Positions 1-64,000 of a stretch of 64,000 bases of DNA are shown here, in pieces. The notes under the pieces are model-generated. The model worked only from the letters and a program-made list of their open reading frames with translations. It did not search any database and had not been told where the DNA came from. The DNA lies in contig MEDT01000039.1 in assembly GCA_001724175.1 (NCBI GenBank), positions 28,007-92,006 on the forward strand, in the 5' to 3' direction. This DNA is from Cytophagaceae bacterium SCN 52-12. GTDB lineage: Bacteria > Bacteroidota > Bacteroidia > Cytophagales > Spirosomataceae. Position numbers and translations under genes: made by a program. Position 1 is the first letter of the stretch, and every line of letters begins with the position of its first letter.

Positions 1-1
1 G

Positions 2-922
2 GGCTCATGGCTGAGCTACGGACTGGGTTCCGACAATGAAAATCTCCCCCATTTTATGGTCATGATCTCGAAAGGCGTATCGGATCAGCCCCTTAGTACG
101 GCTGCCTGGGCAAACGGGTTTTTACCCTCGCACCACCAGGGCGTTCAGTTCCGGGCCGGTAAGGACCCTGTGCTTTACCTGCGAAACCCTTATGGCGTTC
201 ATAAGGAAGACCGGCGAAGGGCGCTGGATCGTATCAAAGAGCTGAATGAGCACCAGTTTACGCTGTGGGGCGACCCGGAAATCCAGTCCAGGATCAATCA
301 ATACGAAATGGCCTATAAGATGCAGACCTCTGTTCCCGAGGCAGTGGATGTATCCAAAGAGCCGGATTATATTTACAGGATGTACGGCGAGGATGCGCGC
401 ATACCCGGCACCTTTGCCGCCAACTGCCTGCTTGCGCGCCGGATGGTCGAGCGTGACGTCAAGTTTATCCAGCTCTACCATATGGGCTGGGACCAGCATG
501 GCGATCTGCCCAAAAATATTAAAAAGCAGGCCAGGGATGTAGACCAGGCGTCGGCGGCGCTGGTCATGGATCTCAAGCAAAGAGGGCTCCTGGAAGATAC
601 GCTGGTGGTATGGGGCGGTGAATTTGGCCGCACCAGCTTCTCCCAGGGTAAGCTCACCAGCGACAACTACGGACGCGACCATCATCCGGGATGTTTTACG
701 ATGTGGATGGCCGGAGGCGGGACCAGGCCGGGGTTGGTTCATGGTGAGACCGACGAGTTCAGCTACAATGTGGTCAGGGACGGAGTCCATGTGCACGATT
801 TCCAGGCTACGCTGCTGCATCTTTTCGGGCTGGATCATGAGCGGCTGGTTTTCAAGCACCAGGGACGCCGGTACCGGCTGACCGACGTTCATGGTCATGT
901 CGTCAAAGCGCTCCTTGCCTGA
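2..922 (+). CDS. DUF1501 domain-containing protein, 5' end truncated by window edge
   Basis: Frame is open from base 2 (GSWLSYGLGSDNENLPHFMVM...), so the ATG at 56 is internal; contains GWDQHGDL, WGGEFGRTS and NYGRDHHPGCFTMWMAGGG motifs typical of DUF1501 proteins. Confidence 0.88.
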   Translation, partial: GSWLSYGLGSDNENLPHFMVMISKGVSDQPLSTAAWANGFLPSHHQGVQFRAGKDPVLYLRNPYGVHKEDRRRALDRIKELNEHQFTLWGDPEIQSRINQYEMAYKMQTSVPEAVDVSKEPDYIYRMYGEDARIPGTFAANCLLARRMVERDVKFIQLYHMGWDQHGDLPKNIKKQARDVDQASAALVMDLKQRGLLEDTLVVWGGEFGRTSFSQGKLTSDNYGRDHHPGCFTMWMAGGGTRPGLVHGETDEFSYNVVRDGVHVHDFQATLLHLFGLDHERLVFKHQGRRYRLTDVHGHVVKALLA

Positions 923-1061
923 ACGGAAACTGCCGCATTAAAGGCAGGATCGGTTTTTGGAGCAGGCCGGGGAATCGTCCGTTACCGGACAAAATACTGT
1001 TCGGAATCGCACAGCCTTCTCCCTATGTTCAGAATGTAGCAAATTGATAATCAAAAGGATA

Positions 1062-1069
1062 TAGGTTTG
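1062..1069 (+). promoter_or_regulatory. possible Bacteroidota -7 element (TAnnTTTG)
   Basis: TAGGTTTG about 58 bp upstream of the ABC ATPase start, with a TTG about 15 bp further upstream; spacing is not ideal. Confidence 0.28.
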
Positions 1070-1126
1070 GTATGCTGTTTTCAGAATTTTGCTGCGTTAA
1101 TCTCCCGGAAATTGTAAACCAGAAAG

Positions 1127-1792
1127 ATGATCGAGCTGAAAAAAGTCTCCAAATGGTTCCCTGTCGGCGGCGGCCGGACGTATGTACTCAGGAACATCAA
1201 TCTCGAAGTGAAGCAGGGCGAGTTCCTGTCCATTATGGGGCCTTCCGGTTCGGGGAAATCCACTCTTCTCAATGTAATAGGCATGCTCGACAGGTTCGAG
1301 GAGGGAGAATACTGGTTCAGGGGAGAGGAGGTATCGAAATTAAAGGAAAAGCAGATATCCGCGCTGTATAAGCAGTATATCGGTTTTGTTTTCCAGGCTT
1401 ACCACCTCATCGACGAGCTGACGGTCTACGAAAACATCGAGACGCCGCTGCTGTACAAGGACGTTAAATCTTCGGAACGCAAGGCCATTGTAAGCGATAT
1501 GCTCGATCGCTTCAATATTGTAGGAAAGAAAGACCTTTTCCCGACCCAGCTGTCAGGAGGCCAGCAGCAGCTGGTCGGCATCGCCCGTGCGCTGGCGGCA
1601 AGCCCCGGCCTCATACTGGCCGACGAGCCCACCGGGAATCTCAATTCCAAACAGGGAGAGGAGATCATGGAGATCTTTAAGCAGCTCAACAGTGAGGGTG
1701 TCACCATCATACAGGTAACGCATTCGGAGAAGAATGCCGCCTATGGCGACCGGGTCATTCACTTGCTGGACGGCTGGATCGTGGAACCGTAA
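1127..1792 (+). CDS. ABC transporter ATP-binding protein, LolD/MacB-type
   Basis: Walker [10 protein letters not shown], signature LSGGQQQ, Walker [12 protein letters not shown]; no permease gene adjacent. Confidence 0.9.
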
Positions 1793-1800
1793 CGATTCTT

Positions 1801-2115
1801 TTATTGCCCTACATGGAAGTTTATATCGGATAGCTCAACCTGTAGTTTTACTTTTGCTTTTAGCGCTGTGAATACTCTCAAAAGGGTGTTCATGGTCACG
1901 TTGCCGGCGTTGCTCTCAATTCTTGAAATCTGCGCTTTCTGTACGCCGATAAGCTTGCCCAACTCCTCCTGCGTCAGATTGCGTTCTTGACGGGTTTGTT
2001 TAATGGCTTTGCCAATCAGGTCCATTTGAAGCTGGTATTCAAAACGGTCCCGATCGGGTGTCCCGATTTTCCCGATGAGTTCGTCTTTTACTTCGTCAAA
2101 TGTGTATATTTTCAT
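1801..2115 (-). CDS. XRE-family helix-turn-helix protein, HigA-like antitoxin
   Basis: RQERNLTQEELGKLIGVQKAQISRIESNAGNVTMNTLLRVFTAL is a classic HTH_3; the preceding reading frame ends in an ATGA overlap. Confidence 0.85.
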   Translation of the reverse strand: MKIYTFDEVKDELIGKIGTPDRDRFEYQLQMDLIGKAIKQTRQERNLTQEELGKLIGVQKAQISRIESNAGNVTMNTLLRVFTALKAKVKLQVELSDINFHVGQ

Positions 2116-2240
2116 TTGTTTTTGTCTTTTAGCTTCTTGTCGAAATATTTTATTCTGTTTTGAACGGCCTTTTGAATTTCCCGTTCCGGAACTTTACTTC
2201 TTTTTTTGATAAATCCGTGTGTGGAAACTACCAATGTATC
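2112..2240 (-). pseudogene. C-terminal remnant of a HigB/Gp49-like (RelE superfamily) toxin
   Basis: Start-less frame reads DTLVVSTHGFIKKRSKVPEREIQKAVQNRIKYFDKKLKDKNK* and its stop overlaps the antitoxin ATG (ATGA). The HGFIKK...P..EI.KA pattern is the HigB C-terminus. The in-frame stop at 2256-2258 leaves no N-terminal half. Confidence 0.75.
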
Positions 2241-2941
2241 TGAGCAATTCCTTAGTTACAAGCCTTCTGGTATTTTCGCTTCTTGCCATGATAGCGTCGG
2301 GATTTTCACTCAAAAGCCAGTTTGAGGCAATCGACCGTAATGATCCGTACTACGCATTTGAAAAAACACAGCTTGAAAAATTTAACCACGTCAGAGTCCG
2401 CGGCAATTATCATGGATTTACGCTCGTGCAGGAAGGAGCGCACCCGGAGCTATTCGTCTACCCGATGGCAAACGAAGACGGCAGCTCTGTCGTCACCTGG
2501 CGGCTCGATCGCGATACACTGGTTGTCAGCTTCCGTAAGGACGGTCGCCGGGCCCGGTATTTTTCAGGGATCTTTACAGGCGCTCCTAATGTTGTAATAA
2601 AGACGCCTTCGTTAGCAGGCTTTGTTTCAGAAGAGATCCCTGCAACTATCCAGGGATTTAAAACCGATTCCTTCAGTTTAAAGCAACAAGGATTTGGCGT
2701 GCTTTTAAAAGAGAATGATTTTCAGAGCCTTACAGCAGATATACATAAAGGAGGCGAATTAAGTGTTCAATGGAAAAACTCGTTCGGCAATACCGATATT
2801 ACGATTAGAGATTCCAGTGCTTTCAGAGCCGATCGCAACATTTTCAAAGTGCTCCGCTTACACGCCGATAGCTCAGCCCGGCTGGATCTGCCGGGAAGCC
2901 TGTTGGATATGCTTCAGCTCAAACCTGTCTACCTGCCGTAA
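2234..2941 (+). CDS. secreted/exported protein, possibly GIN/DUF2807-like beta-helix
   Basis: N-terminal signal-like hydrophobic stretch (MYLSNSLVTSLLVFSLLAMIASG); FNHVRVRGNYHGFTLVQEG resembles GIN-domain starts. ATG 2234 preferred over the track's GTG 2219. Confidence 0.55.
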   Translation: MYLSNSLVTSLLVFSLLAMIASGFSLKSQFEAIDRNDPYYAFEKTQLEKFNHVRVRGNYHGFTLVQEGAHPELFVYPMANEDGSSVVTWRLDRDTLVVSFRKDGRRARYFSGIFTGAPNVVIKTPSLAGFVSEEIPATIQGFKTDSFSLKQQGFGVLLKENDFQSLTADIHKGGELSVQWKNSFGNTDITIRDSSAFRADRNIFKVLRLHADSSARLDLPGSLLDMLQLKPVYLP

Positions 2942-4299
2942 CTGACATACAGCCATGCCCCGGCCGTATAGAGGTTTACTTTTCCGAATCCCACTTTCCG
3001 GGTAGGAATCTTAACGAAAGGTTCGACCCCGATCCGCAGACGGCTGGTCAGTTTTCTCTCATATCCCAGCGAAACCTGGGCATGGCTCAGCCAGTACCAG
3101 CCCGTAGATCCTTCCCAGCGATAGCGGCGGATCTGCGGGTCGGGGCGTTCATAGTTATACTCATATTTTTCACGCTGCATCTGGTAATTGGTAATTCCCG
3201 CCGTGACATACCATGCAGCGTTTGACTTTTTGCCCCACATGTATTTCAGGTTGAGCGGTATCTCGACCATGTTGCAGGTTGCGTCTATGCTTTCCGGCAG
3301 AACGGGCTGGGTCCAGTATGCCGGCCAGGTATAATCGCCGTTAAGCGCGGTGTATTTTTTGCTGCTCCTGACATACCCGGTCTGGATCCAGAAATGATCC
3401 AGTATCTGGTAATCGATATGGGCTGCCAGGCCCGGGACCGGCGCGGCAAAATCGGGCACTTTAACCGCGCTGAAATCGGGGCCTGCCGCTAAGCGCACCG
3501 CCCACCGGCGCTGGTTTTTCAGGGCAGCAGGTATTTCTGCCTCGTGTCCGGCTTCAACCGGCTTTATCTCTAAAACCGGCTCAGACAGCAAAGACAGCCT
3601 GGGAGATAGTGGGTCAAGCCAGGCAAGAGGAGGTGCGGAGAACCGGTCCGGAGTCCTGGCATCCAGGCTTTCCGCTTCGTCATCCGAATTTTCCATCCTG
3701 TCCGTGACGGCGCTGCCCGATGGCAGGCGATCGACCTGCGCCACGGTAGGCGGTTGTTCGGTACCGGGCAGAAAATAGGTCCCGTCAGCCCTGTTTGTAT
3801 CTCTCATGGCAGGTTTAACAGGCTCTCCGCCAGCCTTATTATCCTGACGGGACCGTCTCTTTGGTGAGCCCGGGGCCGGGCCGGGCGGCGCAGAAAGCCG
3901 GGTTTGTTCTGCCGGTGAAACCCGGGCTACGCCCTCCGACGGAACTGCAGGGGCGGCAGGTTTTAGCTTATCTGCCGGTATTTTCTGCGTTCCGACCGGG
4001 GTCTGAGATTGCGGAAAAGAGGCCTGAGGCTGTGAAAAATAAGATTCCTTCTTTCTGAAGAGAGATTCTTTCTCCCTGGAGACCGTCAGATACAGGAGAA
4101 CGCACAGCGACAGAATTGCGCCTGCCGTGATAAGCCACCCTTTCCGGAGCAGCTTTTGCCACCAGAACACCTTCTTCCCGTCCGCCTGATCCAGGCGGTC
4201 CCGGAGCTTTTCCCAGTTACGGGATTCAAAAGCTGGATTCTGTTCTTCAGACAACTTTCTGAAGAATGCATCCAGTTTATCATCTGGCCATTCTTGCAT
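2929..4299 (-). CDS. putative membrane-spanning anti-sigma protein with C-terminal outer-membrane beta-barrel-like domain (Dma-like candidate)
   Basis: N-terminal about 50 aa cytosolic segment, one TM (GWLITAGAILSLCVLLYLTV), about 200 aa Pro/Ser/Ala-rich linker, C-terminal alternating aromatic strands (YVTAGITNYQMQREK, VSLGYERKLTSRLRIGVEPFVKI). Directly follows and overlaps the sigma gene. Confidence 0.7.
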   Translation of the reverse strand: MQEWPDDKLDAFFRKLSEEQNPAFESRNWEKLRDRLDQADGKKVFWWQKLLRKGWLITAGAILSLCVLLYLTVSREKESLFRKKESYFSQPQASFPQSQTPVGTQKIPADKLKPAAPAVPSEGVARVSPAEQTRLSAPPGPAPGSPKRRSRQDNKAGGEPVKPAMRDTNRADGTYFLPGTEQPPTVAQVDRLPSGSAVTDRMENSDDEAESLDARTPDRFSAPPLAWLDPLSPRLSLLSEPVLEIKPVEAGHEAEIPAALKNQRRWAVRLAAGPDFSAVKVPDFAAPVPGLAAHIDYQILDHFWIQTGYVRSSKKYTALNGDYTWPAYWTQPVLPESIDATCNMVEIPLNLKYMWGKKSNAAWYVTAGITNYQMQREKYEYNYERPDPQIRRYRWEGSTGWYWLSHAQVSLGYERKLTSRLRIGVEPFVKIPTRKVGFGKVNLYTAGAWLYVSYGR

Positions 4300-4846
4300 A
4301 GTCGTCTGCGCTTAATCTTGATAACATTATTCTCAACTTTTCCCGGGCTCTGGAGAGGTTTGATTTGGAGGTGCCGATACTGATCTGCAGCTTTTCTGCA
4401 ATTTCCTCATGGCTGTACCCGTCGATAACTGCCATGCTGAAGACGATTCGATAAACCGGTGACAGCCTGCCGATCAACCCTACAATATCGTGATACGACA
4501 ATTCCGTCAGCGCGGTTTCCTCGACAGGAGCATCCCTGTCTTCTACAGCCTCAAGCTCGAACCGGTGCGAGTGGCGCCTGTAGTGGTCCAAAGCGGTATT
4601 GACCATAATTCTGCATAGCCAGGTTTTGAACGGACGGTCCGGATCATAAGTCCCGATCTTGGTAAAGACTTTGAAGAAACCGTCGTTCAGGACTTCAGCA
4701 GCTTCGTTTCTGTTCTGAACATAGCGTAAACATACAGACATGGCATACCCGTAGAACATCTTGTAAAGACGCTCCTGGCTACGGCGGTTTTTTTGCAAAC
4801 AGCCCTCCAGCAATTCAGACAATACGGCGGAGTTGTATGCTGACAT
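4280..4846 (-). CDS. RNA polymerase sigma factor, ECF/sigma-70 family
   Basis: FKTWLCRIMVNTALDHYRR (region 2) and YRIVFSMAVIDGYSHEEIAEKLQISIGTSKSNLSRAREKLR (region 4). Confidence 0.92.
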   Translation of the reverse strand: MSAYNSAVLSELLEGCLQKNRRSQERLYKMFYGYAMSVCLRYVQNRNEAAEVLNDGFFKVFTKIGTYDPDRPFKTWLCRIMVNTALDHYRRHSHRFELEAVEDRDAPVEETALTELSYHDIVGLIGRLSPVYRIVFSMAVIDGYSHEEIAEKLQISIGTSKSNLSRAREKLRIMLSRLSADDYARMAR

Positions 4847-4929
4847 ATCGGGGCAATAATTGCGTGATCAGGGGTATGTCGTACAGGGTACTTTCAACAC
4901 TCTTTTTAATGTTTGGGATAACAGGGTTT

Positions 4930-5763
4930 TTACATGGGGGCCTCCTGCATTTCTTTTTGTGCAACAGGCCATCTTCCGGCGACAGGGACACTCACACCTT
5001 TGGTAGATCCTCTGGTTTCGCCATCGGCGCCGAAATAATAAAGCGGCCACCCTTTATAGGTAAGCTGCTTACGGCTATATACATCGATTATCTTAAAAAG
5101 ATTTTTATCCAGCGAGGAAGGAATCTCATCGGCTTCCACCGTATAGATCGGCCAGGTGCCGTCGTTGGAAAAATCTTCTCTTGTAAAATTGTTCTTTTCC
5201 TTGCGGTCATTCTGGAATGTGTAAAGCGTGCGGCCCTCCCCATCCACAAAATACTGCGTTTCGCCGGTACCTTCGGTGTAGTCGCTTTTGTAGGATTTCC
5301 CGTCGTTGCCTACCAGCTGGCCGGCGGCAACCATCAGGGTATAGCCAGGTTTGGCGACAAACCAGATGTTGTTGACATTTTCACCTTTCACCTCTCCGGG
5401 GGCTTCGTCATTATTAAAATAGTAAAGCGGCCATCCCTTATAAGTGGTCTGCTTTGTTCCGTCATCACGTGTTATCGTGGTAAAATCTGAGGCATCAAGT
5501 CCATCGCCGGGCAGAAGCGTGCCTTTCTTTAGGAAGACCGGCCAGTTGTTGAGACATCCGCCTGTACACTTCGAATCTCCGCTCACATCCCGGGCAAAGA
5601 AATACAGGGTCATTCCGTCCTTGTCGGCAAGCACTTTTCCGAGCGCGGTATCAAAAAGTCTGATGTCGGGCTGAACCTCCGGTTCTTCGTCACGACATCC
5701 GGCCAGGAGAAGCACAAAAGCGGCAGCTCCCGTAAAAAGCTTTAAGTGTGGTTTGATTTTCAT
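4930..5763 (-). CDS. lipoprotein with COG4315/PF03640-type secreted repeats
   Basis: Repeats such as DGMTLYFFARDVSGDSKCTGGCLNNWPVF and TYKGWPLYYFNNDEAPGEVKGENVNNIWFV; lipobox LLLAGC after MKIKPHLKLF (ATG at 5763). Confidence 0.85.
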   Translation of the reverse strand: MKIKPHLKLFTGAAAFVLLLAGCRDEEPEVQPDIRLFDTALGKVLADKDGMTLYFFARDVSGDSKCTGGCLNNWPVFLKKGTLLPGDGLDASDFTTITRDDGTKQTTYKGWPLYYFNNDEAPGEVKGENVNNIWFVAKPGYTLMVAAGQLVGNDGKSYKSDYTEGTGETQYFVDGEGRTLYTFQNDRKEKNNFTREDFSNDGTWPIYTVEADEIPSSLDKNLFKIIDVYSRKQLTYKGWPLYYFGADGETRGSTKGVSVPVAGRWPVAQKEMQEAPM

Positions 5764-5855
5764 AACAAGCCAGGTTAAAAACGACCATTTATACCGCTGA
5801 TACGTTGAATGGTATGTCCGGGTTGCCTGGACGAGAGAATTAATTCGCATAAACC

Positions 5856-6080
5856 ATGCCGTTACAATATCTTGCTGACTACGATGGTAAGCGTACCGCT
5901 GTAGTGATCCCTATCAAGGAATGGGAAAAACTGGTTAAGAAGCATTCAGACCTTGAAGCGCTGGACCTGCCTGCTGCGGAAGGTAGGCGTGTTCCGCTTA
6001 TGAAAGAGTTTGCAGGTACTCTTTCTAAGGAACAAGGAGATGCCCTTCTCAAATACGTGGAACAAGCAGCTTCTCATTGA
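5856..6080 (+). CDS. small antitoxin-like protein (Phd/DUF2281-type), no toxin partner adjacent
   Basis: MPLQYLADYDGKRTAVVIPIKEWEKLVKKHSDLE...MKEFAGTLSKEQGDALLKYVEQA resembles type II antitoxins; family call is tentative. Confidence 0.55.
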   Translation: MPLQYLADYDGKRTAVVIPIKEWEKLVKKHSDLEALDLPAAEGRRVPLMKEFAGTLSKEQGDALLKYVEQAASH

Positions 6081-6243
6081 AGCTATGGCAGCCCTTACAT
6101 TGGTTGAGGTTGGGTACCAGGAATTTGTGTTTGTATTTCTTGCCATCCAGGTACGTATACGATACATCGACGGTTTCCCCGGCTACCTCCAGGCGGGCGT
6201 CTTTCTGATCTTTGTCCCAAACAAGCCGATCGCTTTCAAAATA
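6067..6243 (-). pseudogene. fragment of a c-type cytochrome, resembling the SO2930-type diheme family
   Basis: Start-less reverse frame reads YFESDRLVWDKDQKDARLEVAGETVDVSYTYLDGKKYKHKFLVPNLNQCKGCHSFNEKL with a CXXCH heme motif; stop upstream at 6244-6246 and recognisable sequence ends at the neighbouring ORF. Confidence 0.7.
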
Positions 6244-6364
6244 TTAAGAAAATTTTGAATCGTACGTTTCCCGGGGTTAAAGTTTATCGCTGCATCCGGC
6301 TCCGGGCTAATGTGTAACGGCACCGTCCCATTTCTCACGGAATTGACAAGACAGATAGTAAAGA

Positions 6365-6401
6365 GGGCCGCAAACTACCCTTCTATCGGATACCGCGGCC
6401 C
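6365..6401 (-). terminator. candidate transcription terminator hairpin for the EEP gene
   Basis: GGGCCGC (6365-6371) paired with GCGGCCC (6395-6401) just after the stop at 6428; only a weak U-rich tail. Confidence 0.4.
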
Positions 6402-6427
6402 GTAACTGACTACCGGAAGCTTTTATG

Positions 6428-7306
6428 TTACTTTTTAACCTCCACGACGGCGATAACGGGGAGATGGTCGGAATAATATCTTCCTTCCTGCTGGTCGGTA
6501 ATGGTGGCGTGCTGCAGCACCCGGACTTTATCGCTCACAAAAATGAAGTCGATTTTTGCCCTGAGGGGCTCTTTTCTTACAAAAAAACCGCTGGAAGTCC
6601 TCACCGGTCCGTAGTGAGGCGTTTCGGAAAGCCCGATCGCATCTTTCAGTATACCGTCCTTTGTTAAATTCTGATAGGTGACCGATTCGGGAGTCGCATT
6701 GAAATCCCCGGTTACGATTACCGCCGGCTGTCCCGTATGCCGCAAGGTATGCCGCCGGATCTGCTCAAGGATCACTTTGGCGCTTTCCTGCCTGGCGATT
6801 TCACCTCTGTGATCTAAATGGGTGTTGAAGAAGAAAAACGTCTTTTTCGCGGTTTTGTCTTTGAGCTTGCACCACGAAGCGGTCCGGGGATAGAAAGCAT
6901 CCCAGCTTTTGCTTTCCTTTACGTCGGGTGTTTCCGACATCCAGAACGTACCCGACCCCTCGAGGGTAAAGCGGCTTTTCCTGTAAAAGACAGCGGTATA
7001 TTCGCCGCTGGGGCCCTCCACCCTCGGCACCCCGTACCAGGCAAATTCCGGGAGCATTTTTTCGAGGTCGGCCAGCTGCGCGGGCTGCACTTCCTGTAAG
7101 CCGACAACGTCGGCACGATGATACCGTATCAGCGCCGCTACGTTTTCTTTGCGGTACTCCCACCCGTTTATGCTATCGATGGTATTCTTATACCTGATGT
7201 TGTAGCTCATCACACGCATCTCCTGCGCAAACAAACCTTCCGGCAGAAGAAAAATGAGCGCAATAGCCGGAAGAATGGAGGTAAATAATTTTGATAAAGA
7301 TTTCAT
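6428..7306 (-). CDS. secreted endonuclease/exonuclease/phosphatase (EEP) family protein
   Basis: MRVMSYNIRY, VVGLQEVQPAQL, NTHLDHRG, VIVTGDFNATP, SDHLPVIA motifs; signal peptide. Confidence 0.92.
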   Translation of the reverse strand: MKSLSKLFTSILPAIALIFLLPEGLFAQEMRVMSYNIRYKNTIDSINGWEYRKENVAALIRYHRADVVGLQEVQPAQLADLEKMLPEFAWYGVPRVEGPSGEYTAVFYRKSRFTLEGSGTFWMSETPDVKESKSWDAFYPRTASWCKLKDKTAKKTFFFFNTHLDHRGEIARQESAKVILEQIRRHTLRHTGQPAVIVTGDFNATPESVTYQNLTKDGILKDAIGLSETPHYGPVRTSSGFFVRKEPLRAKIDFIFVSDKVRVLQHATITDQQEGRYYSDHLPVIAVVEVKK

Positions 7307-7373
7307 GTATTGGTTTTTTAGTTATCAATATGGTAAAAGTCCAGCAGGGACAAGCTACCATTGATTCTGATTT

Positions 7374-8369
7374 TCACGGCTTTTTCTTCGCCCGCTCTTC
7401 ACTCTGTTTGATAAAATCCACTCCTTCCAGCACAAACTTCGAGCTGTCTTCTTTGGTTTTCCGGTAATAGGGCGAATACATGGAGGCAGCTACGGTACCC
7501 TTGTCGATATCAAAGTCCAGCAGGCGGATATAGCCCCCGCCCAGGTCGTCATTCTGGTAATTCTGAAGGATCTGGTATACTTTATTCCCCGCTTCTCCGT
7601 CGTCGACTTTTAAAGCCGAGCTCATGACATGCCCGCTGAGTACAAACCTGATGTTCGGATGCTTTTTAACGAGGCTGCCGAATACGACCTGCGGGCTGAA
7701 ATCGCCGTAGCCGGCGTTCCGGTCGGCGATTTCTCCCCGCGGCGTCAGGTGATAGTGTGTGAGTATGATGACGTTGTAGTTGAAATATTCCCTGATAATG
7801 TCGCCAGCCCAGTTAACAGGCCCCATACGCGGGCAAAATTCCAGCACCATGACGAGCCAGTTGGTATCGCCGACCCGGAAAGTATAATAAGCGTTGTCGC
7901 TCTTCCCTTCCTCGTAGCGGCCCCGCTGGTGCGTAAAGCGGCTTACGGGGAAATAGGAGTTGAACTTGTAGGTTTTTCTCAGGTTCTGGTTTACGTTGCC
8001 CGGCGCCGCGCTTCCGCTCAGGAAGCCCACCGCTTCGGTGTCGTGGTTGCCCAGGGCGATGGCATAGGGTATGTGATGCTTGTCCAGCATGTCAAAACCC
8101 CGGCTTGCCACTTCCCATTGGCCGTAATTGTCAAAATTCACCACATCTCCCACGTGCAGGAGCATAGGCATGTTGAGAGAATCTTTTTTGTCGATAAGCC
8201 ATTGGATGCGGCTGTAGAACATCTCATGATTGGCGGTTACCTCGGTTTGCGTATCGGGAAATACGGGCAGCGTGAATTTCTGGGCTACCCCGCTGCTGCA
8301 AGCCGCCAGGCAGGCTAAAACCGACAGTACGGCCGGTTTCAGGATTTTGTTTTCAGGCAAAAGTTTCAT
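7374..8369 (-). CDS. secreted calcineurin-like metallophosphoesterase
   Basis: FPDTQ, LHVGDVVNFDNYGQW, ALGNHDTE, ILTHYHL, VLSGHVMSS metal-site motifs. Confidence 0.9.
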   Translation of the reverse strand: MKLLPENKILKPAVLSVLACLAACSSGVAQKFTLPVFPDTQTEVTANHEMFYSRIQWLIDKKDSLNMPMLLHVGDVVNFDNYGQWEVASRGFDMLDKHHIPYAIALGNHDTEAVGFLSGSAAPGNVNQNLRKTYKFNSYFPVSRFTHQRGRYEEGKSDNAYYTFRVGDTNWLVMVLEFCPRMGPVNWAGDIIREYFNYNVIILTHYHLTPRGEIADRNAGYGDFSPQVVFGSLVKKHPNIRFVLSGHVMSSALKVDDGEAGNKVYQILQNYQNDDLGGGYIRLLDFDIDKGTVAASMYSPYYRKTKEDSSKFVLEGVDFIKQSEERAKKKP

Positions 8370-8412
8370 TATTTAAATTTTACAAAATAAAGATTCGAAA
8401 AATAATCTTACC

Positions 8413-8436
8413 GTGGTCTGTGTCCTCACAGACCAC
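8413..8436. repeat. perfect hairpin GTGGTCTGTG-TCCT-CACAGACCAC (copy 1)
   Basis: 10-bp perfect stem, 4-nt loop, between GH99-like and metallophosphoesterase genes. Confidence 0.85.
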
Positions 8437-8462
8437 GACTACTGCCTCCTGTTGCTTTAATT

Positions 8463-8486
8463 CCGGTCTGTGGAGACACAGATCGG
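8463..8486. repeat. near-perfect hairpin CCGGTCTGTG-GAGA-CACAGATCGG (copy 2)
   Basis: Same GGTCTGTG/CACAGA core as copy 1, 50 bp away, one G-T wobble in the stem. Confidence 0.8.
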
Positions 8487-8488
8487 GG

Positions 8489-9592
8489 TTATTTCTTTCC
8501 AATCACTTCTTTTACCGCTTTCAAGTATTTCGCTTCCGGGTCTCCCTTGGTAGGCACCAGGTACCCGCCTTCGCCCAATTCGTTCCAGGCGTACAGGAGA
8601 ACGATCCGTTCGCGGGTGGTTTCTTCGGGGTGCTCGTCCATCCAGGTGATGGCTTTCTTCAGGAAGTCTTTGAATTGATCTACAGTGCGTTCGGGAAAAT
8701 ACCAGCCGGGTTTCTGGTTCAGCCCCGATGCACCCTCCCACGGGCGCTTGTCCCAGCCGACGGTTACTTCAGGAATATAGGGCTTTTCCCCGGAACCCGA
8801 CCAGTTTTTAAGATGGGCCGCCACCAGTTCTGAATAAGGATGTGCTTCTGAACCCGCCGCGTATCCCGGGATGATGTTGTAGTGCGTCCGGTGCGTAAAT
8901 CCTTTGGGTGAAGCCGAACCGCACCCCGCAATGGCGATGCCGTCGATGCCGCCGGCTCTGGCGGCCTGCTGCATCCTGGCGAGTCCTTCCTCATCGATCC
9001 CTTTTGAGTCAAAAAGCACTACCAGGGGCTTTCCTTCGACGGTAATATGCTGAGGGTCATTGAAATAGGGGAGCCAGTATTTGACGGCCTCTCCCCAGTT
9101 TTCAGGCCCGATAATCTCCGATCCGGTATGGTTTGCCACGAGAAGGCCGAACTTGATACGATGCTTGTTCCTGGCCTTCATGTAAAGGTTGAGGCTGGTA
9201 TGATGGGGGAGCGCCCCGATCGCTTCCGGGTTGATCGTGCCTTTATTGTCCCTCCAGTACCAGCAGAAAAGGAAAAAGCTGATGCCGTTATCAGCTGCGA
9301 GATCTATCTGCTTTTCCATAATTTCCAGGTCATCGTCGCGCCAGCCCCATACCGGCTCCCTTTCGGAGAATTCTTCGACGAACCTGCGGGTCAGGTGGGT
9401 AGGGGCATTTTTAGCCCAGGGCTCGTCGGGATTATCCGCATGCCTGTTCCGGCCTGCCCACCCGTCAAAATAATAAGCGCCGATCTCGACCTGCTTTTTG
9501 TCCGGAGCAGGCTGACCCAGGGAAGAAGGCATGTAACATGCCTGTATCGCAAGGGCGATCAGCCCTGCCGGAATTGATTTATACTTCAGCAT
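8489..9592 (-). CDS. glycoside hydrolase family 99-like / WbsX-like protein
   Basis: EIGAYYFDGW, NGISFFLFCWYW, KPLVVLF, LYAWNELGEGGYLVPTKGD. Confidence 0.82.
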   Translation of the reverse strand: MLKYKSIPAGLIALAIQACYMPSSLGQPAPDKKQVEIGAYYFDGWAGRNRHADNPDEPWAKNAPTHLTRRFVEEFSEREPVWGWRDDDLEIMEKQIDLAADNGISFFLFCWYWRDNKGTINPEAIGALPHHTSLNLYMKARNKHRIKFGLLVANHTGSEIIGPENWGEAVKYWLPYFNDPQHITVEGKPLVVLFDSKGIDEEGLARMQQAARAGGIDGIAIAGCGSASPKGFTHRTHYNIIPGYAAGSEAHPYSELVAAHLKNWSGSGEKPYIPEVTVGWDKRPWEGASGLNQKPGWYFPERTVDQFKDFLKKAITWMDEHPEETTRERIVLLYAWNELGEGGYLVPTKGDPEAKYLKAVKEVIGKK

Positions 9593-9596
9593 GTGC

Positions 9597-10613
9597 TTAT
9601 TGCGAAATAACTGGTTGGTACACTTCCATTATCACACCTCTGTCGCGAACGACCAGCGTGTCGGTGGCGGAGTAGGTGTTTTTCCCGTCCGAGAATTCGT
9701 AGCTGATATGGATCGCATCGCGTTTTTTGTTTCCCCATTCGTCGGCATCGCTGAGGAACTTCCCGGTCCCTTTGATTTCATAGGGAAAATCCTTCCCGCT
9801 GTTTACGGTACAGTTTTCGCCCGAGAAGGTAAGCAGGAGGTTCAGCGGACCCGTTACGATCGCGGAACGAAGGACGCCCGTTGCCGACACCTGGTTCTTG
9901 CTGGTAGTGGTCAGCTTCCATACCTCGTCTGAGGTAATATAGGGCTGCCTGTATGCTGTGGTCTCGGCGACTTGGCCCGTAGAATCTTTCAGTGTGCTCC
10001 TGCCCCTGTGGAAGTAGTTGCCGTGGTAAGGATTGACGTACCTGATGGCGAACATCGTGAAGTCCTTCGGAACGGCCTGCCAATGGGAAGTAATCCTGGG
10101 ATCGGGCGACGGCAATGCCGGATTGCCTCTCAGCACGCTGTCGAGATTGGTTACCTGGCTGATCCTGATGGGCACCACATAGGAGAGCCCTATGGCCAGC
10201 GTATCGTCGAAAAATGCGTCTTTCAGCTGTACCTCGATACTTCCGCTGACTTTTCCTGCCGGGATGACGATCTGGTCGGGGGAGCTTAGCGTATAATATT
10301 CCTGGGGCAGCGGACGTATCGGCGTCTGGGTAGATGCAAACAGCGCCTTTTCACACAGGCTGTTGTCTACCTGTATTTTGAAAATACGGTCCATGGTATT
10401 TTCGTAAACCCCTCCCATCGTGGTGGAAATGAGAAATTTATGATCGTTGTCGTTGGTGTTGTCATAAATGTCTTTTCCAAGCACCAGGGTCCGCACCGGG
10501 TACTGATAGGGGAAATAGCCGGTAGTGTAATCGAAATCGGGGAATTCGATTTCCTGGTTTTTACAAGCCGCCAAGGCTGTGAGCAGCATCAGCGCAAATG
10601 TTGTTTTCTTCAT
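9597..10613 (-). CDS. DUF1735/BT_3987-type surface lipoprotein
   Basis: Lipobox LTALAAC; FDYTTGYFPYQYPVRTLVLGKD typical of BT_3987-like PUL accessory lipoproteins. Confidence 0.78.
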   Translation of the reverse strand: MKKTTFALMLLTALAACKNQEIEFPDFDYTTGYFPYQYPVRTLVLGKDIYDNTNDNDHKFLISTTMGGVYENTMDRIFKIQVDNSLCEKALFASTQTPIRPLPQEYYTLSSPDQIVIPAGKVSGSIEVQLKDAFFDDTLAIGLSYVVPIRISQVTNLDSVLRGNPALPSPDPRITSHWQAVPKDFTMFAIRYVNPYHGNYFHRGRSTLKDSTGQVAETTAYRQPYITSDEVWKLTTTSKNQVSATGVLRSAIVTGPLNLLLTFSGENCTVNSGKDFPYEIKGTGKFLSDADEWGNKKRDAIHISYEFSDGKNTYSATDTLVVRDRGVIMEVYQPVISQ

Positions 10614-10638
10614 CTGTATAAAAAGGTTATCAGCTTTC

Positions 10639-10767
10639 AGAAGTCAGCAATCAGCTCTTTGTCCCTGAGCCTGTCGAAGGGTTCATCGACGGCGGGCGGC
10701 GTACCGCGGGGCCGCCCAGGCTTTGTGCGCGATCTACTGCGCGGCTGATAGCTGATTCCTGACTGCT
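10639..10767. repeat. 129-bp MITE-like/REP-like intergenic element
   Basis: Imperfect 18-bp terminal inverted repeats AGAAGTCAGCAATCAGCT / AGCTGATTCCTGACTGCT (16/18), internal CCCTGAGCCTGTCGAAGGG (10663-10681) and hairpin GGGCGGC-n10-GCCGCCC (10694-10717). Confidence 0.7.
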
Positions 10768-10786
10768 CATTGCTATTTCAAAAGAG

Positions 10787-12550
10787 TTACCAGCCTTTGT
10801 TCTGCACTAAGGCGTTGTATTTGACCACTTCTGTTTCCGGTACCGGGCCGTAATGCATGTATTCGTTGCTGAAGGCGCGCGGCTCTACGTCAACAACCGT
10901 CATCACGGAACCATTGATATTGATCCCCTTCGCGGGCTCGGTAAGATTTTCCTTCCAGCGTCGGAGGTCCCAGAAGCGGAAACCTTCAAAGCACAGCTCC
11001 AGGCGTCTTTCATTACGGATTACCTTACGCATGTCTTCTTTCGTAACGACGGAGGCGAGGTAGGCGTCGGGCTGCGGGATGCCCGCCCGCTTGCGCAGGG
11101 CTTCTATGACATTGCGCGCCGAAAAGCCGGCTGCTCCCGTACCATCGGGCCCCCAGGCTTCGTTGGCAGCTTCTGCGTAAATGAGAAACAGCTCGGTGTA
11201 GCGCATGTGTACTTCGTAGTGCTTTTGGGTAGTAGACGAGACCGGGTTGAGGTTGACCTCCTCTACGAGCAGCTTTTTAAGATAATAGCCGGTACGGGTC
11301 GAGCTCTCGATGGAGTCCTTGGCATTGACGCCTCCGCCGCGGCCGGTAAGAAGCGGTTTTCCTGAGAATGTGTTCCCGTTATAGGCAATGTAAAGCTGGA
11401 GGCGCGGGTCGCGGTTGGCATAGGGCGCCGACGGGTCGTAGTTGCTTGCCGGGTCAGTGATCGGGTATCCGTTTGCCGCCGGGAAGGCATCCACCAGGTT
11501 CTGGGTGGGATTTACATTGCCCCGGCCAAACAGCGAGGGCGGGAAGTTGGCCTGCTCGCGTGTGTTGGAGTTGGCTACCGATCTTCGCCACAGGATCTCT
11601 TTCTGGTCGATCGGCGAACCGGCCGAAACGTTCAGGGCATCCACCAGCGATTTCAGGTAAAAACGGTGTCCGGCAGGATCGATACCGGCAATTCCGCCGA
11701 TGGTGTTGAGCACCTCTCCTGCAAAACCTGCCGTCTTTTCCCAGAGCGCCGTATTCCCGCTGTTGAATGCCGGGCTGGCTTCCAGCAGGGCCACCCGGGC
11801 TTTCAGAGCCTTTGCCATCCTGGCGCTGATCCGCTGGTTGAGCTCATTGCCGAAAATAATATTGTAGTTGACCACCGACACGTTCTGATATCCCGGAGGC
11901 AGCTGGCCGGGGTCCGATATATTCCTGTAATCGTTCATGGTAAGGTATTCCAGCGACCGGTCGATATCGGAGTAAATCTGCGCGACGGATTGGGCGAAAG
12001 TAGCCCTGGGAATATTGAAGTCGGCGTTTACGTCAAGGAAACGGTCGATGACCGGGATCCCGAGCATCTGTCCGTCGGCCCCGGGGCCTGCCGTCGTGAC
12101 CAGCAGGTGATACTGGAACAAGGCGCGCAGCGCATAAGCCTCTCCTTTGAAGCGCTGGGTGTACATCCATTGCAGTTCGGGGATGGATTGCTTCCAGTTT
12201 ACCTCGTCTACCATATCGAGAAACTGGTTGATGCTCTGGATCGCTGCGATACAGTTTTCCCATTGGCTGACAGGGTTGAAAATGGCCGACCATTGGCCGG
12301 TAGCCATCCGCAGGTAGTTGTTCAGCTTATCGTTGCTGACCGCGTCGTCGGTGGCTACGTCGTTAAAGCTGAGGGAGTTGGTAGGGATTTTCGTATAAGC
12401 CGCTATGAGTACGCCCTCGGCAAAAGAAGGGTTTTCATGAACACGATCGATCGTGGCATGATTGTCATCTACCGGGTCGAGCACGCCGCATGCCGACAGG
12501 TAAACGGTAAGCAGCAATGGCAGGCCGTAAGTCTTTATTGATTGTAACAT
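10787..12550 (-). CDS. RagB/SusD family nutrient-uptake lipoprotein
   Basis: Lipobox LSACG; RNERRLELCFEGFRFWDLRRW C-terminal SusD motif. Confidence 0.93.
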   Translation of the reverse strand: MLQSIKTYGLPLLLTVYLSACGVLDPVDDNHATIDRVHENPSFAEGVLIAAYTKIPTNSLSFNDVATDDAVSNDKLNNYLRMATGQWSAIFNPVSQWENCIAAIQSINQFLDMVDEVNWKQSIPELQWMYTQRFKGEAYALRALFQYHLLVTTAGPGADGQMLGIPVIDRFLDVNADFNIPRATFAQSVAQIYSDIDRSLEYLTMNDYRNISDPGQLPPGYQNVSVVNYNIIFGNELNQRISARMAKALKARVALLEASPAFNSGNTALWEKTAGFAGEVLNTIGGIAGIDPAGHRFYLKSLVDALNVSAGSPIDQKEILWRRSVANSNTREQANFPPSLFGRGNVNPTQNLVDAFPAANGYPITDPASNYDPSAPYANRDPRLQLYIAYNGNTFSGKPLLTGRGGGVNAKDSIESSTRTGYYLKKLLVEEVNLNPVSSTTQKHYEVHMRYTELFLIYAEAANEAWGPDGTGAAGFSARNVIEALRKRAGIPQPDAYLASVVTKEDMRKVIRNERRLELCFEGFRFWDLRRWKENLTEPAKGININGSVMTVVDVEPRAFSNEYMHYGPVPETEVVKYNALVQNKGW

Positions 12551-12566
12551 ATTTCTTGTCTTAAAA

Positions 12567-15557
12567 TTAGAACCATGCGTTTAACCCGATGGAAAATGAC
12601 CTGTACTGAGGCTCAATTCCTATGTTCCGCTCCATGATACGACGGTTTTTGGAAATGGTCATCAGGTTGGAAGCGTCTGCAAAGACAGACAGCTGCTTCA
12701 TCGTGAGCTTGTTTGACGTCATCGGGATATCATACGTAAGCTGCACCCTGTCGACCTTAAAATAATTGCCGGAATACAGCCAGAAGGTGGAGCTCCTGTA
12801 ATTGTTGGTATTGGCGATGGAGCTCAGGCGCGGGTAGGTGGCGGTCGCTTTCGTAGCCTCGGTCCACCTGTTCAGTACAAACGAGGAGTATTTGTCGTCT
12901 GCGTCCACCCAGTAGTAATCCCCTTCCAGCATGCCGTCTGCGCCCGATCTCCCGTTGCCGCGGGCAAACAGCGTCAGGTTCTTGTAGGATACCTTGAGAT
13001 TCAGGCCGTACGAAAACGGTGATTGCCACCGGCCGATATACTTTTCGTCGTTGGCGTCTATTATCCCGTCATTGTTCTGGTCGACATACCTGATATCACC
13101 GGGCTTCACCGTTCCGAAAGCCTGCACGGCATGGCTGGCAATATCTGCCTGGCTGGAGAAAAAGCCGTCGGCGATAAGGCCGTAGCGGGCGTCTACCGGT
13201 CTGCCGGTGCGGTACCGGTAGCCATCGGCATAAATCTCATCCCTCTTTTTCACTTTCGACGTGGCGTAAAGCGCGTTGGCGCCGACCGCTACATGAAAGG
13301 CCCCGATATTCCGCTGATAGGAAAGCCCCAGCTCAGCTCCCTTGTAGGCATTTTTGCCGAAGTTCTGGAAAGGGATGTAGTTGGTGAAGTAGCTTGGGAA
13401 GATCGTTTGCGGACGCGTGATCAGGTCGGAATAAGTGCTTGCAAAGACGTTGGCGTCGATGAAAAGCTGGCGGTCGAACCATACGCTCTCGATCCCGAAA
13501 TTGACCTCCCGCCTTTTCTCGAAAGAGAGGCGCGGGTTACCGCTGTTGGCCGGCAAAGTCCCTGATCTGGACCTTGTTCCTTCGTACCAGGAATAAGAGC
13601 CCGAGGTGCCGTAGCGGTCGTCATAGTAATAAAAGCCCGAGATACCGGCATCCGAGTTCATTTCTCCGGCCGAAAGGCGCAGCTTCAGGAAGTCCACGGC
13701 CGTTGCGGAAGCCATGAAGTCTTCCGCGCTCACTACCCAGGCTACGCCGAGGGAAGGAGAGAAGGCCGTCCGGTTGCCGGGCGGGAGCTTCACGGAATTG
13801 ACATAGGCGCCACTGAAGTCAACGAGGTATTTGTTCTGATAACCGTAGGTAAGCCTGAGCCCGAGGTTCGCGTTTTTGTTGCCCTGGAGGCTTTCCTGGG
13901 CCTTGTCGTGGGCCATGAACCCGAGCAGGGAGCCCGAAACCGTGTGTACTTCGTTGAAGGTACGGTTGTAGTCAAGCAGGCCGTAAAAACCGATCCGTCT
14001 CCTGTAGGAGGCATTTCCTACGTTCTGGGTGCCCGAACGTACATCTTCGCCGAATTGCTTCAGGCTGACTATACGGTCCTGCGTCTCGTCCCATGTGGGC
14101 TCATATACGGAATACTGGTTGCTGATATACTGGTCGTACAGGGTGAAGTAATCGAAGCTGAAGTTCGTATGGAAGGCCAGGCCCTGCACAGACCTGCCCA
14201 GGTCGAAATCGATACGGTTGTTGAAAGAAAAAGTACGCTGTACGCGTTCGTTCGTTCCGCCCGACCAGGCATTGGCGATGGGGTTGGTCTGGTAGCTGGT
14301 GGTACCGCCCAGCAGGTACATCCCGTTGATATCGTTTTTCCGCTGCATCAGCACGGGGTTTTCCCGATCCATCAAAGAAATGGGCAGCAGGGGAGAAAAC
14401 AGGTTAGGCCGCAGGGAGTCGGCAGCGGCCCAGTAGTCGCCGCGCGGACCGTTGCTGTTGTTCAGCACAACAACCGCATCCAGGGCGCTTTTGATCCAGG
14501 AGTTGACCTTGAGGTCGACGTTGCCTCTGATATTGAAGACGTTGGATTTAGCTCCTTTCCCTTCGCCGAAATTGTAAAGGCTCCCGGTCTGGCTCCATCC
14601 TATGTTGGAATAATAGGTAGCAACGCTGTTTCCGCCGGAGAAATCGACCGTGGCCCTCGAAAACGGTTTCTGTGACCGCAGGTACTCGCTCGAGTAGTAA
14701 TCGATGCTGGGGTAGCGGTATGGATTCCCGTTACGGTATTTCTGGATCAGCTCCGAAGAATACTGGACGCCGAGGCCGTCATTGAGCCGGGCCTCGTTGT
14801 AAAGCTGCATATAGTCGGCGGAAGAGAGGTACTCCGGGAGCTCGGTCGGCCGGGAGATACCGTAAAACGCCTGGGCATTGATCTGCCTTTTGTAGGCTTC
14901 CCCCCGTTTTGTTGTGACCAGGACTACTCCGTTTACGGCGTCGTTACCGTACAATATGGCGGAGTTGATGTCCTTCAGCACCGATATCTGCTCGACTTCG
15001 GCGAGGTTGAGCGTGCTGATGTCGCGCGGAAGGCCGTCGACGATAAACAGCGCATTTCCGATCCCGCGGATATTGGAGCTGCCCAGCATACCCGGCAGCA
15101 TCCCGGTCAGCGCTGAAGCGAGGGTCTGGGTGTTGTCGTACCTTCTGAGCTGAGAGGGGTTCAGCACGCTGACCGCATTGACCAGCCCGGCTTTCTTTGT
15201 CGTGCCGAAGGCGACCCGCACCTTGTCTTTTTCTCCCGACAGGAAAGATGCTTTTTTCAGGATGAGCGTCTGGCCCACGCCGTATTCTCCGGCTTCGAAC
15301 ACTGCCGGCTCGTAGCCGGGAGCTTCGATCAGCAGGTTTCCGATCACGGATGCAGAGAAGGAAAACTCTCCCGCCTTGCCGGATTTTACCACGTCTACCC
15401 CTTCATTGGCGTAAATCAGCGCCCCTTCCACAGGCCTGCCGTTTTCATCGTTTACTGCAGCCTGCAGCCGGGGTGCGGGCTGCTGAGCCGGCGACAGCAA
15501 AGGCCAAAACAACAGCATACAACCTGCAAGGGCTGTTATATATCTATGTATTTTCAT
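12567..15557 (-). CDS. SusC/RagA family TonB-linked outer membrane protein, no STN domain
   Basis: TonB plug with LFIVDGLPRDISTLNLAEVEQISVLKDINSAILYGNDAVNGVVLVTTKRG; C-terminal ISKNRRIMERNIGIEPQYRSFSIGLNAWF. Confidence 0.93.
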   Translation of the reverse strand: MKIHRYITALAGCMLLFWPLLSPAQQPAPRLQAAVNDENGRPVEGALIYANEGVDVVKSGKAGEFSFSASVIGNLLIEAPGYEPAVFEAGEYGVGQTLILKKASFLSGEKDKVRVAFGTTKKAGLVNAVSVLNPSQLRRYDNTQTLASALTGMLPGMLGSSNIRGIGNALFIVDGLPRDISTLNLAEVEQISVLKDINSAILYGNDAVNGVVLVTTKRGEAYKRQINAQAFYGISRPTELPEYLSSADYMQLYNEARLNDGLGVQYSSELIQKYRNGNPYRYPSIDYYSSEYLRSQKPFSRATVDFSGGNSVATYYSNIGWSQTGSLYNFGEGKGAKSNVFNIRGNVDLKVNSWIKSALDAVVVLNNSNGPRGDYWAAADSLRPNLFSPLLPISLMDRENPVLMQRKNDINGMYLLGGTTSYQTNPIANAWSGGTNERVQRTFSFNNRIDFDLGRSVQGLAFHTNFSFDYFTLYDQYISNQYSVYEPTWDETQDRIVSLKQFGEDVRSGTQNVGNASYRRRIGFYGLLDYNRTFNEVHTVSGSLLGFMAHDKAQESLQGNKNANLGLRLTYGYQNKYLVDFSGAYVNSVKLPPGNRTAFSPSLGVAWVVSAEDFMASATAVDFLKLRLSAGEMNSDAGISGFYYYDDRYGTSGSYSWYEGTRSRSGTLPANSGNPRLSFEKRREVNFGIESVWFDRQLFIDANVFASTYSDLITRPQTIFPSYFTNYIPFQNFGKNAYKGAELGLSYQRNIGAFHVAVGANALYATSKVKKRDEIYADGYRYRTGRPVDARYGLIADGFFSSQADIASHAVQAFGTVKPGDIRYVDQNNDGIIDANDEKYIGRWQSPFSYGLNLKVSYKNLTLFARGNGRSGADGMLEGDYYWVDADDKYSSFVLNRWTEATKATATYPRLSSIANTNNYRSSTFWLYSGNYFKVDRVQLTYDIPMTSNKLTMKQLSVFADASNLMTISKNRRIMERNIGIEPQYRSFSIGLNAWF

Positions 15558-15611
15558 GTATTTCAGAAAAGATTTTAGCTATGAGTAATTAGCCGTTTTA
15601 TTCAAAACTTC

Positions 15612-17459
15612 CTACCAGCCCGGATTCTGTGAGAACCCTTCGTATAGCCTGGTATCTCCCAATTGGAAAGGCAGCCAGTTATGCCGTTTTTCAAAAACAC
15701 GCTGTACGACTACCCTTTCGCGGAGGTTAATGGGCTTGCCGTCGCTGCCGAGGTCAAAATCAATAGCTGTTTTGTCGATATATTCGGCATTGCCCGCAAT
15801 ATTCCAGCGACGCAGGTCGAAAAACCGGTGTCCTTCGAAGGCAAATTCTACCGCGCGCTCACGGATGATCTGTTTCATAAATGCATCTTTGGAAGCGGTG
15901 TACCTGGCCGGGAGAGCAGGCAGCTGGGCGCGGGTCCGGATGATGTTGACGGCATCGATTGCGGTCAGGGCGCTGCCTGCTGCCGTCGACGTCGGTGATC
16001 CGTACCCGTGAAGCACGGCTTCGGCATAGATCAGGTATACATCGGCCAGCCGCATGATAGGATGATAGGACTGGAAATTACTCCAGCGGTTATCCCAGGG
16101 GTTATTTCCCTTGGGCGTCCATTTCCGGTAAAAGTAGCCGGTAACGCTTCCGGCAACGCCAGCGCTGGCAGGTGTGCCGTTGCGGTGCCTGCCCGAGTTG
16201 GACAATTGGGCAAATTCATTTTCCTTAGCTGCCGCCGCCACTGCGTTGTCGACCAGCCGCACCCCTTCGTAGACGATATCGACATAAAACCTGGGCTCCC
16301 GGCCTGTCCAGGGCTGGTTGGGATCATAGCCCGATTCGGGGTCGTCTATGGGCAGGCCGTTCGCCATACCATAGTTTTTAATGAAGTTATGCGTGGGTAC
16401 TTCCACGCGGTTGTTGCCGGCGCCGAACTGGACCGGGTTGGTGGTCCGGTTGGTTGTAAAGCGCACAAAGCTCGGTATGATCACGGTCGGGTTCATAATG
16501 ACTTCGGTCCCGCCCGAACGTTCGCGGTTACCCGGCGACCATACCCAGAAATTGTCTGTCCAGGTATCCCAGCTCTGAAGCTTGTAAGCGCCCGACTCAT
16601 TGCAGATTTTGATCACTTCGGCTGCTACGTCGGCCGCCTGCTTCGCGAGCTCGGTATCGTAGGCGTTGTTGCCTGTCGACGACTCGTTCATCATCGGGCT
16701 TGCGGCGTACAGCAGGTTGCGGGCCAGCATCGAAAGCGCGTGGATTTTAGTAATGCGCTGCGAGTTATTGCCCAATGTAGCCTGGCCGACGGTCGTGTCA
16801 TCCCATTTGAGCGGGAGCAGGGCAGCGGCGGCGCGGAAGTCTTCCGCTACTTTCAATGCTGTTTCACGGTAGGTCATGCGCGGCAGCTTCAGTTCCTCTG
16901 ACGACGACAGCACTTCGTTTATATAAGGTAATCCGCCATACCAGCGCATCAGTTCAAAGTGGAAGTAGGCCCTGAAAAACAGGCATTGACCTTCGATCAC
17001 GCTGCGGGCTTCCGGGGTGGCGTTTGCCAGCAGCTCGAGCTTGCTCAGACCGAGGTTGGCCTTGCGGATGGCGTACCAGGCAAATGGCCATACGCGCATC
17101 CGGGTGAGGTTGCCGCTATAATCCATCCGGGGACTGGCCGCATACAGGAAGGTAGTCTGGTTCCAGTAGTTGCCGTCGTCCCAGGGAAGGGGTACATTGC
17201 ACAGCACTTCGTCGGAGGCGCTGAAGTTGTAATACTGGTTTCCGCCCAATACCTTGTGGATGTCTACGATACAATCGTACATCTCTTCGACGAATCCCTG
17301 GAAGCTTACAAAGCTGCCGAAAACGTCGGTATCGGTAATGCTCGCTTCGGGAGCCTTGTCCAGATAGTCCTCGCAGCTGCCGAAAAGAAAACCGGCGAGC
17401 ACCATCGGCACGATCAGGCGCCATCTGTTTTTATGAATTGTATTTTTTATGATTCGCAT
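15612..17459 (-). CDS. RagB/SusD family nutrient-uptake lipoprotein
   Basis: LFGSCEDYLDKAPEASITD; IIRERAVEFAFEGHRFFDLRRW. Confidence 0.93.
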   Translation of the reverse strand: MRIIKNTIHKNRWRLIVPMVLAGFLFGSCEDYLDKAPEASITDTDVFGSFVSFQGFVEEMYDCIVDIHKVLGGNQYYNFSASDEVLCNVPLPWDDGNYWNQTTFLYAASPRMDYSGNLTRMRVWPFAWYAIRKANLGLSKLELLANATPEARSVIEGQCLFFRAYFHFELMRWYGGLPYINEVLSSSEELKLPRMTYRETALKVAEDFRAAAALLPLKWDDTTVGQATLGNNSQRITKIHALSMLARNLLYAASPMMNESSTGNNAYDTELAKQAADVAAEVIKICNESGAYKLQSWDTWTDNFWVWSPGNRERSGGTEVIMNPTVIIPSFVRFTTNRTTNPVQFGAGNNRVEVPTHNFIKNYGMANGLPIDDPESGYDPNQPWTGREPRFYVDIVYEGVRLVDNAVAAAAKENEFAQLSNSGRHRNGTPASAGVAGSVTGYFYRKWTPKGNNPWDNRWSNFQSYHPIMRLADVYLIYAEAVLHGYGSPTSTAAGSALTAIDAVNIIRTRAQLPALPARYTASKDAFMKQIIRERAVEFAFEGHRFFDLRRWNIAGNAEYIDKTAIDFDLGSDGKPINLRERVVVQRVFEKRHNWLPFQLGDTRLYEGFSQNPGW

Positions 17460-17462
17460 ACC

Positions 17463-20400
17463 TCAAAAAGTTAAATCGATACCGATGTTGACCCGTTTTG
17501 GCGTGGGATAGGCGCCTGCGCTTGCATCGCCGCCCGACATGGCTGCTTCCCGGTCGTCCGGAAGCCGCGACCAGAACCACAGGTTGTTCCCGTTTACAAA
17601 CAGGCGGAGATTGGATAAGCCGAGCCGGCTCAGGACAGGCTTCTGGAATGTATAGGCAACTTCCGCTGTTTTCAGGCGCAGGTACGAGCCGTCATATATG
17701 AAATAATCGCCGATAAACTGCCCCTGCGATTTCCAGCGCGGGATAAACGAGCTGGCATCCTGGTTGTCCTTAGACCAGTAGTCCCTCACGTGCGCGAACA
17801 GGGTATTCTGGTACATGTAAAAGTTATTGAGAGGGATGTTTCTCGACACGTTGTTGACGCCGTAAAACTGGAGCGTCACGCTGAAGCCCTTGTAATCCCC
17901 GCCGATACTGGCGTTGTAGCTGTTCATCGGGACTTCCGAATAGCCGAAGGGAACCGTATCGTCATTCCCGGTAATGACCCCGTCGCCGTTGAAGTCTGCG
18001 ATATTGTAGTAGCCCGGCAGCTTGGAAAGATCGTTGGTTTGCTGCGGTGTGCTGGCAAACACTTCATCCCAGTTGTTGTAGAAGCCGGTGCGTACCTGCG
18101 ACCTTATCTGGCCGATCTGGTAGCCGGCCTGCTTCAGGTAGGCTGCCTGCAGCACGGGATCGTCGCGGTTGATGATCTTGTTTTCGGTATGTGTCAGGGA
18201 GAACATGCTCCACAGGTGCAGCCCGTTGGAAAAGCCTTTGTTCAGCCTCAGCTCCAGCTCATAGCCCTTCGATTTGACCTGTCCCAGGTTGGCCGACGGA
18301 GGCGTGGCTCCGAAATAGGGCGGGATCGCACGCGAGGTGCCGTCTATGATGATATCGGTCCTGTTTTCGGTAAAATAGTCGAAATTAATGGATACCAGGT
18401 CTTTAAATAGGCCGATTTCGGCGCCGTAGTTCGTTTTCCTGGCTTTTTCCCACCGGATATTCGGGTTCCCGACGATTTGCTCCTTGTAAAAATTATAGGG
18501 GCTCCTTTCGTTCGGGTTGGCATTCAGCAGGGCGGAATTGATACCCTGGCCGCCATACTGATACTGCGACTGGTAGGCCCAGCGGGCCCCGCCGGCATCG
18601 TCGCCCACGACCCCGGAGCTGTAGCGGAATTTCAGGCGGTTCATCCATTCCACGTCGAAAAATTTCTCATTGGAAGCATACCAGCCGGCCGCAAAGGAAG
18701 GGAAGAAGTCGAACCGGTAGCCGGGGCCGAATTTTTCGGAGCCGTTATAGGCGCCGTTGAACTCGAAAAGGTACCGGGTATCGTAGTCGTAGGTGGTTCT
18801 GAATACCCAATCTTCGCGATAGCTCGGGAACATGCTTCCGCGCGCGAACTGCTCTCTTTTGAAGAGGGCCATGGCTCCTACGTGGTGTACGCCGAAGTCG
18901 CGCGTATAGTTGATCTGGTGCTGGTGCATCAGCCTTCTCAGGGTGGCGGAGGCTGACGTTTCTTCGGCATTGATCGTCCAGGGGTTCACCACCCAATCGA
19001 ACGCGTTCGCCGCCGTTACGGGAGTCGTTTCCGTATATTCGCCGGGGTCCTGGTCGCCTCCCGTATAGCGGGAGGGATACACGATTTTACCGAGAAGGTT
19101 TCCTTCCGGTCTCACGTGGTTCTGATCGGAGATCCCGCCCAGGGTCTGCATCCCGTTATCATAAAACAACGAGCCGGTGTAGCTCAGGCCCTTGGTGATA
19201 AAATCCAGCTTCTGCTCGAGCGAGAAGTCTGCCCTGAGCTCCACGTTGCGCTGCTGCCATACGCCCGTGTTGTAGATGAGGGCAACCGGGTTTTGCAGCG
19301 CTTCGGGAGGCAGCGCGTAGCTTTGCCCCCAGCTTCCGTCGGGATATTGCGGCAGGATGACGTCCGGGGGAAAGCGGTAGGCCGCAGCCCATGCGAGCAG
19401 GTTGTTGCCGGAGCTGGCGTTGTTATAGGAGTAGTTCGTGCTTTTCTGGCTGAACAAACCGGCGAGGTTAACCCTCAGGTTGGTGGTTTTGGTCAGCTTG
19501 AAATCGAGATTGCTCCTGAAATTGAAGCGGTTGAAACCATAGCTCGGATCGTAGCCTTTGTGGTTGTCGTATTTGCGGAACATATCCCCTTCGTTGAGGT
19601 ACGACAGGGAGCCGAAGTACTTGACAAAGCTGGTTCCTCCTGAAACATTCAGGTTGGCCCGCTGGGACCACGACACATCCCTGAACATCGCCTTCTCCCA
19701 ATCGACATTCGGATAAAGCATGGCGTCTGTGGCCGACTGGGGCTTTTTATAACGCAGCGCCACTTCATAAGGGACATAATCGCCCCATGAAACCGGGCTG
19801 ATAGGGCCCTCCCTCTCGATCATCTCGTTCCTGACCATGATCGCTTCATACGAATCCAGCTTTTCGGGCAGCCTCGATACCGACAATGCGGTAGCGCTGT
19901 AGTTGAAAGACAGCTGGGGCTTAGACTCGGACCCTCTTTTCGTTGTGATGAGAATAACTCCGTTCGCACCCTTTACCCCGAAGACGGCAGTAGCCGAGGC
20001 ATCTTTCAGCACGGAGATCGTTTCCACCTCGCTGACGTCTACATTGCTCATATCACGCTCTACGCCGTCGATCAGGATGAGCGGCTGGCCGCCGTTCCAG
20101 GTATTGCGCCCGCGGATGAAGATGGAGGTAGCATTACCGCCGGTCAGCGTACCGCCGGGCTCCCCGCTGGAGGTGATGGTGGTAAGGCCGGGCAGTTGGC
20201 CGGTGAGCGCCTGTTTCAGATCGGTTACGTTGCCGGCCCGTTTGAGGTCTTCCTGGTTGGCCTGTACGATCGATCCCACCACGCTCTGCTTTCGCTGCGT
20301 ACCGAAGCCCACGACGACTACTTCATCCAGTATTTTTTCATCTACTTTCAGGGAGACTTTGACCGAGGCCTGGTTTCCGACGACAACCTCCTGTGAAAGG

Positions 20401-20984
20401 TAGCCCACGAACGAAAACACCAGGACGGCGTCCCTATCGGGAACGCTGATGGTGAATTTGCCGGTTACATCGGTCGTCGTTCCCTGCTGCGTGCCTTTCA
20501 GCAGCACGCTGACACCCGGCAGACCTTCGCCGGTCTCGTCTGTGACGGTACCCTGGATCCTGATGTCGGCAGGCTCCAGGGATAATCCGTCCGGTTCCGC
20601 AGAAACCTGCCCGGTCTCGGGCTCGCTCGGGGTGAGCACCACCTGGTTCCCGATAAGCCGGTACTTGATATGAAGGGGTGTGAGCAGCTGTTCCAGCACA
20701 TCCGAAAGCTTGTCATTCCGGTAGTCTACCGTGGCCCGCAGCTCTTCCGAAATAAGCCTTGTCCGGTAAGTAAACTTGACATTAGCCTGCCGTTCTATGC
20801 GAACGAGTATCTCCGCCACCTTCCGGTTGTCCAGCTGGAGGTTTATCCTGCGGTTAAGCAGGTCCTGGGCGTCCGCTTCCCTTGCCAGCGACATCCCGGC
20901 GAAGGAAATGGCCATGAAAACCTGTATCAGGGATACTTTCATGAGGCTACATAAGATTTTTTGGAAATCTGAATCTTTTTTCAT
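17463..20984 (-). CDS. SusC/RagA family TonB-linked outer membrane protein with N-terminal STN domain
   Basis: STN segment (NRRINLQLDNRKVAEILVRIERQANVKFTYRTRLIS), carboxypeptidase-regulatory-like domain, DEVVVVGFGTQRKQSVVGSI, plug motif ISVLKDASATAVFGVKGANGVILITTKRG. Confidence 0.95.
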   Translation of the reverse strand: MKKDSDFQKILCSLMKVSLIQVFMAISFAGMSLAREADAQDLLNRRINLQLDNRKVAEILVRIERQANVKFTYRTRLISEELRATVDYRNDKLSDVLEQLLTPLHIKYRLIGNQVVLTPSEPETGQVSAEPDGLSLEPADIRIQGTVTDETGEGLPGVSVLLKGTQQGTTTDVTGKFTISVPDRDAVLVFSFVGYLSQEVVVGNQASVKVSLKVDEKILDEVVVVGFGTQRKQSVVGSIVQANQEDLKRAGNVTDLKQALTGQLPGLTTITSSGEPGGTLTGGNATSIFIRGRNTWNGGQPLILIDGVERDMSNVDVSEVETISVLKDASATAVFGVKGANGVILITTKRGSESKPQLSFNYSATALSVSRLPEKLDSYEAIMVRNEMIEREGPISPVSWGDYVPYEVALRYKKPQSATDAMLYPNVDWEKAMFRDVSWSQRANLNVSGGTSFVKYFGSLSYLNEGDMFRKYDNHKGYDPSYGFNRFNFRSNLDFKLTKTTNLRVNLAGLFSQKSTNYSYNNASSGNNLLAWAAAYRFPPDVILPQYPDGSWGQSYALPPEALQNPVALIYNTGVWQQRNVELRADFSLEQKLDFITKGLSYTGSLFYDNGMQTLGGISDQNHVRPEGNLLGKIVYPSRYTGGDQDPGEYTETTPVTAANAFDWVVNPWTINAEETSASATLRRLMHQHQINYTRDFGVHHVGAMALFKREQFARGSMFPSYREDWVFRTTYDYDTRYLFEFNGAYNGSEKFGPGYRFDFFPSFAAGWYASNEKFFDVEWMNRLKFRYSSGVVGDDAGGARWAYQSQYQYGGQGINSALLNANPNERSPYNFYKEQIVGNPNIRWEKARKTNYGAEIGLFKDLVSINFDYFTENRTDIIIDGTSRAIPPYFGATPPSANLGQVKSKGYELELRLNKGFSNGLHLWSMFSLTHTENKIINRDDPVLQAAYLKQAGYQIGQIRSQVRTGFYNNWDEVFASTPQQTNDLSKLPGYYNIADFNGDGVITGNDDTVPFGYSEVPMNSYNASIGGDYKGFSVTLQFYGVNNVSRNIPLNNFYMYQNTLFAHVRDYWSKDNQDASSFIPRWKSQGQFIGDYFIYDGSYLRLKTAEVAYTFQKPVLSRLGLSNLRLFVNGNNLWFWSRLPDDREAAMSGGDASAGAYPTPKRVNIGIDLTF

Positions 20985-21081
20985 TGATTTGATCAGTTCT
21001 TGTTTTTCAGCAAAAGCAATAACTATCCCTTTATCCTAATTGACGGATATTATTATACGTTATCAAGTAAAGGGTACGAAG

Positions 21082-21107
21082 CCGGGAAACGCTGCAACCG
21101 TTCCCGG
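21082..21107. other. hairpin in the fecR-susC intergenic leader
   Basis: CCGGGAA(A)CG / CGTTCCCGG with one bulge, between FecR stop and SusC start; no strong U-tract. Confidence 0.5.
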
Positions 21108-21205
21108 TTTCATCATAATTAAGTAATCTGTTTATATCATCGGCAGTTGAATTAGGTTTAAGTTCAAGTTGAGATCAAGTTCATTTGGTCGGCAGGCTGC
21201 TCCGC

Positions 21206-22315
21206 TCACTGGCATTTCTTCCCGCTGACGACGATTTGCGCGTCTACCACTTTATAGGATGCATCGATGGCTTCGCAAAGGACGTCGAGCTTTTCGAAAA
21301 GGCTTACATCGTCATCCAGCGTACTGGTGAGCCGGCAATCGGAGAGCAGTTCCTGGTCAAACAGTATTTCAGTATCGTATACTTTTTCCAACGCCCTGAA
21401 AATATCGGAAACGGGTGCATTCTGGAAAGCGAATTGCTGAAGCTCTTCCGTAGAAAGGACCGGAACCGGTTCGGGTACCAGCGTCCTGGTGAACTTTTCG
21501 ACTCTTTTGGAGTAGTCTACCTGCTGGTTGGCGCGCAGGATCAGCCCCTGTGATTCTGGATCTTCCTGCGGGTTTTTGGGAGCCGCGAAGACCGATACCT
21601 TCCCGGTTCTCACGACTACCGTCACATTGTCGCTTCCTTTCCTGGCCCTGATGTTGAAAGAAGTTCCCAGGACTTTGGTGATCAGCCCGTTGGAATACAC
21701 CAGGAAGGGCCTTTCCGTATCTCTGGTGACTTCGAAAAAGGCTTCCCCGATGAGCTGTACATTTCTTGTAGCGCCCGAAAAATTCCGGTTGCTATACCTG
21801 ATGGTGCCGTTTGGCTGCAAGGTTACGCGGCTGCTGTCGGGCAATATAATGACGCTGGCAGCGGCGGTATTGTTCGTGATCTGCTCCAGCTCCGAATCGG
21901 GAAGGATATCGAGGCTGTCGGGGGTAAAGAAGGACAAGGAAGGATTATGGCTGCGCGAGCCGTTTTCTAAAGTAAAAAGAAGGTACCCGGCCCCGATTGC
22001 CGCAACAACGGCAGCGGCCGCTTTAGCCCAGGAGCGCTGCCACCATTTGAGATGCTTTTTCCCCGACGCGATAGATTTTTGAAGGTTTGCCCATATTTCT
22101 TCTGTATCTCCCTGGTTAACAGCTGTTTGGGAGGCCGTAGCGAGATTTTGCACGGTTTGTATTGCACGACGGACTACCGGGCGCTGGTAAGGAAAAGTCT
22201 CCTGGAAATCATTCCAGTACTGATCACTTTGCGGGCCGGGAGACAATACCCATTTGACAAAATGTTCATCCTGAGCGAAATCTTCAAAACTATAGGCGGC
22301 GTATTTTTCAAACAT
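21206..22315 (-). CDS. FecR-family anti-sigma factor
   Basis: DSSRVTLQPNGTIRYSNRNFSGATRNVQLIGEAFFEVTRDTERPFLVYSNGLITKVLGTSFNIRA; TM before it; DUF4974-like C-terminus. Confidence 0.93.
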   Translation of the reverse strand: MFEKYAAYSFEDFAQDEHFVKWVLSPGPQSDQYWNDFQETFPYQRPVVRRAIQTVQNLATASQTAVNQGDTEEIWANLQKSIASGKKHLKWWQRSWAKAAAAVVAAIGAGYLLFTLENGSRSHNPSLSFFTPDSLDILPDSELEQITNNTAAASVIILPDSSRVTLQPNGTIRYSNRNFSGATRNVQLIGEAFFEVTRDTERPFLVYSNGLITKVLGTSFNIRARKGSDNVTVVVRTGKVSVFAAPKNPQEDPESQGLILRANQQVDYSKRVEKFTRTLVPEPVPVLSTEELQQFAFQNAPVSDIFRALEKVYDTEILFDQELLSDCRLTSTLDDDVSLFEKLDVLCEAIDASYKVVDAQIVVSGKKCQ

Positions 22316-22460
22316 CTGTTTCCAGGGTAACTTCTAACCCCTAAATGAAAGAAAGCTATCCTTGTACTCACTCAAAAAAAGAAAAAGTTATTTTTTTTAT
22401 AAAAAACATTAAGGTATTAAGGGCATTAAGCCCCTCATTAACTATCCTGTAGCAGCGGCC

Positions 22461-22480
22461 GCTTAACTCCTTAATGGTTA
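22461..22480. repeat. CTTAA(c/t)TCCTTAATGG short repeat in sigma-fecR gap (copy A)
   Basis: gcttaactccttaatggtta resembles ccttaattccttaatggttt in the sigma-fecR gap at 37.6 kb. Confidence 0.5.
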
Positions 22481-22486
22481 CTCTTT

Positions 22487-23071
22487 TTATCCGAAAATTT
22501 TAATCAGGGAGAGGATAAGGCCCCCGGCGATTTCAAAGTGGTTCCTGAGGTGCACGATCGCGCGGTGCAGGAGATTGCGGACAGACTGGTTGTTCATCTG
22601 CATGACAGACGAGATCTCTTCAAGGCTGAAGGAATGAAAATACCGCAGCTGTATGGCTTCCTGCTGGCGTTTCGGCAGCCTGTCGATGGCTTGCTTGAGC
22701 TGCGACAGCTGGCCGGAGCGGGTTTCCTGTTCTATAAGCTCCTGCTCCCGGGAAGCGTCCGCCAGGAGCTCGTCAATCCTGAAGCCCTGCTCGTAAGGCG
22801 ATGGATCCGTCGACGTCCGGACGATCCGGTTCCGTAAAGAACGGAACAAATAATATTTAATGGAATCTGTTTCCGACAGCTTCTCCCGATGCAGCCAGAT
22901 ATGAAGGAACAGGTCGTGGATGCTGTCTTTGATCAACTGCCGGTTTGACGTGATCCGGTAGCCATAGCTCAGCAATTCGGCAATGTGCATCCTGTAAATG
23001 CTGCCAAATGCCTGGCTGTCCCCTTCGCGGAACCTGTTCCATAAATGAAGATCTGACGATGGAAAATCCAT
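22487..23071 (-). CDS. ECF RNA polymerase sigma factor
   Basis: DSIHDLFLHIWLHREKL, RLPKRQQEAIQLRYFHSFSLEEISSVMQMNNQSVRNLLHRAIVHLR. Start at 23071 (MDFPSSDLHLWNRF) preferred over 23122. Confidence 0.92.
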   Translation of the reverse strand: MDFPSSDLHLWNRFREGDSQAFGSIYRMHIAELLSYGYRITSNRQLIKDSIHDLFLHIWLHREKLSETDSIKYYLFRSLRNRIVRTSTDPSPYEQGFRIDELLADASREQELIEQETRSGQLSQLKQAIDRLPKRQQEAIQLRYFHSFSLEEISSVMQMNNQSVRNLLHRAIVHLRNHFEIAGGLILSLIKIFG

Positions 23072-23151
23072 AGTGTGGAAACGATTCGGGTCCAAACTTA
23101 CAAAGTCCGGCGATTCGGGCAATACTATCTCGCGTTAAACAATTATTAATA

Positions 23152-23159
23152 TAAGTTTG
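23152..23159 (+). promoter_or_regulatory. possible Bacteroidota -7 element TAAGTTTG
   Basis: Matches TAnnTTTG in the divergent region upstream of the YncE-like gene; no clear -33 element. Confidence 0.25.
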
Positions 23160-23356
23160 AAGTCATTCATTTTTACCCGGCGCCGGATATTTATTTACTG
23201 GATCCGCCCGGAAAGATTTTCCGGATTTATAAGATTCATTTGGGGTAGACGCCGTTTCATGCTACTTGTCAGGTAGTGGAGCACGCGCAGGTCCGGGCCG
23301 TTACGGAACAGGGCCGCCTGCTGCTCCGGGTTTTCATTACTTTATAAAACATCAGC

Positions 23357-24403
23357 ATGCATAAGATCGTATTAACATCGTTGTGGATTGCGGCAGGACT
23401 GGCTGCCAACGCGCAGCAAAAGCAGCCGGCTGCCTACCAGGTCGGGGCGGTTCAGAAAATCAATTCCGAAGTTTACCAGCTGGTGCATAATCCTGCCGAC
23501 GGGAACATCTACGTGGCGGGCCCTAAAGCAGGCTTTAACAGGCAGGTTGACAATTTTGTATTCGTGCTCCGGGGTAGCGATCTCAAGGTGATCGACTCTA
23601 TCAATGTAGGTAAAAACCTGCCTTTCGGGATTGCGCTCAACAATAAAACCCAGACGCTTTATGTAGGGCATTCGATTCAGAACTCCGTAAGCGCCATAGA
23701 GCTGAAAACGAAAAAGCAAACGATCATCGCAGGCGCAAAGGAGAAGGGCAAAATCAGGGAGATCGTGGTGGACGAGGCTAAAAACCTTGTCTATGTCTCC
23801 GACCACGGGAATCCTTCGGTCTGGGTGATCGACGGGAAAACCAACACGTTCGTGCAGGCGATAGATCAGCCGGGCGCGTACCTGATCGGACTTAATGTCG
23901 ACCCCGTGCGCGGACGCGTATATGCGACGGACGGCAACACTATGGAAGGCAATATCCTGGTATTCGATTCGGAAAAACGCGAGCTGGTCGGCAAGTACAG
24001 GACCTGGTCTTACTGTCCGCTCAACATCGCGGTCGACTATCGTAATAACCGGCTTTTTGTCAGCCAGTCGAACGACAACAATGTGACGGTTGTGGACGGC
24101 GCTACCGGGGAGATCATCAACAAGGTTTATCTGGGCTACGATGCATCTCCCATCGGGCTGGTTTTTGACGAGGAAAGGAACGTGTTGTATACCGCCAACC
24201 GTAACAAAAAGGAAGTAGCGGTGGTAGATGCGGACAATTTCAAGGTCAGAGAGCGGATACCTACCGGCGGACTGCCCAATACGATCAGCCTCGACAAGGC
24301 TACCGGGCTGATTTATGTCACCAACAAAAATGCGGGTCGCGGCAAGACCGGGGAAGTGCTGGAAAATGCGAACACGGTGATCAAGATTTCCCGGATCGAT
24401 TAA
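23357..24403 (+). CDS. YncE-family beta-propeller protein
   Basis: Repeated YVxD/VxVID/TxxVxxxID blades (NLVYVSDHGNPSVWVIDGKTNTFVQAID, NRLFVSQSNDNNVTVVDGATGEIINKV); signal peptide. Confidence 0.88.
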   Translation: MHKIVLTSLWIAAGLAANAQQKQPAAYQVGAVQKINSEVYQLVHNPADGNIYVAGPKAGFNRQVDNFVFVLRGSDLKVIDSINVGKNLPFGIALNNKTQTLYVGHSIQNSVSAIELKTKKQTIIAGAKEKGKIREIVVDEAKNLVYVSDHGNPSVWVIDGKTNTFVQAIDQPGAYLIGLNVDPVRGRVYATDGNTMEGNILVFDSEKRELVGKYRTWSYCPLNIAVDYRNNRLFVSQSNDNNVTVVDGATGEIINKVYLGYDASPIGLVFDEERNVLYTANRNKKEVAVVDADNFKVRERIPTGGLPNTISLDKATGLIYVTNKNAGRGKTGEVLENANTVIKISRID

Positions 24404-26770
24404 ATGAAACCGCTTTTCCGCATCGGGGTTTTGATCCTGATCTCTTTCCGGCTGGCAGGCCAGTCGGCGCTTGTCGAGGGCAGGGTGGCAGACAAGGGCA
24501 GCGGCCAGGCGCTGATCGGGGCGGTTGTAACAGCCCTCAGCCTGCCCGATTCGGCTGTAGTGCGGCAGACCACTACGACAGCGACCGGTAAATTCGGCCT
24601 GCTGGTGCCCCACGGAGGCCGGTATGCGCTGCAGGTAACATATGTCGGGTACGAAACGGCTTTCCTGCCCGCTGTACGGGTAAATAAGGAGCTGCTTATC
24701 CAGGCCGGCGACCTGATGCTGAAGGAGGATGCCGTTTTGCTCGGGGCAGTCTCGGTTTCCGGGAAGCGGGCGGCGATCAGCCAGGGAGTAGACAGGATGT
24801 CTGTCGATGTTTCAGGCAGCGCGATCGCGGAAGGCAACAATGTGCTGGAGCTTCTCGAGCGGACGCCCGGTATCAGCATGCAGGGCGAAGGCAGCTTTGC
24901 GGTAAACGGCAGAGAAGGCGCGAAAGTAATGCTTGACGGACGGACGACCTACCTCTCCGGCCCGCAGCTGGCGCTGCTTCTCAAAGGGATGCAGGCCAGG
25001 GATGTCGGCAAGATCGAAATCATGAGCAGCCCGTCGGCCCGCCAGGATGCCGAAGGCAGCGGAGGCCTCATCAATATCATCACGAAAAAGAACAGGAGAT
25101 CGTCGGGATGGAGCGGCGATGTTTTCAGCCGGGGGACGCTCGGGCGGAGGCCTCAATACGCTGCCGGCGGTGGGCTCAGCTACAAAACCGAAAAGCTGAA
25201 TGTATTCCTGAATGCCAGTCACGGGTACGATGAAAGCCGGGCGAGCAGCTATAACGAGCGGATTTTCACCGACAGCGAAAACGGGCTTTTGTCTACGCGC
25301 CAGCATGACGCCAGCCGGACAGATCCCGGGAGGAACTATGCCGTGCGGGGAGGCTTCGAATTCACTCCCGATACAAGCAGCGTGGCCGGTTTTTCGGCCA
25401 ACTGGATCAAAGGGCGCTATCTCAGCTTTTCAGATTCGGAGCTCGGGTTTTATGACCGCCGGCAAACGCTGCTCAGGCAGACAAAGACCCGCAGCGATTT
25501 CGATGAAATCTACAATAACCTCACCTACTCCCTCTATTATAACAGGCGTTTCAGAGGAGAAGGTCATGAGCTGAAAATCGCCGTTGACTATGCCCCGCAC
25601 GGGAACGCGTATGACAACGGGTTCTATACGAGGTATTTTGATGAAAGGGGAAACGTCAGCCGCATGCCGTCCGCGCGGAGGAACGTCCAGGACCTGGGCA
25701 ACACTACCTACGCCGCCGGCATAGATTATGTCCTGCCGGCAGGAAAAGATTCCAAAATCGAGGTGGGTTGGAAAGGAACCTACCTCTGCATCGACAACAG
25801 CGTCGGGAATGATACGCTCCGGGACGATACGGAATGGATGCGGGACAACGCTACCTCCAACGCTTTCCGGTACGGCCAGCACCTGCAGGCGGGATACCTG
25901 ATCTACAGCTCGAAGTTTAAAAAGCTTTCGTACCAGGCGGGCCTCAGGGGAGAGTATACCGGGACCCTGGCCGACCAGGTAACCCTGCACGAGCGGGTGA
26001 AACGTCATTACTTCGACCTTTTTCCCAACCTTTACCTGAACTATCCGCTTTCGGACAGGCATCATGCCAGGCTGGCCTACAGCCGGAGGATCGCGCGTCC
26101 GGGAGATCACGACGTCAACATTTTCAGGGGGTATGAAGATCCTTTCAATTACTGGGAAGGGAACGCCTTTTTACGGCCGTCCAAAACCCATGTCCTGGAG
26201 CTGGGTCATGCTTTTGATAACCAATTGTTTACGACCGTATCCTATAACCGGGGGACCGACGTGATCATGCACATCGCGCGGATAGGAGAGCAGCCGGGGG
26301 AAACGCTCACCCGGCCTGAAAATGTGGGGACTTTTGCAAACTACGGGCTTAGCATCATGTATAATACTTCTTTTAATTCCTGGTGGGATGTTTCCAGCTA
26401 CCTCAACGGGTTTCGAAACGAATACCGGGGCAGCTTTGGAGAGGTGCCGCTTGACAACAGCGCCAACAGCTGGTCGGCCAACACGCGGCACAGCCTGCGC
26501 CTGTCGGAAGCTTTCCAGCTGGAAGGGGTCGGCTACTATCGCTCCGGGACGGCATCAGGCGTGATGACGACGGCGCCTGCATACGGGCTCGACGTCAGCG
26601 TCAGCCGGTCGCTGGCGGAGAAGAAGCTGATGATCAGGCTGGCCGGTACGGGAATCATCCGGAACGGGAAGCCCGAAACAAGCGCTTTGTACGGGAATTT
26701 GCGAAGTTTCGGGTACGCCCGGCCCGATAACCGCAAAGTGACGCTGTCGCTGAGCTACAGGTTTGAATGA
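24404..26770 (+). CDS. outer membrane beta-barrel / TonB-dependent-receptor-like protein
   Basis: Carboxypeptidase-regulatory-like N-domain, plug-like VLELLERTPGISMQGEGSFAVNGREGAKVMLDGRTTYLSG...GSGGLINIITKK, C-terminal VTLSLSYRFE. Starts directly at the previous stop codon (TAAATG). Confidence 0.88.
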   Translation: MKPLFRIGVLILISFRLAGQSALVEGRVADKGSGQALIGAVVTALSLPDSAVVRQTTTTATGKFGLLVPHGGRYALQVTYVGYETAFLPAVRVNKELLIQAGDLMLKEDAVLLGAVSVSGKRAAISQGVDRMSVDVSGSAIAEGNNVLELLERTPGISMQGEGSFAVNGREGAKVMLDGRTTYLSGPQLALLLKGMQARDVGKIEIMSSPSARQDAEGSGGLINIITKKNRRSSGWSGDVFSRGTLGRRPQYAAGGGLSYKTEKLNVFLNASHGYDESRASSYNERIFTDSENGLLSTRQHDASRTDPGRNYAVRGGFEFTPDTSSVAGFSANWIKGRYLSFSDSELGFYDRRQTLLRQTKTRSDFDEIYNNLTYSLYYNRRFRGEGHELKIAVDYAPHGNAYDNGFYTRYFDERGNVSRMPSARRNVQDLGNTTYAAGIDYVLPAGKDSKIEVGWKGTYLCIDNSVGNDTLRDDTEWMRDNATSNAFRYGQHLQAGYLIYSSKFKKLSYQAGLRGEYTGTLADQVTLHERVKRHYFDLFPNLYLNYPLSDRHHARLAYSRRIARPGDHDVNIFRGYEDPFNYWEGNAFLRPSKTHVLELGHAFDNQLFTTVSYNRGTDVIMHIARIGEQPGETLTRPENVGTFANYGLSIMYNTSFNSWWDVSSYLNGFRNEYRGSFGEVPLDNSANSWSANTRHSLRLSEAFQLEGVGYYRSGTASGVMTTAPAYGLDVSVSRSLAEKKLMIRLAGTGIIRNGKPETSALYGNLRSFGYARPDNRKVTLSLSYRFE

Positions 26771-26797
26771 ACCGGCTGCCCGCCTCGCAGCCGGTTC
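26769..26797. terminator. hairpin at the stop codon of the receptor gene, possible terminator
   Basis: GAACCGGCTG-n9-CAGCCGGTTC, perfect 10-bp stem overlapping the TGA; no long U-tract. Confidence 0.5.
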
Positions 26798-26863
26798 TTG
26801 AAAGCGGAAGATTTGCACTGCAGATGTACGCATTCCGGACCGGCGGGCGTTAATGAAGGAATA

Positions 26864-26935
26864 AGCCGGTGATAACGCCGGCTGATAGCTGACAGCCGAT
26901 GGCTGATCGCTTTTTATACGGATTATACGGATGAA
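26864..26935 (+). repeat. intergenic GCTGATAGC/TTTTTATAC leader-type repeat (copy)
   Basis: GGCTGATAGCTGACAGCCGATGGCTGATCGCTTTTTATACGGATTATACGGATG, ending at the start codon of the L,D-transpeptidase ORF; related to elements at 10.6, 42.6 and 44.5 kb. Confidence 0.55.
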
Positions 26936-27647
26936 AGTAAAAGCAAATTGCTTCGGCTGGCTCCTGTTCGGGTTCCTGTTGTTTGGCTGGTCCCGGGAAC
27001 CGTCCGGAGAGCAGGCGCCGCCGGGAAGCCTCCGGATCGAAAACCCGGTTGAGGAATGGCAGGCTTTATACGATTCGCTCGGGCTTGGTGCAAAGGGATT
27101 GTCGCAGAAAGCCTTCGAGCTGGCATGGACGGGGTTCAGTGAACTGAAGTACAGCAGGCCCTACCTGGCTATTGCCGACTTTACACAATCGTCAGGGAAA
27201 AAGCGGCTGTATGTGCTGGATATGGTAAAAAAGGAGCTGGTCATCCAGACGCTCGTAGCGCACGGGCGCAACTCGGGGGAGGAATATGCCAGCCGTTTTT
27301 CGAACCGGGAAGGATCCTACCAGTCCAGCCTCGGCTTCTACAGGACTGCGGGTACCTACCAGGGAAAACACGGGCTGTCGCTGCGGCTCGAAGGCGTGGA
27401 GCCGGGGATCAACGACCAGGCTGCGAGAAGGGCTATCGTCATGCATGGCGCCGAATATGTAAGCGAAAAGTTTATCCGGCTGACGGGAAGGCTGGGGAGA
27501 AGCCAGGGCTGCCCCGCCATACCCGTAGAAGAGCACAGGAAGCTGATAGGGCTTCTGAAAGAGGGGAGCGGATTGTTTATTTATGCCGACAGCGATAAAT
27601 ATTTGGCAGATTCGCCTTTATTGAGTAAGCTTAGGCCAAGCGTTTAA
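26931..27647 (+). CDS. murein L,D-transpeptidase catalytic-domain family protein (YkuD_2-like)
   Basis: MHGAEYV and GRSQGCPAIP catalytic motifs; N-terminal signal. Confidence 0.88.
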   Translation: MKVKANCFGWLLFGFLLFGWSREPSGEQAPPGSLRIENPVEEWQALYDSLGLGAKGLSQKAFELAWTGFSELKYSRPYLAIADFTQSSGKKRLYVLDMVKKELVIQTLVAHGRNSGEEYASRFSNREGSYQSSLGFYRTAGTYQGKHGLSLRLEGVEPGINDQAARRAIVMHGAEYVSEKFIRLTGRLGRSQGCPAIPVEEHRKLIGLLKEGSGLFIYADSDKYLADSPLLSKLRPSV

Positions 27648-27667
27648 ACCCCGTTTACAGGCCACCG

Positions 27668-29281
27668 ATGATGCGTACCCTTACTTTGGTCGTTTTCCTG
27701 GCGACAGCTTTTCTTGTATGGAACTGTGCTCAAAAGAAGAAGCCGGCTTTTGAGATAGCCGGACTGGACACGACGATTACAGCCAAAAATTCTTTCAGTG
27801 AGCTGTTCCTCGATTCGGCCGCTCTTACCCGCTTTACAGAGGGGCGGGCGCTGCACGACAGTCTCGCCGCGCGTATGCGCAGCTTCTACAACAGCCGGAA
27901 TTACCAGTTTGCGTGGTTTTTCCCGACCGGTATGGCCGATTATGTGCGTACGTTTCTCAATATGCAGAACCAGTACCTCTATTATTCAGGCGACAGCACT
28001 ATCTATCTTTCCGGGCTGGAGGCGCGTATCGATTCGCTTGCCGCCAGGACGGATATCAATCCCGCCGACAGCCTGATCCGCGATACGGAGCTTTTGCTTA
28101 CCTACCAGTTTTTTCGCTATGCCTATTACGCCTATTCGGGCGACCGGCGCGTAAGCCTGCGCGACCTGGGGTGGTTCATACCCCGTAAAAAGCTGGACCT
28201 GGTACCGTTCCTCGATTCGCTGGTTGCCAATAAAGGGAGGCGGGTGGAGGAATATGAGCCGGTGAACCCCCAGTATAACAGGCTGAAGAATTTCCTGCTG
28301 CGTTTTTACGAGCTGGACAATGAAGCGCAGTGGACTGATCTGGTGCCGGGAAAAAAAGTATACAGGGAAGGAGATTCGGATGAGATCGTCAGGGAAGTAA
28401 GAAAGAGATTGTCGATGCTGGGCTACGGGGCTGAAGGGGAGGCAGACAGCCTGGCTACCGTTACGCCTGCGCTGACGGCCTCGGTAAAGGACTTCCAGGC
28501 GCATTACGGACTGCCGGGGGACGGACAGCTGAACGCCGCTTTTTTCCGGGAGCTGAATGTGCCTCCCCGGCAGCGGATCAGGCAGATACTGATCAATATG
28601 GAACGTATGCGCTGGATGCCCGAAAACCCGGATACGGATTACCTGCTGGTCAATATTCCCGAATTCCGCCTGCATGTATATGAGAAAGGAAAGCCTGCTT
28701 TCAGGATGAACGTGGTAGTAGGCTCAGCCGCGCACAATACGGTCGTGTTTTCGGACGTGGTAAGCCAGATCGTGTTCAGCCCGTACTGGAATGTGCCGGC
28801 CAGCATCCTTAACAACGAAATCCGCCCGGCGCTGGCGAAGAATCCCAACTACCTTGCACGCCACAATATGGAATGGCACGGATCGTCGGTACGGCAGAAG
28901 CCTGGGCCGCGCAATTCCCTGGGGCTCGTCAAGTTCCTTTTTCCCAACAGCTATAATATTTACCTTCACGATACGCCTTCCAAACAGCTGTTCGACGAGT
29001 CGAAACGTGCGTTCAGCCACGGGTGCATCCGGGTTTCGGAGCCGCAGAAGCTGGCCGAATTCCTGCTGCGCAAGGATTCCACCTGGACCACCGAAAAAAT
29101 CGTAGCCGCCATGCATGCAGGCAAGGAGCGGGCGGTACGATTGAAACCCCATGAGCAGGTACCGGTCGTGATCGGGTACTTTACAGCATGGGTGGGAAGC
29201 GACGGGAAGCTCAATTTCCGGAACGACGTGTATGGTCACGACCGGAAGATGGAGGCGCGGTATTTCGGAAGTGAAAAATAA
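27668..29281 (+). CDS. L,D-transpeptidase, YcbB/LdtD-type with peptidoglycan-binding segment
   Basis: VKDFQAHYGLPGDGQLNAAFFRELNVP, WNVPASILNNEI, AFSHGCIRV catalytic Cys motif; lipoprotein-type N-terminus. Confidence 0.9.
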   Translation: MMRTLTLVVFLATAFLVWNCAQKKKPAFEIAGLDTTITAKNSFSELFLDSAALTRFTEGRALHDSLAARMRSFYNSRNYQFAWFFPTGMADYVRTFLNMQNQYLYYSGDSTIYLSGLEARIDSLAARTDINPADSLIRDTELLLTYQFFRYAYYAYSGDRRVSLRDLGWFIPRKKLDLVPFLDSLVANKGRRVEEYEPVNPQYNRLKNFLLRFYELDNEAQWTDLVPGKKVYREGDSDEIVREVRKRLSMLGYGAEGEADSLATVTPALTASVKDFQAHYGLPGDGQLNAAFFRELNVPPRQRIRQILINMERMRWMPENPDTDYLLVNIPEFRLHVYEKGKPAFRMNVVVGSAAHNTVVFSDVVSQIVFSPYWNVPASILNNEIRPALAKNPNYLARHNMEWHGSSVRQKPGPRNSLGLVKFLFPNSYNIYLHDTPSKQLFDESKRAFSHGCIRVSEPQKLAEFLLRKDSTWTTEKIVAAMHAGKERAVRLKPHEQVPVVIGYFTAWVGSDGKLNFRNDVYGHDRKMEARYFGSEK

Positions 29282-29294
29282 ATAAACGGCTGCT

Positions 29295-30449
29295 TCAGGC
29301 CGGGCCCGGTATCGGGACCCTCCCGGCGCTGCTGCGCCGCTTTCCGGGCTTTTTCTTTCTTTTTCCCAGCCAGACCAGAAACCCGGTAAAAGGCAGGCTC
29401 GCCGAAATCAGGCTGGCCAGGAAGTAAAGAATTTTAGTCGGCATGCCCATTACCAGCCCGGTATGGATCCCGTAGTTGGCGCGCATGATCCAGTCGGCGG
29501 CCTTTTCCTCGCTCATGGGTTTTTCGGTCCTCCCTACCGGCGTGAGCGTCTGCAAGTCGAAGTAGATATAGCGCCAGGAGCCGTGGTGCATGTCCGTGCA
29601 GGTGTAAAGCGGCTCGTTAGGATCGTCCGGGTAGCCTATGATGACGGCTTCCTTGTTATGCATCGCGTATTCTTTCCTGACCTTATGCCAGACCTGATCG
29701 GTTTTAGCCATCATTTCCGCCTCTTCCATTGACACCGGGGCTTTTTCCTCCTTAGGCATATTCCTGCGTTCCTTCCGCGCCTTGTTGTCGCCGCCCGCAA
29801 GCCAGTAGACGCTGCTGCGGGCCCAGGTGAAGCTCATTACAAGACCGGAAATAGCCATGATCAGCGCAAAGATCAGGCTGTAGAAGCCCAGCACGTTATG
29901 CAGGTCGTAGTTAACCCGTTTGAAGCCGGCTTTCCATTTGATCCGGAAGCTTTTCTCGCGGCTTACCCTTGTCCACTTTTTAGGCCACCACAGGATGAGC
30001 CCCGAGATCAGCAGCAGGAAAAATATAAACGTTGCCCACCCGACAATGGGCCGGCCGATCTTATTGGGAAGCCAAAGATGGCGGTGACCTTCGTCGATGA
30101 AGTGAAAAAAGTCTTCGTGATCGACCAGCGCGAGCATTTCGGCGGTGTAAGGGTTTACATACAATACCGAATCCGAATTCAGGTTTATTTTTACGGATTT
30201 GTCAAGCCCGTAATACCAGGCGCTGTTGATTTCCAGCCCGGGTACGAATTCTTTTACCGCCTTGAAAATGGCGGAAGGAGGGAGCTGTTCTTCGCTGGTA
30301 CGCGGCTCGACCGTACGCCACGGATGGAAAAAGTCGGAAAGCTCCTCCTGGAATACCAGTATGCAGCCCGTAATGCTCAGGATGAAAACGACTATGCCGG
30401 AGGCAAGACCCAGCCAGAGATGGAGCCAGGCGTTGATTTTGCTGAACAT
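29295..30449 (-). CDS. PepSY-associated TM helix protein (XusC-like)
   Basis: LHLWLGLASGIVVFILSITGCILVFQEEL, GHRHLWLP, NYDLHNVLGFYSLIFALIMAISGL, NYGIHTGLVMGMPTKILYFLASL. Confidence 0.88.
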   Translation of the reverse strand: MFSKINAWLHLWLGLASGIVVFILSITGCILVFQEELSDFFHPWRTVEPRTSEEQLPPSAIFKAVKEFVPGLEINSAWYYGLDKSVKINLNSDSVLYVNPYTAEMLALVDHEDFFHFIDEGHRHLWLPNKIGRPIVGWATFIFFLLLISGLILWWPKKWTRVSREKSFRIKWKAGFKRVNYDLHNVLGFYSLIFALIMAISGLVMSFTWARSSVYWLAGGDNKARKERRNMPKEEKAPVSMEEAEMMAKTDQVWHKVRKEYAMHNKEAVIIGYPDDPNEPLYTCTDMHHGSWRYIYFDLQTLTPVGRTEKPMSEEKAADWIMRANYGIHTGLVMGMPTKILYFLASLISASLPFTGFLVWLGKRKKKPGKRRSSAGRVPIPGPA

Positions 30450-30469
30450 AGAAATTGGTTAAGAGTAGT

Positions 30470-30497
30470 TCGCCCGTGTGCAGGCACACGGGCGAAT
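30470..30497. other. perfect 12-bp hairpin between the DUF4374 and PepSY genes
   Basis: TTCGCCCGTGTG-CAGG-CACACGGGCGAA; no U-tract in transcription direction. Confidence 0.85.
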
Positions 30498-30512
30498 TGC
30501 GTATGAAGATTT

Positions 30513-31736
30513 TTATTCGTTGAGCTTGAAGAGCGTCGGCGTATTGTTGCTGCCTCCTTCCACCTTCAGACCCCGTTGGAAAGTGTTTTTAGCGCCGTCG
30601 TATTCCCAGACATAGATCGCGTCGGCAGTGGGATCGTTCACCGCGATGTAGGCTTTTCCTTCATGGACAACGGCCGAGCGTGAGTTCAGCACAAGCGGCA
30701 GGTCGAGCTTGCGGACCACCTGCTGGGTATTGACATCTACGACCAGGTATTCCCACATGGACGCATACCACCAGTCGTTCCATTCCTTAACGTTGGTTTC
30801 GGCGTCGTGGGCGCTGATCACGATCGCCTTCCCGTCGCCGAGATAGGCCACGCCCAGCTGCTTGTCGCCGTTCCTGATAGCCGATACGTTAAAGAAATAG
30901 CCGGGGTCGATCTCGAAACTGCCGTCTTTTACCCGGAAAAAGCCGGTCGGCATGTCAGGTTTGTTAGCGCCCAGGGCAATCGGGTGCGTCAGGATATAGG
31001 TGTTGCCGTTTTCGGTAAACTGGCTGAAATACCCGTTGCGAAGCGCGCCGATAGGCGCCGATCTGCCGTCTTTGCTGGTGACCTTCAGGTTGGTCAGGCT
31101 GGGGAAATCCATTACGGCCAGGTAGGAAGAGTCGTAATGCACCTTTGTCGCTTCGTTGTAGAGCCCGTAGCCGATCAGGAGCTTGTTGCCTTTCGGAATG
31201 GCCGAGAAGATCCTCCTGCTATGGTCCGCCGGGATCCCGGTTTTTTCAAATTCCCCGCTTTTGACCAGGGTCATGGTGGCGGTGTTGACGATGGCGTACA
31301 GGTTGGAGCTCCTGGGGCCGAACATGACCTGGTTGTCGTCCAGCCATACATGCCATCCGAGGTACGGGCTGGGGAATTCCGTGAAGACGATTTCCGAGAC
31401 GGTCGTCAATATGTCATTTTCAAACCGGTATTTGCCGAATTTGCCGGCATTGGGGTTCAGGTGGTAGAAATCGCGCCCTTTCTGGATGATGTTTTCCTCC
31501 CAGGTGAAGATATTCGTCACGTCGGTCCCTTTCCCGACCGGCGATATGACGCCCTCGGTAAGGGAACCGGCCCCTAACAGGTAGTTATTGCCGTTGTCGG
31601 CTGTGAATATGATCGCATATTCTCCGGGGGTTTCGGGGGTGGGAGTCTCCCCGTTGTCGTCGTCTTTGCATGAAGCAAGTCCTGCGAGAGATACGATACC
31701 AAGGAACAGCAGCCCTTTTTTAAATGAATTGTACAT
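30513..31736 (-). CDS. DUF4374 lipoprotein (XusB-like)
   Basis: Lipobox LAGLASCKDDD; beta-propeller-like DUF4374 sequence between TonB receptor and PepSY genes. Confidence 0.82.
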   Translation of the reverse strand: MYNSFKKGLLFLGIVSLAGLASCKDDDNGETPTPETPGEYAIIFTADNGNNYLLGAGSLTEGVISPVGKGTDVTNIFTWEENIIQKGRDFYHLNPNAGKFGKYRFENDILTTVSEIVFTEFPSPYLGWHVWLDDNQVMFGPRSSNLYAIVNTATMTLVKSGEFEKTGIPADHSRRIFSAIPKGNKLLIGYGLYNEATKVHYDSSYLAVMDFPSLTNLKVTSKDGRSAPIGALRNGYFSQFTENGNTYILTHPIALGANKPDMPTGFFRVKDGSFEIDPGYFFNVSAIRNGDKQLGVAYLGDGKAIVISAHDAETNVKEWNDWWYASMWEYLVVDVNTQQVVRKLDLPLVLNSRSAVVHEGKAYIAVNDPTADAIYVWEYDGAKNTFQRGLKVEGGSNNTPTLFKLNE

Positions 31737-31751
31737 GGTTTTTATGGTGAT

Positions 31752-34172
31752 TTAATAATTATACAAACTGTAGGAAGAAAGCACATACCGGAGCTTGACG
31801 AGGAATGCGCGCCCGGGTTTCTGGAGCTTGAAATTGTCGTAGGCGATCTGGTCGGTGAGGTTACGGCTCTCCAAGGTGACGTTATAGCGGCCCGACCGGA
31901 AAGAGTAGGTGAGGGCTGCATTGTGAATGAGCTGCATCGGGATATAATCTTTGGTCGATTTGTTGCCGAGCTTTGACCAGCTGAGCGAATAGCTGTTGAT
32001 GTATTGCGTATACCAGTTGAATTGTATCCTGGAGCCTTTTCCCAGCAGGTCGCTTTTTCCTATGTTGAAATCGGCGCTTCCATAAAGCCAGGGCTGGTTG
32101 GGAATGCGGCTTTTGTAGGTGATCTTTTCGCGGTTGGTGCCCCTCACATACCGTTCACGATCGACGGCGTTCTGGTAGCTCATGTTGACGGAGAAGCTGA
32201 GCAGCCGGAAATATTCGTAGCGGAGGTCGGCTTCGAAGCCGTCGATCTTAATCCCGCCGGCGTTATAGTACATGGAGAAATCGCCGCCCGTTGCCCAGCT
32301 GACCGCCGGCATGGAGTAGATGTAATCTTTGGTATTCCGGTAAAAGCCCGTTGCTTCCGCCGAAACGTAGTGGTTGCCGAAACGGCCGATATAGAAAAGG
32401 CCCAGGTTATAGTTGTCGCTGTTTTCAGGCTTCAGGTTGGGGTTGCCCATTACTTCCTCGGCGTTGCCGTACAGCTCGATCAGGCCCGGGAGTCTCAATG
32501 CATACTCGTAAGAGGCCTTGAGGCCGAAATTTTCGTTAAACTTAAAGCGCGAGGCAGCCCCGTATCCCCAGTAGCGGGAGTTCTGGGCAGAGGTGCTGCT
32601 GTCTGCAGCGATGACTTTCCCCGAAAAGTTGAAGTTCTTTACGAAGAAGCTGTTTGACAGCCTTGCGTCAAAATATTCGTGCTGGTAGGTAAGCCCCAGT
32701 ATTTTTTTATTCAGCCTGTTCGACCGGTCGTAGGAATGGTTGTAAGGGTCGATCTCGTTGTAGCTTTCCCGGTAGGAGCTGTTAAAGCTGTAGTTGGCGT
32801 TGAGCATGTGGTGCGCGCCCAGCGCGTAGTTTACGTTCGTTTGCGCCAGCGCGTTGCCCCCGGTCAGATGGGTAATGGATTTCTTGTCGCTCAGCTCGCC
32901 GCCGGTCTGGTTGACGCGGTCGGGCAGGCCGTTCCATTGATACCAGGTGCGGGAGCTGGTGTCGGTTACCACCGTTTTGTCGTTCGAGATATTGGCGAAA
33001 GCCCTTAGGGACAGTCCTTTCACAAAAAGATCATCCTTCCGGTACCGCAGCGAGGGAACGGTATTGTGGCTTCGGTTCGTCATCTCGCCGATCACCTTTT
33101 CCTGGGTAGCGCCGGTCTGCCGCTCCTTAAAGGTATTGGTGTGGGTCAGGCCTATGACGAGCACATCCGTCCACTTTTTGTTGGAAACACCCACCTCGAT
33201 CTGCCCCATGTACGATTCGTAGCCGTCGTGGAAACGCCTCAGCTTGTCTTTGACCACGAATTTGCCGTCTTCGATCACTTCGAGCTTTACGTTCGCCCTG
33301 GGATTATTCCGCATGAAATAGTTGTTGTCGGAATAGTTGTAATACGAGCTTACGTTGACTGTGATGCCGGATTTGGGTGCGGTGTAGCCTCCCGAAACGG
33401 CCGCCCTGTGCGTATTGAAGGAGCCGAATGAGTAGCTGGCGTCGAGCCTGTTGCCCCCTTTGCCCTTCGTAATGATATTGACTGCCCCGCCGAGTGCGTC
33501 GCTGCCCAGGTAGGCCGGCACGACCCCTTTGTAAACCTCGATCCGCTCGGCGAGGTTTACCGGGATATTGTTGAGCGACATCCCGCCGCCGAACGACTCC
33601 ATAGGGACGCCGTCAATGAAAAATTTGATATGGTTGCCTGAAAGCCCGTTGATGGAAAACCGGAAGTCGGAGCCAAGCCCGCCGGCCTCCTGGATCCGTA
33701 CGCCGCTCATCCTGTTGAGCACCTGGTTGAGATCGGAAGTAGTGTTGGCGAACGCCCGGGTATCGATGGCGTTGACATGATAGGCGCTTTCCCGTATCTG
33801 CCGGGTTTCGCTTTTCCCGAAAACACGTACCTCTTTAAGATCCTGCGGGATTTCCCGAAGGACGATATCAACTTCCATATCCTCCCCGTTTATGATAACC
33901 ACGGTCTTGCGCTGGCTTTCAAAGCCGACCGAGGTAAAGTCTATTTCGTAAGTGCCGGCCTGCAGGCCGTTCAGGACGTAGCTGCCGTCGGGCCCGGAAT
34001 GCACGCCTTTGAGTGAGTTGAGCACCCGGACGGCAACTCCCGGGATGCCTTCCCGGCGGGCGTCCCTGATGGTTCCGGAAACTGACGACTGCGATAAGGC
34101 GGCGCCGGGAGCGAAGAAAAGCAGGAAGAGAGATAGCCGGTAAACGGTAATAATTCGTAAGGGACTGTTCAT
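31752..34172 (-). CDS. TonB-dependent receptor (XusA-like/siderophore-type)
   Basis: GIPGVAVRVLNSLKGVHSGPDGSYVLNGLQAGTYEIDFTSVGFE, plug LNQVLNRMSGVRIQEAGGLGSDFRFSINGLSGNHIKFFIDGVPMESFG, C-terminal LTDQIAYDNFKLQKPGRAFLVKLRYVL. Confidence 0.93.
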   Translation of the reverse strand: MNSPLRIITVYRLSLFLLFFAPGAALSQSSVSGTIRDARREGIPGVAVRVLNSLKGVHSGPDGSYVLNGLQAGTYEIDFTSVGFESQRKTVVIINGEDMEVDIVLREIPQDLKEVRVFGKSETRQIRESAYHVNAIDTRAFANTTSDLNQVLNRMSGVRIQEAGGLGSDFRFSINGLSGNHIKFFIDGVPMESFGGGMSLNNIPVNLAERIEVYKGVVPAYLGSDALGGAVNIITKGKGGNRLDASYSFGSFNTHRAAVSGGYTAPKSGITVNVSSYYNYSDNNYFMRNNPRANVKLEVIEDGKFVVKDKLRRFHDGYESYMGQIEVGVSNKKWTDVLVIGLTHTNTFKERQTGATQEKVIGEMTNRSHNTVPSLRYRKDDLFVKGLSLRAFANISNDKTVVTDTSSRTWYQWNGLPDRVNQTGGELSDKKSITHLTGGNALAQTNVNYALGAHHMLNANYSFNSSYRESYNEIDPYNHSYDRSNRLNKKILGLTYQHEYFDARLSNSFFVKNFNFSGKVIAADSSTSAQNSRYWGYGAASRFKFNENFGLKASYEYALRLPGLIELYGNAEEVMGNPNLKPENSDNYNLGLFYIGRFGNHYVSAEATGFYRNTKDYIYSMPAVSWATGGDFSMYYNAGGIKIDGFEADLRYEYFRLLSFSVNMSYQNAVDRERYVRGTNREKITYKSRIPNQPWLYGSADFNIGKSDLLGKGSRIQFNWYTQYINSYSLSWSKLGNKSTKDYIPMQLIHNAALTYSFRSGRYNVTLESRNLTDQIAYDNFKLQKPGRAFLVKLRYVLSSYSLYNY

Positions 34173-34183
34173 AGCATCAAAGC

Positions 34184-34198
34184 GGTATTTAAAATACC
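34184..34198. promoter_or_regulatory. palindrome GGTATTTAAAATACC upstream of the TonB receptor start
   Basis: 7-bp inverted repeat with 1-nt centre, about 12 bp upstream of the start codon at 34172; possible operator or translational control element. Confidence 0.35.
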
Positions 34199-34280
34199 TG
34201 CCTTTGAGATAGTAGCATGAACCGGGTTTTACCGAAACCGTTAGGAGAAAAAAATTAAATAAATCTAAATAAAAGGGCTG

Positions 34281-35501
34281 TCACATTTTGTCCATCCGGA
34301 GGATATAATCGGTGGAGCCGGTAAACTGCATTCCTTTTCGCAGGGAATGGGTGACGGGATCGAATATCCAGACGAAACAGCCGTCGGTATCGGAGTTGAC
34401 GGTGATGTATACCTTCCCTTCTTCAACGAGCACGCATTGCCGGGATGAGCCTTTGTCGAGCGGGAGATCGAGCCTGGAGGTTGTCCCGGAATGAAGATCT
34501 ACCAGGAAGAAGCTGAAATGAGGTGTTTTGTAGTGATCGGAAAGTCCTTTGTAAAGGTCTTTTCTTTCGGAGCGGACGATGGCCTTCCCATTGCCGATAT
34601 ACCAGCATCCGTAGGCGTGGTTGCCAATCGGGGAAGCGGATATGTTCAGGAAATAGTCCGGGTCGGGTTTTTCTTCGCCGGCAGGAATTTTAAAGATAGC
34701 GGTAGGTTTTCCCGGATGGTTCCCGGCGATGATCCCCGGGCAGGCTATGAAGTAAAAATCGCCGTTCTCGTCGGTAAAGCTGTACGATTCCTTCGTATTG
34801 ACCCCGCCCGGATAGGTAGACCGGGTGTCCTTGTAGCGGGCCAGCGATTTCATGCCTGGAAACGAGAGCACATCTACATGCATGGTGTCGCTGGTAGTAT
34901 ACCGGCCGGGACCCGGGGAGAAATGATAAGTGTAGCCTATCGATATTTTTTCATCCGTAAGCCTGACAAAGCCGACAGAGATCCAGTTAAAGGGCTTCGA
35001 GGGAGGCGGAATATCTACAATTCCCTGCTCTGCGCTCATAAGGTCTGTATTGATCCTGGCGTAACGCGTAACATCGTTGCCGGTGTCGTACCCGATCAGG
35101 AGGAGCGAATCTTCGGATAGCCACGTGAGGTTTTCGACTAGGGCAATACCGGTGAGACCGACCGAGCCGACCTCCGAAAAAGAGCCGTTGCGGATCGCGC
35201 ATTTGAGGAAACGGGATGTCTTCGGATCGACATAATAGTAATAGCCTTTCCGGGGGACGAGGTCATAAAAGTGCCGGGCCGGGATTGGCCGGATACCCTG
35301 CCGGCCGGCGTCGATCACTCCTGTTTCGATCGAATCCGACTGGACCAGGCATTCTGACCCGTCTTTGACCATCAGGTGAAAACTGTATTTCCCGAACGAA
35401 GACTCGCCGGCGGTCTTCCGGCAGGCCAGGCACGAATACCCGATCACGGCCACTACGACATACCAGAGACATTGACGAAGAGTATGAAAATCGCGCTTCA
35501 A
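34281..35501 (-). CDS. second DUF4374-like lipoprotein
   Basis: Lipobox YSCLAC; blocks FNWISVGFVRLTDEKISIGYTYHF and KAIVRSERKDLYKG...FFLVDLHSGTTSRLDLPL parallel the 30513..31736 protein. TTG start as tracked. Confidence 0.68.
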   Translation of the reverse strand: MKRDFHTLRQCLWYVVVAVIGYSCLACRKTAGESSFGKYSFHLMVKDGSECLVQSDSIETGVIDAGRQGIRPIPARHFYDLVPRKGYYYYVDPKTSRFLKCAIRNGSFSEVGSVGLTGIALVENLTWLSEDSLLLIGYDTGNDVTRYARINTDLMSAEQGIVDIPPPSKPFNWISVGFVRLTDEKISIGYTYHFSPGPGRYTTSDTMHVDVLSFPGMKSLARYKDTRSTYPGGVNTKESYSFTDENGDFYFIACPGIIAGNHPGKPTAIFKIPAGEEKPDPDYFLNISASPIGNHAYGCWYIGNGKAIVRSERKDLYKGLSDHYKTPHFSFFLVDLHSGTTSRLDLPLDKGSSRQCVLVEEGKVYITVNSDTDGCFVWIFDPVTHSLRKGMQFTGSTDYILRMDKM

Positions 35502-35505
35502 AAAG

Positions 35506-36171
35506 TCAGATTTTGAACAGGGTGACCAATTGTTTCTGAATGAAAGAAGGCAGCGTATTCAGCTGGTCTTCCTCTACGACTATCAGTTCGGTTTTTTCGG
35601 TGTTGTCATAGTAGCTGAACGCAATATAGTTTGCCCCGCTTTTAAGGCTGACAACCGTTTCCGGGGATTCTCCTTTCGGGCATTCGCCTACAATTTTGAG
35701 CGTAACGTCTTCAGCGGGCACAAACGACAGCGTGCCGCAAAGCTCCATCGTTTCCCCCAGCGGATCAATGCGGACATTGCTTCCCGGGGCCAGCGACAGG
35801 CGATAAGAATCAGCGTTGACGTCCCGGTTGCTGACTTCCGACAGGTTGCTGACCACTATTACCGGGTTCCCGTCAGCCGTGCTTTCTCCCGATCCCCAGC
35901 GCCAGGCTAACACGACCACGGCCAGGCAGGCGGCAGCTGCCGGGAAGAGGCGGAGCAAGGTGCGGGAGGAGCTTTTGAATATACTTTTTCGCGCGGTTGG
36001 CGCGATCTCTTCCCATATTTTTTCCCTGATTTCCTCCCTCTGCTCCGGGTGGGGGAATTCCGGCGCCTCCTCAAAGCTGTCTCCGAAAAGCCACGCCTCG
36101 ACAAGAGCCCGCTCTTCTGCTGAGCACCGGCCGAGATGGTATTTTTCGATAAGCTCCTGAGACACTTTCAT
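35506..36171 (-). CDS. putative anti-sigma factor (single-TM, non-canonical FecR-like)
   Basis: Starts MKVSQELIEKYHLGRCSAEERALVEAWL (anti-sigma-type N-terminus), one TM (LLRLFPAAAACLAVVVLAW), short periplasmic domain; follows an ECF sigma gene. Start 36171 preferred over 36297. Confidence 0.7.
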   Translation of the reverse strand: MKVSQELIEKYHLGRCSAEERALVEAWLFGDSFEEAPEFPHPEQREEIREKIWEEIAPTARKSIFKSSSRTLLRLFPAAAACLAVVVLAWRWGSGESTADGNPVIVVSNLSEVSNRDVNADSYRLSLAPGSNVRIDPLGETMELCGTLSFVPAEDVTLKIVGECPKGESPETVVSLKSGANYIAFSYYDNTEKTELIVVEEDQLNTLPSFIQKQLVTLFKI

Positions 36172-36259
36172 GAGGGCAACTGTATACGCCTGCTGTAAAA
36201 TATGTGCATCTATTGTAAAAGTAGCATAAAAGGAGAAATACCGAAGCCGGGGGCTGAAA

Positions 36260-36799
36260 TTAACTGAGATATTCCCTGAGACGGATGCGGAGCGCATGGA
36301 GCGCCCGGGCTACATGGTATTCGACGGCACGCTCCGTGATGGAAAGCATATTGGCAATTTCTTTATTGGTAAACCCCTCTTCGCGGCTTAGCCTGAAGAC
36401 CCGCTGACATTTTTCAGGAAGATTTTCCACCAGCAGGTTGACTCTCGAGCGGAGGTTATTGTACATAATCTCGCTTTCGGTGTTATGTGTGTGCCCCGGC
36501 TGGCCTGCTGCTGCTTTCTCGAGATGCTCCTTACGCAGCTGGACGTTCCGGATATGTTCGAAAACTTTGAATTTGGCAGCCCTGGCAAGGTATTTTTCGG
36601 GCGCCGTATTGATTTCCAGCGAATCCCTTCTTTCCCAGAGCGACCGGAAAATGTCCTGGACCATCCCCTGGGCGACCTCCTGCTGACGGATATGGGTGTA
36701 GCAAATAGCATACACCTTCTCCCAATAGCGCTCGTAAAGCGCCTTGAAGCTTTCTTCGTTTATGATAAGCGGGCCGGGATCGGGTATTTCTTCAGCCAT
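36260..36799 (-). CDS. ECF RNA polymerase sigma factor
   Basis: MVQDIFRSLWERRDSL, LPEKCQRVFRLSREEGFTNKEIANMLSITERAVEYHVARALHALR. Confidence 0.92.
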   Translation of the reverse strand: MAEEIPDPGPLIINEESFKALYERYWEKVYAICYTHIRQQEVAQGMVQDIFRSLWERRDSLEINTAPEKYLARAAKFKVFEHIRNVQLRKEHLEKAAAGQPGHTHNTESEIMYNNLRSRVNLLVENLPEKCQRVFRLSREEGFTNKEIANMLSITERAVEYHVARALHALRIRLREYLS

Positions 36800-36896
36800 T
36801 GTACTTCTTACGGGATTGAAAGCCGCAAAGTACGTATCTAATTAGATTAATTACAAATAATATCGTGCAGATCAATTTTGTCCGGGTCCGCGACAC

Positions 36897-36928
36897 GGTT
36901 CAGGAGCTCTTATCCGGTATCCTGAACC
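36897..36928. other. hairpin in the divergent sigma-sigma intergenic region
   Basis: GGTTCAGGA (36897-36905) / TCCTGAACC (36920-36928), followed on + by CGCTTTTATTTTATTG. Confidence 0.55.
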
Positions 36929-37016
36929 CGCTTTTATTTTATTGCGAGTAGATATTTTTCGCTTGTTCCTTATGATTCCATAACATTCCGGGTATACGAC
37001 CGGTATCGACAGGCCA

Positions 37017-37619
37017 ATGGCAGGGTACAAATACGACATACATGCCGCCTCCAGGGATCGCTCGCTGTGGAACCGCCTGATTGAGGGAAACAAATCTGCC
37101 CTCGGGGAGCTGTTTGACTGCTACGCGACGGATCTTTTCGCCTATGGCTTCCGTATTTGTAATGAGAGAGAGCTGGTAAAAGATATCGTCCAGGATGTTT
37201 TCGTGGAGCTATGGGCCCGCCATCCGAGGCTGTCTCCCGACGTCAAGGTAAAATTTTACCTCTACAAGTGTGTCCGGAATGCGTTGAGCGGACACCGGGA
37301 AAGGAGCAATACCGTCTCTCTCGACTTCCCTGACGAGCTGTTGCTTGCCGGCAGCGAGCCCTCGGCAGAAGCCGTCCTTGTCGACCAGGAAAACACATCG
37401 CTCGAAAAGCAGCAACTGAACAGGGTCATCAGCCGGCTGTCGGAAAGGGAAAGAGAAGTCATTACGTTGAAATATTACTCCGGCCTGAAGCTGAAAGACA
37501 TCGCGGCTTTGCTGGAGCTCCGCGAGCAAACGGTTGCCAATACGCTGCAGAATGCGCTTACCAAGCTGCGGAAGTACCTGGTCATCGGGTTCATATGGGT
37601 CCTCCAGGTCTTTTTTTGA
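37017..37619 (+). CDS. ECF RNA polymerase sigma factor
   Basis: VKDIVQDVFVELWARHPRL, RLSEREREVITLKYYSGLKLKDIAALLELREQTVANTLQNALTKLRKYL. Confidence 0.93.
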   Translation: MAGYKYDIHAASRDRSLWNRLIEGNKSALGELFDCYATDLFAYGFRICNERELVKDIVQDVFVELWARHPRLSPDVKVKFYLYKCVRNALSGHRERSNTVSLDFPDELLLAGSEPSAEAVLVDQENTSLEKQQLNRVISRLSEREREVITLKYYSGLKLKDIAALLELREQTVANTLQNALTKLRKYLVIGFIWVLQVFF

Positions 37620-37642
37620 AATGAAACATAATCATGGAAAAG

Positions 37643-37691
37643 TCAGGCTGCCCACCTTAATTCCTTATCAGGCTGCCACCTTAATTCCTTA
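37643..37691 (+). repeat. two-copy tandem repeat TCAGGCTGCC(C)ACCTTAATTCCTTA in the sigma-fecR gap
   Basis: Copies at 37643-37667 (25 bp) and 37668-37691 (24 bp), identical except one C; followed by imperfect inverted repeat TTAATGGTT..AACCATTTAA. Confidence 0.85.
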
Positions 37692-37855
37692 ATGGTTTAA
37701 ATAAGTTAACCATTTAATGTATCGTACTTCTTCGCAGGAGTCTGCTGCCCTGGCTTCTTAACGGGTTTAAAATAAATATTTATTTTTTTTGGTAGTAAAG
37801 TACAATAGTTCCTCTCTGGTTTTATAAAGAGCATTTTCATCTTTGGACCTGGTAA

Positions 37856-38953
37856 ATGGAGAACTATTTGTATTACACGCCGGAAGAATTTGCCCAGGAC
37901 GACCTGTTTATACGATGGGTGAGGGAAGCCGACCTGGAAACTGAAAAATTCTGGCAGAGCTGGCTCGAGACCTATCCTTTTAAAAGAGCGGATGTGGAAG
38001 CTGCCCGGCAATTGATCCTGATATCCTCGCAGCTGCCGGAGGCCCAGCTGACGCCTTCCGAAACGGCCGAGATGAAAAGAAAGGTTTTTAGTAGGATCTC
38101 TGACCGCGAGCGCAGGAAATTCTCCGACCCGGTCTTTTTTGGTCGCTATTATGCAGCCGCCGCCTCCGTTCTCCTTTTGCTGCTGGCAGGCTGGTACTGG
38201 AATTTCCGGAATCAGGATGTCAGCATTCCGCCTGACGGCACGCCGTTCCTGACCGATAAAGCATCCACTATTTTCAGGAACAACGAAAGCGAGCCGAGAT
38301 GGATAGAGCTGCCCGACGGCAGCTCGGTGATTCTGGGAGAAGGAAGCCTGATCAGCCTGCCGGTCGCCTATGGCGAGAAAACCAGGGACGTATATCTTAC
38401 GGGGGAGGCCTTTTTCGAGGTAGTCAAAAATCCGGCCGTACCGTTTCTTGTGCATGCGCAGGAGATCGTGACCAAGGTCCTGGGCACCAGCTTTCACGTA
38501 AGGGCCTTCCCGGATCAGAACGATACGAGGGTGCTCGTCAAAACGGGTAAAGTTTCCGTTTATGACCTACGGAAATCTGCCGGGCAAGACGGGATAGCCG
38601 GTCCGGCGGATCTTGTCCTGGAAGCAGACCAGGAGGGGGTTTATGATAAAAAGGCGGCGGCGCTGCGGTTCCTTCCCCGGGCAGACCGCGAGTCGCAGCA
38701 GCTGCCTCCTATCATGGAGATCTCATTCGAATACGATGAAACACCGGTAGGCAGGGTGTTTGAGGAGCTCGAAAAAGCCTATCATGTTGAGATCGTGTAC
38801 GATAAGGAAGCAATAGGCAATTGCCCGGTTACCGCATCATTCGGAGATGAGCCTTTCCACGAGAAGCTCAGACTGATCTGCATCGCGATCGGGGCCAGGC
38901 ACGAAATGATCAACGGCGAGATCAGGGTTACCGGAAAAGGATGTTCACTTTAA
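37856..38953 (+). CDS. FecR-family anti-sigma factor
   Basis: ELPDGSSVILGEGSLISLPVAYGEKTRDVYLTGEAFFEVVKNPAVPFLVHAQEIVTKVLGTSFHVRAF; DUF4974-like C-terminus. Confidence 0.93.
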   Translation: MENYLYYTPEEFAQDDLFIRWVREADLETEKFWQSWLETYPFKRADVEAARQLILISSQLPEAQLTPSETAEMKRKVFSRISDRERRKFSDPVFFGRYYAAAASVLLLLLAGWYWNFRNQDVSIPPDGTPFLTDKASTIFRNNESEPRWIELPDGSSVILGEGSLISLPVAYGEKTRDVYLTGEAFFEVVKNPAVPFLVHAQEIVTKVLGTSFHVRAFPDQNDTRVLVKTGKVSVYDLRKSAGQDGIAGPADLVLEADQEGVYDKKAAALRFLPRADRESQQLPPIMEISFEYDETPVGRVFEELEKAYHVEIVYDKEAIGNCPVTASFGDEPFHEKLRLICIAIGARHEMINGEIRVTGKGCSL

Positions 38954-38996
38954 ATACTCAACCTACCGATTTATGAAATAACAGCTATCAGGAAAA

Positions 38997-39060
38997 GACC
39001 GTAGAAGGTGTCGCTTCCACGGTCTGTAATCTCCCTCGGATCCTGGCAGACGAGAGGGAG
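38997..39060 (+). other. two tandem hairpins in the fecR-susC leader
   Basis: GACCGTAGAAG-GTGTCG-CTTCCACGGTC (38997-39024) and CTCCCTCG...GAGGGAG (39031-39060), upstream of SusC ATG 39099. Confidence 0.65.
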
Positions 39061-39098
39061 GTCATTGTCAAAATTTCTGGATTTTAACATTCTAAAGT

Positions 39099-42000
39099 AT
39101 GAAAGAAAACCTTAGGTTCCAAAAACTAGTTTGGACGAGTATGAAATTGACTTTGTACCAGTTTGTTGTAGTGGTGGTTTTTACGGGGATGGCTTCCGCC
39201 GTAACGACGAGCGGGCAGGATCTGCTCAGCAAAGAAATCACGATACAAAGCGACGGGCAAAATCTCAAAAGCATACTGAAGAGCATTGAAAAGCAATCGG
39301 GTGTTCGGTTTGTCTACAGCTCGCACCTGATCGATACCGGGAAAAGCGTGCACCTGAGCGTCCGGAATATCCCGCTGAGCCAGGCGCTCGACCGCCTTTT
39401 CAACCCGCTGCAGATGCGGTACCAGGTTTCGGGAAAGCAGATCGTAATAGAATCTGCAGGTAATGCCGGACCAGAGAACGCAGGGAAAGACGTCAGCGAG
39501 GGCTACAGCACGGGGCAGGAGGCGGATCAGCAGGTAAAAGGCAAAGTGACCGACGAGCGCGGCGAAGCGCTGCCGGGCGTTAATATCCTGGTAAAAGGGA
39601 CCAGGGAGGGAACGGTGACCCAGGCCGACGGCACTTTTGAGCTCAGGGTGGCCTCGCCGGATGAGGTCCTGATTTTTTCATTTGTCGGCTACCTCTCAAA
39701 AGAGATCGCTGTCGGGAATCAGAAGCTATTGGAAGTATCGCTGGAGGTCGATCAGAAAGCGCTGGAAGAGGTGGTCGTAGTAGGCTACGGCACACAGAAG
39801 AAAGTAAACCTTACCGGGAGCATTGCCACGATCAACGCCGCAGAGCTGACCGCGGTACCCATGCCGTCGCTGGCGCAGTCGATGATGGGCAGAGCTGCCG
39901 GCGTGTTTATCAAGAACGGCAACGGGCAGCCGGGTCAGAACAAAACCACCTTTAACATACGCGGTTTCGGTACGCCGCTGATCATCATCGACGGCCTGCC
40001 TGCCTCGGAGAATGATTTTAACCAGATCGATCCGAATGAGATTGAAAGCTTCAGCATCCTGAAGGACGCTGCTTCAGCAGCTGTTTACGGCGCCCGGGCC
40101 GGGAATGGCGTGATACTCGTCACGACCAAGAAAGGAAGCACGTCGGCTCCCCAGATTACCTACAACGCCAACCAGGGCGCGCAGTTTTTTGCCGTTATGC
40201 CGGAGTTCGTGTCTTCAGCAGATTATGCCAGGATGGAAAATATGGCCCGCTACAACGAGGGGCTGGCTCCTATCTGGACCAACGAGCAGATCCAGAAGCT
40301 GTCCGACGGATCGGACCCGCTCCGGTATGCCAACACCAACTGGTGGAACGAAACGCTCCGAAGATTCGCTCCCCTGATGCAACACAACGTGAATGTGCGC
40401 GGCGGGACGGAAGGCGTGAAATATTTCGTCTCGGGCGGGTACCAGTCGCAGCGGGGCATGGAACGATCCGGCGATACGAGGAGCGACCGCTATAACCTGC
40501 GTTCAAGCATCGACGTGTCGGTTACGAAAAAGCTGCAGATGAATGTCAACCTGTCGCTGATCTACCAGGATTACCTGGGGTCGGTCTTCCAGATGGAGCG
40601 GGGCACGCTCGCCGGCATCATGACGCGTATCTACCGGGCGCGCCCGTTTTTTCCGGCCCGGTATCCCGATCCTACCAAACTGCCTGCCGTCGGGGGAGCT
40701 GACGATGCGCCGAATATCTATACGGAAATCGATAACGTGGGCTATAAAAAATGGAACAAGCTCACGGGCGACGCCAAGGTCACCTTTTCCTATGAGCTGC
40801 CTTTCGGGATCCAGGCGCGCGCCAATTACCGCTTCTACCGGCTGACCGATCAATATAAGGAAAAGCAGAAGAAAACACCGACCTATAACTACGATCCCGA
40901 CACCGATGCGTACACGTTTGTACGGTATATTTTCGATCCGTCCGTGCTGTATGAAAAGCGATCGGTGATCAACAACTTTGATCAGCAGTATTTCCTGACC
41001 TGGAACAAAACGTTCGGCCGGCACTATGTGGATGCATTGGTGGTACATGAAGTGCTTTCCAATAACGAAGACTGGATCGAAGCGTCGAGACGGCGGTACG
41101 ATTTTGATGTGGACTATCTTTTCGCAGGCCCCGACCTGGACAAAGACAACAACGGAAGGGCTTTTGAAGGCGGGCGAAAGGGATGGGTGGCCCGGGTCAA
41201 CTACGATTACCAGGGGAAATACCTTCTCGAAGTCAACTCCAGGCTCGATGCATCGCCCAGGTTCCCGAAAGGGAGCCGCTGGGGGTTCTTCCCTTCCGCT
41301 TCTGTAGGATGGCGGATCTCGGAAGAGGATTTTATGAAGAACAGCCTGCCGTTTCTCAATAATCTCAAGTTAAGGGCCTCCTACGGGAAGCTGGGATACG
41401 ACAACATCGGCAATTTCCAGTACCTGCAGACCTATTCCATCACTTCCACCCATATTTTCGACGGGATAACAAATACCATCGAGAAGGGGATCCGGGCCGA
41501 TGCGCTGGCCAATACCACGATTACCTGGGAGAAAATGACCACCTCCAACGTAGGACTGGATTTCGGTCTCTGGCAAAACAGGCTGGAAGGGTCGCTCGAT
41601 TATTTTTACCGCCGCAGGACCGACGTGCTGGGCGCCCGTATCCAATCGATCCCCAATGTGATCGGGGCGAATATGCCGCAGGTCAACTATGCGGAATACG
41701 ATAACCGCGGCTGGGAGCTGAGCCTTAACCACCGGAACCAGGCGGCAGGTCTCAGCTACAGCATCGGGGGAAACGTTTCCTGGAACCGTGAAAAGGCGCT
41801 GCTGATCGACCAGAACGAATTTGCCAGCCAGGAGGCCCGGCGTAAGGGGAACCGTATCGGCCAGTGGACCGACATCGTGTGGGGCAAGATGTCGGACGGG
41901 CTCTTCCAGACAAAGGAAGAGATAGAGGAATGGCCCGACCAGGACGGGAGGAATAACGCCACCATACTGCCCGGCGATGTGAAGCTGATCGACTACAACG

Positions 42001-42584
42001 GCGACGGCAGGATTACCGCCGAGGATGAGGTGATCATCGGACGGGGAACTTTCCCGAAGCTGACCTACGGCATCAATCTTTCGGTTAGCTGGAAAGGAAT
42101 CGACCTGGGCATGCTGTGGCAGGGAGCGGGCTTGTTTGACTTCAACCTGAGAAACTCTCCCGATCTCACCTTGCCGCTGTATGCGGGCAACACGCCTACC
42201 ACCGCCATGCTGAAGGATTCTTACATACCGGTAACAGGCGCTGAAAACCAATGGCTGCCTGCCAATACCGGCGCGCGCTGGCCGCGCTACCGTACCGACA
42301 ACTACAACCGGAGCCATAACAGCTTTGCATTCAGTGATTTCTGGTTGATCAACGGTTCTTATGTCCGGTTGAAAACGCTGGAGCTCGGGTATACGCTCCC
42401 GTCGGGCCTCGCCAAAAAGCTGATGCTTGACCGGTGCAGGATCTACGTTTCAGGATCGAACCTGCTCACCTTTTCAAAGCTGGATTTTCTTGATCCGGAA
42501 GCGGATACGAGCCCGGCAAGAACGTTCGGCGATTATTACCCGCCGGTAGGGAGCTACAATGTGGGCTTGTTACTTCAGTTCTGA
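39099..42584 (+). CDS. SusC/RagA family TonB-linked outer membrane protein with STN domain
   Basis: STN segment, GEALPGVNILVKGTREGTVTQADGTFEL, EEVVVVGYGTQKKVNLTGSI, plug ESFSILKDAASAAVYGARAGNGVILVTTKKG. Confidence 0.95.
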   Translation: MKENLRFQKLVWTSMKLTLYQFVVVVVFTGMASAVTTSGQDLLSKEITIQSDGQNLKSILKSIEKQSGVRFVYSSHLIDTGKSVHLSVRNIPLSQALDRLFNPLQMRYQVSGKQIVIESAGNAGPENAGKDVSEGYSTGQEADQQVKGKVTDERGEALPGVNILVKGTREGTVTQADGTFELRVASPDEVLIFSFVGYLSKEIAVGNQKLLEVSLEVDQKALEEVVVVGYGTQKKVNLTGSIATINAAELTAVPMPSLAQSMMGRAAGVFIKNGNGQPGQNKTTFNIRGFGTPLIIIDGLPASENDFNQIDPNEIESFSILKDAASAAVYGARAGNGVILVTTKKGSTSAPQITYNANQGAQFFAVMPEFVSSADYARMENMARYNEGLAPIWTNEQIQKLSDGSDPLRYANTNWWNETLRRFAPLMQHNVNVRGGTEGVKYFVSGGYQSQRGMERSGDTRSDRYNLRSSIDVSVTKKLQMNVNLSLIYQDYLGSVFQMERGTLAGIMTRIYRARPFFPARYPDPTKLPAVGGADDAPNIYTEIDNVGYKKWNKLTGDAKVTFSYELPFGIQARANYRFYRLTDQYKEKQKKTPTYNYDPDTDAYTFVRYIFDPSVLYEKRSVINNFDQQYFLTWNKTFGRHYVDALVVHEVLSNNEDWIEASRRRYDFDVDYLFAGPDLDKDNNGRAFEGGRKGWVARVNYDYQGKYLLEVNSRLDASPRFPKGSRWGFFPSASVGWRISEEDFMKNSLPFLNNLKLRASYGKLGYDNIGNFQYLQTYSITSTHIFDGITNTIEKGIRADALANTTITWEKMTTSNVGLDFGLWQNRLEGSLDYFYRRRTDVLGARIQSIPNVIGANMPQVNYAEYDNRGWELSLNHRNQAAGLSYSIGGNVSWNREKALLIDQNEFASQEARRKGNRIGQWTDIVWGKMSDGLFQTKEEIEEWPDQDGRNNATILPGDVKLIDYNGDGRITAEDEVIIGRGTFPKLTYGINLSVSWKGIDLGMLWQGAGLFDFNLRNSPDLTLPLYAGNTPTTAMLKDSYIPVTGAENQWLPANTGARWPRYRTDNYNRSHNSFAFSDFWLINGSYVRLKTLELGYTLPSGLAKKLMLDRCRIYVSGSNLLTFSKLDFLDPEADTSPARTFGDYYPPVGSYNVGLLLQF

Positions 42585-42614
42585 TCTCCAAATCTTTGAG
42601 CAGTCGAAGTCGGA

Positions 42615-42732
42615 TATCAGAAGTCAGAAATCAGCCGGGCCGCGCAGGCCGACCGATGATAAACTGCTAAGCTCACGCCGAAGCCCAGGCAACTAACACC
42701 TGACAGCCAATAGCTAAAACCTTATATAGATG
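42615..42732 (+). repeat. intergenic leader-type repeat ending at the SusD start codon
   Basis: ATATCAGAAGTCAGAAATCAGCC...ACCTGACAGCCAATAGCTAAAACCTTATATAGATG; the 26-mer ACCTGACAGCCAATAGCTAAAACCTT matches the reverse complement at 59216-59241 with one mismatch. Confidence 0.65.
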
Positions 42733-44475
42733 AAAAAGAATATCGCATATATATTACTGATGACCAGCGCGATGCTTGTCCCTTCCTGTACGGAGGTGCT
42801 CGACCGGCAGCCGCTCGACAAAATTTCGGAAAACAACGTCTGGCAGGACGAAAGCATGATCCGGGCCTATGTCACCAACCTGTACAGCCGGTTCCCGTTC
42901 AACGCTTTCGAAATTTCCAACTGGTACAATATCACCGACGAGGGAACCACCTCTACCGGGAACAATATTAACGGCACCAACGGCTCAGTAAGCAGAAGCT
43001 CGGAGCTGAACCCGTTCTGGGACTACGCTTACATCCGGGATTGCAACCTGTTCCTGGAAAGGATCGGGGCCACACCCCTGCAGGATGAGTCCAGGCGCCA
43101 GCTGGAAGGCGAAGTGCGGTTTATAAGGGCGTACCTGTATTTCGAGATGCAAAAGCGCTATGGCGGCGTTCCCCTCGTAGACATTGTGCTCGACCCTTTC
43201 AGCGAGATCGACCGGAAGTACACCGCCCGGTCGGGCGAGGAGGCGGTAGCTCAGTTCATAGGCACGGAGCTTGATGCGGCCATTGCCCTGCTGTCTGACA
43301 ACCCGCTGCCCAAAGGAAGGGTGAACAGGTGGACTGCCCTGGCGCTGAAAGCGCGGGCCTCCCTCTGGTCGGCGTCCATCGCCAGGTACGGGGAAAGGGC
43401 CCAGGACGGGCTTACCGGGATCCCTGCCGACCAGGCCGCCGCATTCTACGGGAAAGCTTCCCAGGCGGCGACGCAGATCATCGAGTCGGGAGTCTATACG
43501 CTTTACAACAAAATCCCGGGCGACAAATCGGAGAACTACCGGAAGCTTTTCCTGGATGAGAACAACCCGGAGGTCATATTTGAAAAGCCCTATGACGGCG
43601 TCAATATCGCCCATTCCTGGGATGGATGGCACGTTCCGCCGCAATGGGCTGCCCTGAGAGGAGGAACGGGAAACCCCACGCTGGATTTCGTGATGGGCTT
43701 CGAGAACATAGACGGCAGCACGGACCAGCCCGGTTTTGGACCGCCCTATGCGCTTTATGATAACGGCAGGGGGCCTTTTGCCAATAAAGATCCGAGGCTG
43801 TTCGCTACCGTATTTTTCCAGGGAGATTCCTGGGCCGGGGGAACTACCCAGACGTATGAAGGCCTGGACCCCAGCCCTGCGCCGTCTCCGGCGCAGATCA
43901 TACGCAATCCCAATACGTCGTATGAGCAGACTCCTGCTGTCGGGCCCGACTCGCGGAACATCGCCAAGGACGATTTGAGCACAAATTCCGGCTTCCTGAT
44001 CAAGAAATACATCGACGACGGCGCAACGAGGATCCCGGAGGGGCAGAGCAAAACCAATTGGATTACCTTCCGGCTTGCCGAAATGTACCTCACGAAGGCG
44101 GAAGCGGAATTCGAGCTGGGCAACAAGGCGAAGGCGGCGGAAGCGCTCAACATGACGCGCGAACGGGCCGGCATCAGCCTGACAACCGAAGCCGGCATCA
44201 GCCTGGAAAAGATACGCACGGAAAGGAGGTCGGAGCTGGCGTTTGAGGGCCACCGTTTTTGGGACCTGAGAAGATGGCGTATTGCGCACCAGGTGCTGAA
44301 CCGCCGGTTCCAGGGGCTTCAGATCATCCTGCATTACCCTACGCGGAAGTATTACTTCATACCTTTTGACTGTGAGTCGTTCACCCGCGTGTTCAGGCAG
44401 GAGCATTACTACAACCCGATCACGACGGCCCGGATAGACAATAATCCCGACCTGGTTGAAAACCCTTTATATTAA
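42730..44475 (+). CDS. RagB/SusD family nutrient-uptake lipoprotein
   Basis: VPSCTEVLDRQPLDKISENNVW; IRTERRSELAFEGHRFWDLRRW. Confidence 0.94.
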   Translation: MKKNIAYILLMTSAMLVPSCTEVLDRQPLDKISENNVWQDESMIRAYVTNLYSRFPFNAFEISNWYNITDEGTTSTGNNINGTNGSVSRSSELNPFWDYAYIRDCNLFLERIGATPLQDESRRQLEGEVRFIRAYLYFEMQKRYGGVPLVDIVLDPFSEIDRKYTARSGEEAVAQFIGTELDAAIALLSDNPLPKGRVNRWTALALKARASLWSASIARYGERAQDGLTGIPADQAAAFYGKASQAATQIIESGVYTLYNKIPGDKSENYRKLFLDENNPEVIFEKPYDGVNIAHSWDGWHVPPQWAALRGGTGNPTLDFVMGFENIDGSTDQPGFGPPYALYDNGRGPFANKDPRLFATVFFQGDSWAGGTTQTYEGLDPSPAPSPAQIIRNPNTSYEQTPAVGPDSRNIAKDDLSTNSGFLIKKYIDDGATRIPEGQSKTNWITFRLAEMYLTKAEAEFELGNKAKAAEALNMTRERAGISLTTEAGISLEKIRTERRSELAFEGHRFWDLRRWRIAHQVLNRRFQGLQIILHYPTRKYYFIPFDCESFTRVFRQEHYYNPITTARIDNNPDLVENPLY

Positions 44476-44504
44476 ATTCAGCGATCAGATTTGAATAAAA
44501 TCCG

Positions 44505-44559
44505 CCTGCTACGCAGCTGACTTCTGATTTCTGATAGCCGATAACTTTTTATACAAATG
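44505..44559 (+). repeat. intergenic leader-type repeat ending at the DUF3823 start codon
   Basis: GCTGACTTCTGATTTCTGATAGCCGATAACTTTTTATACAAATG, near-identical to GCTGACTTCTGAAAGCTGATAACCTTTTTATACAGATG (reverse strand, 10611-10648). Confidence 0.65.
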
Positions 44560-45234
44560 AAAACATTACAAAAGATCAAATACATCACCGTATGCATGCT
44601 GGTACTGGCGGCAGGGTGTACGAACACGATTACGGAATTCGGCTTCGACGGTGAAATTTCGGGCCTTCTCAAAGACCGGGATGGCAACCGCCTGTCAGGC
44701 GATATTACCAGCAATAGCCTGATCGTGAGGCTTAAAGGTGAAAGTGATGTGGTGACAACCGACGTCCGTATCAACGGAGACGGCTCCTTCCGCAACACGA
44801 AGCTCTACCCGCAGCGATATAAAATGTGGGTTGTCGGGCCGGTTTTCTGGAACCAGGACACCTTGAACGTCGATCTCGGATCAGGGAAACGTTTCGAGCA
44901 GGACGTCCTGGTAACGCCGTTCCTGAGCATGGACGCCCCGGTCGCGGGAAGCGTCACGGCATCGAGTATCGAGATCAGCTACCGGATCAGCGGGAACGAC
45001 GGGAAAACCGTTGCCGCGAGGGAATTGTATTGCAGCACAAACCCTTACCCGACTACCAATACCGGGTCGGGGCCCTTTTATGAAACCAGGAAAATCACGC
45101 TGAGCGGCGATTCCGGTAAGGTCACGGTTTCGGGCCTGGCCTCCAAAACAAAATATTATATACGTACGGGAGCGCAGGCTACCGGGAGCAACCTTTATAA
45201 CCTGAGCGACCAGATCGTCGTGACCACCAATTAA
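44557..45234 (+). CDS. DUF3823-type lipoprotein
   Basis: Lipobox LAAGC; follows SusD; EISGLLKDRDGNRLSGDITSNSLIVRLKGESD, PVFWNQDTLNVDL. Confidence 0.78.
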   Translation: MKTLQKIKYITVCMLVLAAGCTNTITEFGFDGEISGLLKDRDGNRLSGDITSNSLIVRLKGESDVVTTDVRINGDGSFRNTKLYPQRYKMWVVGPVFWNQDTLNVDLGSGKRFEQDVLVTPFLSMDAPVAGSVTASSIEISYRISGNDGKTVAARELYCSTNPYPTTNTGSGPFYETRKITLSGDSGKVTVSGLASKTKYYIRTGAQATGSNLYNLSDQIVVTTN

Positions 45235-45268
45235 CGAATAAGAGAAGGCTATTTTATCCACCTACCTT

Positions 45269-46606
45269 ATGAGAGCGTATTTACTTTTGATCTTAGTTGG
45301 TATTTTGCCGGTCGTGGCCGCGGCACAGGAAAAACCTGCTGTGATTGTCCTGACGGACATCGGCGGCGACAGCGATGACGAGCAAAGCCTGGTCCGGCTG
45401 CTGCTCTATTCCGACCAGCTGGACCTGAAAGCGCTTTGCGCCACCAGCCGGCTGGGACACGGGCATGATACCAAACCTGAGCTTATTCTTAACCAGGTCA
45501 AAGCGTACGGAAAAATTTATCCCAATCTCCAGCTCCATTCCGGGGGATATCCCAAACCGGAGTACCTGGAGTCGGTTATAAAGGACGGCCAGGGAGATCC
45601 GGCGAGCTTGGGGGAGGGGTTTGATACCGAGGCCTCCGCCTTCATTTTTGAAACCATCGACAAAGCCGATCATCCTGTGCACGTCATCATATGGGGCGGG
45701 CAGCGGGAGTTGGCGCAGGCGCTCTGGAAGGCCCGGAAGGTGAAGTCGAAGGAAGAGCTGGCGTCGTTCTGCAAGAAAATCCAGGTTCATGCGATCGGCG
45801 ACCAGGACCGGCACCGGGAATGGATTATGAATGACTTCAGGGACATCCGGTATATTGCCGCCGGGTTTATTTTCCCCGGCAATTTCGGGCTCCGGCAGGT
45901 AGCTACATTCAGGGGGATGTATATGACCGGGGACGTGAGCATGCAGGACCGGCAATGGGTGGAGGCCCATGTACACGGCCACGGGCCTTTGAGCGAATGC
46001 TACCCGCTCGACGGGCATGGCACCGACGGAATGAAGGAAGGCGACAGCCCTTCTTTTCTCGGTCTTCTTGCGAATGGGCTCAACATGCCTGAAAAGCCCG
46101 AATGGGGTGGCTGGGGCGGACGTTTTCGCCTGCTCAGCGGGAACCTGTACATCGATGCGCATGATTTCCTGGACGGCACGTTGAACGAACGGCATACTGT
46201 GTCGCGCTGGAGACCGGCCTTTCAGAACGCATTCAGGGCCCGCCTGGACTGGTGCACAAGCCCCTATGCGGAAGCCAATCATGCTCCCGAGGTAACGGTA
46301 AACGGGCTTCCGGGTACAGCCCCGCTCGAAGTCCGGGCCAAACCCGGTGAGACGCTCCGGTTTGACGCTTCCCCAACCACGGACCCGGACCGGGATGAGC
46401 TGTCTTTCCGCTGGTTTTGGTATGACGAACTGAGCGGCGGAGGCAGCTGCATCCCGCTTAAAACCTCCTCCGGGGGTAAAAAGTGTTCGGTCAGGCTTCC
46501 CGGCCGGGTGCCCGGCGACACGGTGCATCTAATCCTGGAGGTGACCGATACCGGAACACCCGTGCTTACTTCCTATAGGCGTATTGTCATCCATACAGGG
46601 CAATGA
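45269..46606 (+). CDS. DUF1593 / nucleoside-hydrolase-like secreted protein
   Basis: VIVLTDIGGDSDDEQSLVRLLLYSDQLDLKALCATS; HVIIWGGQRELAQALWK; C-terminal PKD-like region. Confidence 0.85.
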   Translation: MRAYLLLILVGILPVVAAAQEKPAVIVLTDIGGDSDDEQSLVRLLLYSDQLDLKALCATSRLGHGHDTKPELILNQVKAYGKIYPNLQLHSGGYPKPEYLESVIKDGQGDPASLGEGFDTEASAFIFETIDKADHPVHVIIWGGQRELAQALWKARKVKSKEELASFCKKIQVHAIGDQDRHREWIMNDFRDIRYIAAGFIFPGNFGLRQVATFRGMYMTGDVSMQDRQWVEAHVHGHGPLSECYPLDGHGTDGMKEGDSPSFLGLLANGLNMPEKPEWGGWGGRFRLLSGNLYIDAHDFLDGTLNERHTVSRWRPAFQNAFRARLDWCTSPYAEANHAPEVTVNGLPGTAPLEVRAKPGETLRFDASPTTDPDRDELSFRWFWYDELSGGGSCIPLKTSSGGKKCSVRLPGRVPGDTVHLILEVTDTGTPVLTSYRRIVIHTGQ

Positions 46607-47943
46607 GCATGCGATATGTTTTCTGGATCCCCTTTCTCTTCTGGTTCCCTGCATGCAGCCCGTCCGGGCCGGAGGCGCCCGAAGCTGTGGCTTTCGATAC
46701 GATCTGGACCTCGCCGGTCCGCCCGGACAAACATTATCCCAACCATTTTTCGAATGAAGAGGGGCAATACGTATATGTTCTCAACAAGACCGCCTGGGCT
46801 TATTTTGTTTGTGAATATCCTGAAAAGGTGCTGGAGAATGCAGAGAAACACGGAGCCAACGTCATACGGGTATGCCTGGAAGGGGCGCCCTACCCGGCAG
46901 ACCTGGGGTACGACCTCTGGCCCTGGGGCGGCACCCGGGAAGCGCCCGACTATACGACGTTCAACGAACTCTATTGGGACGAAGTGGAAAGGAGGATACG
47001 GATCGCCGGCGAGAAGGGGATCGGGATCGATCTTGTCCTGTATTTCACGATGAAGCCGGAACCTGAGCACATCGCAGGACAGAAACCCTATTGGGACCGC
47101 GCTATCAGTCGCCTGTCGCGGTACAGCAACCTGCTCACGTGGGAGATCATGAACGAATACGTTAAAAACGAAGCGTTTCAGGATTCGGCAGGGCGTTATT
47201 TCAGTAAGAATGACCCTTTCAGGCACCCGGTATGCTCCTCGGACGGCACTACCGACGACGCGCTATGGCCCGAAAAAGACTGGATGGACCTGGCGATAGT
47301 CCATACCTGTACCGGCAACCAGGAAAACTACGATCTCCAGTCATGGTACCTCGGGATCGCGCAGAATACAGGGCGATACGGGAAGCCCGCCTTCAACAAC
47401 GAAACGGGGCGGGAGAAACGGCACCGGAACGACGATCCCGTGCATCGCCGGAAGCAAGGTTGGCTGTTTGCCAATTCCGGCGCCTACTGGACCTGGCATT
47501 CCTGGGACGGCTGCGAAGGGATCAACGATACGACCTATGTGATGGAGGGTTGGCAATATTTACCGGTTATGAAGGAATATTACAGCCATATCCCTTTCTG
47601 GAGGCTCTTTCCCAACCAGACGGTAGCGCAGGTGAAGGGAGAAGGCCTGGTCCAGACGACCCTTGCCGCCCCTTCCCGGGAAATCAGCGTAGCCTATTGC
47701 TGCACGCGGGAAACCGGCAGGAGCGTGACCGGCAGCGTGCTGGATCTACGCCTCGATAACGGGCTATACGACATCACTTTTTACAATCCGGCCACGATGG
47801 AATCCCTGGGCAAGGTGACGCACAGGTCCCAAACGCTGAGAACAGCGGTCCCGGTCAGCATCCCCGATTTTACGGACGACTTGCTGATCGAGATCCGGGA
47901 AGCCTCGAAAATGGAAAAGACGGTGATAAAAGGGACCGAATAG
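46603..47943 (+). CDS. clan GH-A (GH5-like) glycoside hydrolase, lipoprotein
   Basis: Lipobox FPACS; LLTWEIMNEY (Asn-Glu acid/base) and KPAFNNETGRE (candidate nucleophile Glu); ATGA overlap with the preceding gene. Confidence 0.75.
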   Translation: MSMRYVFWIPFLFWFPACSPSGPEAPEAVAFDTIWTSPVRPDKHYPNHFSNEEGQYVYVLNKTAWAYFVCEYPEKVLENAEKHGANVIRVCLEGAPYPADLGYDLWPWGGTREAPDYTTFNELYWDEVERRIRIAGEKGIGIDLVLYFTMKPEPEHIAGQKPYWDRAISRLSRYSNLLTWEIMNEYVKNEAFQDSAGRYFSKNDPFRHPVCSSDGTTDDALWPEKDWMDLAIVHTCTGNQENYDLQSWYLGIAQNTGRYGKPAFNNETGREKRHRNDDPVHRRKQGWLFANSGAYWTWHSWDGCEGINDTTYVMEGWQYLPVMKEYYSHIPFWRLFPNQTVAQVKGEGLVQTTLAAPSREISVAYCCTRETGRSVTGSVLDLRLDNGLYDITFYNPATMESLGKVTHRSQTLRTAVPVSIPDFTDDLLIEIREASKMEKTVIKGTE

Positions 47944-47969
47944 ACTTTTGCGCTGCTTATCTGACGAGG

Positions 47970-49205
47970 TTATTTCAACGGCTTTTCCCAGTTGGCGCGC
48001 CCGCCTGTTGTCAGGAGGAATTTCATGGCTTCCCGGTGGGCGGTCAGCTGCGCATTCAAAAGCATTTCGGGCGTATGAACGGCCGGCTCCTTATAAACAT
48101 TCGTGCCTGTGTATACATGGCTTGCCGATTCGATGACCACGCTCAGCGCGCCGCAGTGAAGATTCAGCGCTGTATCGAAATTATAGGCAGAGGGCTTTAT
48201 CCCTGACGAATTGGTCTCGCGGGCAAGGTCTTTTGTACCTTGCAGCCCTTCAAGAGTAAGCGCTCCGAGTACCTGTGCGTAAAGAGAATCGAAAACCGGG
48301 CGCAGGATTTCCTCTGCGAAGGGCCGATGCATTTGCATATAATAATCGTTGCGGGCGACGCCGGTATGCATGTTAAGCACGAGGTCCGGCTTTTCCCGTT
48401 CGGCAAGGTCGAAGATGGCGCGGGTTTCGGGTTGTGGCTTTCCGAAGAAGTCATCGTGCATGATGTTGACCCCGGCGTCATTGGGGTATCCGCCGGGAAA
48501 GCCGAACTTCGAAAAGTCCATAGGGATGAATTCTTTGACATCGGGCCAGCCTATAATCGTACCGTCCTGGTTGCCGCCCGTATTTAAGTACTCGTGCACC
48601 AGGTAGGCTTCGGGGCTGTCGCCCCTGTTGAACCCCATCCGGACAGGGACCCTTGCCCGGCCGTCCGGGTTGACGAGGGGGATTATAACAATCCTGTCGA
48701 GCGAGTCCGGCATGGCATGGATGGCGGGCCATTTCTTCTTGTTGAGATCGGCTCCCGTCTCGAATACCGAAAGCAGGTTGATCATCCCCATAATCGGCTC
48801 CAGCTCGAATCCATGAACGCCCGACAGGGCGAACATTACGGTTTTGTCATAGTCCGGTCCCCGGTAGGCACGGATGTTCCGGACGCCCCGCGAGCCTGAA
48901 AAAGTGGTCGTCCCCTTCCCGTTACGGGCTTGCCCATAGAATACGCCCATGATGGGGCGTCCTCCGGCCGACTTGCCGATCACTTCCACCCGGCCTCTTT
49001 TTATTTTTTTATGGAGAAATTCGGATACTTCATCCACCGTAGCCACCCAGAAAGGAGGAACGTCATCAGCCTCCCGGAGATAACCTTCCGGGAAAGTATA
49101 GGTGCCGGCTTTCTGGCTGATCACAGGCGCCTGCAGACAGGAAAGGAAGACAGCGGAGAGTATCATCCTCCAGCCTGTTTTGCTGCACGATAGCAGATTG
49201 TTCAT
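47970..49205 (-). CDS. M14-family metallopeptidase (zinc carboxypeptidase-like)
   Basis: SGVHGFELEPIMGMINLL zinc motif (HxxE), LVNPDGRARVPVR, LVLNMHTGV. Confidence 0.85.
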   Translation of the reverse strand: MNNLLSCSKTGWRMILSAVFLSCLQAPVISQKAGTYTFPEGYLREADDVPPFWVATVDEVSEFLHKKIKRGRVEVIGKSAGGRPIMGVFYGQARNGKGTTTFSGSRGVRNIRAYRGPDYDKTVMFALSGVHGFELEPIMGMINLLSVFETGADLNKKKWPAIHAMPDSLDRIVIIPLVNPDGRARVPVRMGFNRGDSPEAYLVHEYLNTGGNQDGTIIGWPDVKEFIPMDFSKFGFPGGYPNDAGVNIMHDDFFGKPQPETRAIFDLAEREKPDLVLNMHTGVARNDYYMQMHRPFAEEILRPVFDSLYAQVLGALTLEGLQGTKDLARETNSSGIKPSAYNFDTALNLHCGALSVVIESASHVYTGTNVYKEPAVHTPEMLLNAQLTAHREAMKFLLTTGGRANWEKPLK

Positions 49206-49295
49206 GGCTCTCTCGTTTGAATAAAATTGGTCATTAACGGTATCCGGAAATCCTCGTGAAAACGATCAGGACCGAAACAGCGTAAAGAACTGCTG

Positions 49296-50249
49296 TCAGG
49301 CCTTTTGCCATAATTCTCTTATTTTTTCCAGGTCGCGGCGCATAGCGTCAAATACGGTTTGTCGATCGAGCGTAATGTTTTTATGGCCGTGCTCTGCGCC
49401 GCCCAGCGGGTATTCATAATGCAAGGATACCGGCACCCGGAGATTGTAATCTTTGAGGAGCCGGAAAAACGAGAGGAAATCGACCATTCCTTCCCCGATC
49501 GGGCAATCGGACACTTTCCATTTTCCGTCAGTCTTTTCCCACCTGAAATCTTTCAGGGCAAGGGTCGCGATTTTATCCCGGACAAGCTTCAGCCCGTTTG
49601 CCCACGACAGGCCGCCTTCCACAACGGCATGCCTGATGTCGTACTGCAGTCCGAAATCCTGCTTCTCTACGTCCTTTACCAGCTGGAAAAGCTCCCAGAC
49701 CGAAGCGCCGATATAGTTGCCGGCGTGATTCTGATAGCAGCCGGTGATGCCCAGCTTCCTGTTCAGGGCGGCCAGCTGCCCGACGCGCTGCCGGTAGTAG
49801 TCGACCGATTCCGGCATGGTTTTGTCTTTCAGGTAATGAAAGTAGTTCATCCGGTAGAACCTGAAGCCTGATCTTGCCGCGGTTTCCAGCACGCTCCTGT
49901 CCGTCGGGTTGTCTGCGTCGAGTACCGAGCAGGTCATCATCAGGGGACTGAGCCCCGCTTTTTTAAAGGCTTCTGCCGCCTGCGGCAGAAGCTCCCCGGC
50001 CCGGTCGGGCTCCACGTGCCCGTTGGGACGTACGGAAAGGTCGACCCCGTCGAAGCCCATATCCGCGGCCGCCTGCGCCATATCGGCCAGGCCGAGGAAC
50101 TGGAGATGTTTTGAAAAAATGCTGACATTCAGCGCATGGTCTTTGCTGCCTGTAGCGGCGGCGTGAGCGCTTGCAGGTATTGCCAATCCCGCGCCGAAGA
50201 GGGCGGTGTTTTTCAGGAATTGGCGGCGGCGGATCGTATGCAGCGGCAT
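49296..50249 (-). CDS. sugar phosphate isomerase/epimerase-like TIM-barrel protein (exported)
   Basis: RRRQFLKNTALFGAGLAIPASAHAA signal; DMGFDGVDLSVRPNGHVEPDRAGELLPQAAEAFKKAGL; GLQYDIRHAVVEGG; HYEYPLGGAEHG. Confidence 0.87.
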   Translation of the reverse strand: MPLHTIRRRQFLKNTALFGAGLAIPASAHAAATGSKDHALNVSIFSKHLQFLGLADMAQAAADMGFDGVDLSVRPNGHVEPDRAGELLPQAAEAFKKAGLSPLMMTCSVLDADNPTDRSVLETAARSGFRFYRMNYFHYLKDKTMPESVDYYRQRVGQLAALNRKLGITGCYQNHAGNYIGASVWELFQLVKDVEKQDFGLQYDIRHAVVEGGLSWANGLKLVRDKIATLALKDFRWEKTDGKWKVSDCPIGEGMVDFLSFFRLLKDYNLRVPVSLHYEYPLGGAEHGHKNITLDRQTVFDAMRRDLEKIRELWQKA

Positions 50250-50327
50250 AAACGGGAAGTTTAAATGTCAGGTCTTTTTTTACGCAGGTTTGCTGTCAGG
50301 GCCGGGAAAAGGCGGTATTACGACGCG

Positions 50328-52733
50328 TCACGGCCAGTTGAGATGCTTGTGCAGGAACCGGAAGACCCCTTCGTTACGGGAAGCGTGCCCGCCGTTGAAG
50401 AATTCGATATCGGTTCTTTCCTCATACCCGAACTGGTCGTAGAGGTGGCTTACCTTGGCGTATTCATATGCCACCCACTCGTCGGGCTGAACGGTGTCAT
50501 GACGCCCTCTTTCCACCATAAAAGGCCGCGGGAAGATCAGGTAGGCCATTTCGGCGTAGCTGAAGGTGCTCCCCATGTTGAAGTAGGGCATCTCCCATTC
50601 GATCGAATTCATAAAGCTCCTGGGAAAATGCGTATCGACCACCTTCCGGCTCCAGTCGCCGAAGTCGCCGGAGCATATCGAGAGGCAATACCCTTCCAGG
50701 ATAGACGGGATCCGCATTGCCATTTCACCGCCGTAGCTTTTACCGTAAAATGCGATCCTGTTTTTATCCACGCAGGAAAGCGATTGCAGCCAGTTCAGTA
50801 TCTGGGCATGCTGGGAAAGCACGAACGAGAACAGCGTTTTTTTGATGCCGTTCCCTTTCCGGCTCAGCCAGCGGTAGCGGTCTTCACCGTTGTACAGGCC
50901 ATAGGGGACAAACACGATAAAGCCCTTGTCGGCCAGCCGCGCGCCGATATCGTAGTAGCTGGTGTTGCCTTCTATGATTGTAGACGGAACGCCGTTCCTT
51001 CCATGCTGAAGGACTACGACCGGCCTTGCGGGCCCTTGCCCGATATCTTTCGGGAGAAGGAGGACGCCGGCTGCCGAAAAACCCTCATAGACGTCGAGCA
51101 CTACTTCGTAGCCTGTCCAGAGCTTTTCGTCGTAGATCTTCCTGGACCTGGGCGCCGGGGCCACCAGCGGGTCTTCAAACTCGCCGATGATCTCTTTTGA
51201 AAAGTATTCCCGGTAGGGGACCAGCTTTTCCTCGAAAGGCGCGGGATCCAGGTAAGGGTGATAGCTTTTGGTGCTCCATTGCTTATTAGCCCATTCCGGC
51301 ATTATTTTGTGAAGGAAGAACCGGTTCCTCTCGTAGTCGGATACCCGCAGCGCCCATTGCACGTGGTCGGTGAGCTCCCTGAGCTGCCTGACCTGGCGGT
51401 CTTCGGGGTCAAACGATTTCCGGCGATCGGAAGGCATGGATCCGGAGGCTTTTTCCAGCCGGCGGACCCCCAGGTAGCCGGCAAAATGCCCGAGCGCTTC
51501 CGCGGAGCCGAACTCCACCGGTTTGTTTTGAGGGCCCGCTACCAGCGTCCGCTTCTGAAACCCTGTCTTTACCAACTGTCCGATCCGGTCAAACTCCTTC
51601 TTAACCCCGGCATAGGCAGGGGTAGACAGGAGCCCCTTGTAGCCGGAATACCGGTACAGCCTCGAAGAATCGGGCCTGGGGCCGTCCCAGATCTCAGGAA
51701 TGGAGCTATATTCGACCACCAGGGCGTTGGGAGCCGCAAGGCCGGCAATTTCCGCATCGCCGAATTCACTCACAAGTCCCCATACGTTCCGGTAGATGGG
51801 TTCTTCCCAGGCGCGTTCCCTGTCGCTGAAATAGCCGCTTACCAGGGCGGCGTCGATCCTCGGGTCGATAGCGGCCGAGTAAAAGGCGATGAGGCCTCCT
51901 TCGAGGTATCCCGCCACGCCGATTTTCCGGGGCTCGCCGTGAAACTGTTTGAACCAATCGACGGCAGCCAGGACTTTTTCGATCTCGTAGCCGATCAGGT
52001 GCCTGCCCATATGGAAGGCCTGCCGGTAAATCCATTCGCGTCTCGACTGCCGGTAATCCTGGTCGGCAAGCACCATTTTCCGGTCGATCAGAACCGGTAT
52101 CAGCACTTCAAAGCCGTTTTCCGCGAGCGTTCTCGCAAACTGGGATGTCGGGGCGATTCCCGGCGCAAGTCCCAGGAGCTGCTCGGGCGTCTGGTCTGCG
52201 TCGGGAAGCGCGATAACAGAGGCCGCCGGCCGTCCCGATTTGGGCTGAACAAGCAGTCCTTCACCGTAAACCCTTTCCAGCACCGGCCAGCGTACCTGGA
52301 ACACCCTGTATGCCGGGGTTTCGGCGATCAGCACCGAGTCTCCGGCCACAGCATATTTTTCCAGGTAAACCGGCTTGCTCCAGGCAGGCAGCGCAGGATT
52401 ATAGTTCGGGGCGCCGCTACCTTCTCTGTCGAGCACTCCTAAATATTTTTTGAACCGCGCCTTGTTTTCTTCGACCGACTGCTGATAGCGCTGACGCGTG
52501 CTGAAATCGCGGTTCCAGTACCGGGAGCGCGTACTTTGCGCTTCCTGTATTTTCCGGTCTGCGAAGGAATGCGCCTGTTCCAGCAGGTGGGCCGACAGGT
52601 TTCCTTCGAAGGTGAGCGGCGATGTTTCAGGCATGCAATCGGGAGCTCCTGTCTTATTTTCCGTTCCCTGGCTTTTGACCGGGTAAATGCTCATCCAGAA
52701 AAAAAGGAACGTTAAAACAGTGCAGGGTTTCAT
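50328..52733 (-). CDS. tandem alpha/beta-hydrolase (acetylxylan-esterase/dienelactone-hydrolase-like)
   Basis: Two hydrolase-like halves: GVAGYLEGG (N) and GKSYGGEMA (C) nucleophile elbows; VERGRHDTVQPDEW and FNGGHASR in the C half. Start at 52733 (MKPCTVLTFL). Confidence 0.8.
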   Translation of the reverse strand: MKPCTVLTFLFFWMSIYPVKSQGTENKTGAPDCMPETSPLTFEGNLSAHLLEQAHSFADRKIQEAQSTRSRYWNRDFSTRQRYQQSVEENKARFKKYLGVLDREGSGAPNYNPALPAWSKPVYLEKYAVAGDSVLIAETPAYRVFQVRWPVLERVYGEGLLVQPKSGRPAASVIALPDADQTPEQLLGLAPGIAPTSQFARTLAENGFEVLIPVLIDRKMVLADQDYRQSRREWIYRQAFHMGRHLIGYEIEKVLAAVDWFKQFHGEPRKIGVAGYLEGGLIAFYSAAIDPRIDAALVSGYFSDRERAWEEPIYRNVWGLVSEFGDAEIAGLAAPNALVVEYSSIPEIWDGPRPDSSRLYRYSGYKGLLSTPAYAGVKKEFDRIGQLVKTGFQKRTLVAGPQNKPVEFGSAEALGHFAGYLGVRRLEKASGSMPSDRRKSFDPEDRQVRQLRELTDHVQWALRVSDYERNRFFLHKIMPEWANKQWSTKSYHPYLDPAPFEEKLVPYREYFSKEIIGEFEDPLVAPAPRSRKIYDEKLWTGYEVVLDVYEGFSAAGVLLLPKDIGQGPARPVVVLQHGRNGVPSTIIEGNTSYYDIGARLADKGFIVFVPYGLYNGEDRYRWLSRKGNGIKKTLFSFVLSQHAQILNWLQSLSCVDKNRIAFYGKSYGGEMAMRIPSILEGYCLSICSGDFGDWSRKVVDTHFPRSFMNSIEWEMPYFNMGSTFSYAEMAYLIFPRPFMVERGRHDTVQPDEWVAYEYAKVSHLYDQFGYEERTDIEFFNGGHASRNEGVFRFLHKHLNWP

Positions 52734-52824
52734 AGTCGAATCAAAGTGGGTCAAACGGAGAACAGGCATTTTTATTCAGAATATCGGGATAACGTTTTAG
52801 TGAAACCGGCACCGCCGCGGTCCG

Positions 52825-54615
52825 TCAGGGGATCGTTTCCAGTGGCGGAACATTGTTCTCTGCGCCATCGTAGCCGATGTTCTGGTTGATGCGTCCCAAC
52901 GTATTGGCGGTAATCACATTTTGCGGCACGGGCCATAGCATATGCTGGGGGTTTAAAGTAGCAACATTTCCGAAATATTGAAAGCGGGGTGTCCCATAAA
53001 AATGATTCACCCGCTTGACCCTGTCGTGATACCAGTTTTTGGTGCTCACACCGGAAAGGGAATACCCTTCGCTGCCCAGCTTTGCAAATATGAACGATAC
53101 GCGCACCATTTCGGAGTGCCTGGGCTCTTCCAGGTACAGCTCGCGGGCGCGCTCGTCGAAAATATAGTCGATGGTCACGTCGGCCGCACTGATAAGAGGC
53201 GCTTTAGCGCGCTCCCTGATGAGATTGATATCGGCTGCAGCCAGGCCCGGCTGCCCTTTCCAGTAGTATGCTTCGGCTCTCAGGAGATAGGTTTCCGCCA
53301 GGCGGAAGATGTACCAGTCGGCCTGTCCGCCATGCGGCTGCACCCAGTACGGCGTTCTTGGCGTGGGCGTGAAAGTTTTATAATACGGCCAGCTATACCA
53401 GATTTCGGTCGTGTCGGCCAGGTTGGTTATAAACCTTTTGTTCAGCGGCTCGCCGAAATTCGGGGAATTGGGGTCGGCGGTAAGGATCTCGGAAGTTGTT
53501 GCTCCCATTTCCACCCAGTTGCAGTTGGCCCGGCGCATGTCCGTTGTATTGTCCCACCTGTAGCTTTTTTCATTCCAGAGGCCGTAGATGAAATAGTTGT
53601 TCGTCCGTACGGCCGCGTCCCCGGAGCCGAGCGTGTCCCCGGAAGGAGTGTTCCAGTTGGTGGCCCTGGCGCCGGTAGCGTCGGGAACACGCCAGTAGGA
53701 AGGCCCGAAATGACGCATGGAGAAGGTGCCTCTCAGATCCCACCAGGTCTCGGGAGCCTGGTCGGCCCTGTCTACGGTAGCGTAGATGGTTTCGGTGTTT
53801 TCGGAAGCATTTTTGTTTTCCGCACGGTGGAGGTCCCACATCAGGTTGTAGTAGGGATTGTTGCGGTTGACCCCGAAGCGGTTCTTCATGAGCGAATAAG
53901 GGCCGTCGATCACGGCGGTGGCAGCTTCGATGGCTTTGTCAAAATCGGCGTTGGCCAGGTATATTTTGGCTAAAAGGTGGTTTACCGCACCTTTTGTCAC
54001 GTTTCCGAGACGCGCCGGCATGACAGGAAGCCATTCTGCGGCAAACTCCAGATCCTTCTGAAGCTGGGCCAGGATCGCCCACCTGGAAGTGGATTGATAG
54101 TCCAGCCTGGCTCCGGTGAGCTCCTCGCCCACCCAGGGGATGTCCCCGTAAGAGTTGACCAGGCGGTAGTACCAGTAGGCTCTGAACCAGTAGGCTTCCG
54201 AGAGGATCCTGTTCCTCACCGCCTGGTCGGTCCATTCGATGTCGTCTATCCTGGAAATAATCGTATTGGCATTCTTGATATAGACATAGCCGTTCAGGAA
54301 AAGATTATGGAGCGCTGAACGGCCCCCGACCGTTGAAGGCGTGTTTTTGGTGAAATCGCACTGCTCGAGAGAGCAGGCCAGATCGGTATACATGAAATCG
54401 AGCGCCAGGAAGTGAACGGCCCTGTCGCCGTGGTTGTCGGCGTTCATTTCTTTCCGGCACCTGACGAGCCCCGACTCAAACCCTGCTTCATCTACAAAGA
54501 CGTTTTCAGGAGCGTAGAACGATTTGGGATCCGGCTTCAGCCAGTCCTGGGAGCACGAAGTGCCGACCAGCAGCAGAACTGCTGAAAATAGTTTTGAAAA
54601 ATATGTCTTCTTCAT
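52825..54615 (-). CDS. RagB/SusD family nutrient-uptake lipoprotein
   Basis: LLVGTSCSQDWLKPDPKSFYAPENVF; FDERARELYLEEPRHSEMVRVSF; AEAYYWKGQPGLAAADINLIRERA. Confidence 0.92.
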   Translation of the reverse strand: MKKTYFSKLFSAVLLLVGTSCSQDWLKPDPKSFYAPENVFVDEAGFESGLVRCRKEMNADNHGDRAVHFLALDFMYTDLACSLEQCDFTKNTPSTVGGRSALHNLFLNGYVYIKNANTIISRIDDIEWTDQAVRNRILSEAYWFRAYWYYRLVNSYGDIPWVGEELTGARLDYQSTSRWAILAQLQKDLEFAAEWLPVMPARLGNVTKGAVNHLLAKIYLANADFDKAIEAATAVIDGPYSLMKNRFGVNRNNPYYNLMWDLHRAENKNASENTETIYATVDRADQAPETWWDLRGTFSMRHFGPSYWRVPDATGARATNWNTPSGDTLGSGDAAVRTNNYFIYGLWNEKSYRWDNTTDMRRANCNWVEMGATTSEILTADPNSPNFGEPLNKRFITNLADTTEIWYSWPYYKTFTPTPRTPYWVQPHGGQADWYIFRLAETYLLRAEAYYWKGQPGLAAADINLIRERAKAPLISAADVTIDYIFDERARELYLEEPRHSEMVRVSFIFAKLGSEGYSLSGVSTKNWYHDRVKRVNHFYGTPRFQYFGNVATLNPQHMLWPVPQNVITANTLGRINQNIGYDGAENNVPPLETIP

Positions 54616-54648
54616 TCGCTTAAGAATTTTCTTAGCCTGACGATAGAT

Positions 54649-57600
54649 TTACAGTGAAATATTTAACCCGAACGTAAAGGTGCGGGGCATCGGGTCCATC
54701 CCTGATTCGGGGTCCCATCCCGGCCATTTCGTAAAGGTTGCCAGGTTCCTGACCGAAGTGAAGACCTGCGTGTGGTTGATACGGTACCGCTGGAGAAAAT
54801 CGGACGGAAGATCATAGGAGAGCGAAACGTCCTGGATCCTTACGAACGATTTCGGTTTATAGACCATGATCCCGCCGCCAAAAGCCGCAAGATAGGTATT
54901 GAGCCTCGGGTACTCGTTGCTGGGCCGGTCTGCGGTCCAGTAGGGTACCGGGCCGTTCCAGCGGTTCCGCCTGTCGTTCTGATCCCAGGCTAAGTTCAGC
55001 CCGTCGCCGTATGCACCCATGTGCCCGAGGTCGGCCCGGACGAACAGGGAGGCTGTAAAGCGCTTCAGGAAGTGGACATCGTTTCGCAGCCCGAGGCGGT
55101 ACCTCGGATTTTCAAACCCGATAAATTGCTTGTCGAGAAGGTCTACGTACCGTTTGTCGCCGTCCACATCGACAGCTTTGAAATCGCCGGGCTGCAGGTT
55201 GTACTCGGCGGCGAGGGCCGCTTCCTCCGTCTGCCAGATCCCTGAAATATCGTAGTCCCAGATCACGTCCAGCGCTTTTCCCGGAAACCACTGGTTTGAA
55301 AAGTCGGGGATCTCGCCGGTGACCTGCTTTCCCAGCAGCGTATAGGTGCCATAGTCGCCGAACAGCTTTTTGATCTTGTTCCGGTTGAGGGAAAAGACAA
55401 AATTTGATTTCCAGAGGACGTCCGGGGTTCTGAGGTTGACGGTATTGACGCTGATTTCCAGTCCGCGGTTGCCGAGCTCTCCCAGGTTGGACATGAGGCT
55501 TGTGAAGCCGGTAATTCTGGGAAGCACCCGGTTCATCAGGAGATCGGTCGTGTTCATGTCGTATGCGTCGGCGGTCACCTCCACCCTGTGATCAAACAGG
55601 GAGATGTCGAGCCCGGCGTTGAGAGAGGTGGTTCTTTCCCATCGCAGCGAACGGTTGGACAGGGTGGTGGTGTAGGTGCCTACCCTGACGCCCGACCCGT
55701 CATACCAGAGGCTTGAATTGACCTGCGCCAGGGCGGAATATATCCCGATGTTCCGGTTCCCGTTCGCTCCCCAGGAAAGCCTCATTTTTAACCTGTTGAC
55801 GGCGTTCGATTTGAAGAAATCCTCCTCGGAGATCACCCAGGCAACTGCTACGGAAGGGAAGGTCGCCCGCGGGTTTTCGGCGCCGAAGGCGGAGTACCCG
55901 TCACGCCGGACCGAAGCGGTCAGCAGGTATTTTGACATCAGCGAGTAGTTGACTCTGGCCATTAAGCCGTCGCCGGTGCTCCTGGAATCGTTATTGAGGA
56001 TGTTGGGGCTGTTGCCGAACTGCAGCCCATGGTAGCTCAGCTCCTGGTTAGGACTGAAGCTCTGGTTGCCCTGGGTCGTTACCCACGACTGGTTGGACTC
56101 GAGGTTGGCGAGCAGCGTCACATCGAGGCTGTGCGCGCCGAGGTCTTTTTTCCACGACAGGATGTTGTCGAGCATCCAGTTCATGCTTGAAGACTCCTCT
56201 CTTTCTCCGGAAGGGGTTTCGTTCGGAAGGCCCCCGAGCTTTTCACTTATTTTTACGAACCGGTAATATTTCCTGGCCTGGTACTGCGGTTGAAAGGAAG
56301 ACTTGAACCGGATCCCGAACGGCAGGCTGATCTCGGCATACAGGTTGGCGAAAAGGCTGTTGGTTTTGTCGAGCAGGTCGGTGCGATGGTAGGCAAGAAG
56401 CGGGTTGTCGGTATGCCCGTGCGGGAGGCGCTTCAGGTTTCCCTTGTCGTCGTACATCTCTGCAAACGGGCTGATCGCGTAGAAGGCGCCCGCCGGGATC
56501 GTACCCTCATTCCGGTCGGTGAACTGAGAATTCATGCCGACATTCAGCCAGTCTGTGATTTTGAAATCGACATTCAGCCTGGACCTGATGCTGGAGAACT
56601 GATCGCCGACCCTGATCCCCTCGATGTTGTTGTAACCGACAGACCAATAGTAGCTTGCCCTCTCGGTACCGCCGCTGACGCTCACGTCGTAATCCTGTCT
56701 TACGCCTTTCCGGAATACTTCGTCGTATATGTCCATAGTTTTCCCGGCAAGGTAGTTATCGCGCTCTTCAGGGAAGAAGCGCAGGCGGGAGAGCCATTCC
56801 AGGGTGTTGTCCTGAAGGGGAGTAGGGCTCATGGCGCGCCACTGATCGATCGGTATATCAGGAGGAAGATTGCCGGGGTTCGAGTAAAAAGCAGGGTTCT
56901 GCGTCGGGTTGATCTGCCTGAGGTGATCCTGCCGGTATTGGATATATTCTTCCGGCCCCAGCCCGCGGCGTTGATTGTAGTTGCCGGTCACGCCGAGCTT
57001 GGTCGAGAAGTTGATGACCGGTTTGCCGTCCCTGCCCTTGTTGGTCGTGATCAGGATCACGCCAGAGGCTCCGTTCGAGCCATACACGGCGGCCGCGCTG
57101 GCATCTTTCAGGATGTCGATGGTCTGGATGTCAGAGGGGTTGATGTCCCGCAGGCTTCCTTTAAAAACCGCGCCGTCGAGAACGATCAGCGGGTTGGTGC
57201 CGGCTGAAAGGGATTTTGGCCCGCGTATTTCCGTAGAGCTTCCGCCGGCGGCATAAGTGCCCTGGTTGGCGTTGAAGCCCGCAACGGTGCCTGTCAGCAT
57301 TTCCGTGACCTGGTTCATGGCCTGGGTTTTGAAGTCATCTCCCTTTACCCGCGTAACAGAGCCGGTAAGGTCGCTTTTTTTCATGGTCCCATACCCGACC
57401 ACGACCAGCTCATCGAGCGTTTTATTATCGGCCACCAGCGAAATATTGAACTCCGTCCGGTTTCCGACCGCCACTTCCTGGCTGACATAGCCTACGAACG
57501 AGAAGATCAGAACGGCATTTTCATCCGGTACATCTATTGTAAAAGAACCTTCCGTATCGGTCGTCGTCCCCTGCTGCGTGCCTTTGACCAGGATGCTCAC

Positions 57601-58116
57601 GCCGGGGAGCGCTTCTCCCTTTTCATCGGAAACGCTACCGCGCACGGTAACGCGCAAAGGTTTCGGCAAGAGCTGCAAGGGAAGCGAGACCGGCTGTGAC
57701 AAGGAAGTTTTTTCAATCCCTGCGGGCGGCGCTATCGGTTCCGGCTGCGGAGCCCGCCGAGGCTCCGGGTCCTTCTTAGGGACAATCAGGTAGGTGTTTT
57801 TGCGGATTTCTACTGCGTGGAGACCGGTTTCGCCGAGAATGGATTCGAGTATCCCGGCTACCTTTCCCGAATGTTTAACCTTGCCGGGGTCCGCTATCAG
57901 GCCCTGCAGCAGGTTGTCGTCAAAAACGATATTGATATTGTGCTTTTCCTGCATATCGAGCAGGATGTCCCTTAACCGGATCGCCGGGTTTCCTTGCTGG
58001 AGGGAAACGTTTGCCTTACTGTAGGCCAGCGCCTGACCGTACAGGATAGGCGGAAATAATGATACCAGCCATATTCCCGAAAGACAAAGGATGGCGTTTC
58101 GTACGAATGCTTTCAT
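54649..58116 (-). CDS. SusC/RagA family TonB-linked outer membrane protein with STN domain
   Basis: STN segment, GEALPGVSILVKGTQQGTTTDTEGSFTIDV, DELVVVGYGTMKKSDLTGSV, plug IDILKDASAAAVYGSNGASGVILITTNKG. Confidence 0.95.
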   Translation of the reverse strand: MKAFVRNAILCLSGIWLVSLFPPILYGQALAYSKANVSLQQGNPAIRLRDILLDMQEKHNINIVFDDNLLQGLIADPGKVKHSGKVAGILESILGETGLHAVEIRKNTYLIVPKKDPEPRRAPQPEPIAPPAGIEKTSLSQPVSLPLQLLPKPLRVTVRGSVSDEKGEALPGVSILVKGTQQGTTTDTEGSFTIDVPDENAVLIFSFVGYVSQEVAVGNRTEFNISLVADNKTLDELVVVGYGTMKKSDLTGSVTRVKGDDFKTQAMNQVTEMLTGTVAGFNANQGTYAAGGSSTEIRGPKSLSAGTNPLIVLDGAVFKGSLRDINPSDIQTIDILKDASAAAVYGSNGASGVILITTNKGRDGKPVINFSTKLGVTGNYNQRRGLGPEEYIQYRQDHLRQINPTQNPAFYSNPGNLPPDIPIDQWRAMSPTPLQDNTLEWLSRLRFFPEERDNYLAGKTMDIYDEVFRKGVRQDYDVSVSGGTERASYYWSVGYNNIEGIRVGDQFSSIRSRLNVDFKITDWLNVGMNSQFTDRNEGTIPAGAFYAISPFAEMYDDKGNLKRLPHGHTDNPLLAYHRTDLLDKTNSLFANLYAEISLPFGIRFKSSFQPQYQARKYYRFVKISEKLGGLPNETPSGEREESSSMNWMLDNILSWKKDLGAHSLDVTLLANLESNQSWVTTQGNQSFSPNQELSYHGLQFGNSPNILNNDSRSTGDGLMARVNYSLMSKYLLTASVRRDGYSAFGAENPRATFPSVAVAWVISEEDFFKSNAVNRLKMRLSWGANGNRNIGIYSALAQVNSSLWYDGSGVRVGTYTTTLSNRSLRWERTTSLNAGLDISLFDHRVEVTADAYDMNTTDLLMNRVLPRITGFTSLMSNLGELGNRGLEISVNTVNLRTPDVLWKSNFVFSLNRNKIKKLFGDYGTYTLLGKQVTGEIPDFSNQWFPGKALDVIWDYDISGIWQTEEAALAAEYNLQPGDFKAVDVDGDKRYVDLLDKQFIGFENPRYRLGLRNDVHFLKRFTASLFVRADLGHMGAYGDGLNLAWDQNDRRNRWNGPVPYWTADRPSNEYPRLNTYLAAFGGGIMVYKPKSFVRIQDVSLSYDLPSDFLQRYRINHTQVFTSVRNLATFTKWPGWDPESGMDPMPRTFTFGLNISL

Positions 58117-58160
58117 GCGGATCGATTAATAGTTAAGTTTTTTGTTTAGGCCTGGATTTC

Positions 58161-59159
58161 CTACCAATGGATACTGACTTTGCCGTCATCGAGCTTTTGG
58201 CTCCGGACGCCAAGCAGTTGTGTCAGTATCAGAATCACTTCATCGGCGTTTTCGGCCGGGTAATTTCCCGACAGCGTCCGGGCGGCCAGCGCCGTGTCGG
58301 GAATAACCAGCTCCACTCCGAAGCGCTCCCGGACCTGTCTTGCTATATCAGACAAAGGAGTATGGTTAAACATGAACCGGTGTTCTTTCCAGGCGAGATG
58401 GCCTGCGATCACATCCTCTTCCTGTGTCATTTTGAACATGCCCTGCCGGTCAACGGTCACAATATCGCCGGGCTGTATGGCAACGGGCGGGTGACCGGTC
58501 TTAAGGGAGCGCAGCTCTACCTTTCCTTTGGTGAGGACAACCTTGCTTTCTTCTCTGCGGCTGTATACCACGAATTCCGTTCCCAGTACCCGTATTTCCA
58601 ACTGATCAGGTGTTTTGACCAGGAACGGGCGATCGTCGTGGGTATGAACGACGGAGAACTCGGCTTCTCCCCACAGCTTCGCCTCCCGGTTCGGGTATAA
58701 TCCTGCAAATCGCGGGTACACCAGCCGTGAATCGGCATTCAGGGTCACCCGGCTGCCGTCGGCTAACACGAATGAGCGGGTTTCTCCATAGCCGGAAGAA
58801 TAGGACTTGTAGAAAACGAGCTCACGCTGCCACCAGGCCGTCAGCAGCAGGACCACCGAGGCAGCGATCCACCAGCGCCTCCGGATGCCCTGGTTGTCTG
58901 CAGGGGAGGGGCGAGGCAGCATCTCCCGGGCAGGCTCCGGGTTTTCGTTCAGGCGGACCTGGATAGCCTGCCAGTCGGCCTCCGGGTCGGGCAGCATCTG
59001 CGGGTTGGCCTTTTCCCACTGGTGCAGTACCTCATAGAAAGCTTCCTGGTGAGCGGTATCTTTCAGCCATTCGAGCAGGAACTGCTTTTGGGCCGGGGTG
59101 GCCTTTCCTTCGAAATAGGCCCAGAGTATTTTTTCAAAAACGTTTGCGTCCATCGGCAT
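58161..59159 (-). CDS. FecR-family anti-sigma factor
   Basis: YGETRSFVLADGSRVTLNADSRLVYPRFAGLYPNREAKLWGEAEFSVVHTHDDRPFLVKTPDQLEIRVLGTEFVVYSR. Confidence 0.93.
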   Translation of the reverse strand: MPMDANVFEKILWAYFEGKATPAQKQFLLEWLKDTAHQEAFYEVLHQWEKANPQMLPDPEADWQAIQVRLNENPEPAREMLPRPSPADNQGIRRRWWIAASVVLLLTAWWQRELVFYKSYSSGYGETRSFVLADGSRVTLNADSRLVYPRFAGLYPNREAKLWGEAEFSVVHTHDDRPFLVKTPDQLEIRVLGTEFVVYSRREESKVVLTKGKVELRSLKTGHPPVAIQPGDIVTVDRQGMFKMTQEEDVIAGHLAWKEHRFMFNHTPLSDIARQVRERFGVELVIPDTALAARTLSGNYPAENADEVILILTQLLGVRSQKLDDGKVSIHW

Positions 59160-59229
59160 TTAATTTGCTTTTGTATCTAAGATCCGGAAAGCGTGTTTTA
59201 CCCTAATGCCACTCGAAGGTTTTAGCTAT

Positions 59230-59392
59230 TAGCTGTCAGGTTGTCAGCTGTTTATTTCATCAGCGGCCTGAGCGGCTCCACCGCGGCGATCCGCCAGGCT
59301 ACGTTGGCTTGTATGCCGCTTATGACTAACCCTTCGACGAGCGTTCGAGAGAGCTCACGACGAAGTCTCAGGGGCCCAATACCTGACAGCTA
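59230..59392. repeat. 163-bp MITE-like intergenic element with 12-bp perfect terminal inverted repeats
   Basis: TAGCTGTCAGGT (59230-59241) ... ACCTGACAGCTA (59381-59392); internal CCCTTCGAC...CTCAGGG arms; lies between the divergent fecR and sigma genes. Confidence 0.65.
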
Positions 59393-59496
59393 TTTGATCC
59401 TATTGTTTTTCTGGTAAAATTTAAAATAAAATAGAGAAGCGGGTCAGGGTAAACTGCCGTTTTGGGATCTTACTAGTAAACAGAAGGCCTGCGCCC

Positions 59497-60180
59497 ATGT
59501 CAAAAGAGCTACACCTGTTGGAGGATTTGCCCGATCGTCGACCGGGACCTGAAGGAAAAGGGAACCCGGTACCGGATTCCCCCTCTCCGGCAGACAGGGA
59601 ATTGTTCATAAGAAGGGCATTTACGGAAGACCCTAAAAAGGGCTTTGAGCTGCTGTTCCGCGAATACTATGCACCCCTGTGCAGTCATGCCGTACGTTTT
59701 GTTTACTCCCGGGATATAGCGCGGGACCTGGTGAGCGACCTGTTCTGCGCCTTTTTCCAAAAGGAGCTCTATAAAAGGATCGATTCGTCGTACAGGGCTT
59801 ACCTGTACCGGTGTGTGCGGAATGATTCGCTTAAATACCTGCAGAGGGAGTCGGGGTACCCGGCCGGGCCTGTTCCGGCGGATGCGGATGACGAAACGGC
59901 CGCCGGAGTCTCCACACCCGAAGACCTGCTCCGGTACGAGGAGCTTGCGGCGAAGATCGAAACCGTGATCGGGGCATTGCCGCCGCAAAGCCGGAAGGTT
60001 TTCCTGATGAACCGGTACGAAGGCAAAAAATACCAGCAGATCTCAGCAGAGATGCAGATCTCCCTGAAGACTGTCGAGGCTCATATGAGCAAAGCCCTGG
60101 CTGTACTGCGTAAAACGCTGCAGACAGACTGGCCGGGGATCCTTTTGCTGGTTTTCTTCAATGAAAGCCTGCTAAAATAA
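59497..60180 (+). CDS. ECF RNA polymerase sigma factor
   Basis: FELLFREYYAPLCSHAVRFVYSRDIARDLVSDLFCAFF; LPPQSRKVFLMNRYEGKKYQQISAEMQISLKTVEAHMSKALAVLRK. Confidence 0.92.
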   Translation: MSKELHLLEDLPDRRPGPEGKGNPVPDSPSPADRELFIRRAFTEDPKKGFELLFREYYAPLCSHAVRFVYSRDIARDLVSDLFCAFFQKELYKRIDSSYRAYLYRCVRNDSLKYLQRESGYPAGPVPADADDETAAGVSTPEDLLRYEELAAKIETVIGALPPQSRKVFLMNRYEGKKYQQISAEMQISLKTVEAHMSKALAVLRKTLQTDWPGILLLVFFNESLLK

Positions 60181-60217
60181 GCGTTGGATTCGTTTCAGAT
60201 GATCTTCTATTATCGCG

Positions 60218-60830
60218 TCAATCGGCGATGAGCTCTTCATAGTGGCTGACCGGCCGGAAGATCCCGCCGCTTTTCCGGTAGTAGTCGTCATCGAGTACAA
60301 ATACGCCTCCTTTTGTTTTTACCCACGACGCATCCGCGTAAGGGTGAAAGGAAGCGAGCTTTGCCCAGTTTTTGTAATACTGGTGCCCGTTAGCTTCCTG
60401 TAAACCCACGGTCATATCAGGGAAAGCGGGTAAACGGGCAGCGACATTTTTATTCCATTCCACAAGGATGGGATTTACCGTCAGATCGGCGCAGAATAAG
60501 TAATTGTATCTAATCGATTCATTATCAGGTATAAAATATCGCAAAGCATTTGTGTTGCTAAGGCCCGTATTCCTGCCTGAGAAACCAGCAAGGGGATCCG
60601 GTAAGGTTCTTTTTGACCTACAATAATGCTACCAGATTGCCTCAATCGATCGTATCATAGATACGGCCTGATTCGGTCGTATTCTTAAAATTGTACCACC
60701 TAACAAAGACGGGAGAATTCAGGTAGAAAAGTGTATCCTACAATCAGGTCCGTGCACCCATAAGGGGAAGCCTACAGAATCATCAAAGATGATTGCCGGG
60801 AAACCGGCTTTTCTGGGTTACAGGACTTTT
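60218..60830 (-). pseudogene. decayed gene of unknown family, frameshifted and interrupted
   Basis: Protein-like segments in shifting reverse frames: KAGFPAIIFDDSVGFPLWVHGPDCRIHFST*, then YLNSPVFVRWYNFKNTTESGRIYDTID*, then RTLPDPLAGFSGRNTGLSNTNALRYFIPDNESIRYNYLFCADL...SHYEELIAD* (60218-60628). The tracked 108-aa ORF uses an internal TTG. Confidence 0.5.
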
Positions 60831-60838
60831 GGTGCGCT

Positions 60839-62857
60839 TTATTTTAATCCTTCAAAAATTAATATGCAGGCATTTCCCCGGGTAATGGGTTGGTTCGGAG
60901 TAATTCTGTAGAGATCAAGAATTTGCAGCAATTTCGAATAAGTGAAACTATGAGAGTTTAGAGCTTTTGCCAGCGAAGCTGCAAATTCTTGCGCAGTTAC
61001 CGGGCTCCGTTTTGCTTCCTCTTCATCCGTTGCCTGTAGGACGGCATGCAGGTCTTCTTTCTTTTTATTAAAAATGGATTTAGTCAATGCAATCCATGCG
61101 TCCGCTAAGGACTTTGTGAGCTTTATTTCAGGTTTTGCTTCGTAAGTTATAAAATATCCCTTTGTACCTAGATATTGTATAGCAGGATACCACGCAGAAT
61201 ATTCTCTTCCTTCCACATCGCTAAAAAATGATATCATTATGTGTTGCTCTGCAAGCAAGCGCAGAAGCCGGTCTATATTTATTTTAGCGGGAGGGAGCTG
61301 TTTTTGTTTGGCAAGAACGATCAGATAGCCGGCAGCCTCACAAATACTCATCCAGGTGGGCTCCAGCCTTATGGTTCCCCATCCGATATGTGAGGCTGAT
61401 AGGCAAACGGGAACTATAAGGTTCTCAATGTCCTTTGTAAGAATGGTACCTAAGGCGACCTGGCCAGGGAAAGTCTTATTTTTAAGCATTACCTCCCCTT
61501 CCAGTTTACTTCCCGGCAGCTCACGCAACGTACAGGCATGCGAATCCATAAACCATTCTGTTACGCTAATGCTGTCGCTATGGATGGGAGCTCGTTTTTG
61601 ACCAGGGATGAGAGAAGCATCATGTTGGGTAAAGGTTTTTAGCCCGACAAGCCGTCTGCCTTCTCTTACATAAACTTCGTATGGCATATGGCCGTTGTCT
61701 GCATATTCGTCCTTCGGCAAGCCATACTCTTTCCATTTCTTGCGCTCTTCTTCCGGGACTGACGGATCATTTTGTTTGAAATAAAGCAGCGCGAGCGTGA
61801 CTTCTCGGAATTTTTTTGTAACCTCTTCGCGTTCAGCCCATGTACCTAGTATATATTTATTCTGTTCACCGACGAGCTCGGGGTGATTCCAGCTTGTTTT
61901 GCTGTTGGGGACTTTTAAACCCATACCGTTTACATGGTAAAAATGCTTTTTCAGATATTCCGGATCATATTTTTTGGGTTTTCCGGGGACCATCCTGTTG
62001 GATGGATCATTGGTTAACGTAGTCCTGATATTAAAGGCTTGTATGTTTTCGTCTGCCATCCCCATATCGGGGGAGGCAATGGAGTCAGACCAGGAGCTGT
62101 ATTGAAACAGATTGAGATCCCTTTCTAAGCGAAACTTTTCTTGATTTAAAGCCGGTGGTGGCCAATGGTCTTTCTGCATATAGGTAATCCCGGCGTGAGC
62201 TTCTCCGAATTCTGACCGCGATTCCCGTCCGATGCGCATAGGCGTTCCCGAAATATAGGCAAGGTCTCCCTCGTAAGAGCAGTCGGCGAAAAAGATTCCT
62301 TTGGCAGAGAATTGCGCATCGCCTTTCATTTCGCGAAAAATGACCGTAGTGAGATTACTGCCGCTTTTTTCGACGCGGTATGGATAATATCCCCTCTCTA
62401 CTGTAATACCCGGTTCGGCGGATACCATCATTTCGACAATATGCTTCATTACGTGCGATTCGTATTTGGTTTTTGCAAAACCGGGCAGGCTATCTTCGTA
62501 TTGTTTGGAAGCTTTGCTGTATTTACGCCGGTAGTAGTCGTAAATATTATACCGGAGTTCATCATATAGAGGAGCCCTGGCTCCGTTGTAGAGTGTATCC
62601 ATAGTGCCCAGCCCATTGATGAACATGCCTCCCAGATAAGGAGTATGGTTGACAAGAAGCACTTTAAGGCCTTCCCTGGCTGCACGGATCGAGAGAGCAA
62701 CACCTCCCGGCGTAGCGTCGTAAACTACCACATCGTAAGTTGGACTACCGGTGTCTGCGGATTTTTCCTGCGAATGAAATATTGGTTTTTTCGAGGACCC
62801 GTTTAGGGGAGCAAAAGGGATTATTCCCAGTGTTTTTAATAAGTTGCGTCTGTTCAT
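60839..62857 (-). CDS. FAD-dependent oxidoreductase (PF12831-like), exported
   Basis: YDVVVYDATPGGVALSIRAAREGLKVLLVNHTPYLGGMFINGLGTMD; FADCSYEGDLAYISGTPMRIGRESRSEFGEAHAG. Start at 62857 (MNRRNLLKTLGI). Confidence 0.87.
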   Translation of the reverse strand: MNRRNLLKTLGIIPFAPLNGSSKKPIFHSQEKSADTGSPTYDVVVYDATPGGVALSIRAAREGLKVLLVNHTPYLGGMFINGLGTMDTLYNGARAPLYDELRYNIYDYYRRKYSKASKQYEDSLPGFAKTKYESHVMKHIVEMMVSAEPGITVERGYYPYRVEKSGSNLTTVIFREMKGDAQFSAKGIFFADCSYEGDLAYISGTPMRIGRESRSEFGEAHAGITYMQKDHWPPPALNQEKFRLERDLNLFQYSSWSDSIASPDMGMADENIQAFNIRTTLTNDPSNRMVPGKPKKYDPEYLKKHFYHVNGMGLKVPNSKTSWNHPELVGEQNKYILGTWAEREEVTKKFREVTLALLYFKQNDPSVPEEERKKWKEYGLPKDEYADNGHMPYEVYVREGRRLVGLKTFTQHDASLIPGQKRAPIHSDSISVTEWFMDSHACTLRELPGSKLEGEVMLKNKTFPGQVALGTILTKDIENLIVPVCLSASHIGWGTIRLEPTWMSICEAAGYLIVLAKQKQLPPAKINIDRLLRLLAEQHIMISFFSDVEGREYSAWYPAIQYLGTKGYFITYEAKPEIKLTKSLADAWIALTKSIFNKKKEDLHAVLQATDEEEAKRSPVTAQEFAASLAKALNSHSFTYSKLLQILDLYRITPNQPITRGNACILIFEGLK

Positions 62858-62901
62858 ATATTTTGTGTTCAGGCATTTATCGATAAGGCAAAAAAGGACT
62901 A

Positions 62902-64000
62902 TCACAGTTGATCAGGATCGATCAGTACGTATTTAACAGATCTGCGGTTGTAAGTGTATGTGATGTGTACCAGGCCGTCGGATGACTGTATGATGGCTGG
63001 ATAGGCATAGCCATCGTCAACCACTTCGTTTTCCAGCGTCATTACCGGTTTCCACCCGGCGCCGTCTTCTGATATGGCGAGGTTCAGCAGGTTCCGGCCT
63101 TTAGGTTCCTCTCCCTCCTTAGTGCTATGGTTATAAATCAATAGCTGTCTTCCGTCGTCCAGTGTTACGGCATCTGTACCGGAGTTCGGGTTGGGCAGAT
63201 CGAGAGCGGTCATTGCGCTCCAGGTCTTTCCGGCATCTGCCGACCAGCTTTGGGCAAGCACGTTTTGCCGTGTTCTGCAAATCGCCTGAAGCCTGCCATC
63301 CGTATAGGTTAGCAAACTGGGCTGAATGGCATCGAAAGTTATGCCGTCGTTGATAGGCCTGACTATTTCCCATGTCCTACCGGTGTCTTTACTGATTTCA
63401 AAGTACACGCGCCAGTCCGGGTCCTCTCCTTTTTCTTTCACGTGCTCGATACTGGTGGGACTGATGATTGTGCCATCCTGCAATTGTATTGGTTTGTTTT
63501 TGATGGGGCCCAGCAGATGCCCTATTTCCGGGTGTTGACCCAATTTTTGCGGTTCTGACCAGGTCGCGCCATTATCCGCGGATGTCATGACCATGCCCCA
63601 CCATGTTCTTGGATCGGGCCCCACTTTGTAAAATAACATCAGATTGCCGCCGTCAGGGAAAAAAAGCACCGGGTTCCAGCAAGGATAGCGCAGCGTATCA
63701 TTCTGAACGCCGTTGGCGACTTCCTCCGGCCAGGTCCACTTACCGTTCAGCATCCGTGATACCCGGATACCCACATCCGGATGCTTTTCTTCTGTCCCGG
63801 CAAAGAAGGCTGTCACCAACCCTGCCGGCGTTTCTACTATGGTCGAGGCATGGCATTGGGGAGTAGGCGTGTTATGCATAGGGTAAATTAGTTCCCCTTT
63901 CAGATATGCACCCTCGCCGGGAGAAGCCAGGGCCGGGATGTGGTATTTTCCTGTGATATCATTAAAAACTTTTTTTTTGTCGTTTTGCCGACCGCATCCG
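62902..64000 (-). CDS. sialidase/BNR-repeat family lipoprotein, N-terminus cut by window edge
   Basis: Asp boxes SADNGATW, SKDTGRTW, SADAGKTW; PQCHASTIVETPAGLVTAFFAGTEEKHPDVGIRVSRM. The frame stays open to the edge (GCGRQNDKKKVFNDITGKYHIPALASPGEGAYLKGELIYPMHNTPT), with a probable lipobox Cys at the edge. Confidence 0.85.
   Translation of the reverse strand, partial: GCGRQNDKKKVFNDITGKYHIPALASPGEGAYLKGELIYPMHNTPTPQCHASTIVETPAGLVTAFFAGTEEKHPDVGIRVSRMLNGKWTWPEEVANGVQNDTLRYPCWNPVLFFPDGGNLMLFYKVGPDPRTWWGMVMTSADNGATWSEPQKLGQHPEIGHLLGPIKNKPIQLQDGTIISPTSIEHVKEKGEDPDWRVYFEISKDTGRTWEIVRPINDGITFDAIQPSLLTYTDGRLQAICRTRQNVLAQSWSADAGKTWSAMTALDLPNPNSGTDAVTLDDGRQLLIYNHSTKEGEEPKGRNLLNLAISEDGAGWKPVMTLENEVVDDGYAYPAIIQSSDGLVHITYTYNRRSVKYVLIDPDQL

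Follow-up and report, generated by a model that had tools for sequence, protein, structure and literature searches.

Dual membrane-spanning anti-σ (Dma) factors are described as partners of σ factors of group ECF21 and as confined to Bacteroidota, where their deletion derepresses the σ factor and raises vesiculation. The described examples are the Dma1/Das1 and Dma2/Das2 (BT_1558/BT_1559) anti-σ and σ partners of Bacteroides thetaiotaomicron (PMC13088901). A comparable arrangement, in which the σ gene is followed by that of a large anti-σ factor predicted to span the periplasm and to carry an outer-membrane barrel, has been reported for M0N98_03760/03761 from Phocaeicola vulgatus and for EcfO and its partner from B. 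fragilis (PMC9308784). The pair considered here is encoded in a window of 64,000 nucleotides, the whole stretch of DNA that was analysed, from the genome of Cytophagaceae bacterium SCN 52-12, which is 79% complete. Computation shows the two ORFs and their overlap, the succession of head, transmembrane (TM) helix, tether and barrel in one polypeptide, the co-conservation of the pair and the presence of one motif before two operons. The explanation that we favour for the whole, with a probability of about 0.8, is a single-chain sensor that spans both membranes and controls a regulon through GCAAC-N17-CGTA promoters. The features of the locus are collected in Table 1.

Table 1. Features of the σ/anti-σ locus, in positions of the window.
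Feature	Position	Strand	Details
Dma-type anti-σ factor (predicted)	2929..4299	-	456 aa; ATG inside the σ gene; 20-nt overlap
8-stranded outer-membrane β-barrel (predicted), residues 266-455	2935..3504	-	AlphaFold2 pLDDT ~97
Codon of near-invariant Cys342, barrel strand 4	3274..3276	-	most conserved position by relative entropy
Disordered P/S/A-rich periplasmic tether, residues 86-260	3520..4044	-	AlphaFold2 pLDDT below 60; ~175 aa
Long helix, residues 43-84 (AlphaFold2)	4048..4173	-	contains the TM segment, about residues 55-74
Head, residues 1-40	4180..4299	-	two short helices, AlphaFold2 6-19 and 26-38; presumed σ-binding
ECF σ factor	4280..4846	-	188 aa; Pfam Sigma70_r2 E 9.8e-16, Sigma70_r4_2 E 1.1e-16
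Lipoprotein_15 (COG4315-type) repeat lipoprotein	4930..5763	-	277 aa; Pfam E 4.5e-43; gene 1 of the predicted operon
Candidate ECF promoter GCAAC-N17-CGTA (GCAACCCGGACATACCATTCAACGTA)	5801..5826	-	38 nt ahead of the lipoprotein's likely start (5763)

The coordinates given for the σ gene and for its 20-nt overlap with the 456-aa ORF in an earlier, sequence-only reading of the window are exact, and Pfam finds both Sigma70_r2 and Sigma70_r4_2 in the σ factor, for which NCBIfam returns general ECF matches only. Orthologues with 43-65% identity are present in 80 named loci, from Dyadobacter, Spirosoma, Larkinella, Runella, Pontibacter, Hymenobacter, Mucilaginibacter, Pedobacter, Chitinophaga, Saprospiraceae and others, and a comparison with 84,980 species gave, as the best 80 relatives, records from Bacteroidota, with the exception of one MAG labelled Thalassobius (L142). 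In 78 of the 80 loci the downstream ORF could be scored, and in 76 of these 78 named Bacteroidota loci it is a member of the anti-σ family, lying directly 3' of the σ gene; in the remaining two (L123 and L144) there is instead a FecR-like partner, followed by a TonB-receptor-like gene. Together with the presence of anti-σ homologues in 32 of 59 relatives, this indicates that the pairing is not due to chance. The start and stop of the two genes overlap in 72 of 85 pairs, and in the distant loci of the class that were sampled an anti-σ match again lies behind a related σ gene (40/40).

The same genome encodes a second pair of a σ factor and a barrel anti-σ factor, on contig C57 (L326:957-2982; 494 aa, with an OMP_b-brl_2 match), and, on contig C165 (L327:1183-2591), a third σ pair whose anti-σ-like partner has 289 aa. 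The NCBIfam model NF052375 ('antisigma') was rejected, as it is generic and also matches FecR-sized ORFs and five non-Bacteroidota control genomes. A frameshift was likewise rejected for the split anti-σ gene of Persicitalea (L039/L075), which looks like an assembly gap, with an X at the junction.

From the perspective of its architecture, the 456-aa protein conforms to the short N-terminus, single TM helix and long P/S/A-rich stretch that had been read from the sequence, since an AlphaFold2 model built on a 59-sequence alignment, together with hydropathy, places helices within residues 6-38, the TM segment at about 55-74 (hydropathy maximum at residue 56) and disorder at 86-260. The head, which is presumed to bind the cognate σ factor, conserves D10, F13, W29 and L36 across homologues, and an HMM of residues 1-40 retrieves, at E<=0.01, 82 of 3025 ORFs, all of them beside a σ gene and none elsewhere. 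The linker of the window protein consists of 41% P/S/A/T, including 15% Pro, and varies between homologues, with a family median of 197 aa; the very short values of L046, L107, L111 and L142 are artefacts of the domain calls. Homologues also have in common a TM segment near residue 55 and a conserved block at the C-terminus.

The AlphaFold check of the C-terminal domain, for which the sequence-only reading expected a barrel of 8-10 strands, gives 8 strands with a pLDDT of ~97. Foldseek against the PDB places OmpA first, followed by Pla/OmpT, Ail, NspA, OmpX and OmpW; these are outer-membrane barrels, and the soluble fold that would have spoken against the earlier reading does not appear. A sequence-profile search of the PDB with the anti-σ alignment returned only spurious matches to the TM helix plus linker. 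In Pfam, the window protein matches OMP_b-brl_2 weakly (E 0.0029, under the gathering score), and 44 of the 59 family members match this domain at E 0.01 or better, the best at 2.7e-10. The C-terminal domain is therefore predicted, from the model and its structural matches, to sit in the outer membrane as an OmpA/OmpX-like barrel, and the assignment of the whole protein to the Dma type finds support in its architecture and in the barrel model. Cys342 is conserved in over 90% of the family, and the barrel also contains conserved Tyr, Lys and Glu residues. Conservation does not differ significantly between the extracellular and the other half of the barrel (p 0.33), and no extracellular bias is claimed.

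The C-terminal part is not the same in all relatives of the head. One set of divergent partners that share this head (A5) comprises 33 proteins, of which 16 match a barrel family and 3 match CHU_C; in a second set (A6; 22 proteins, E<=0.05), the CHU_C type IX secretion domain is matched by 12 and TIGR04131 by 11, mostly with PKD, and at least 6 match a barrel family. When the profile of the window family is compared with that of the second set, only the head and the TM segment align (probability 98%); the head of the window protein is thus homologous, by profile comparison, to those of distant Bacteroidia partners. As far as these sequence comparisons indicate, the head and the σ factor are the constant part of the system and the outer-membrane part is exchanged.

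Examples of proteins with the same head, TM helix and σ neighbour that end in PKD plus CHU_C/TIGR04131 are L192:2785-4059(+), L198:3055-4176(+) and many of L306-L325, all from Bacteroidia. Such anti-σ factors are apparently inner-membrane-anchored substrates of the type IX secretion system (T9SS) of an undescribed kind; a literature search for an anti-σ factor with a T9SS sorting domain returned nothing relevant, which is weak evidence of absence. In the same σ clade, L123:3161-4024(+) from Xanthovirga aplysinae, in which Pfam confirms FecR, and L144:3770-4645(+) are the FecR-type partners mentioned above, and the TonB-receptor-like gene that follows them encodes 900-920 aa. These two loci represent a partner swap next to Dma-type pairs.

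The genes that adjoin the window pair encode the repeat lipoprotein, a GIN-like exported protein and a helix-turn-helix (HTH) protein. The anti-σ protein has no Pfam match to a FecR domain and no TonB-dependent receptor gene adjoins the pair, as the sequence-only reading had stated. The mechanically called lipoprotein ORF (4930-5850, -) is 29 codons too long, its likely true start being Met30 (5763), from which a lipoprotein-type signal, ...VLLLAGC, can be read. In 13 loci (the window, Spirosoma, Larkinella and others), the σ gene is directly preceded, on its own strand, by a Lipoprotein_15 gene; in Hymenobacter such a gene lies 3' of the anti-σ gene, and in Pedobacter it is divergent. In most Spirosomataceae relatives, the anti-σ gene is followed 3' by genes for a Rieske lipoprotein, a DUF5777 barrel or a four-helix protein, and a YceI protein, and in other relatives by a c-type cytochrome or a CHRD lipoprotein. 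We read the four-helix alternative to DUF5777, which has no Pfam match, as cytochrome-b561-like. The window pair has no Rieske, DUF5777 or YceI gene 3' of it; the three are found together elsewhere in its own genome, at C254:23315-25274 (L179). The HTH protein (1801-2115, -) is of the HipB/HigA-like XRE type and has no toxin-sized partner in about 100 nt upstream, so it is possibly a solitary antitoxin.

The motif GCAAC-N17-CGTA, which was first spotted by reading the upstream regions of the pair loci, falls in the window inside the over-called part of the lipoprotein ORF. Across 112 loci, it occurs upstream of the operon at 46 sites with a spacer of 17, compared with 0, 1, 5, 3, 0 and 0 sites at control spacers of 14, 15, 16, 18, 19 and 20, respectively. 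A further 34 sites with a spacer of 17 in these loci include many that lie just after over-called σ starts or that head a downstream operon. Only 44 of the 112 loci have the spacer-17 motif, which may mean that distant members rely on a different promoter or that the ORF starts are misplaced. Since the motif was derived from the same 112 loci, its real test lies in the spacer control and in unlinked genes. The source genome contains 42 GCAAC-N17-CGTA sites, versus 17 for the reversed control, and 11 sites of the strict form GCAACC-N16-CGTA, only two of which are both intergenic and in sense: one before the lipoprotein operon and one (C254:23196-23221) before the Rieske-DUF5777-YceI operon. The other nine strict sites fall within predicted ORFs and were excluded from the regulon, as were the looser, unsupported GCAAC-N17-CGTA sites that precede other genes (C52, C161 and C200). 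In relatives, the motif is again found before the operon and also before unlinked Lipoprotein_15 genes (L267 and L297) and a CHRD lipoprotein gene (L263), whose domain assignments rest on sequence resemblance. That the motif has stayed with genes no longer next to one another represents the best evidence for regulon membership; the Rieske-DUF5777-YceI operon, which usually lies 3' of the anti-σ gene in relatives, is on another contig in the window's own genome and has kept the motif.

From these sites, GCAAC-N17-CGTA is a candidate autoregulatory promoter of the lipoprotein-σ-anti-σ operon, and the conserved predicted regulon would comprise this operon, the Rieske-DUF5777-YceI genes and the CHRD lipoprotein, a small exported set of redox type. 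The sequence-only reading had proposed as possible targets the lipoprotein, a suggestion strengthened by its place as the first gene of the predicted operon behind the conserved motif, and the GIN-like protein, a suggestion that is not supported. The gene of the latter (2219-2941, +), a protein without a Pfam match, is convergent with the anti-σ gene, whose 3' end it overlaps by 13 nt, has no motif and lies beside the pair in this genome only, and was rejected as a regulon member. In our judgement, the Rieske-DUF5777-YceI operon is a better second target.

According to the favoured explanation, the head (residues 1-40) would hold the σ factor at the inner membrane, while the barrel would sit in the outer membrane and the tether would bridge the periplasm, as suggested by the architecture and by the Dma precedent (PMC13088901; PMC9308784). 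A cue at the outer membrane, be it a ligand, redox damage or failed assembly, would travel via the tether, by pulling or by proteolysis, and free the σ factor. The freed σ factor would then read GCAAC-N17-CGTA promoters and induce itself, its inhibitor, the lipoprotein and the exported redox-type module.

Regarding the nature of the cue, one account, credible at somewhat less than even odds, makes the protein a redox or ligand sensor at the cell surface, in which the site around Cys342 would bind or react with a specific cue and the regulon would be the matching exported electron-transfer module. A regulon of Rieske, YceI and b- and c-type cytochrome-like proteins is consistent with this, as are the position of Cys342 as the most conserved residue and the case of EcfO from B. 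fragilis, which is cited in PMC12596196 as an oxidative-stress σ factor. However, the upper and lower halves of the barrel are similarly conserved overall (p 0.33), no heme or metal motif was found, and the functions of the regulon genes are putative. Given that the regulon is of redox type and the cysteine conserved, it would be reasonable to test an oxidative or redox cue first. A rather doubtful alternative is that the barrel acts as a decoy that monitors assembly: upon failed insertion into the outer membrane it would remain unfolded in the periplasm and the protein would be cut, freeing the σ factor by the logic of RseA/DegS within one protein. In the same σ clade, the C-terminal part of the partner is either a barrel or a type IX secretion sorting domain, the two main routes to the outer membrane for Bacteroidota proteins, and the pair of P. 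vulgatus reacts to a toxin that is believed to provoke envelope stress (PMC9308784); both observations fit this account. Against it, the near-invariant cysteine and the conserved Tyr, Lys and Glu of the barrel suggest a specific site, and the predicted regulon has Rieske, YceI and repeat lipoproteins rather than chaperones or insertion factors. We put forward only tentatively, as a broader idea, that the anti-σ factors of this σ clade are moored to the outer membrane through either export route (barrel or T9SS domain), depending on which is available, and would so report the state of the outer membrane or of export rather than one ligand, the mooring controlling in Spirosomataceae a small, conserved, exported redox-type regulon via GCAAC-N17-CGTA. 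Finally, although σ binding by the 456-aa protein remains a prediction, it is very improbable that this is an unrelated outer-membrane protein merely overlapping the σ gene, with the true anti-σ factor elsewhere or absent, given its co-occurrence with the σ gene in 76 of 78 scorable loci, a head conserved independently of the C-terminal module, a cytosolic head and TM helix unlike the layout of ordinary outer-membrane proteins, and the precedent of Dma1 and Dma2 (PMC13088901).

This kind of anti-σ factor is already known; the present member, its regulon and its promoter are new as far as the searched literature shows. The predicted single-chain sensor extends the two-membrane anti-σ design, so far studied in gut Bacteroidales, to Cytophagales, Sphingobacteriales, Chitinophagales and Saprospirales, which would make it a general scheme of envelope sensing in the phylum Bacteroidota. 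The system also offers a candidate promoter sequence, a compact regulon that can be assayed and a near-invariant cysteine for mutagenesis, and the natural variants (barrel, T9SS domain and FecR) separate the σ-binding part from the sensing part.

Compared with known systems, FecR-type pairs with TonB-dependent receptors likewise combine an ECF σ factor with a TM anti-σ factor, and are the type to which the partners in L123 and L144 belong, but a FecR domain is absent from the window protein, whose gene is not followed by one for a receptor. The 8-stranded barrels of OmpA, OmpX, Ail and NspA share the fold of its C-terminal domain, with a sequence identity of only 6-14%, and are free-standing outer-membrane proteins, unlike the window protein. 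In the P. vulgatus and EcfO systems, the σ gene is induced with its own regulon, as is predicted for the window pair; that regulon includes glycosyltransferase (O-antigen) and NigD-like genes, and the cue is envelope stress or oxidants (PMC9308784). The regulons of Dma1 and Dma2 involve NigD1 or PULs, whereas that predicted for the window pair consists of Lipoprotein_15 and Rieske-DUF5777-YceI, and the gene order in the window is σ and then anti-σ, behind the lipoprotein. By architecture, rather than by direct sequence comparison, the window protein is like Dma1 and Dma2 in its N-terminal head, single TM helix, long disordered tether and C-terminal barrel, and in adjoining an ECF σ gene in a member of the Bacteroidota.
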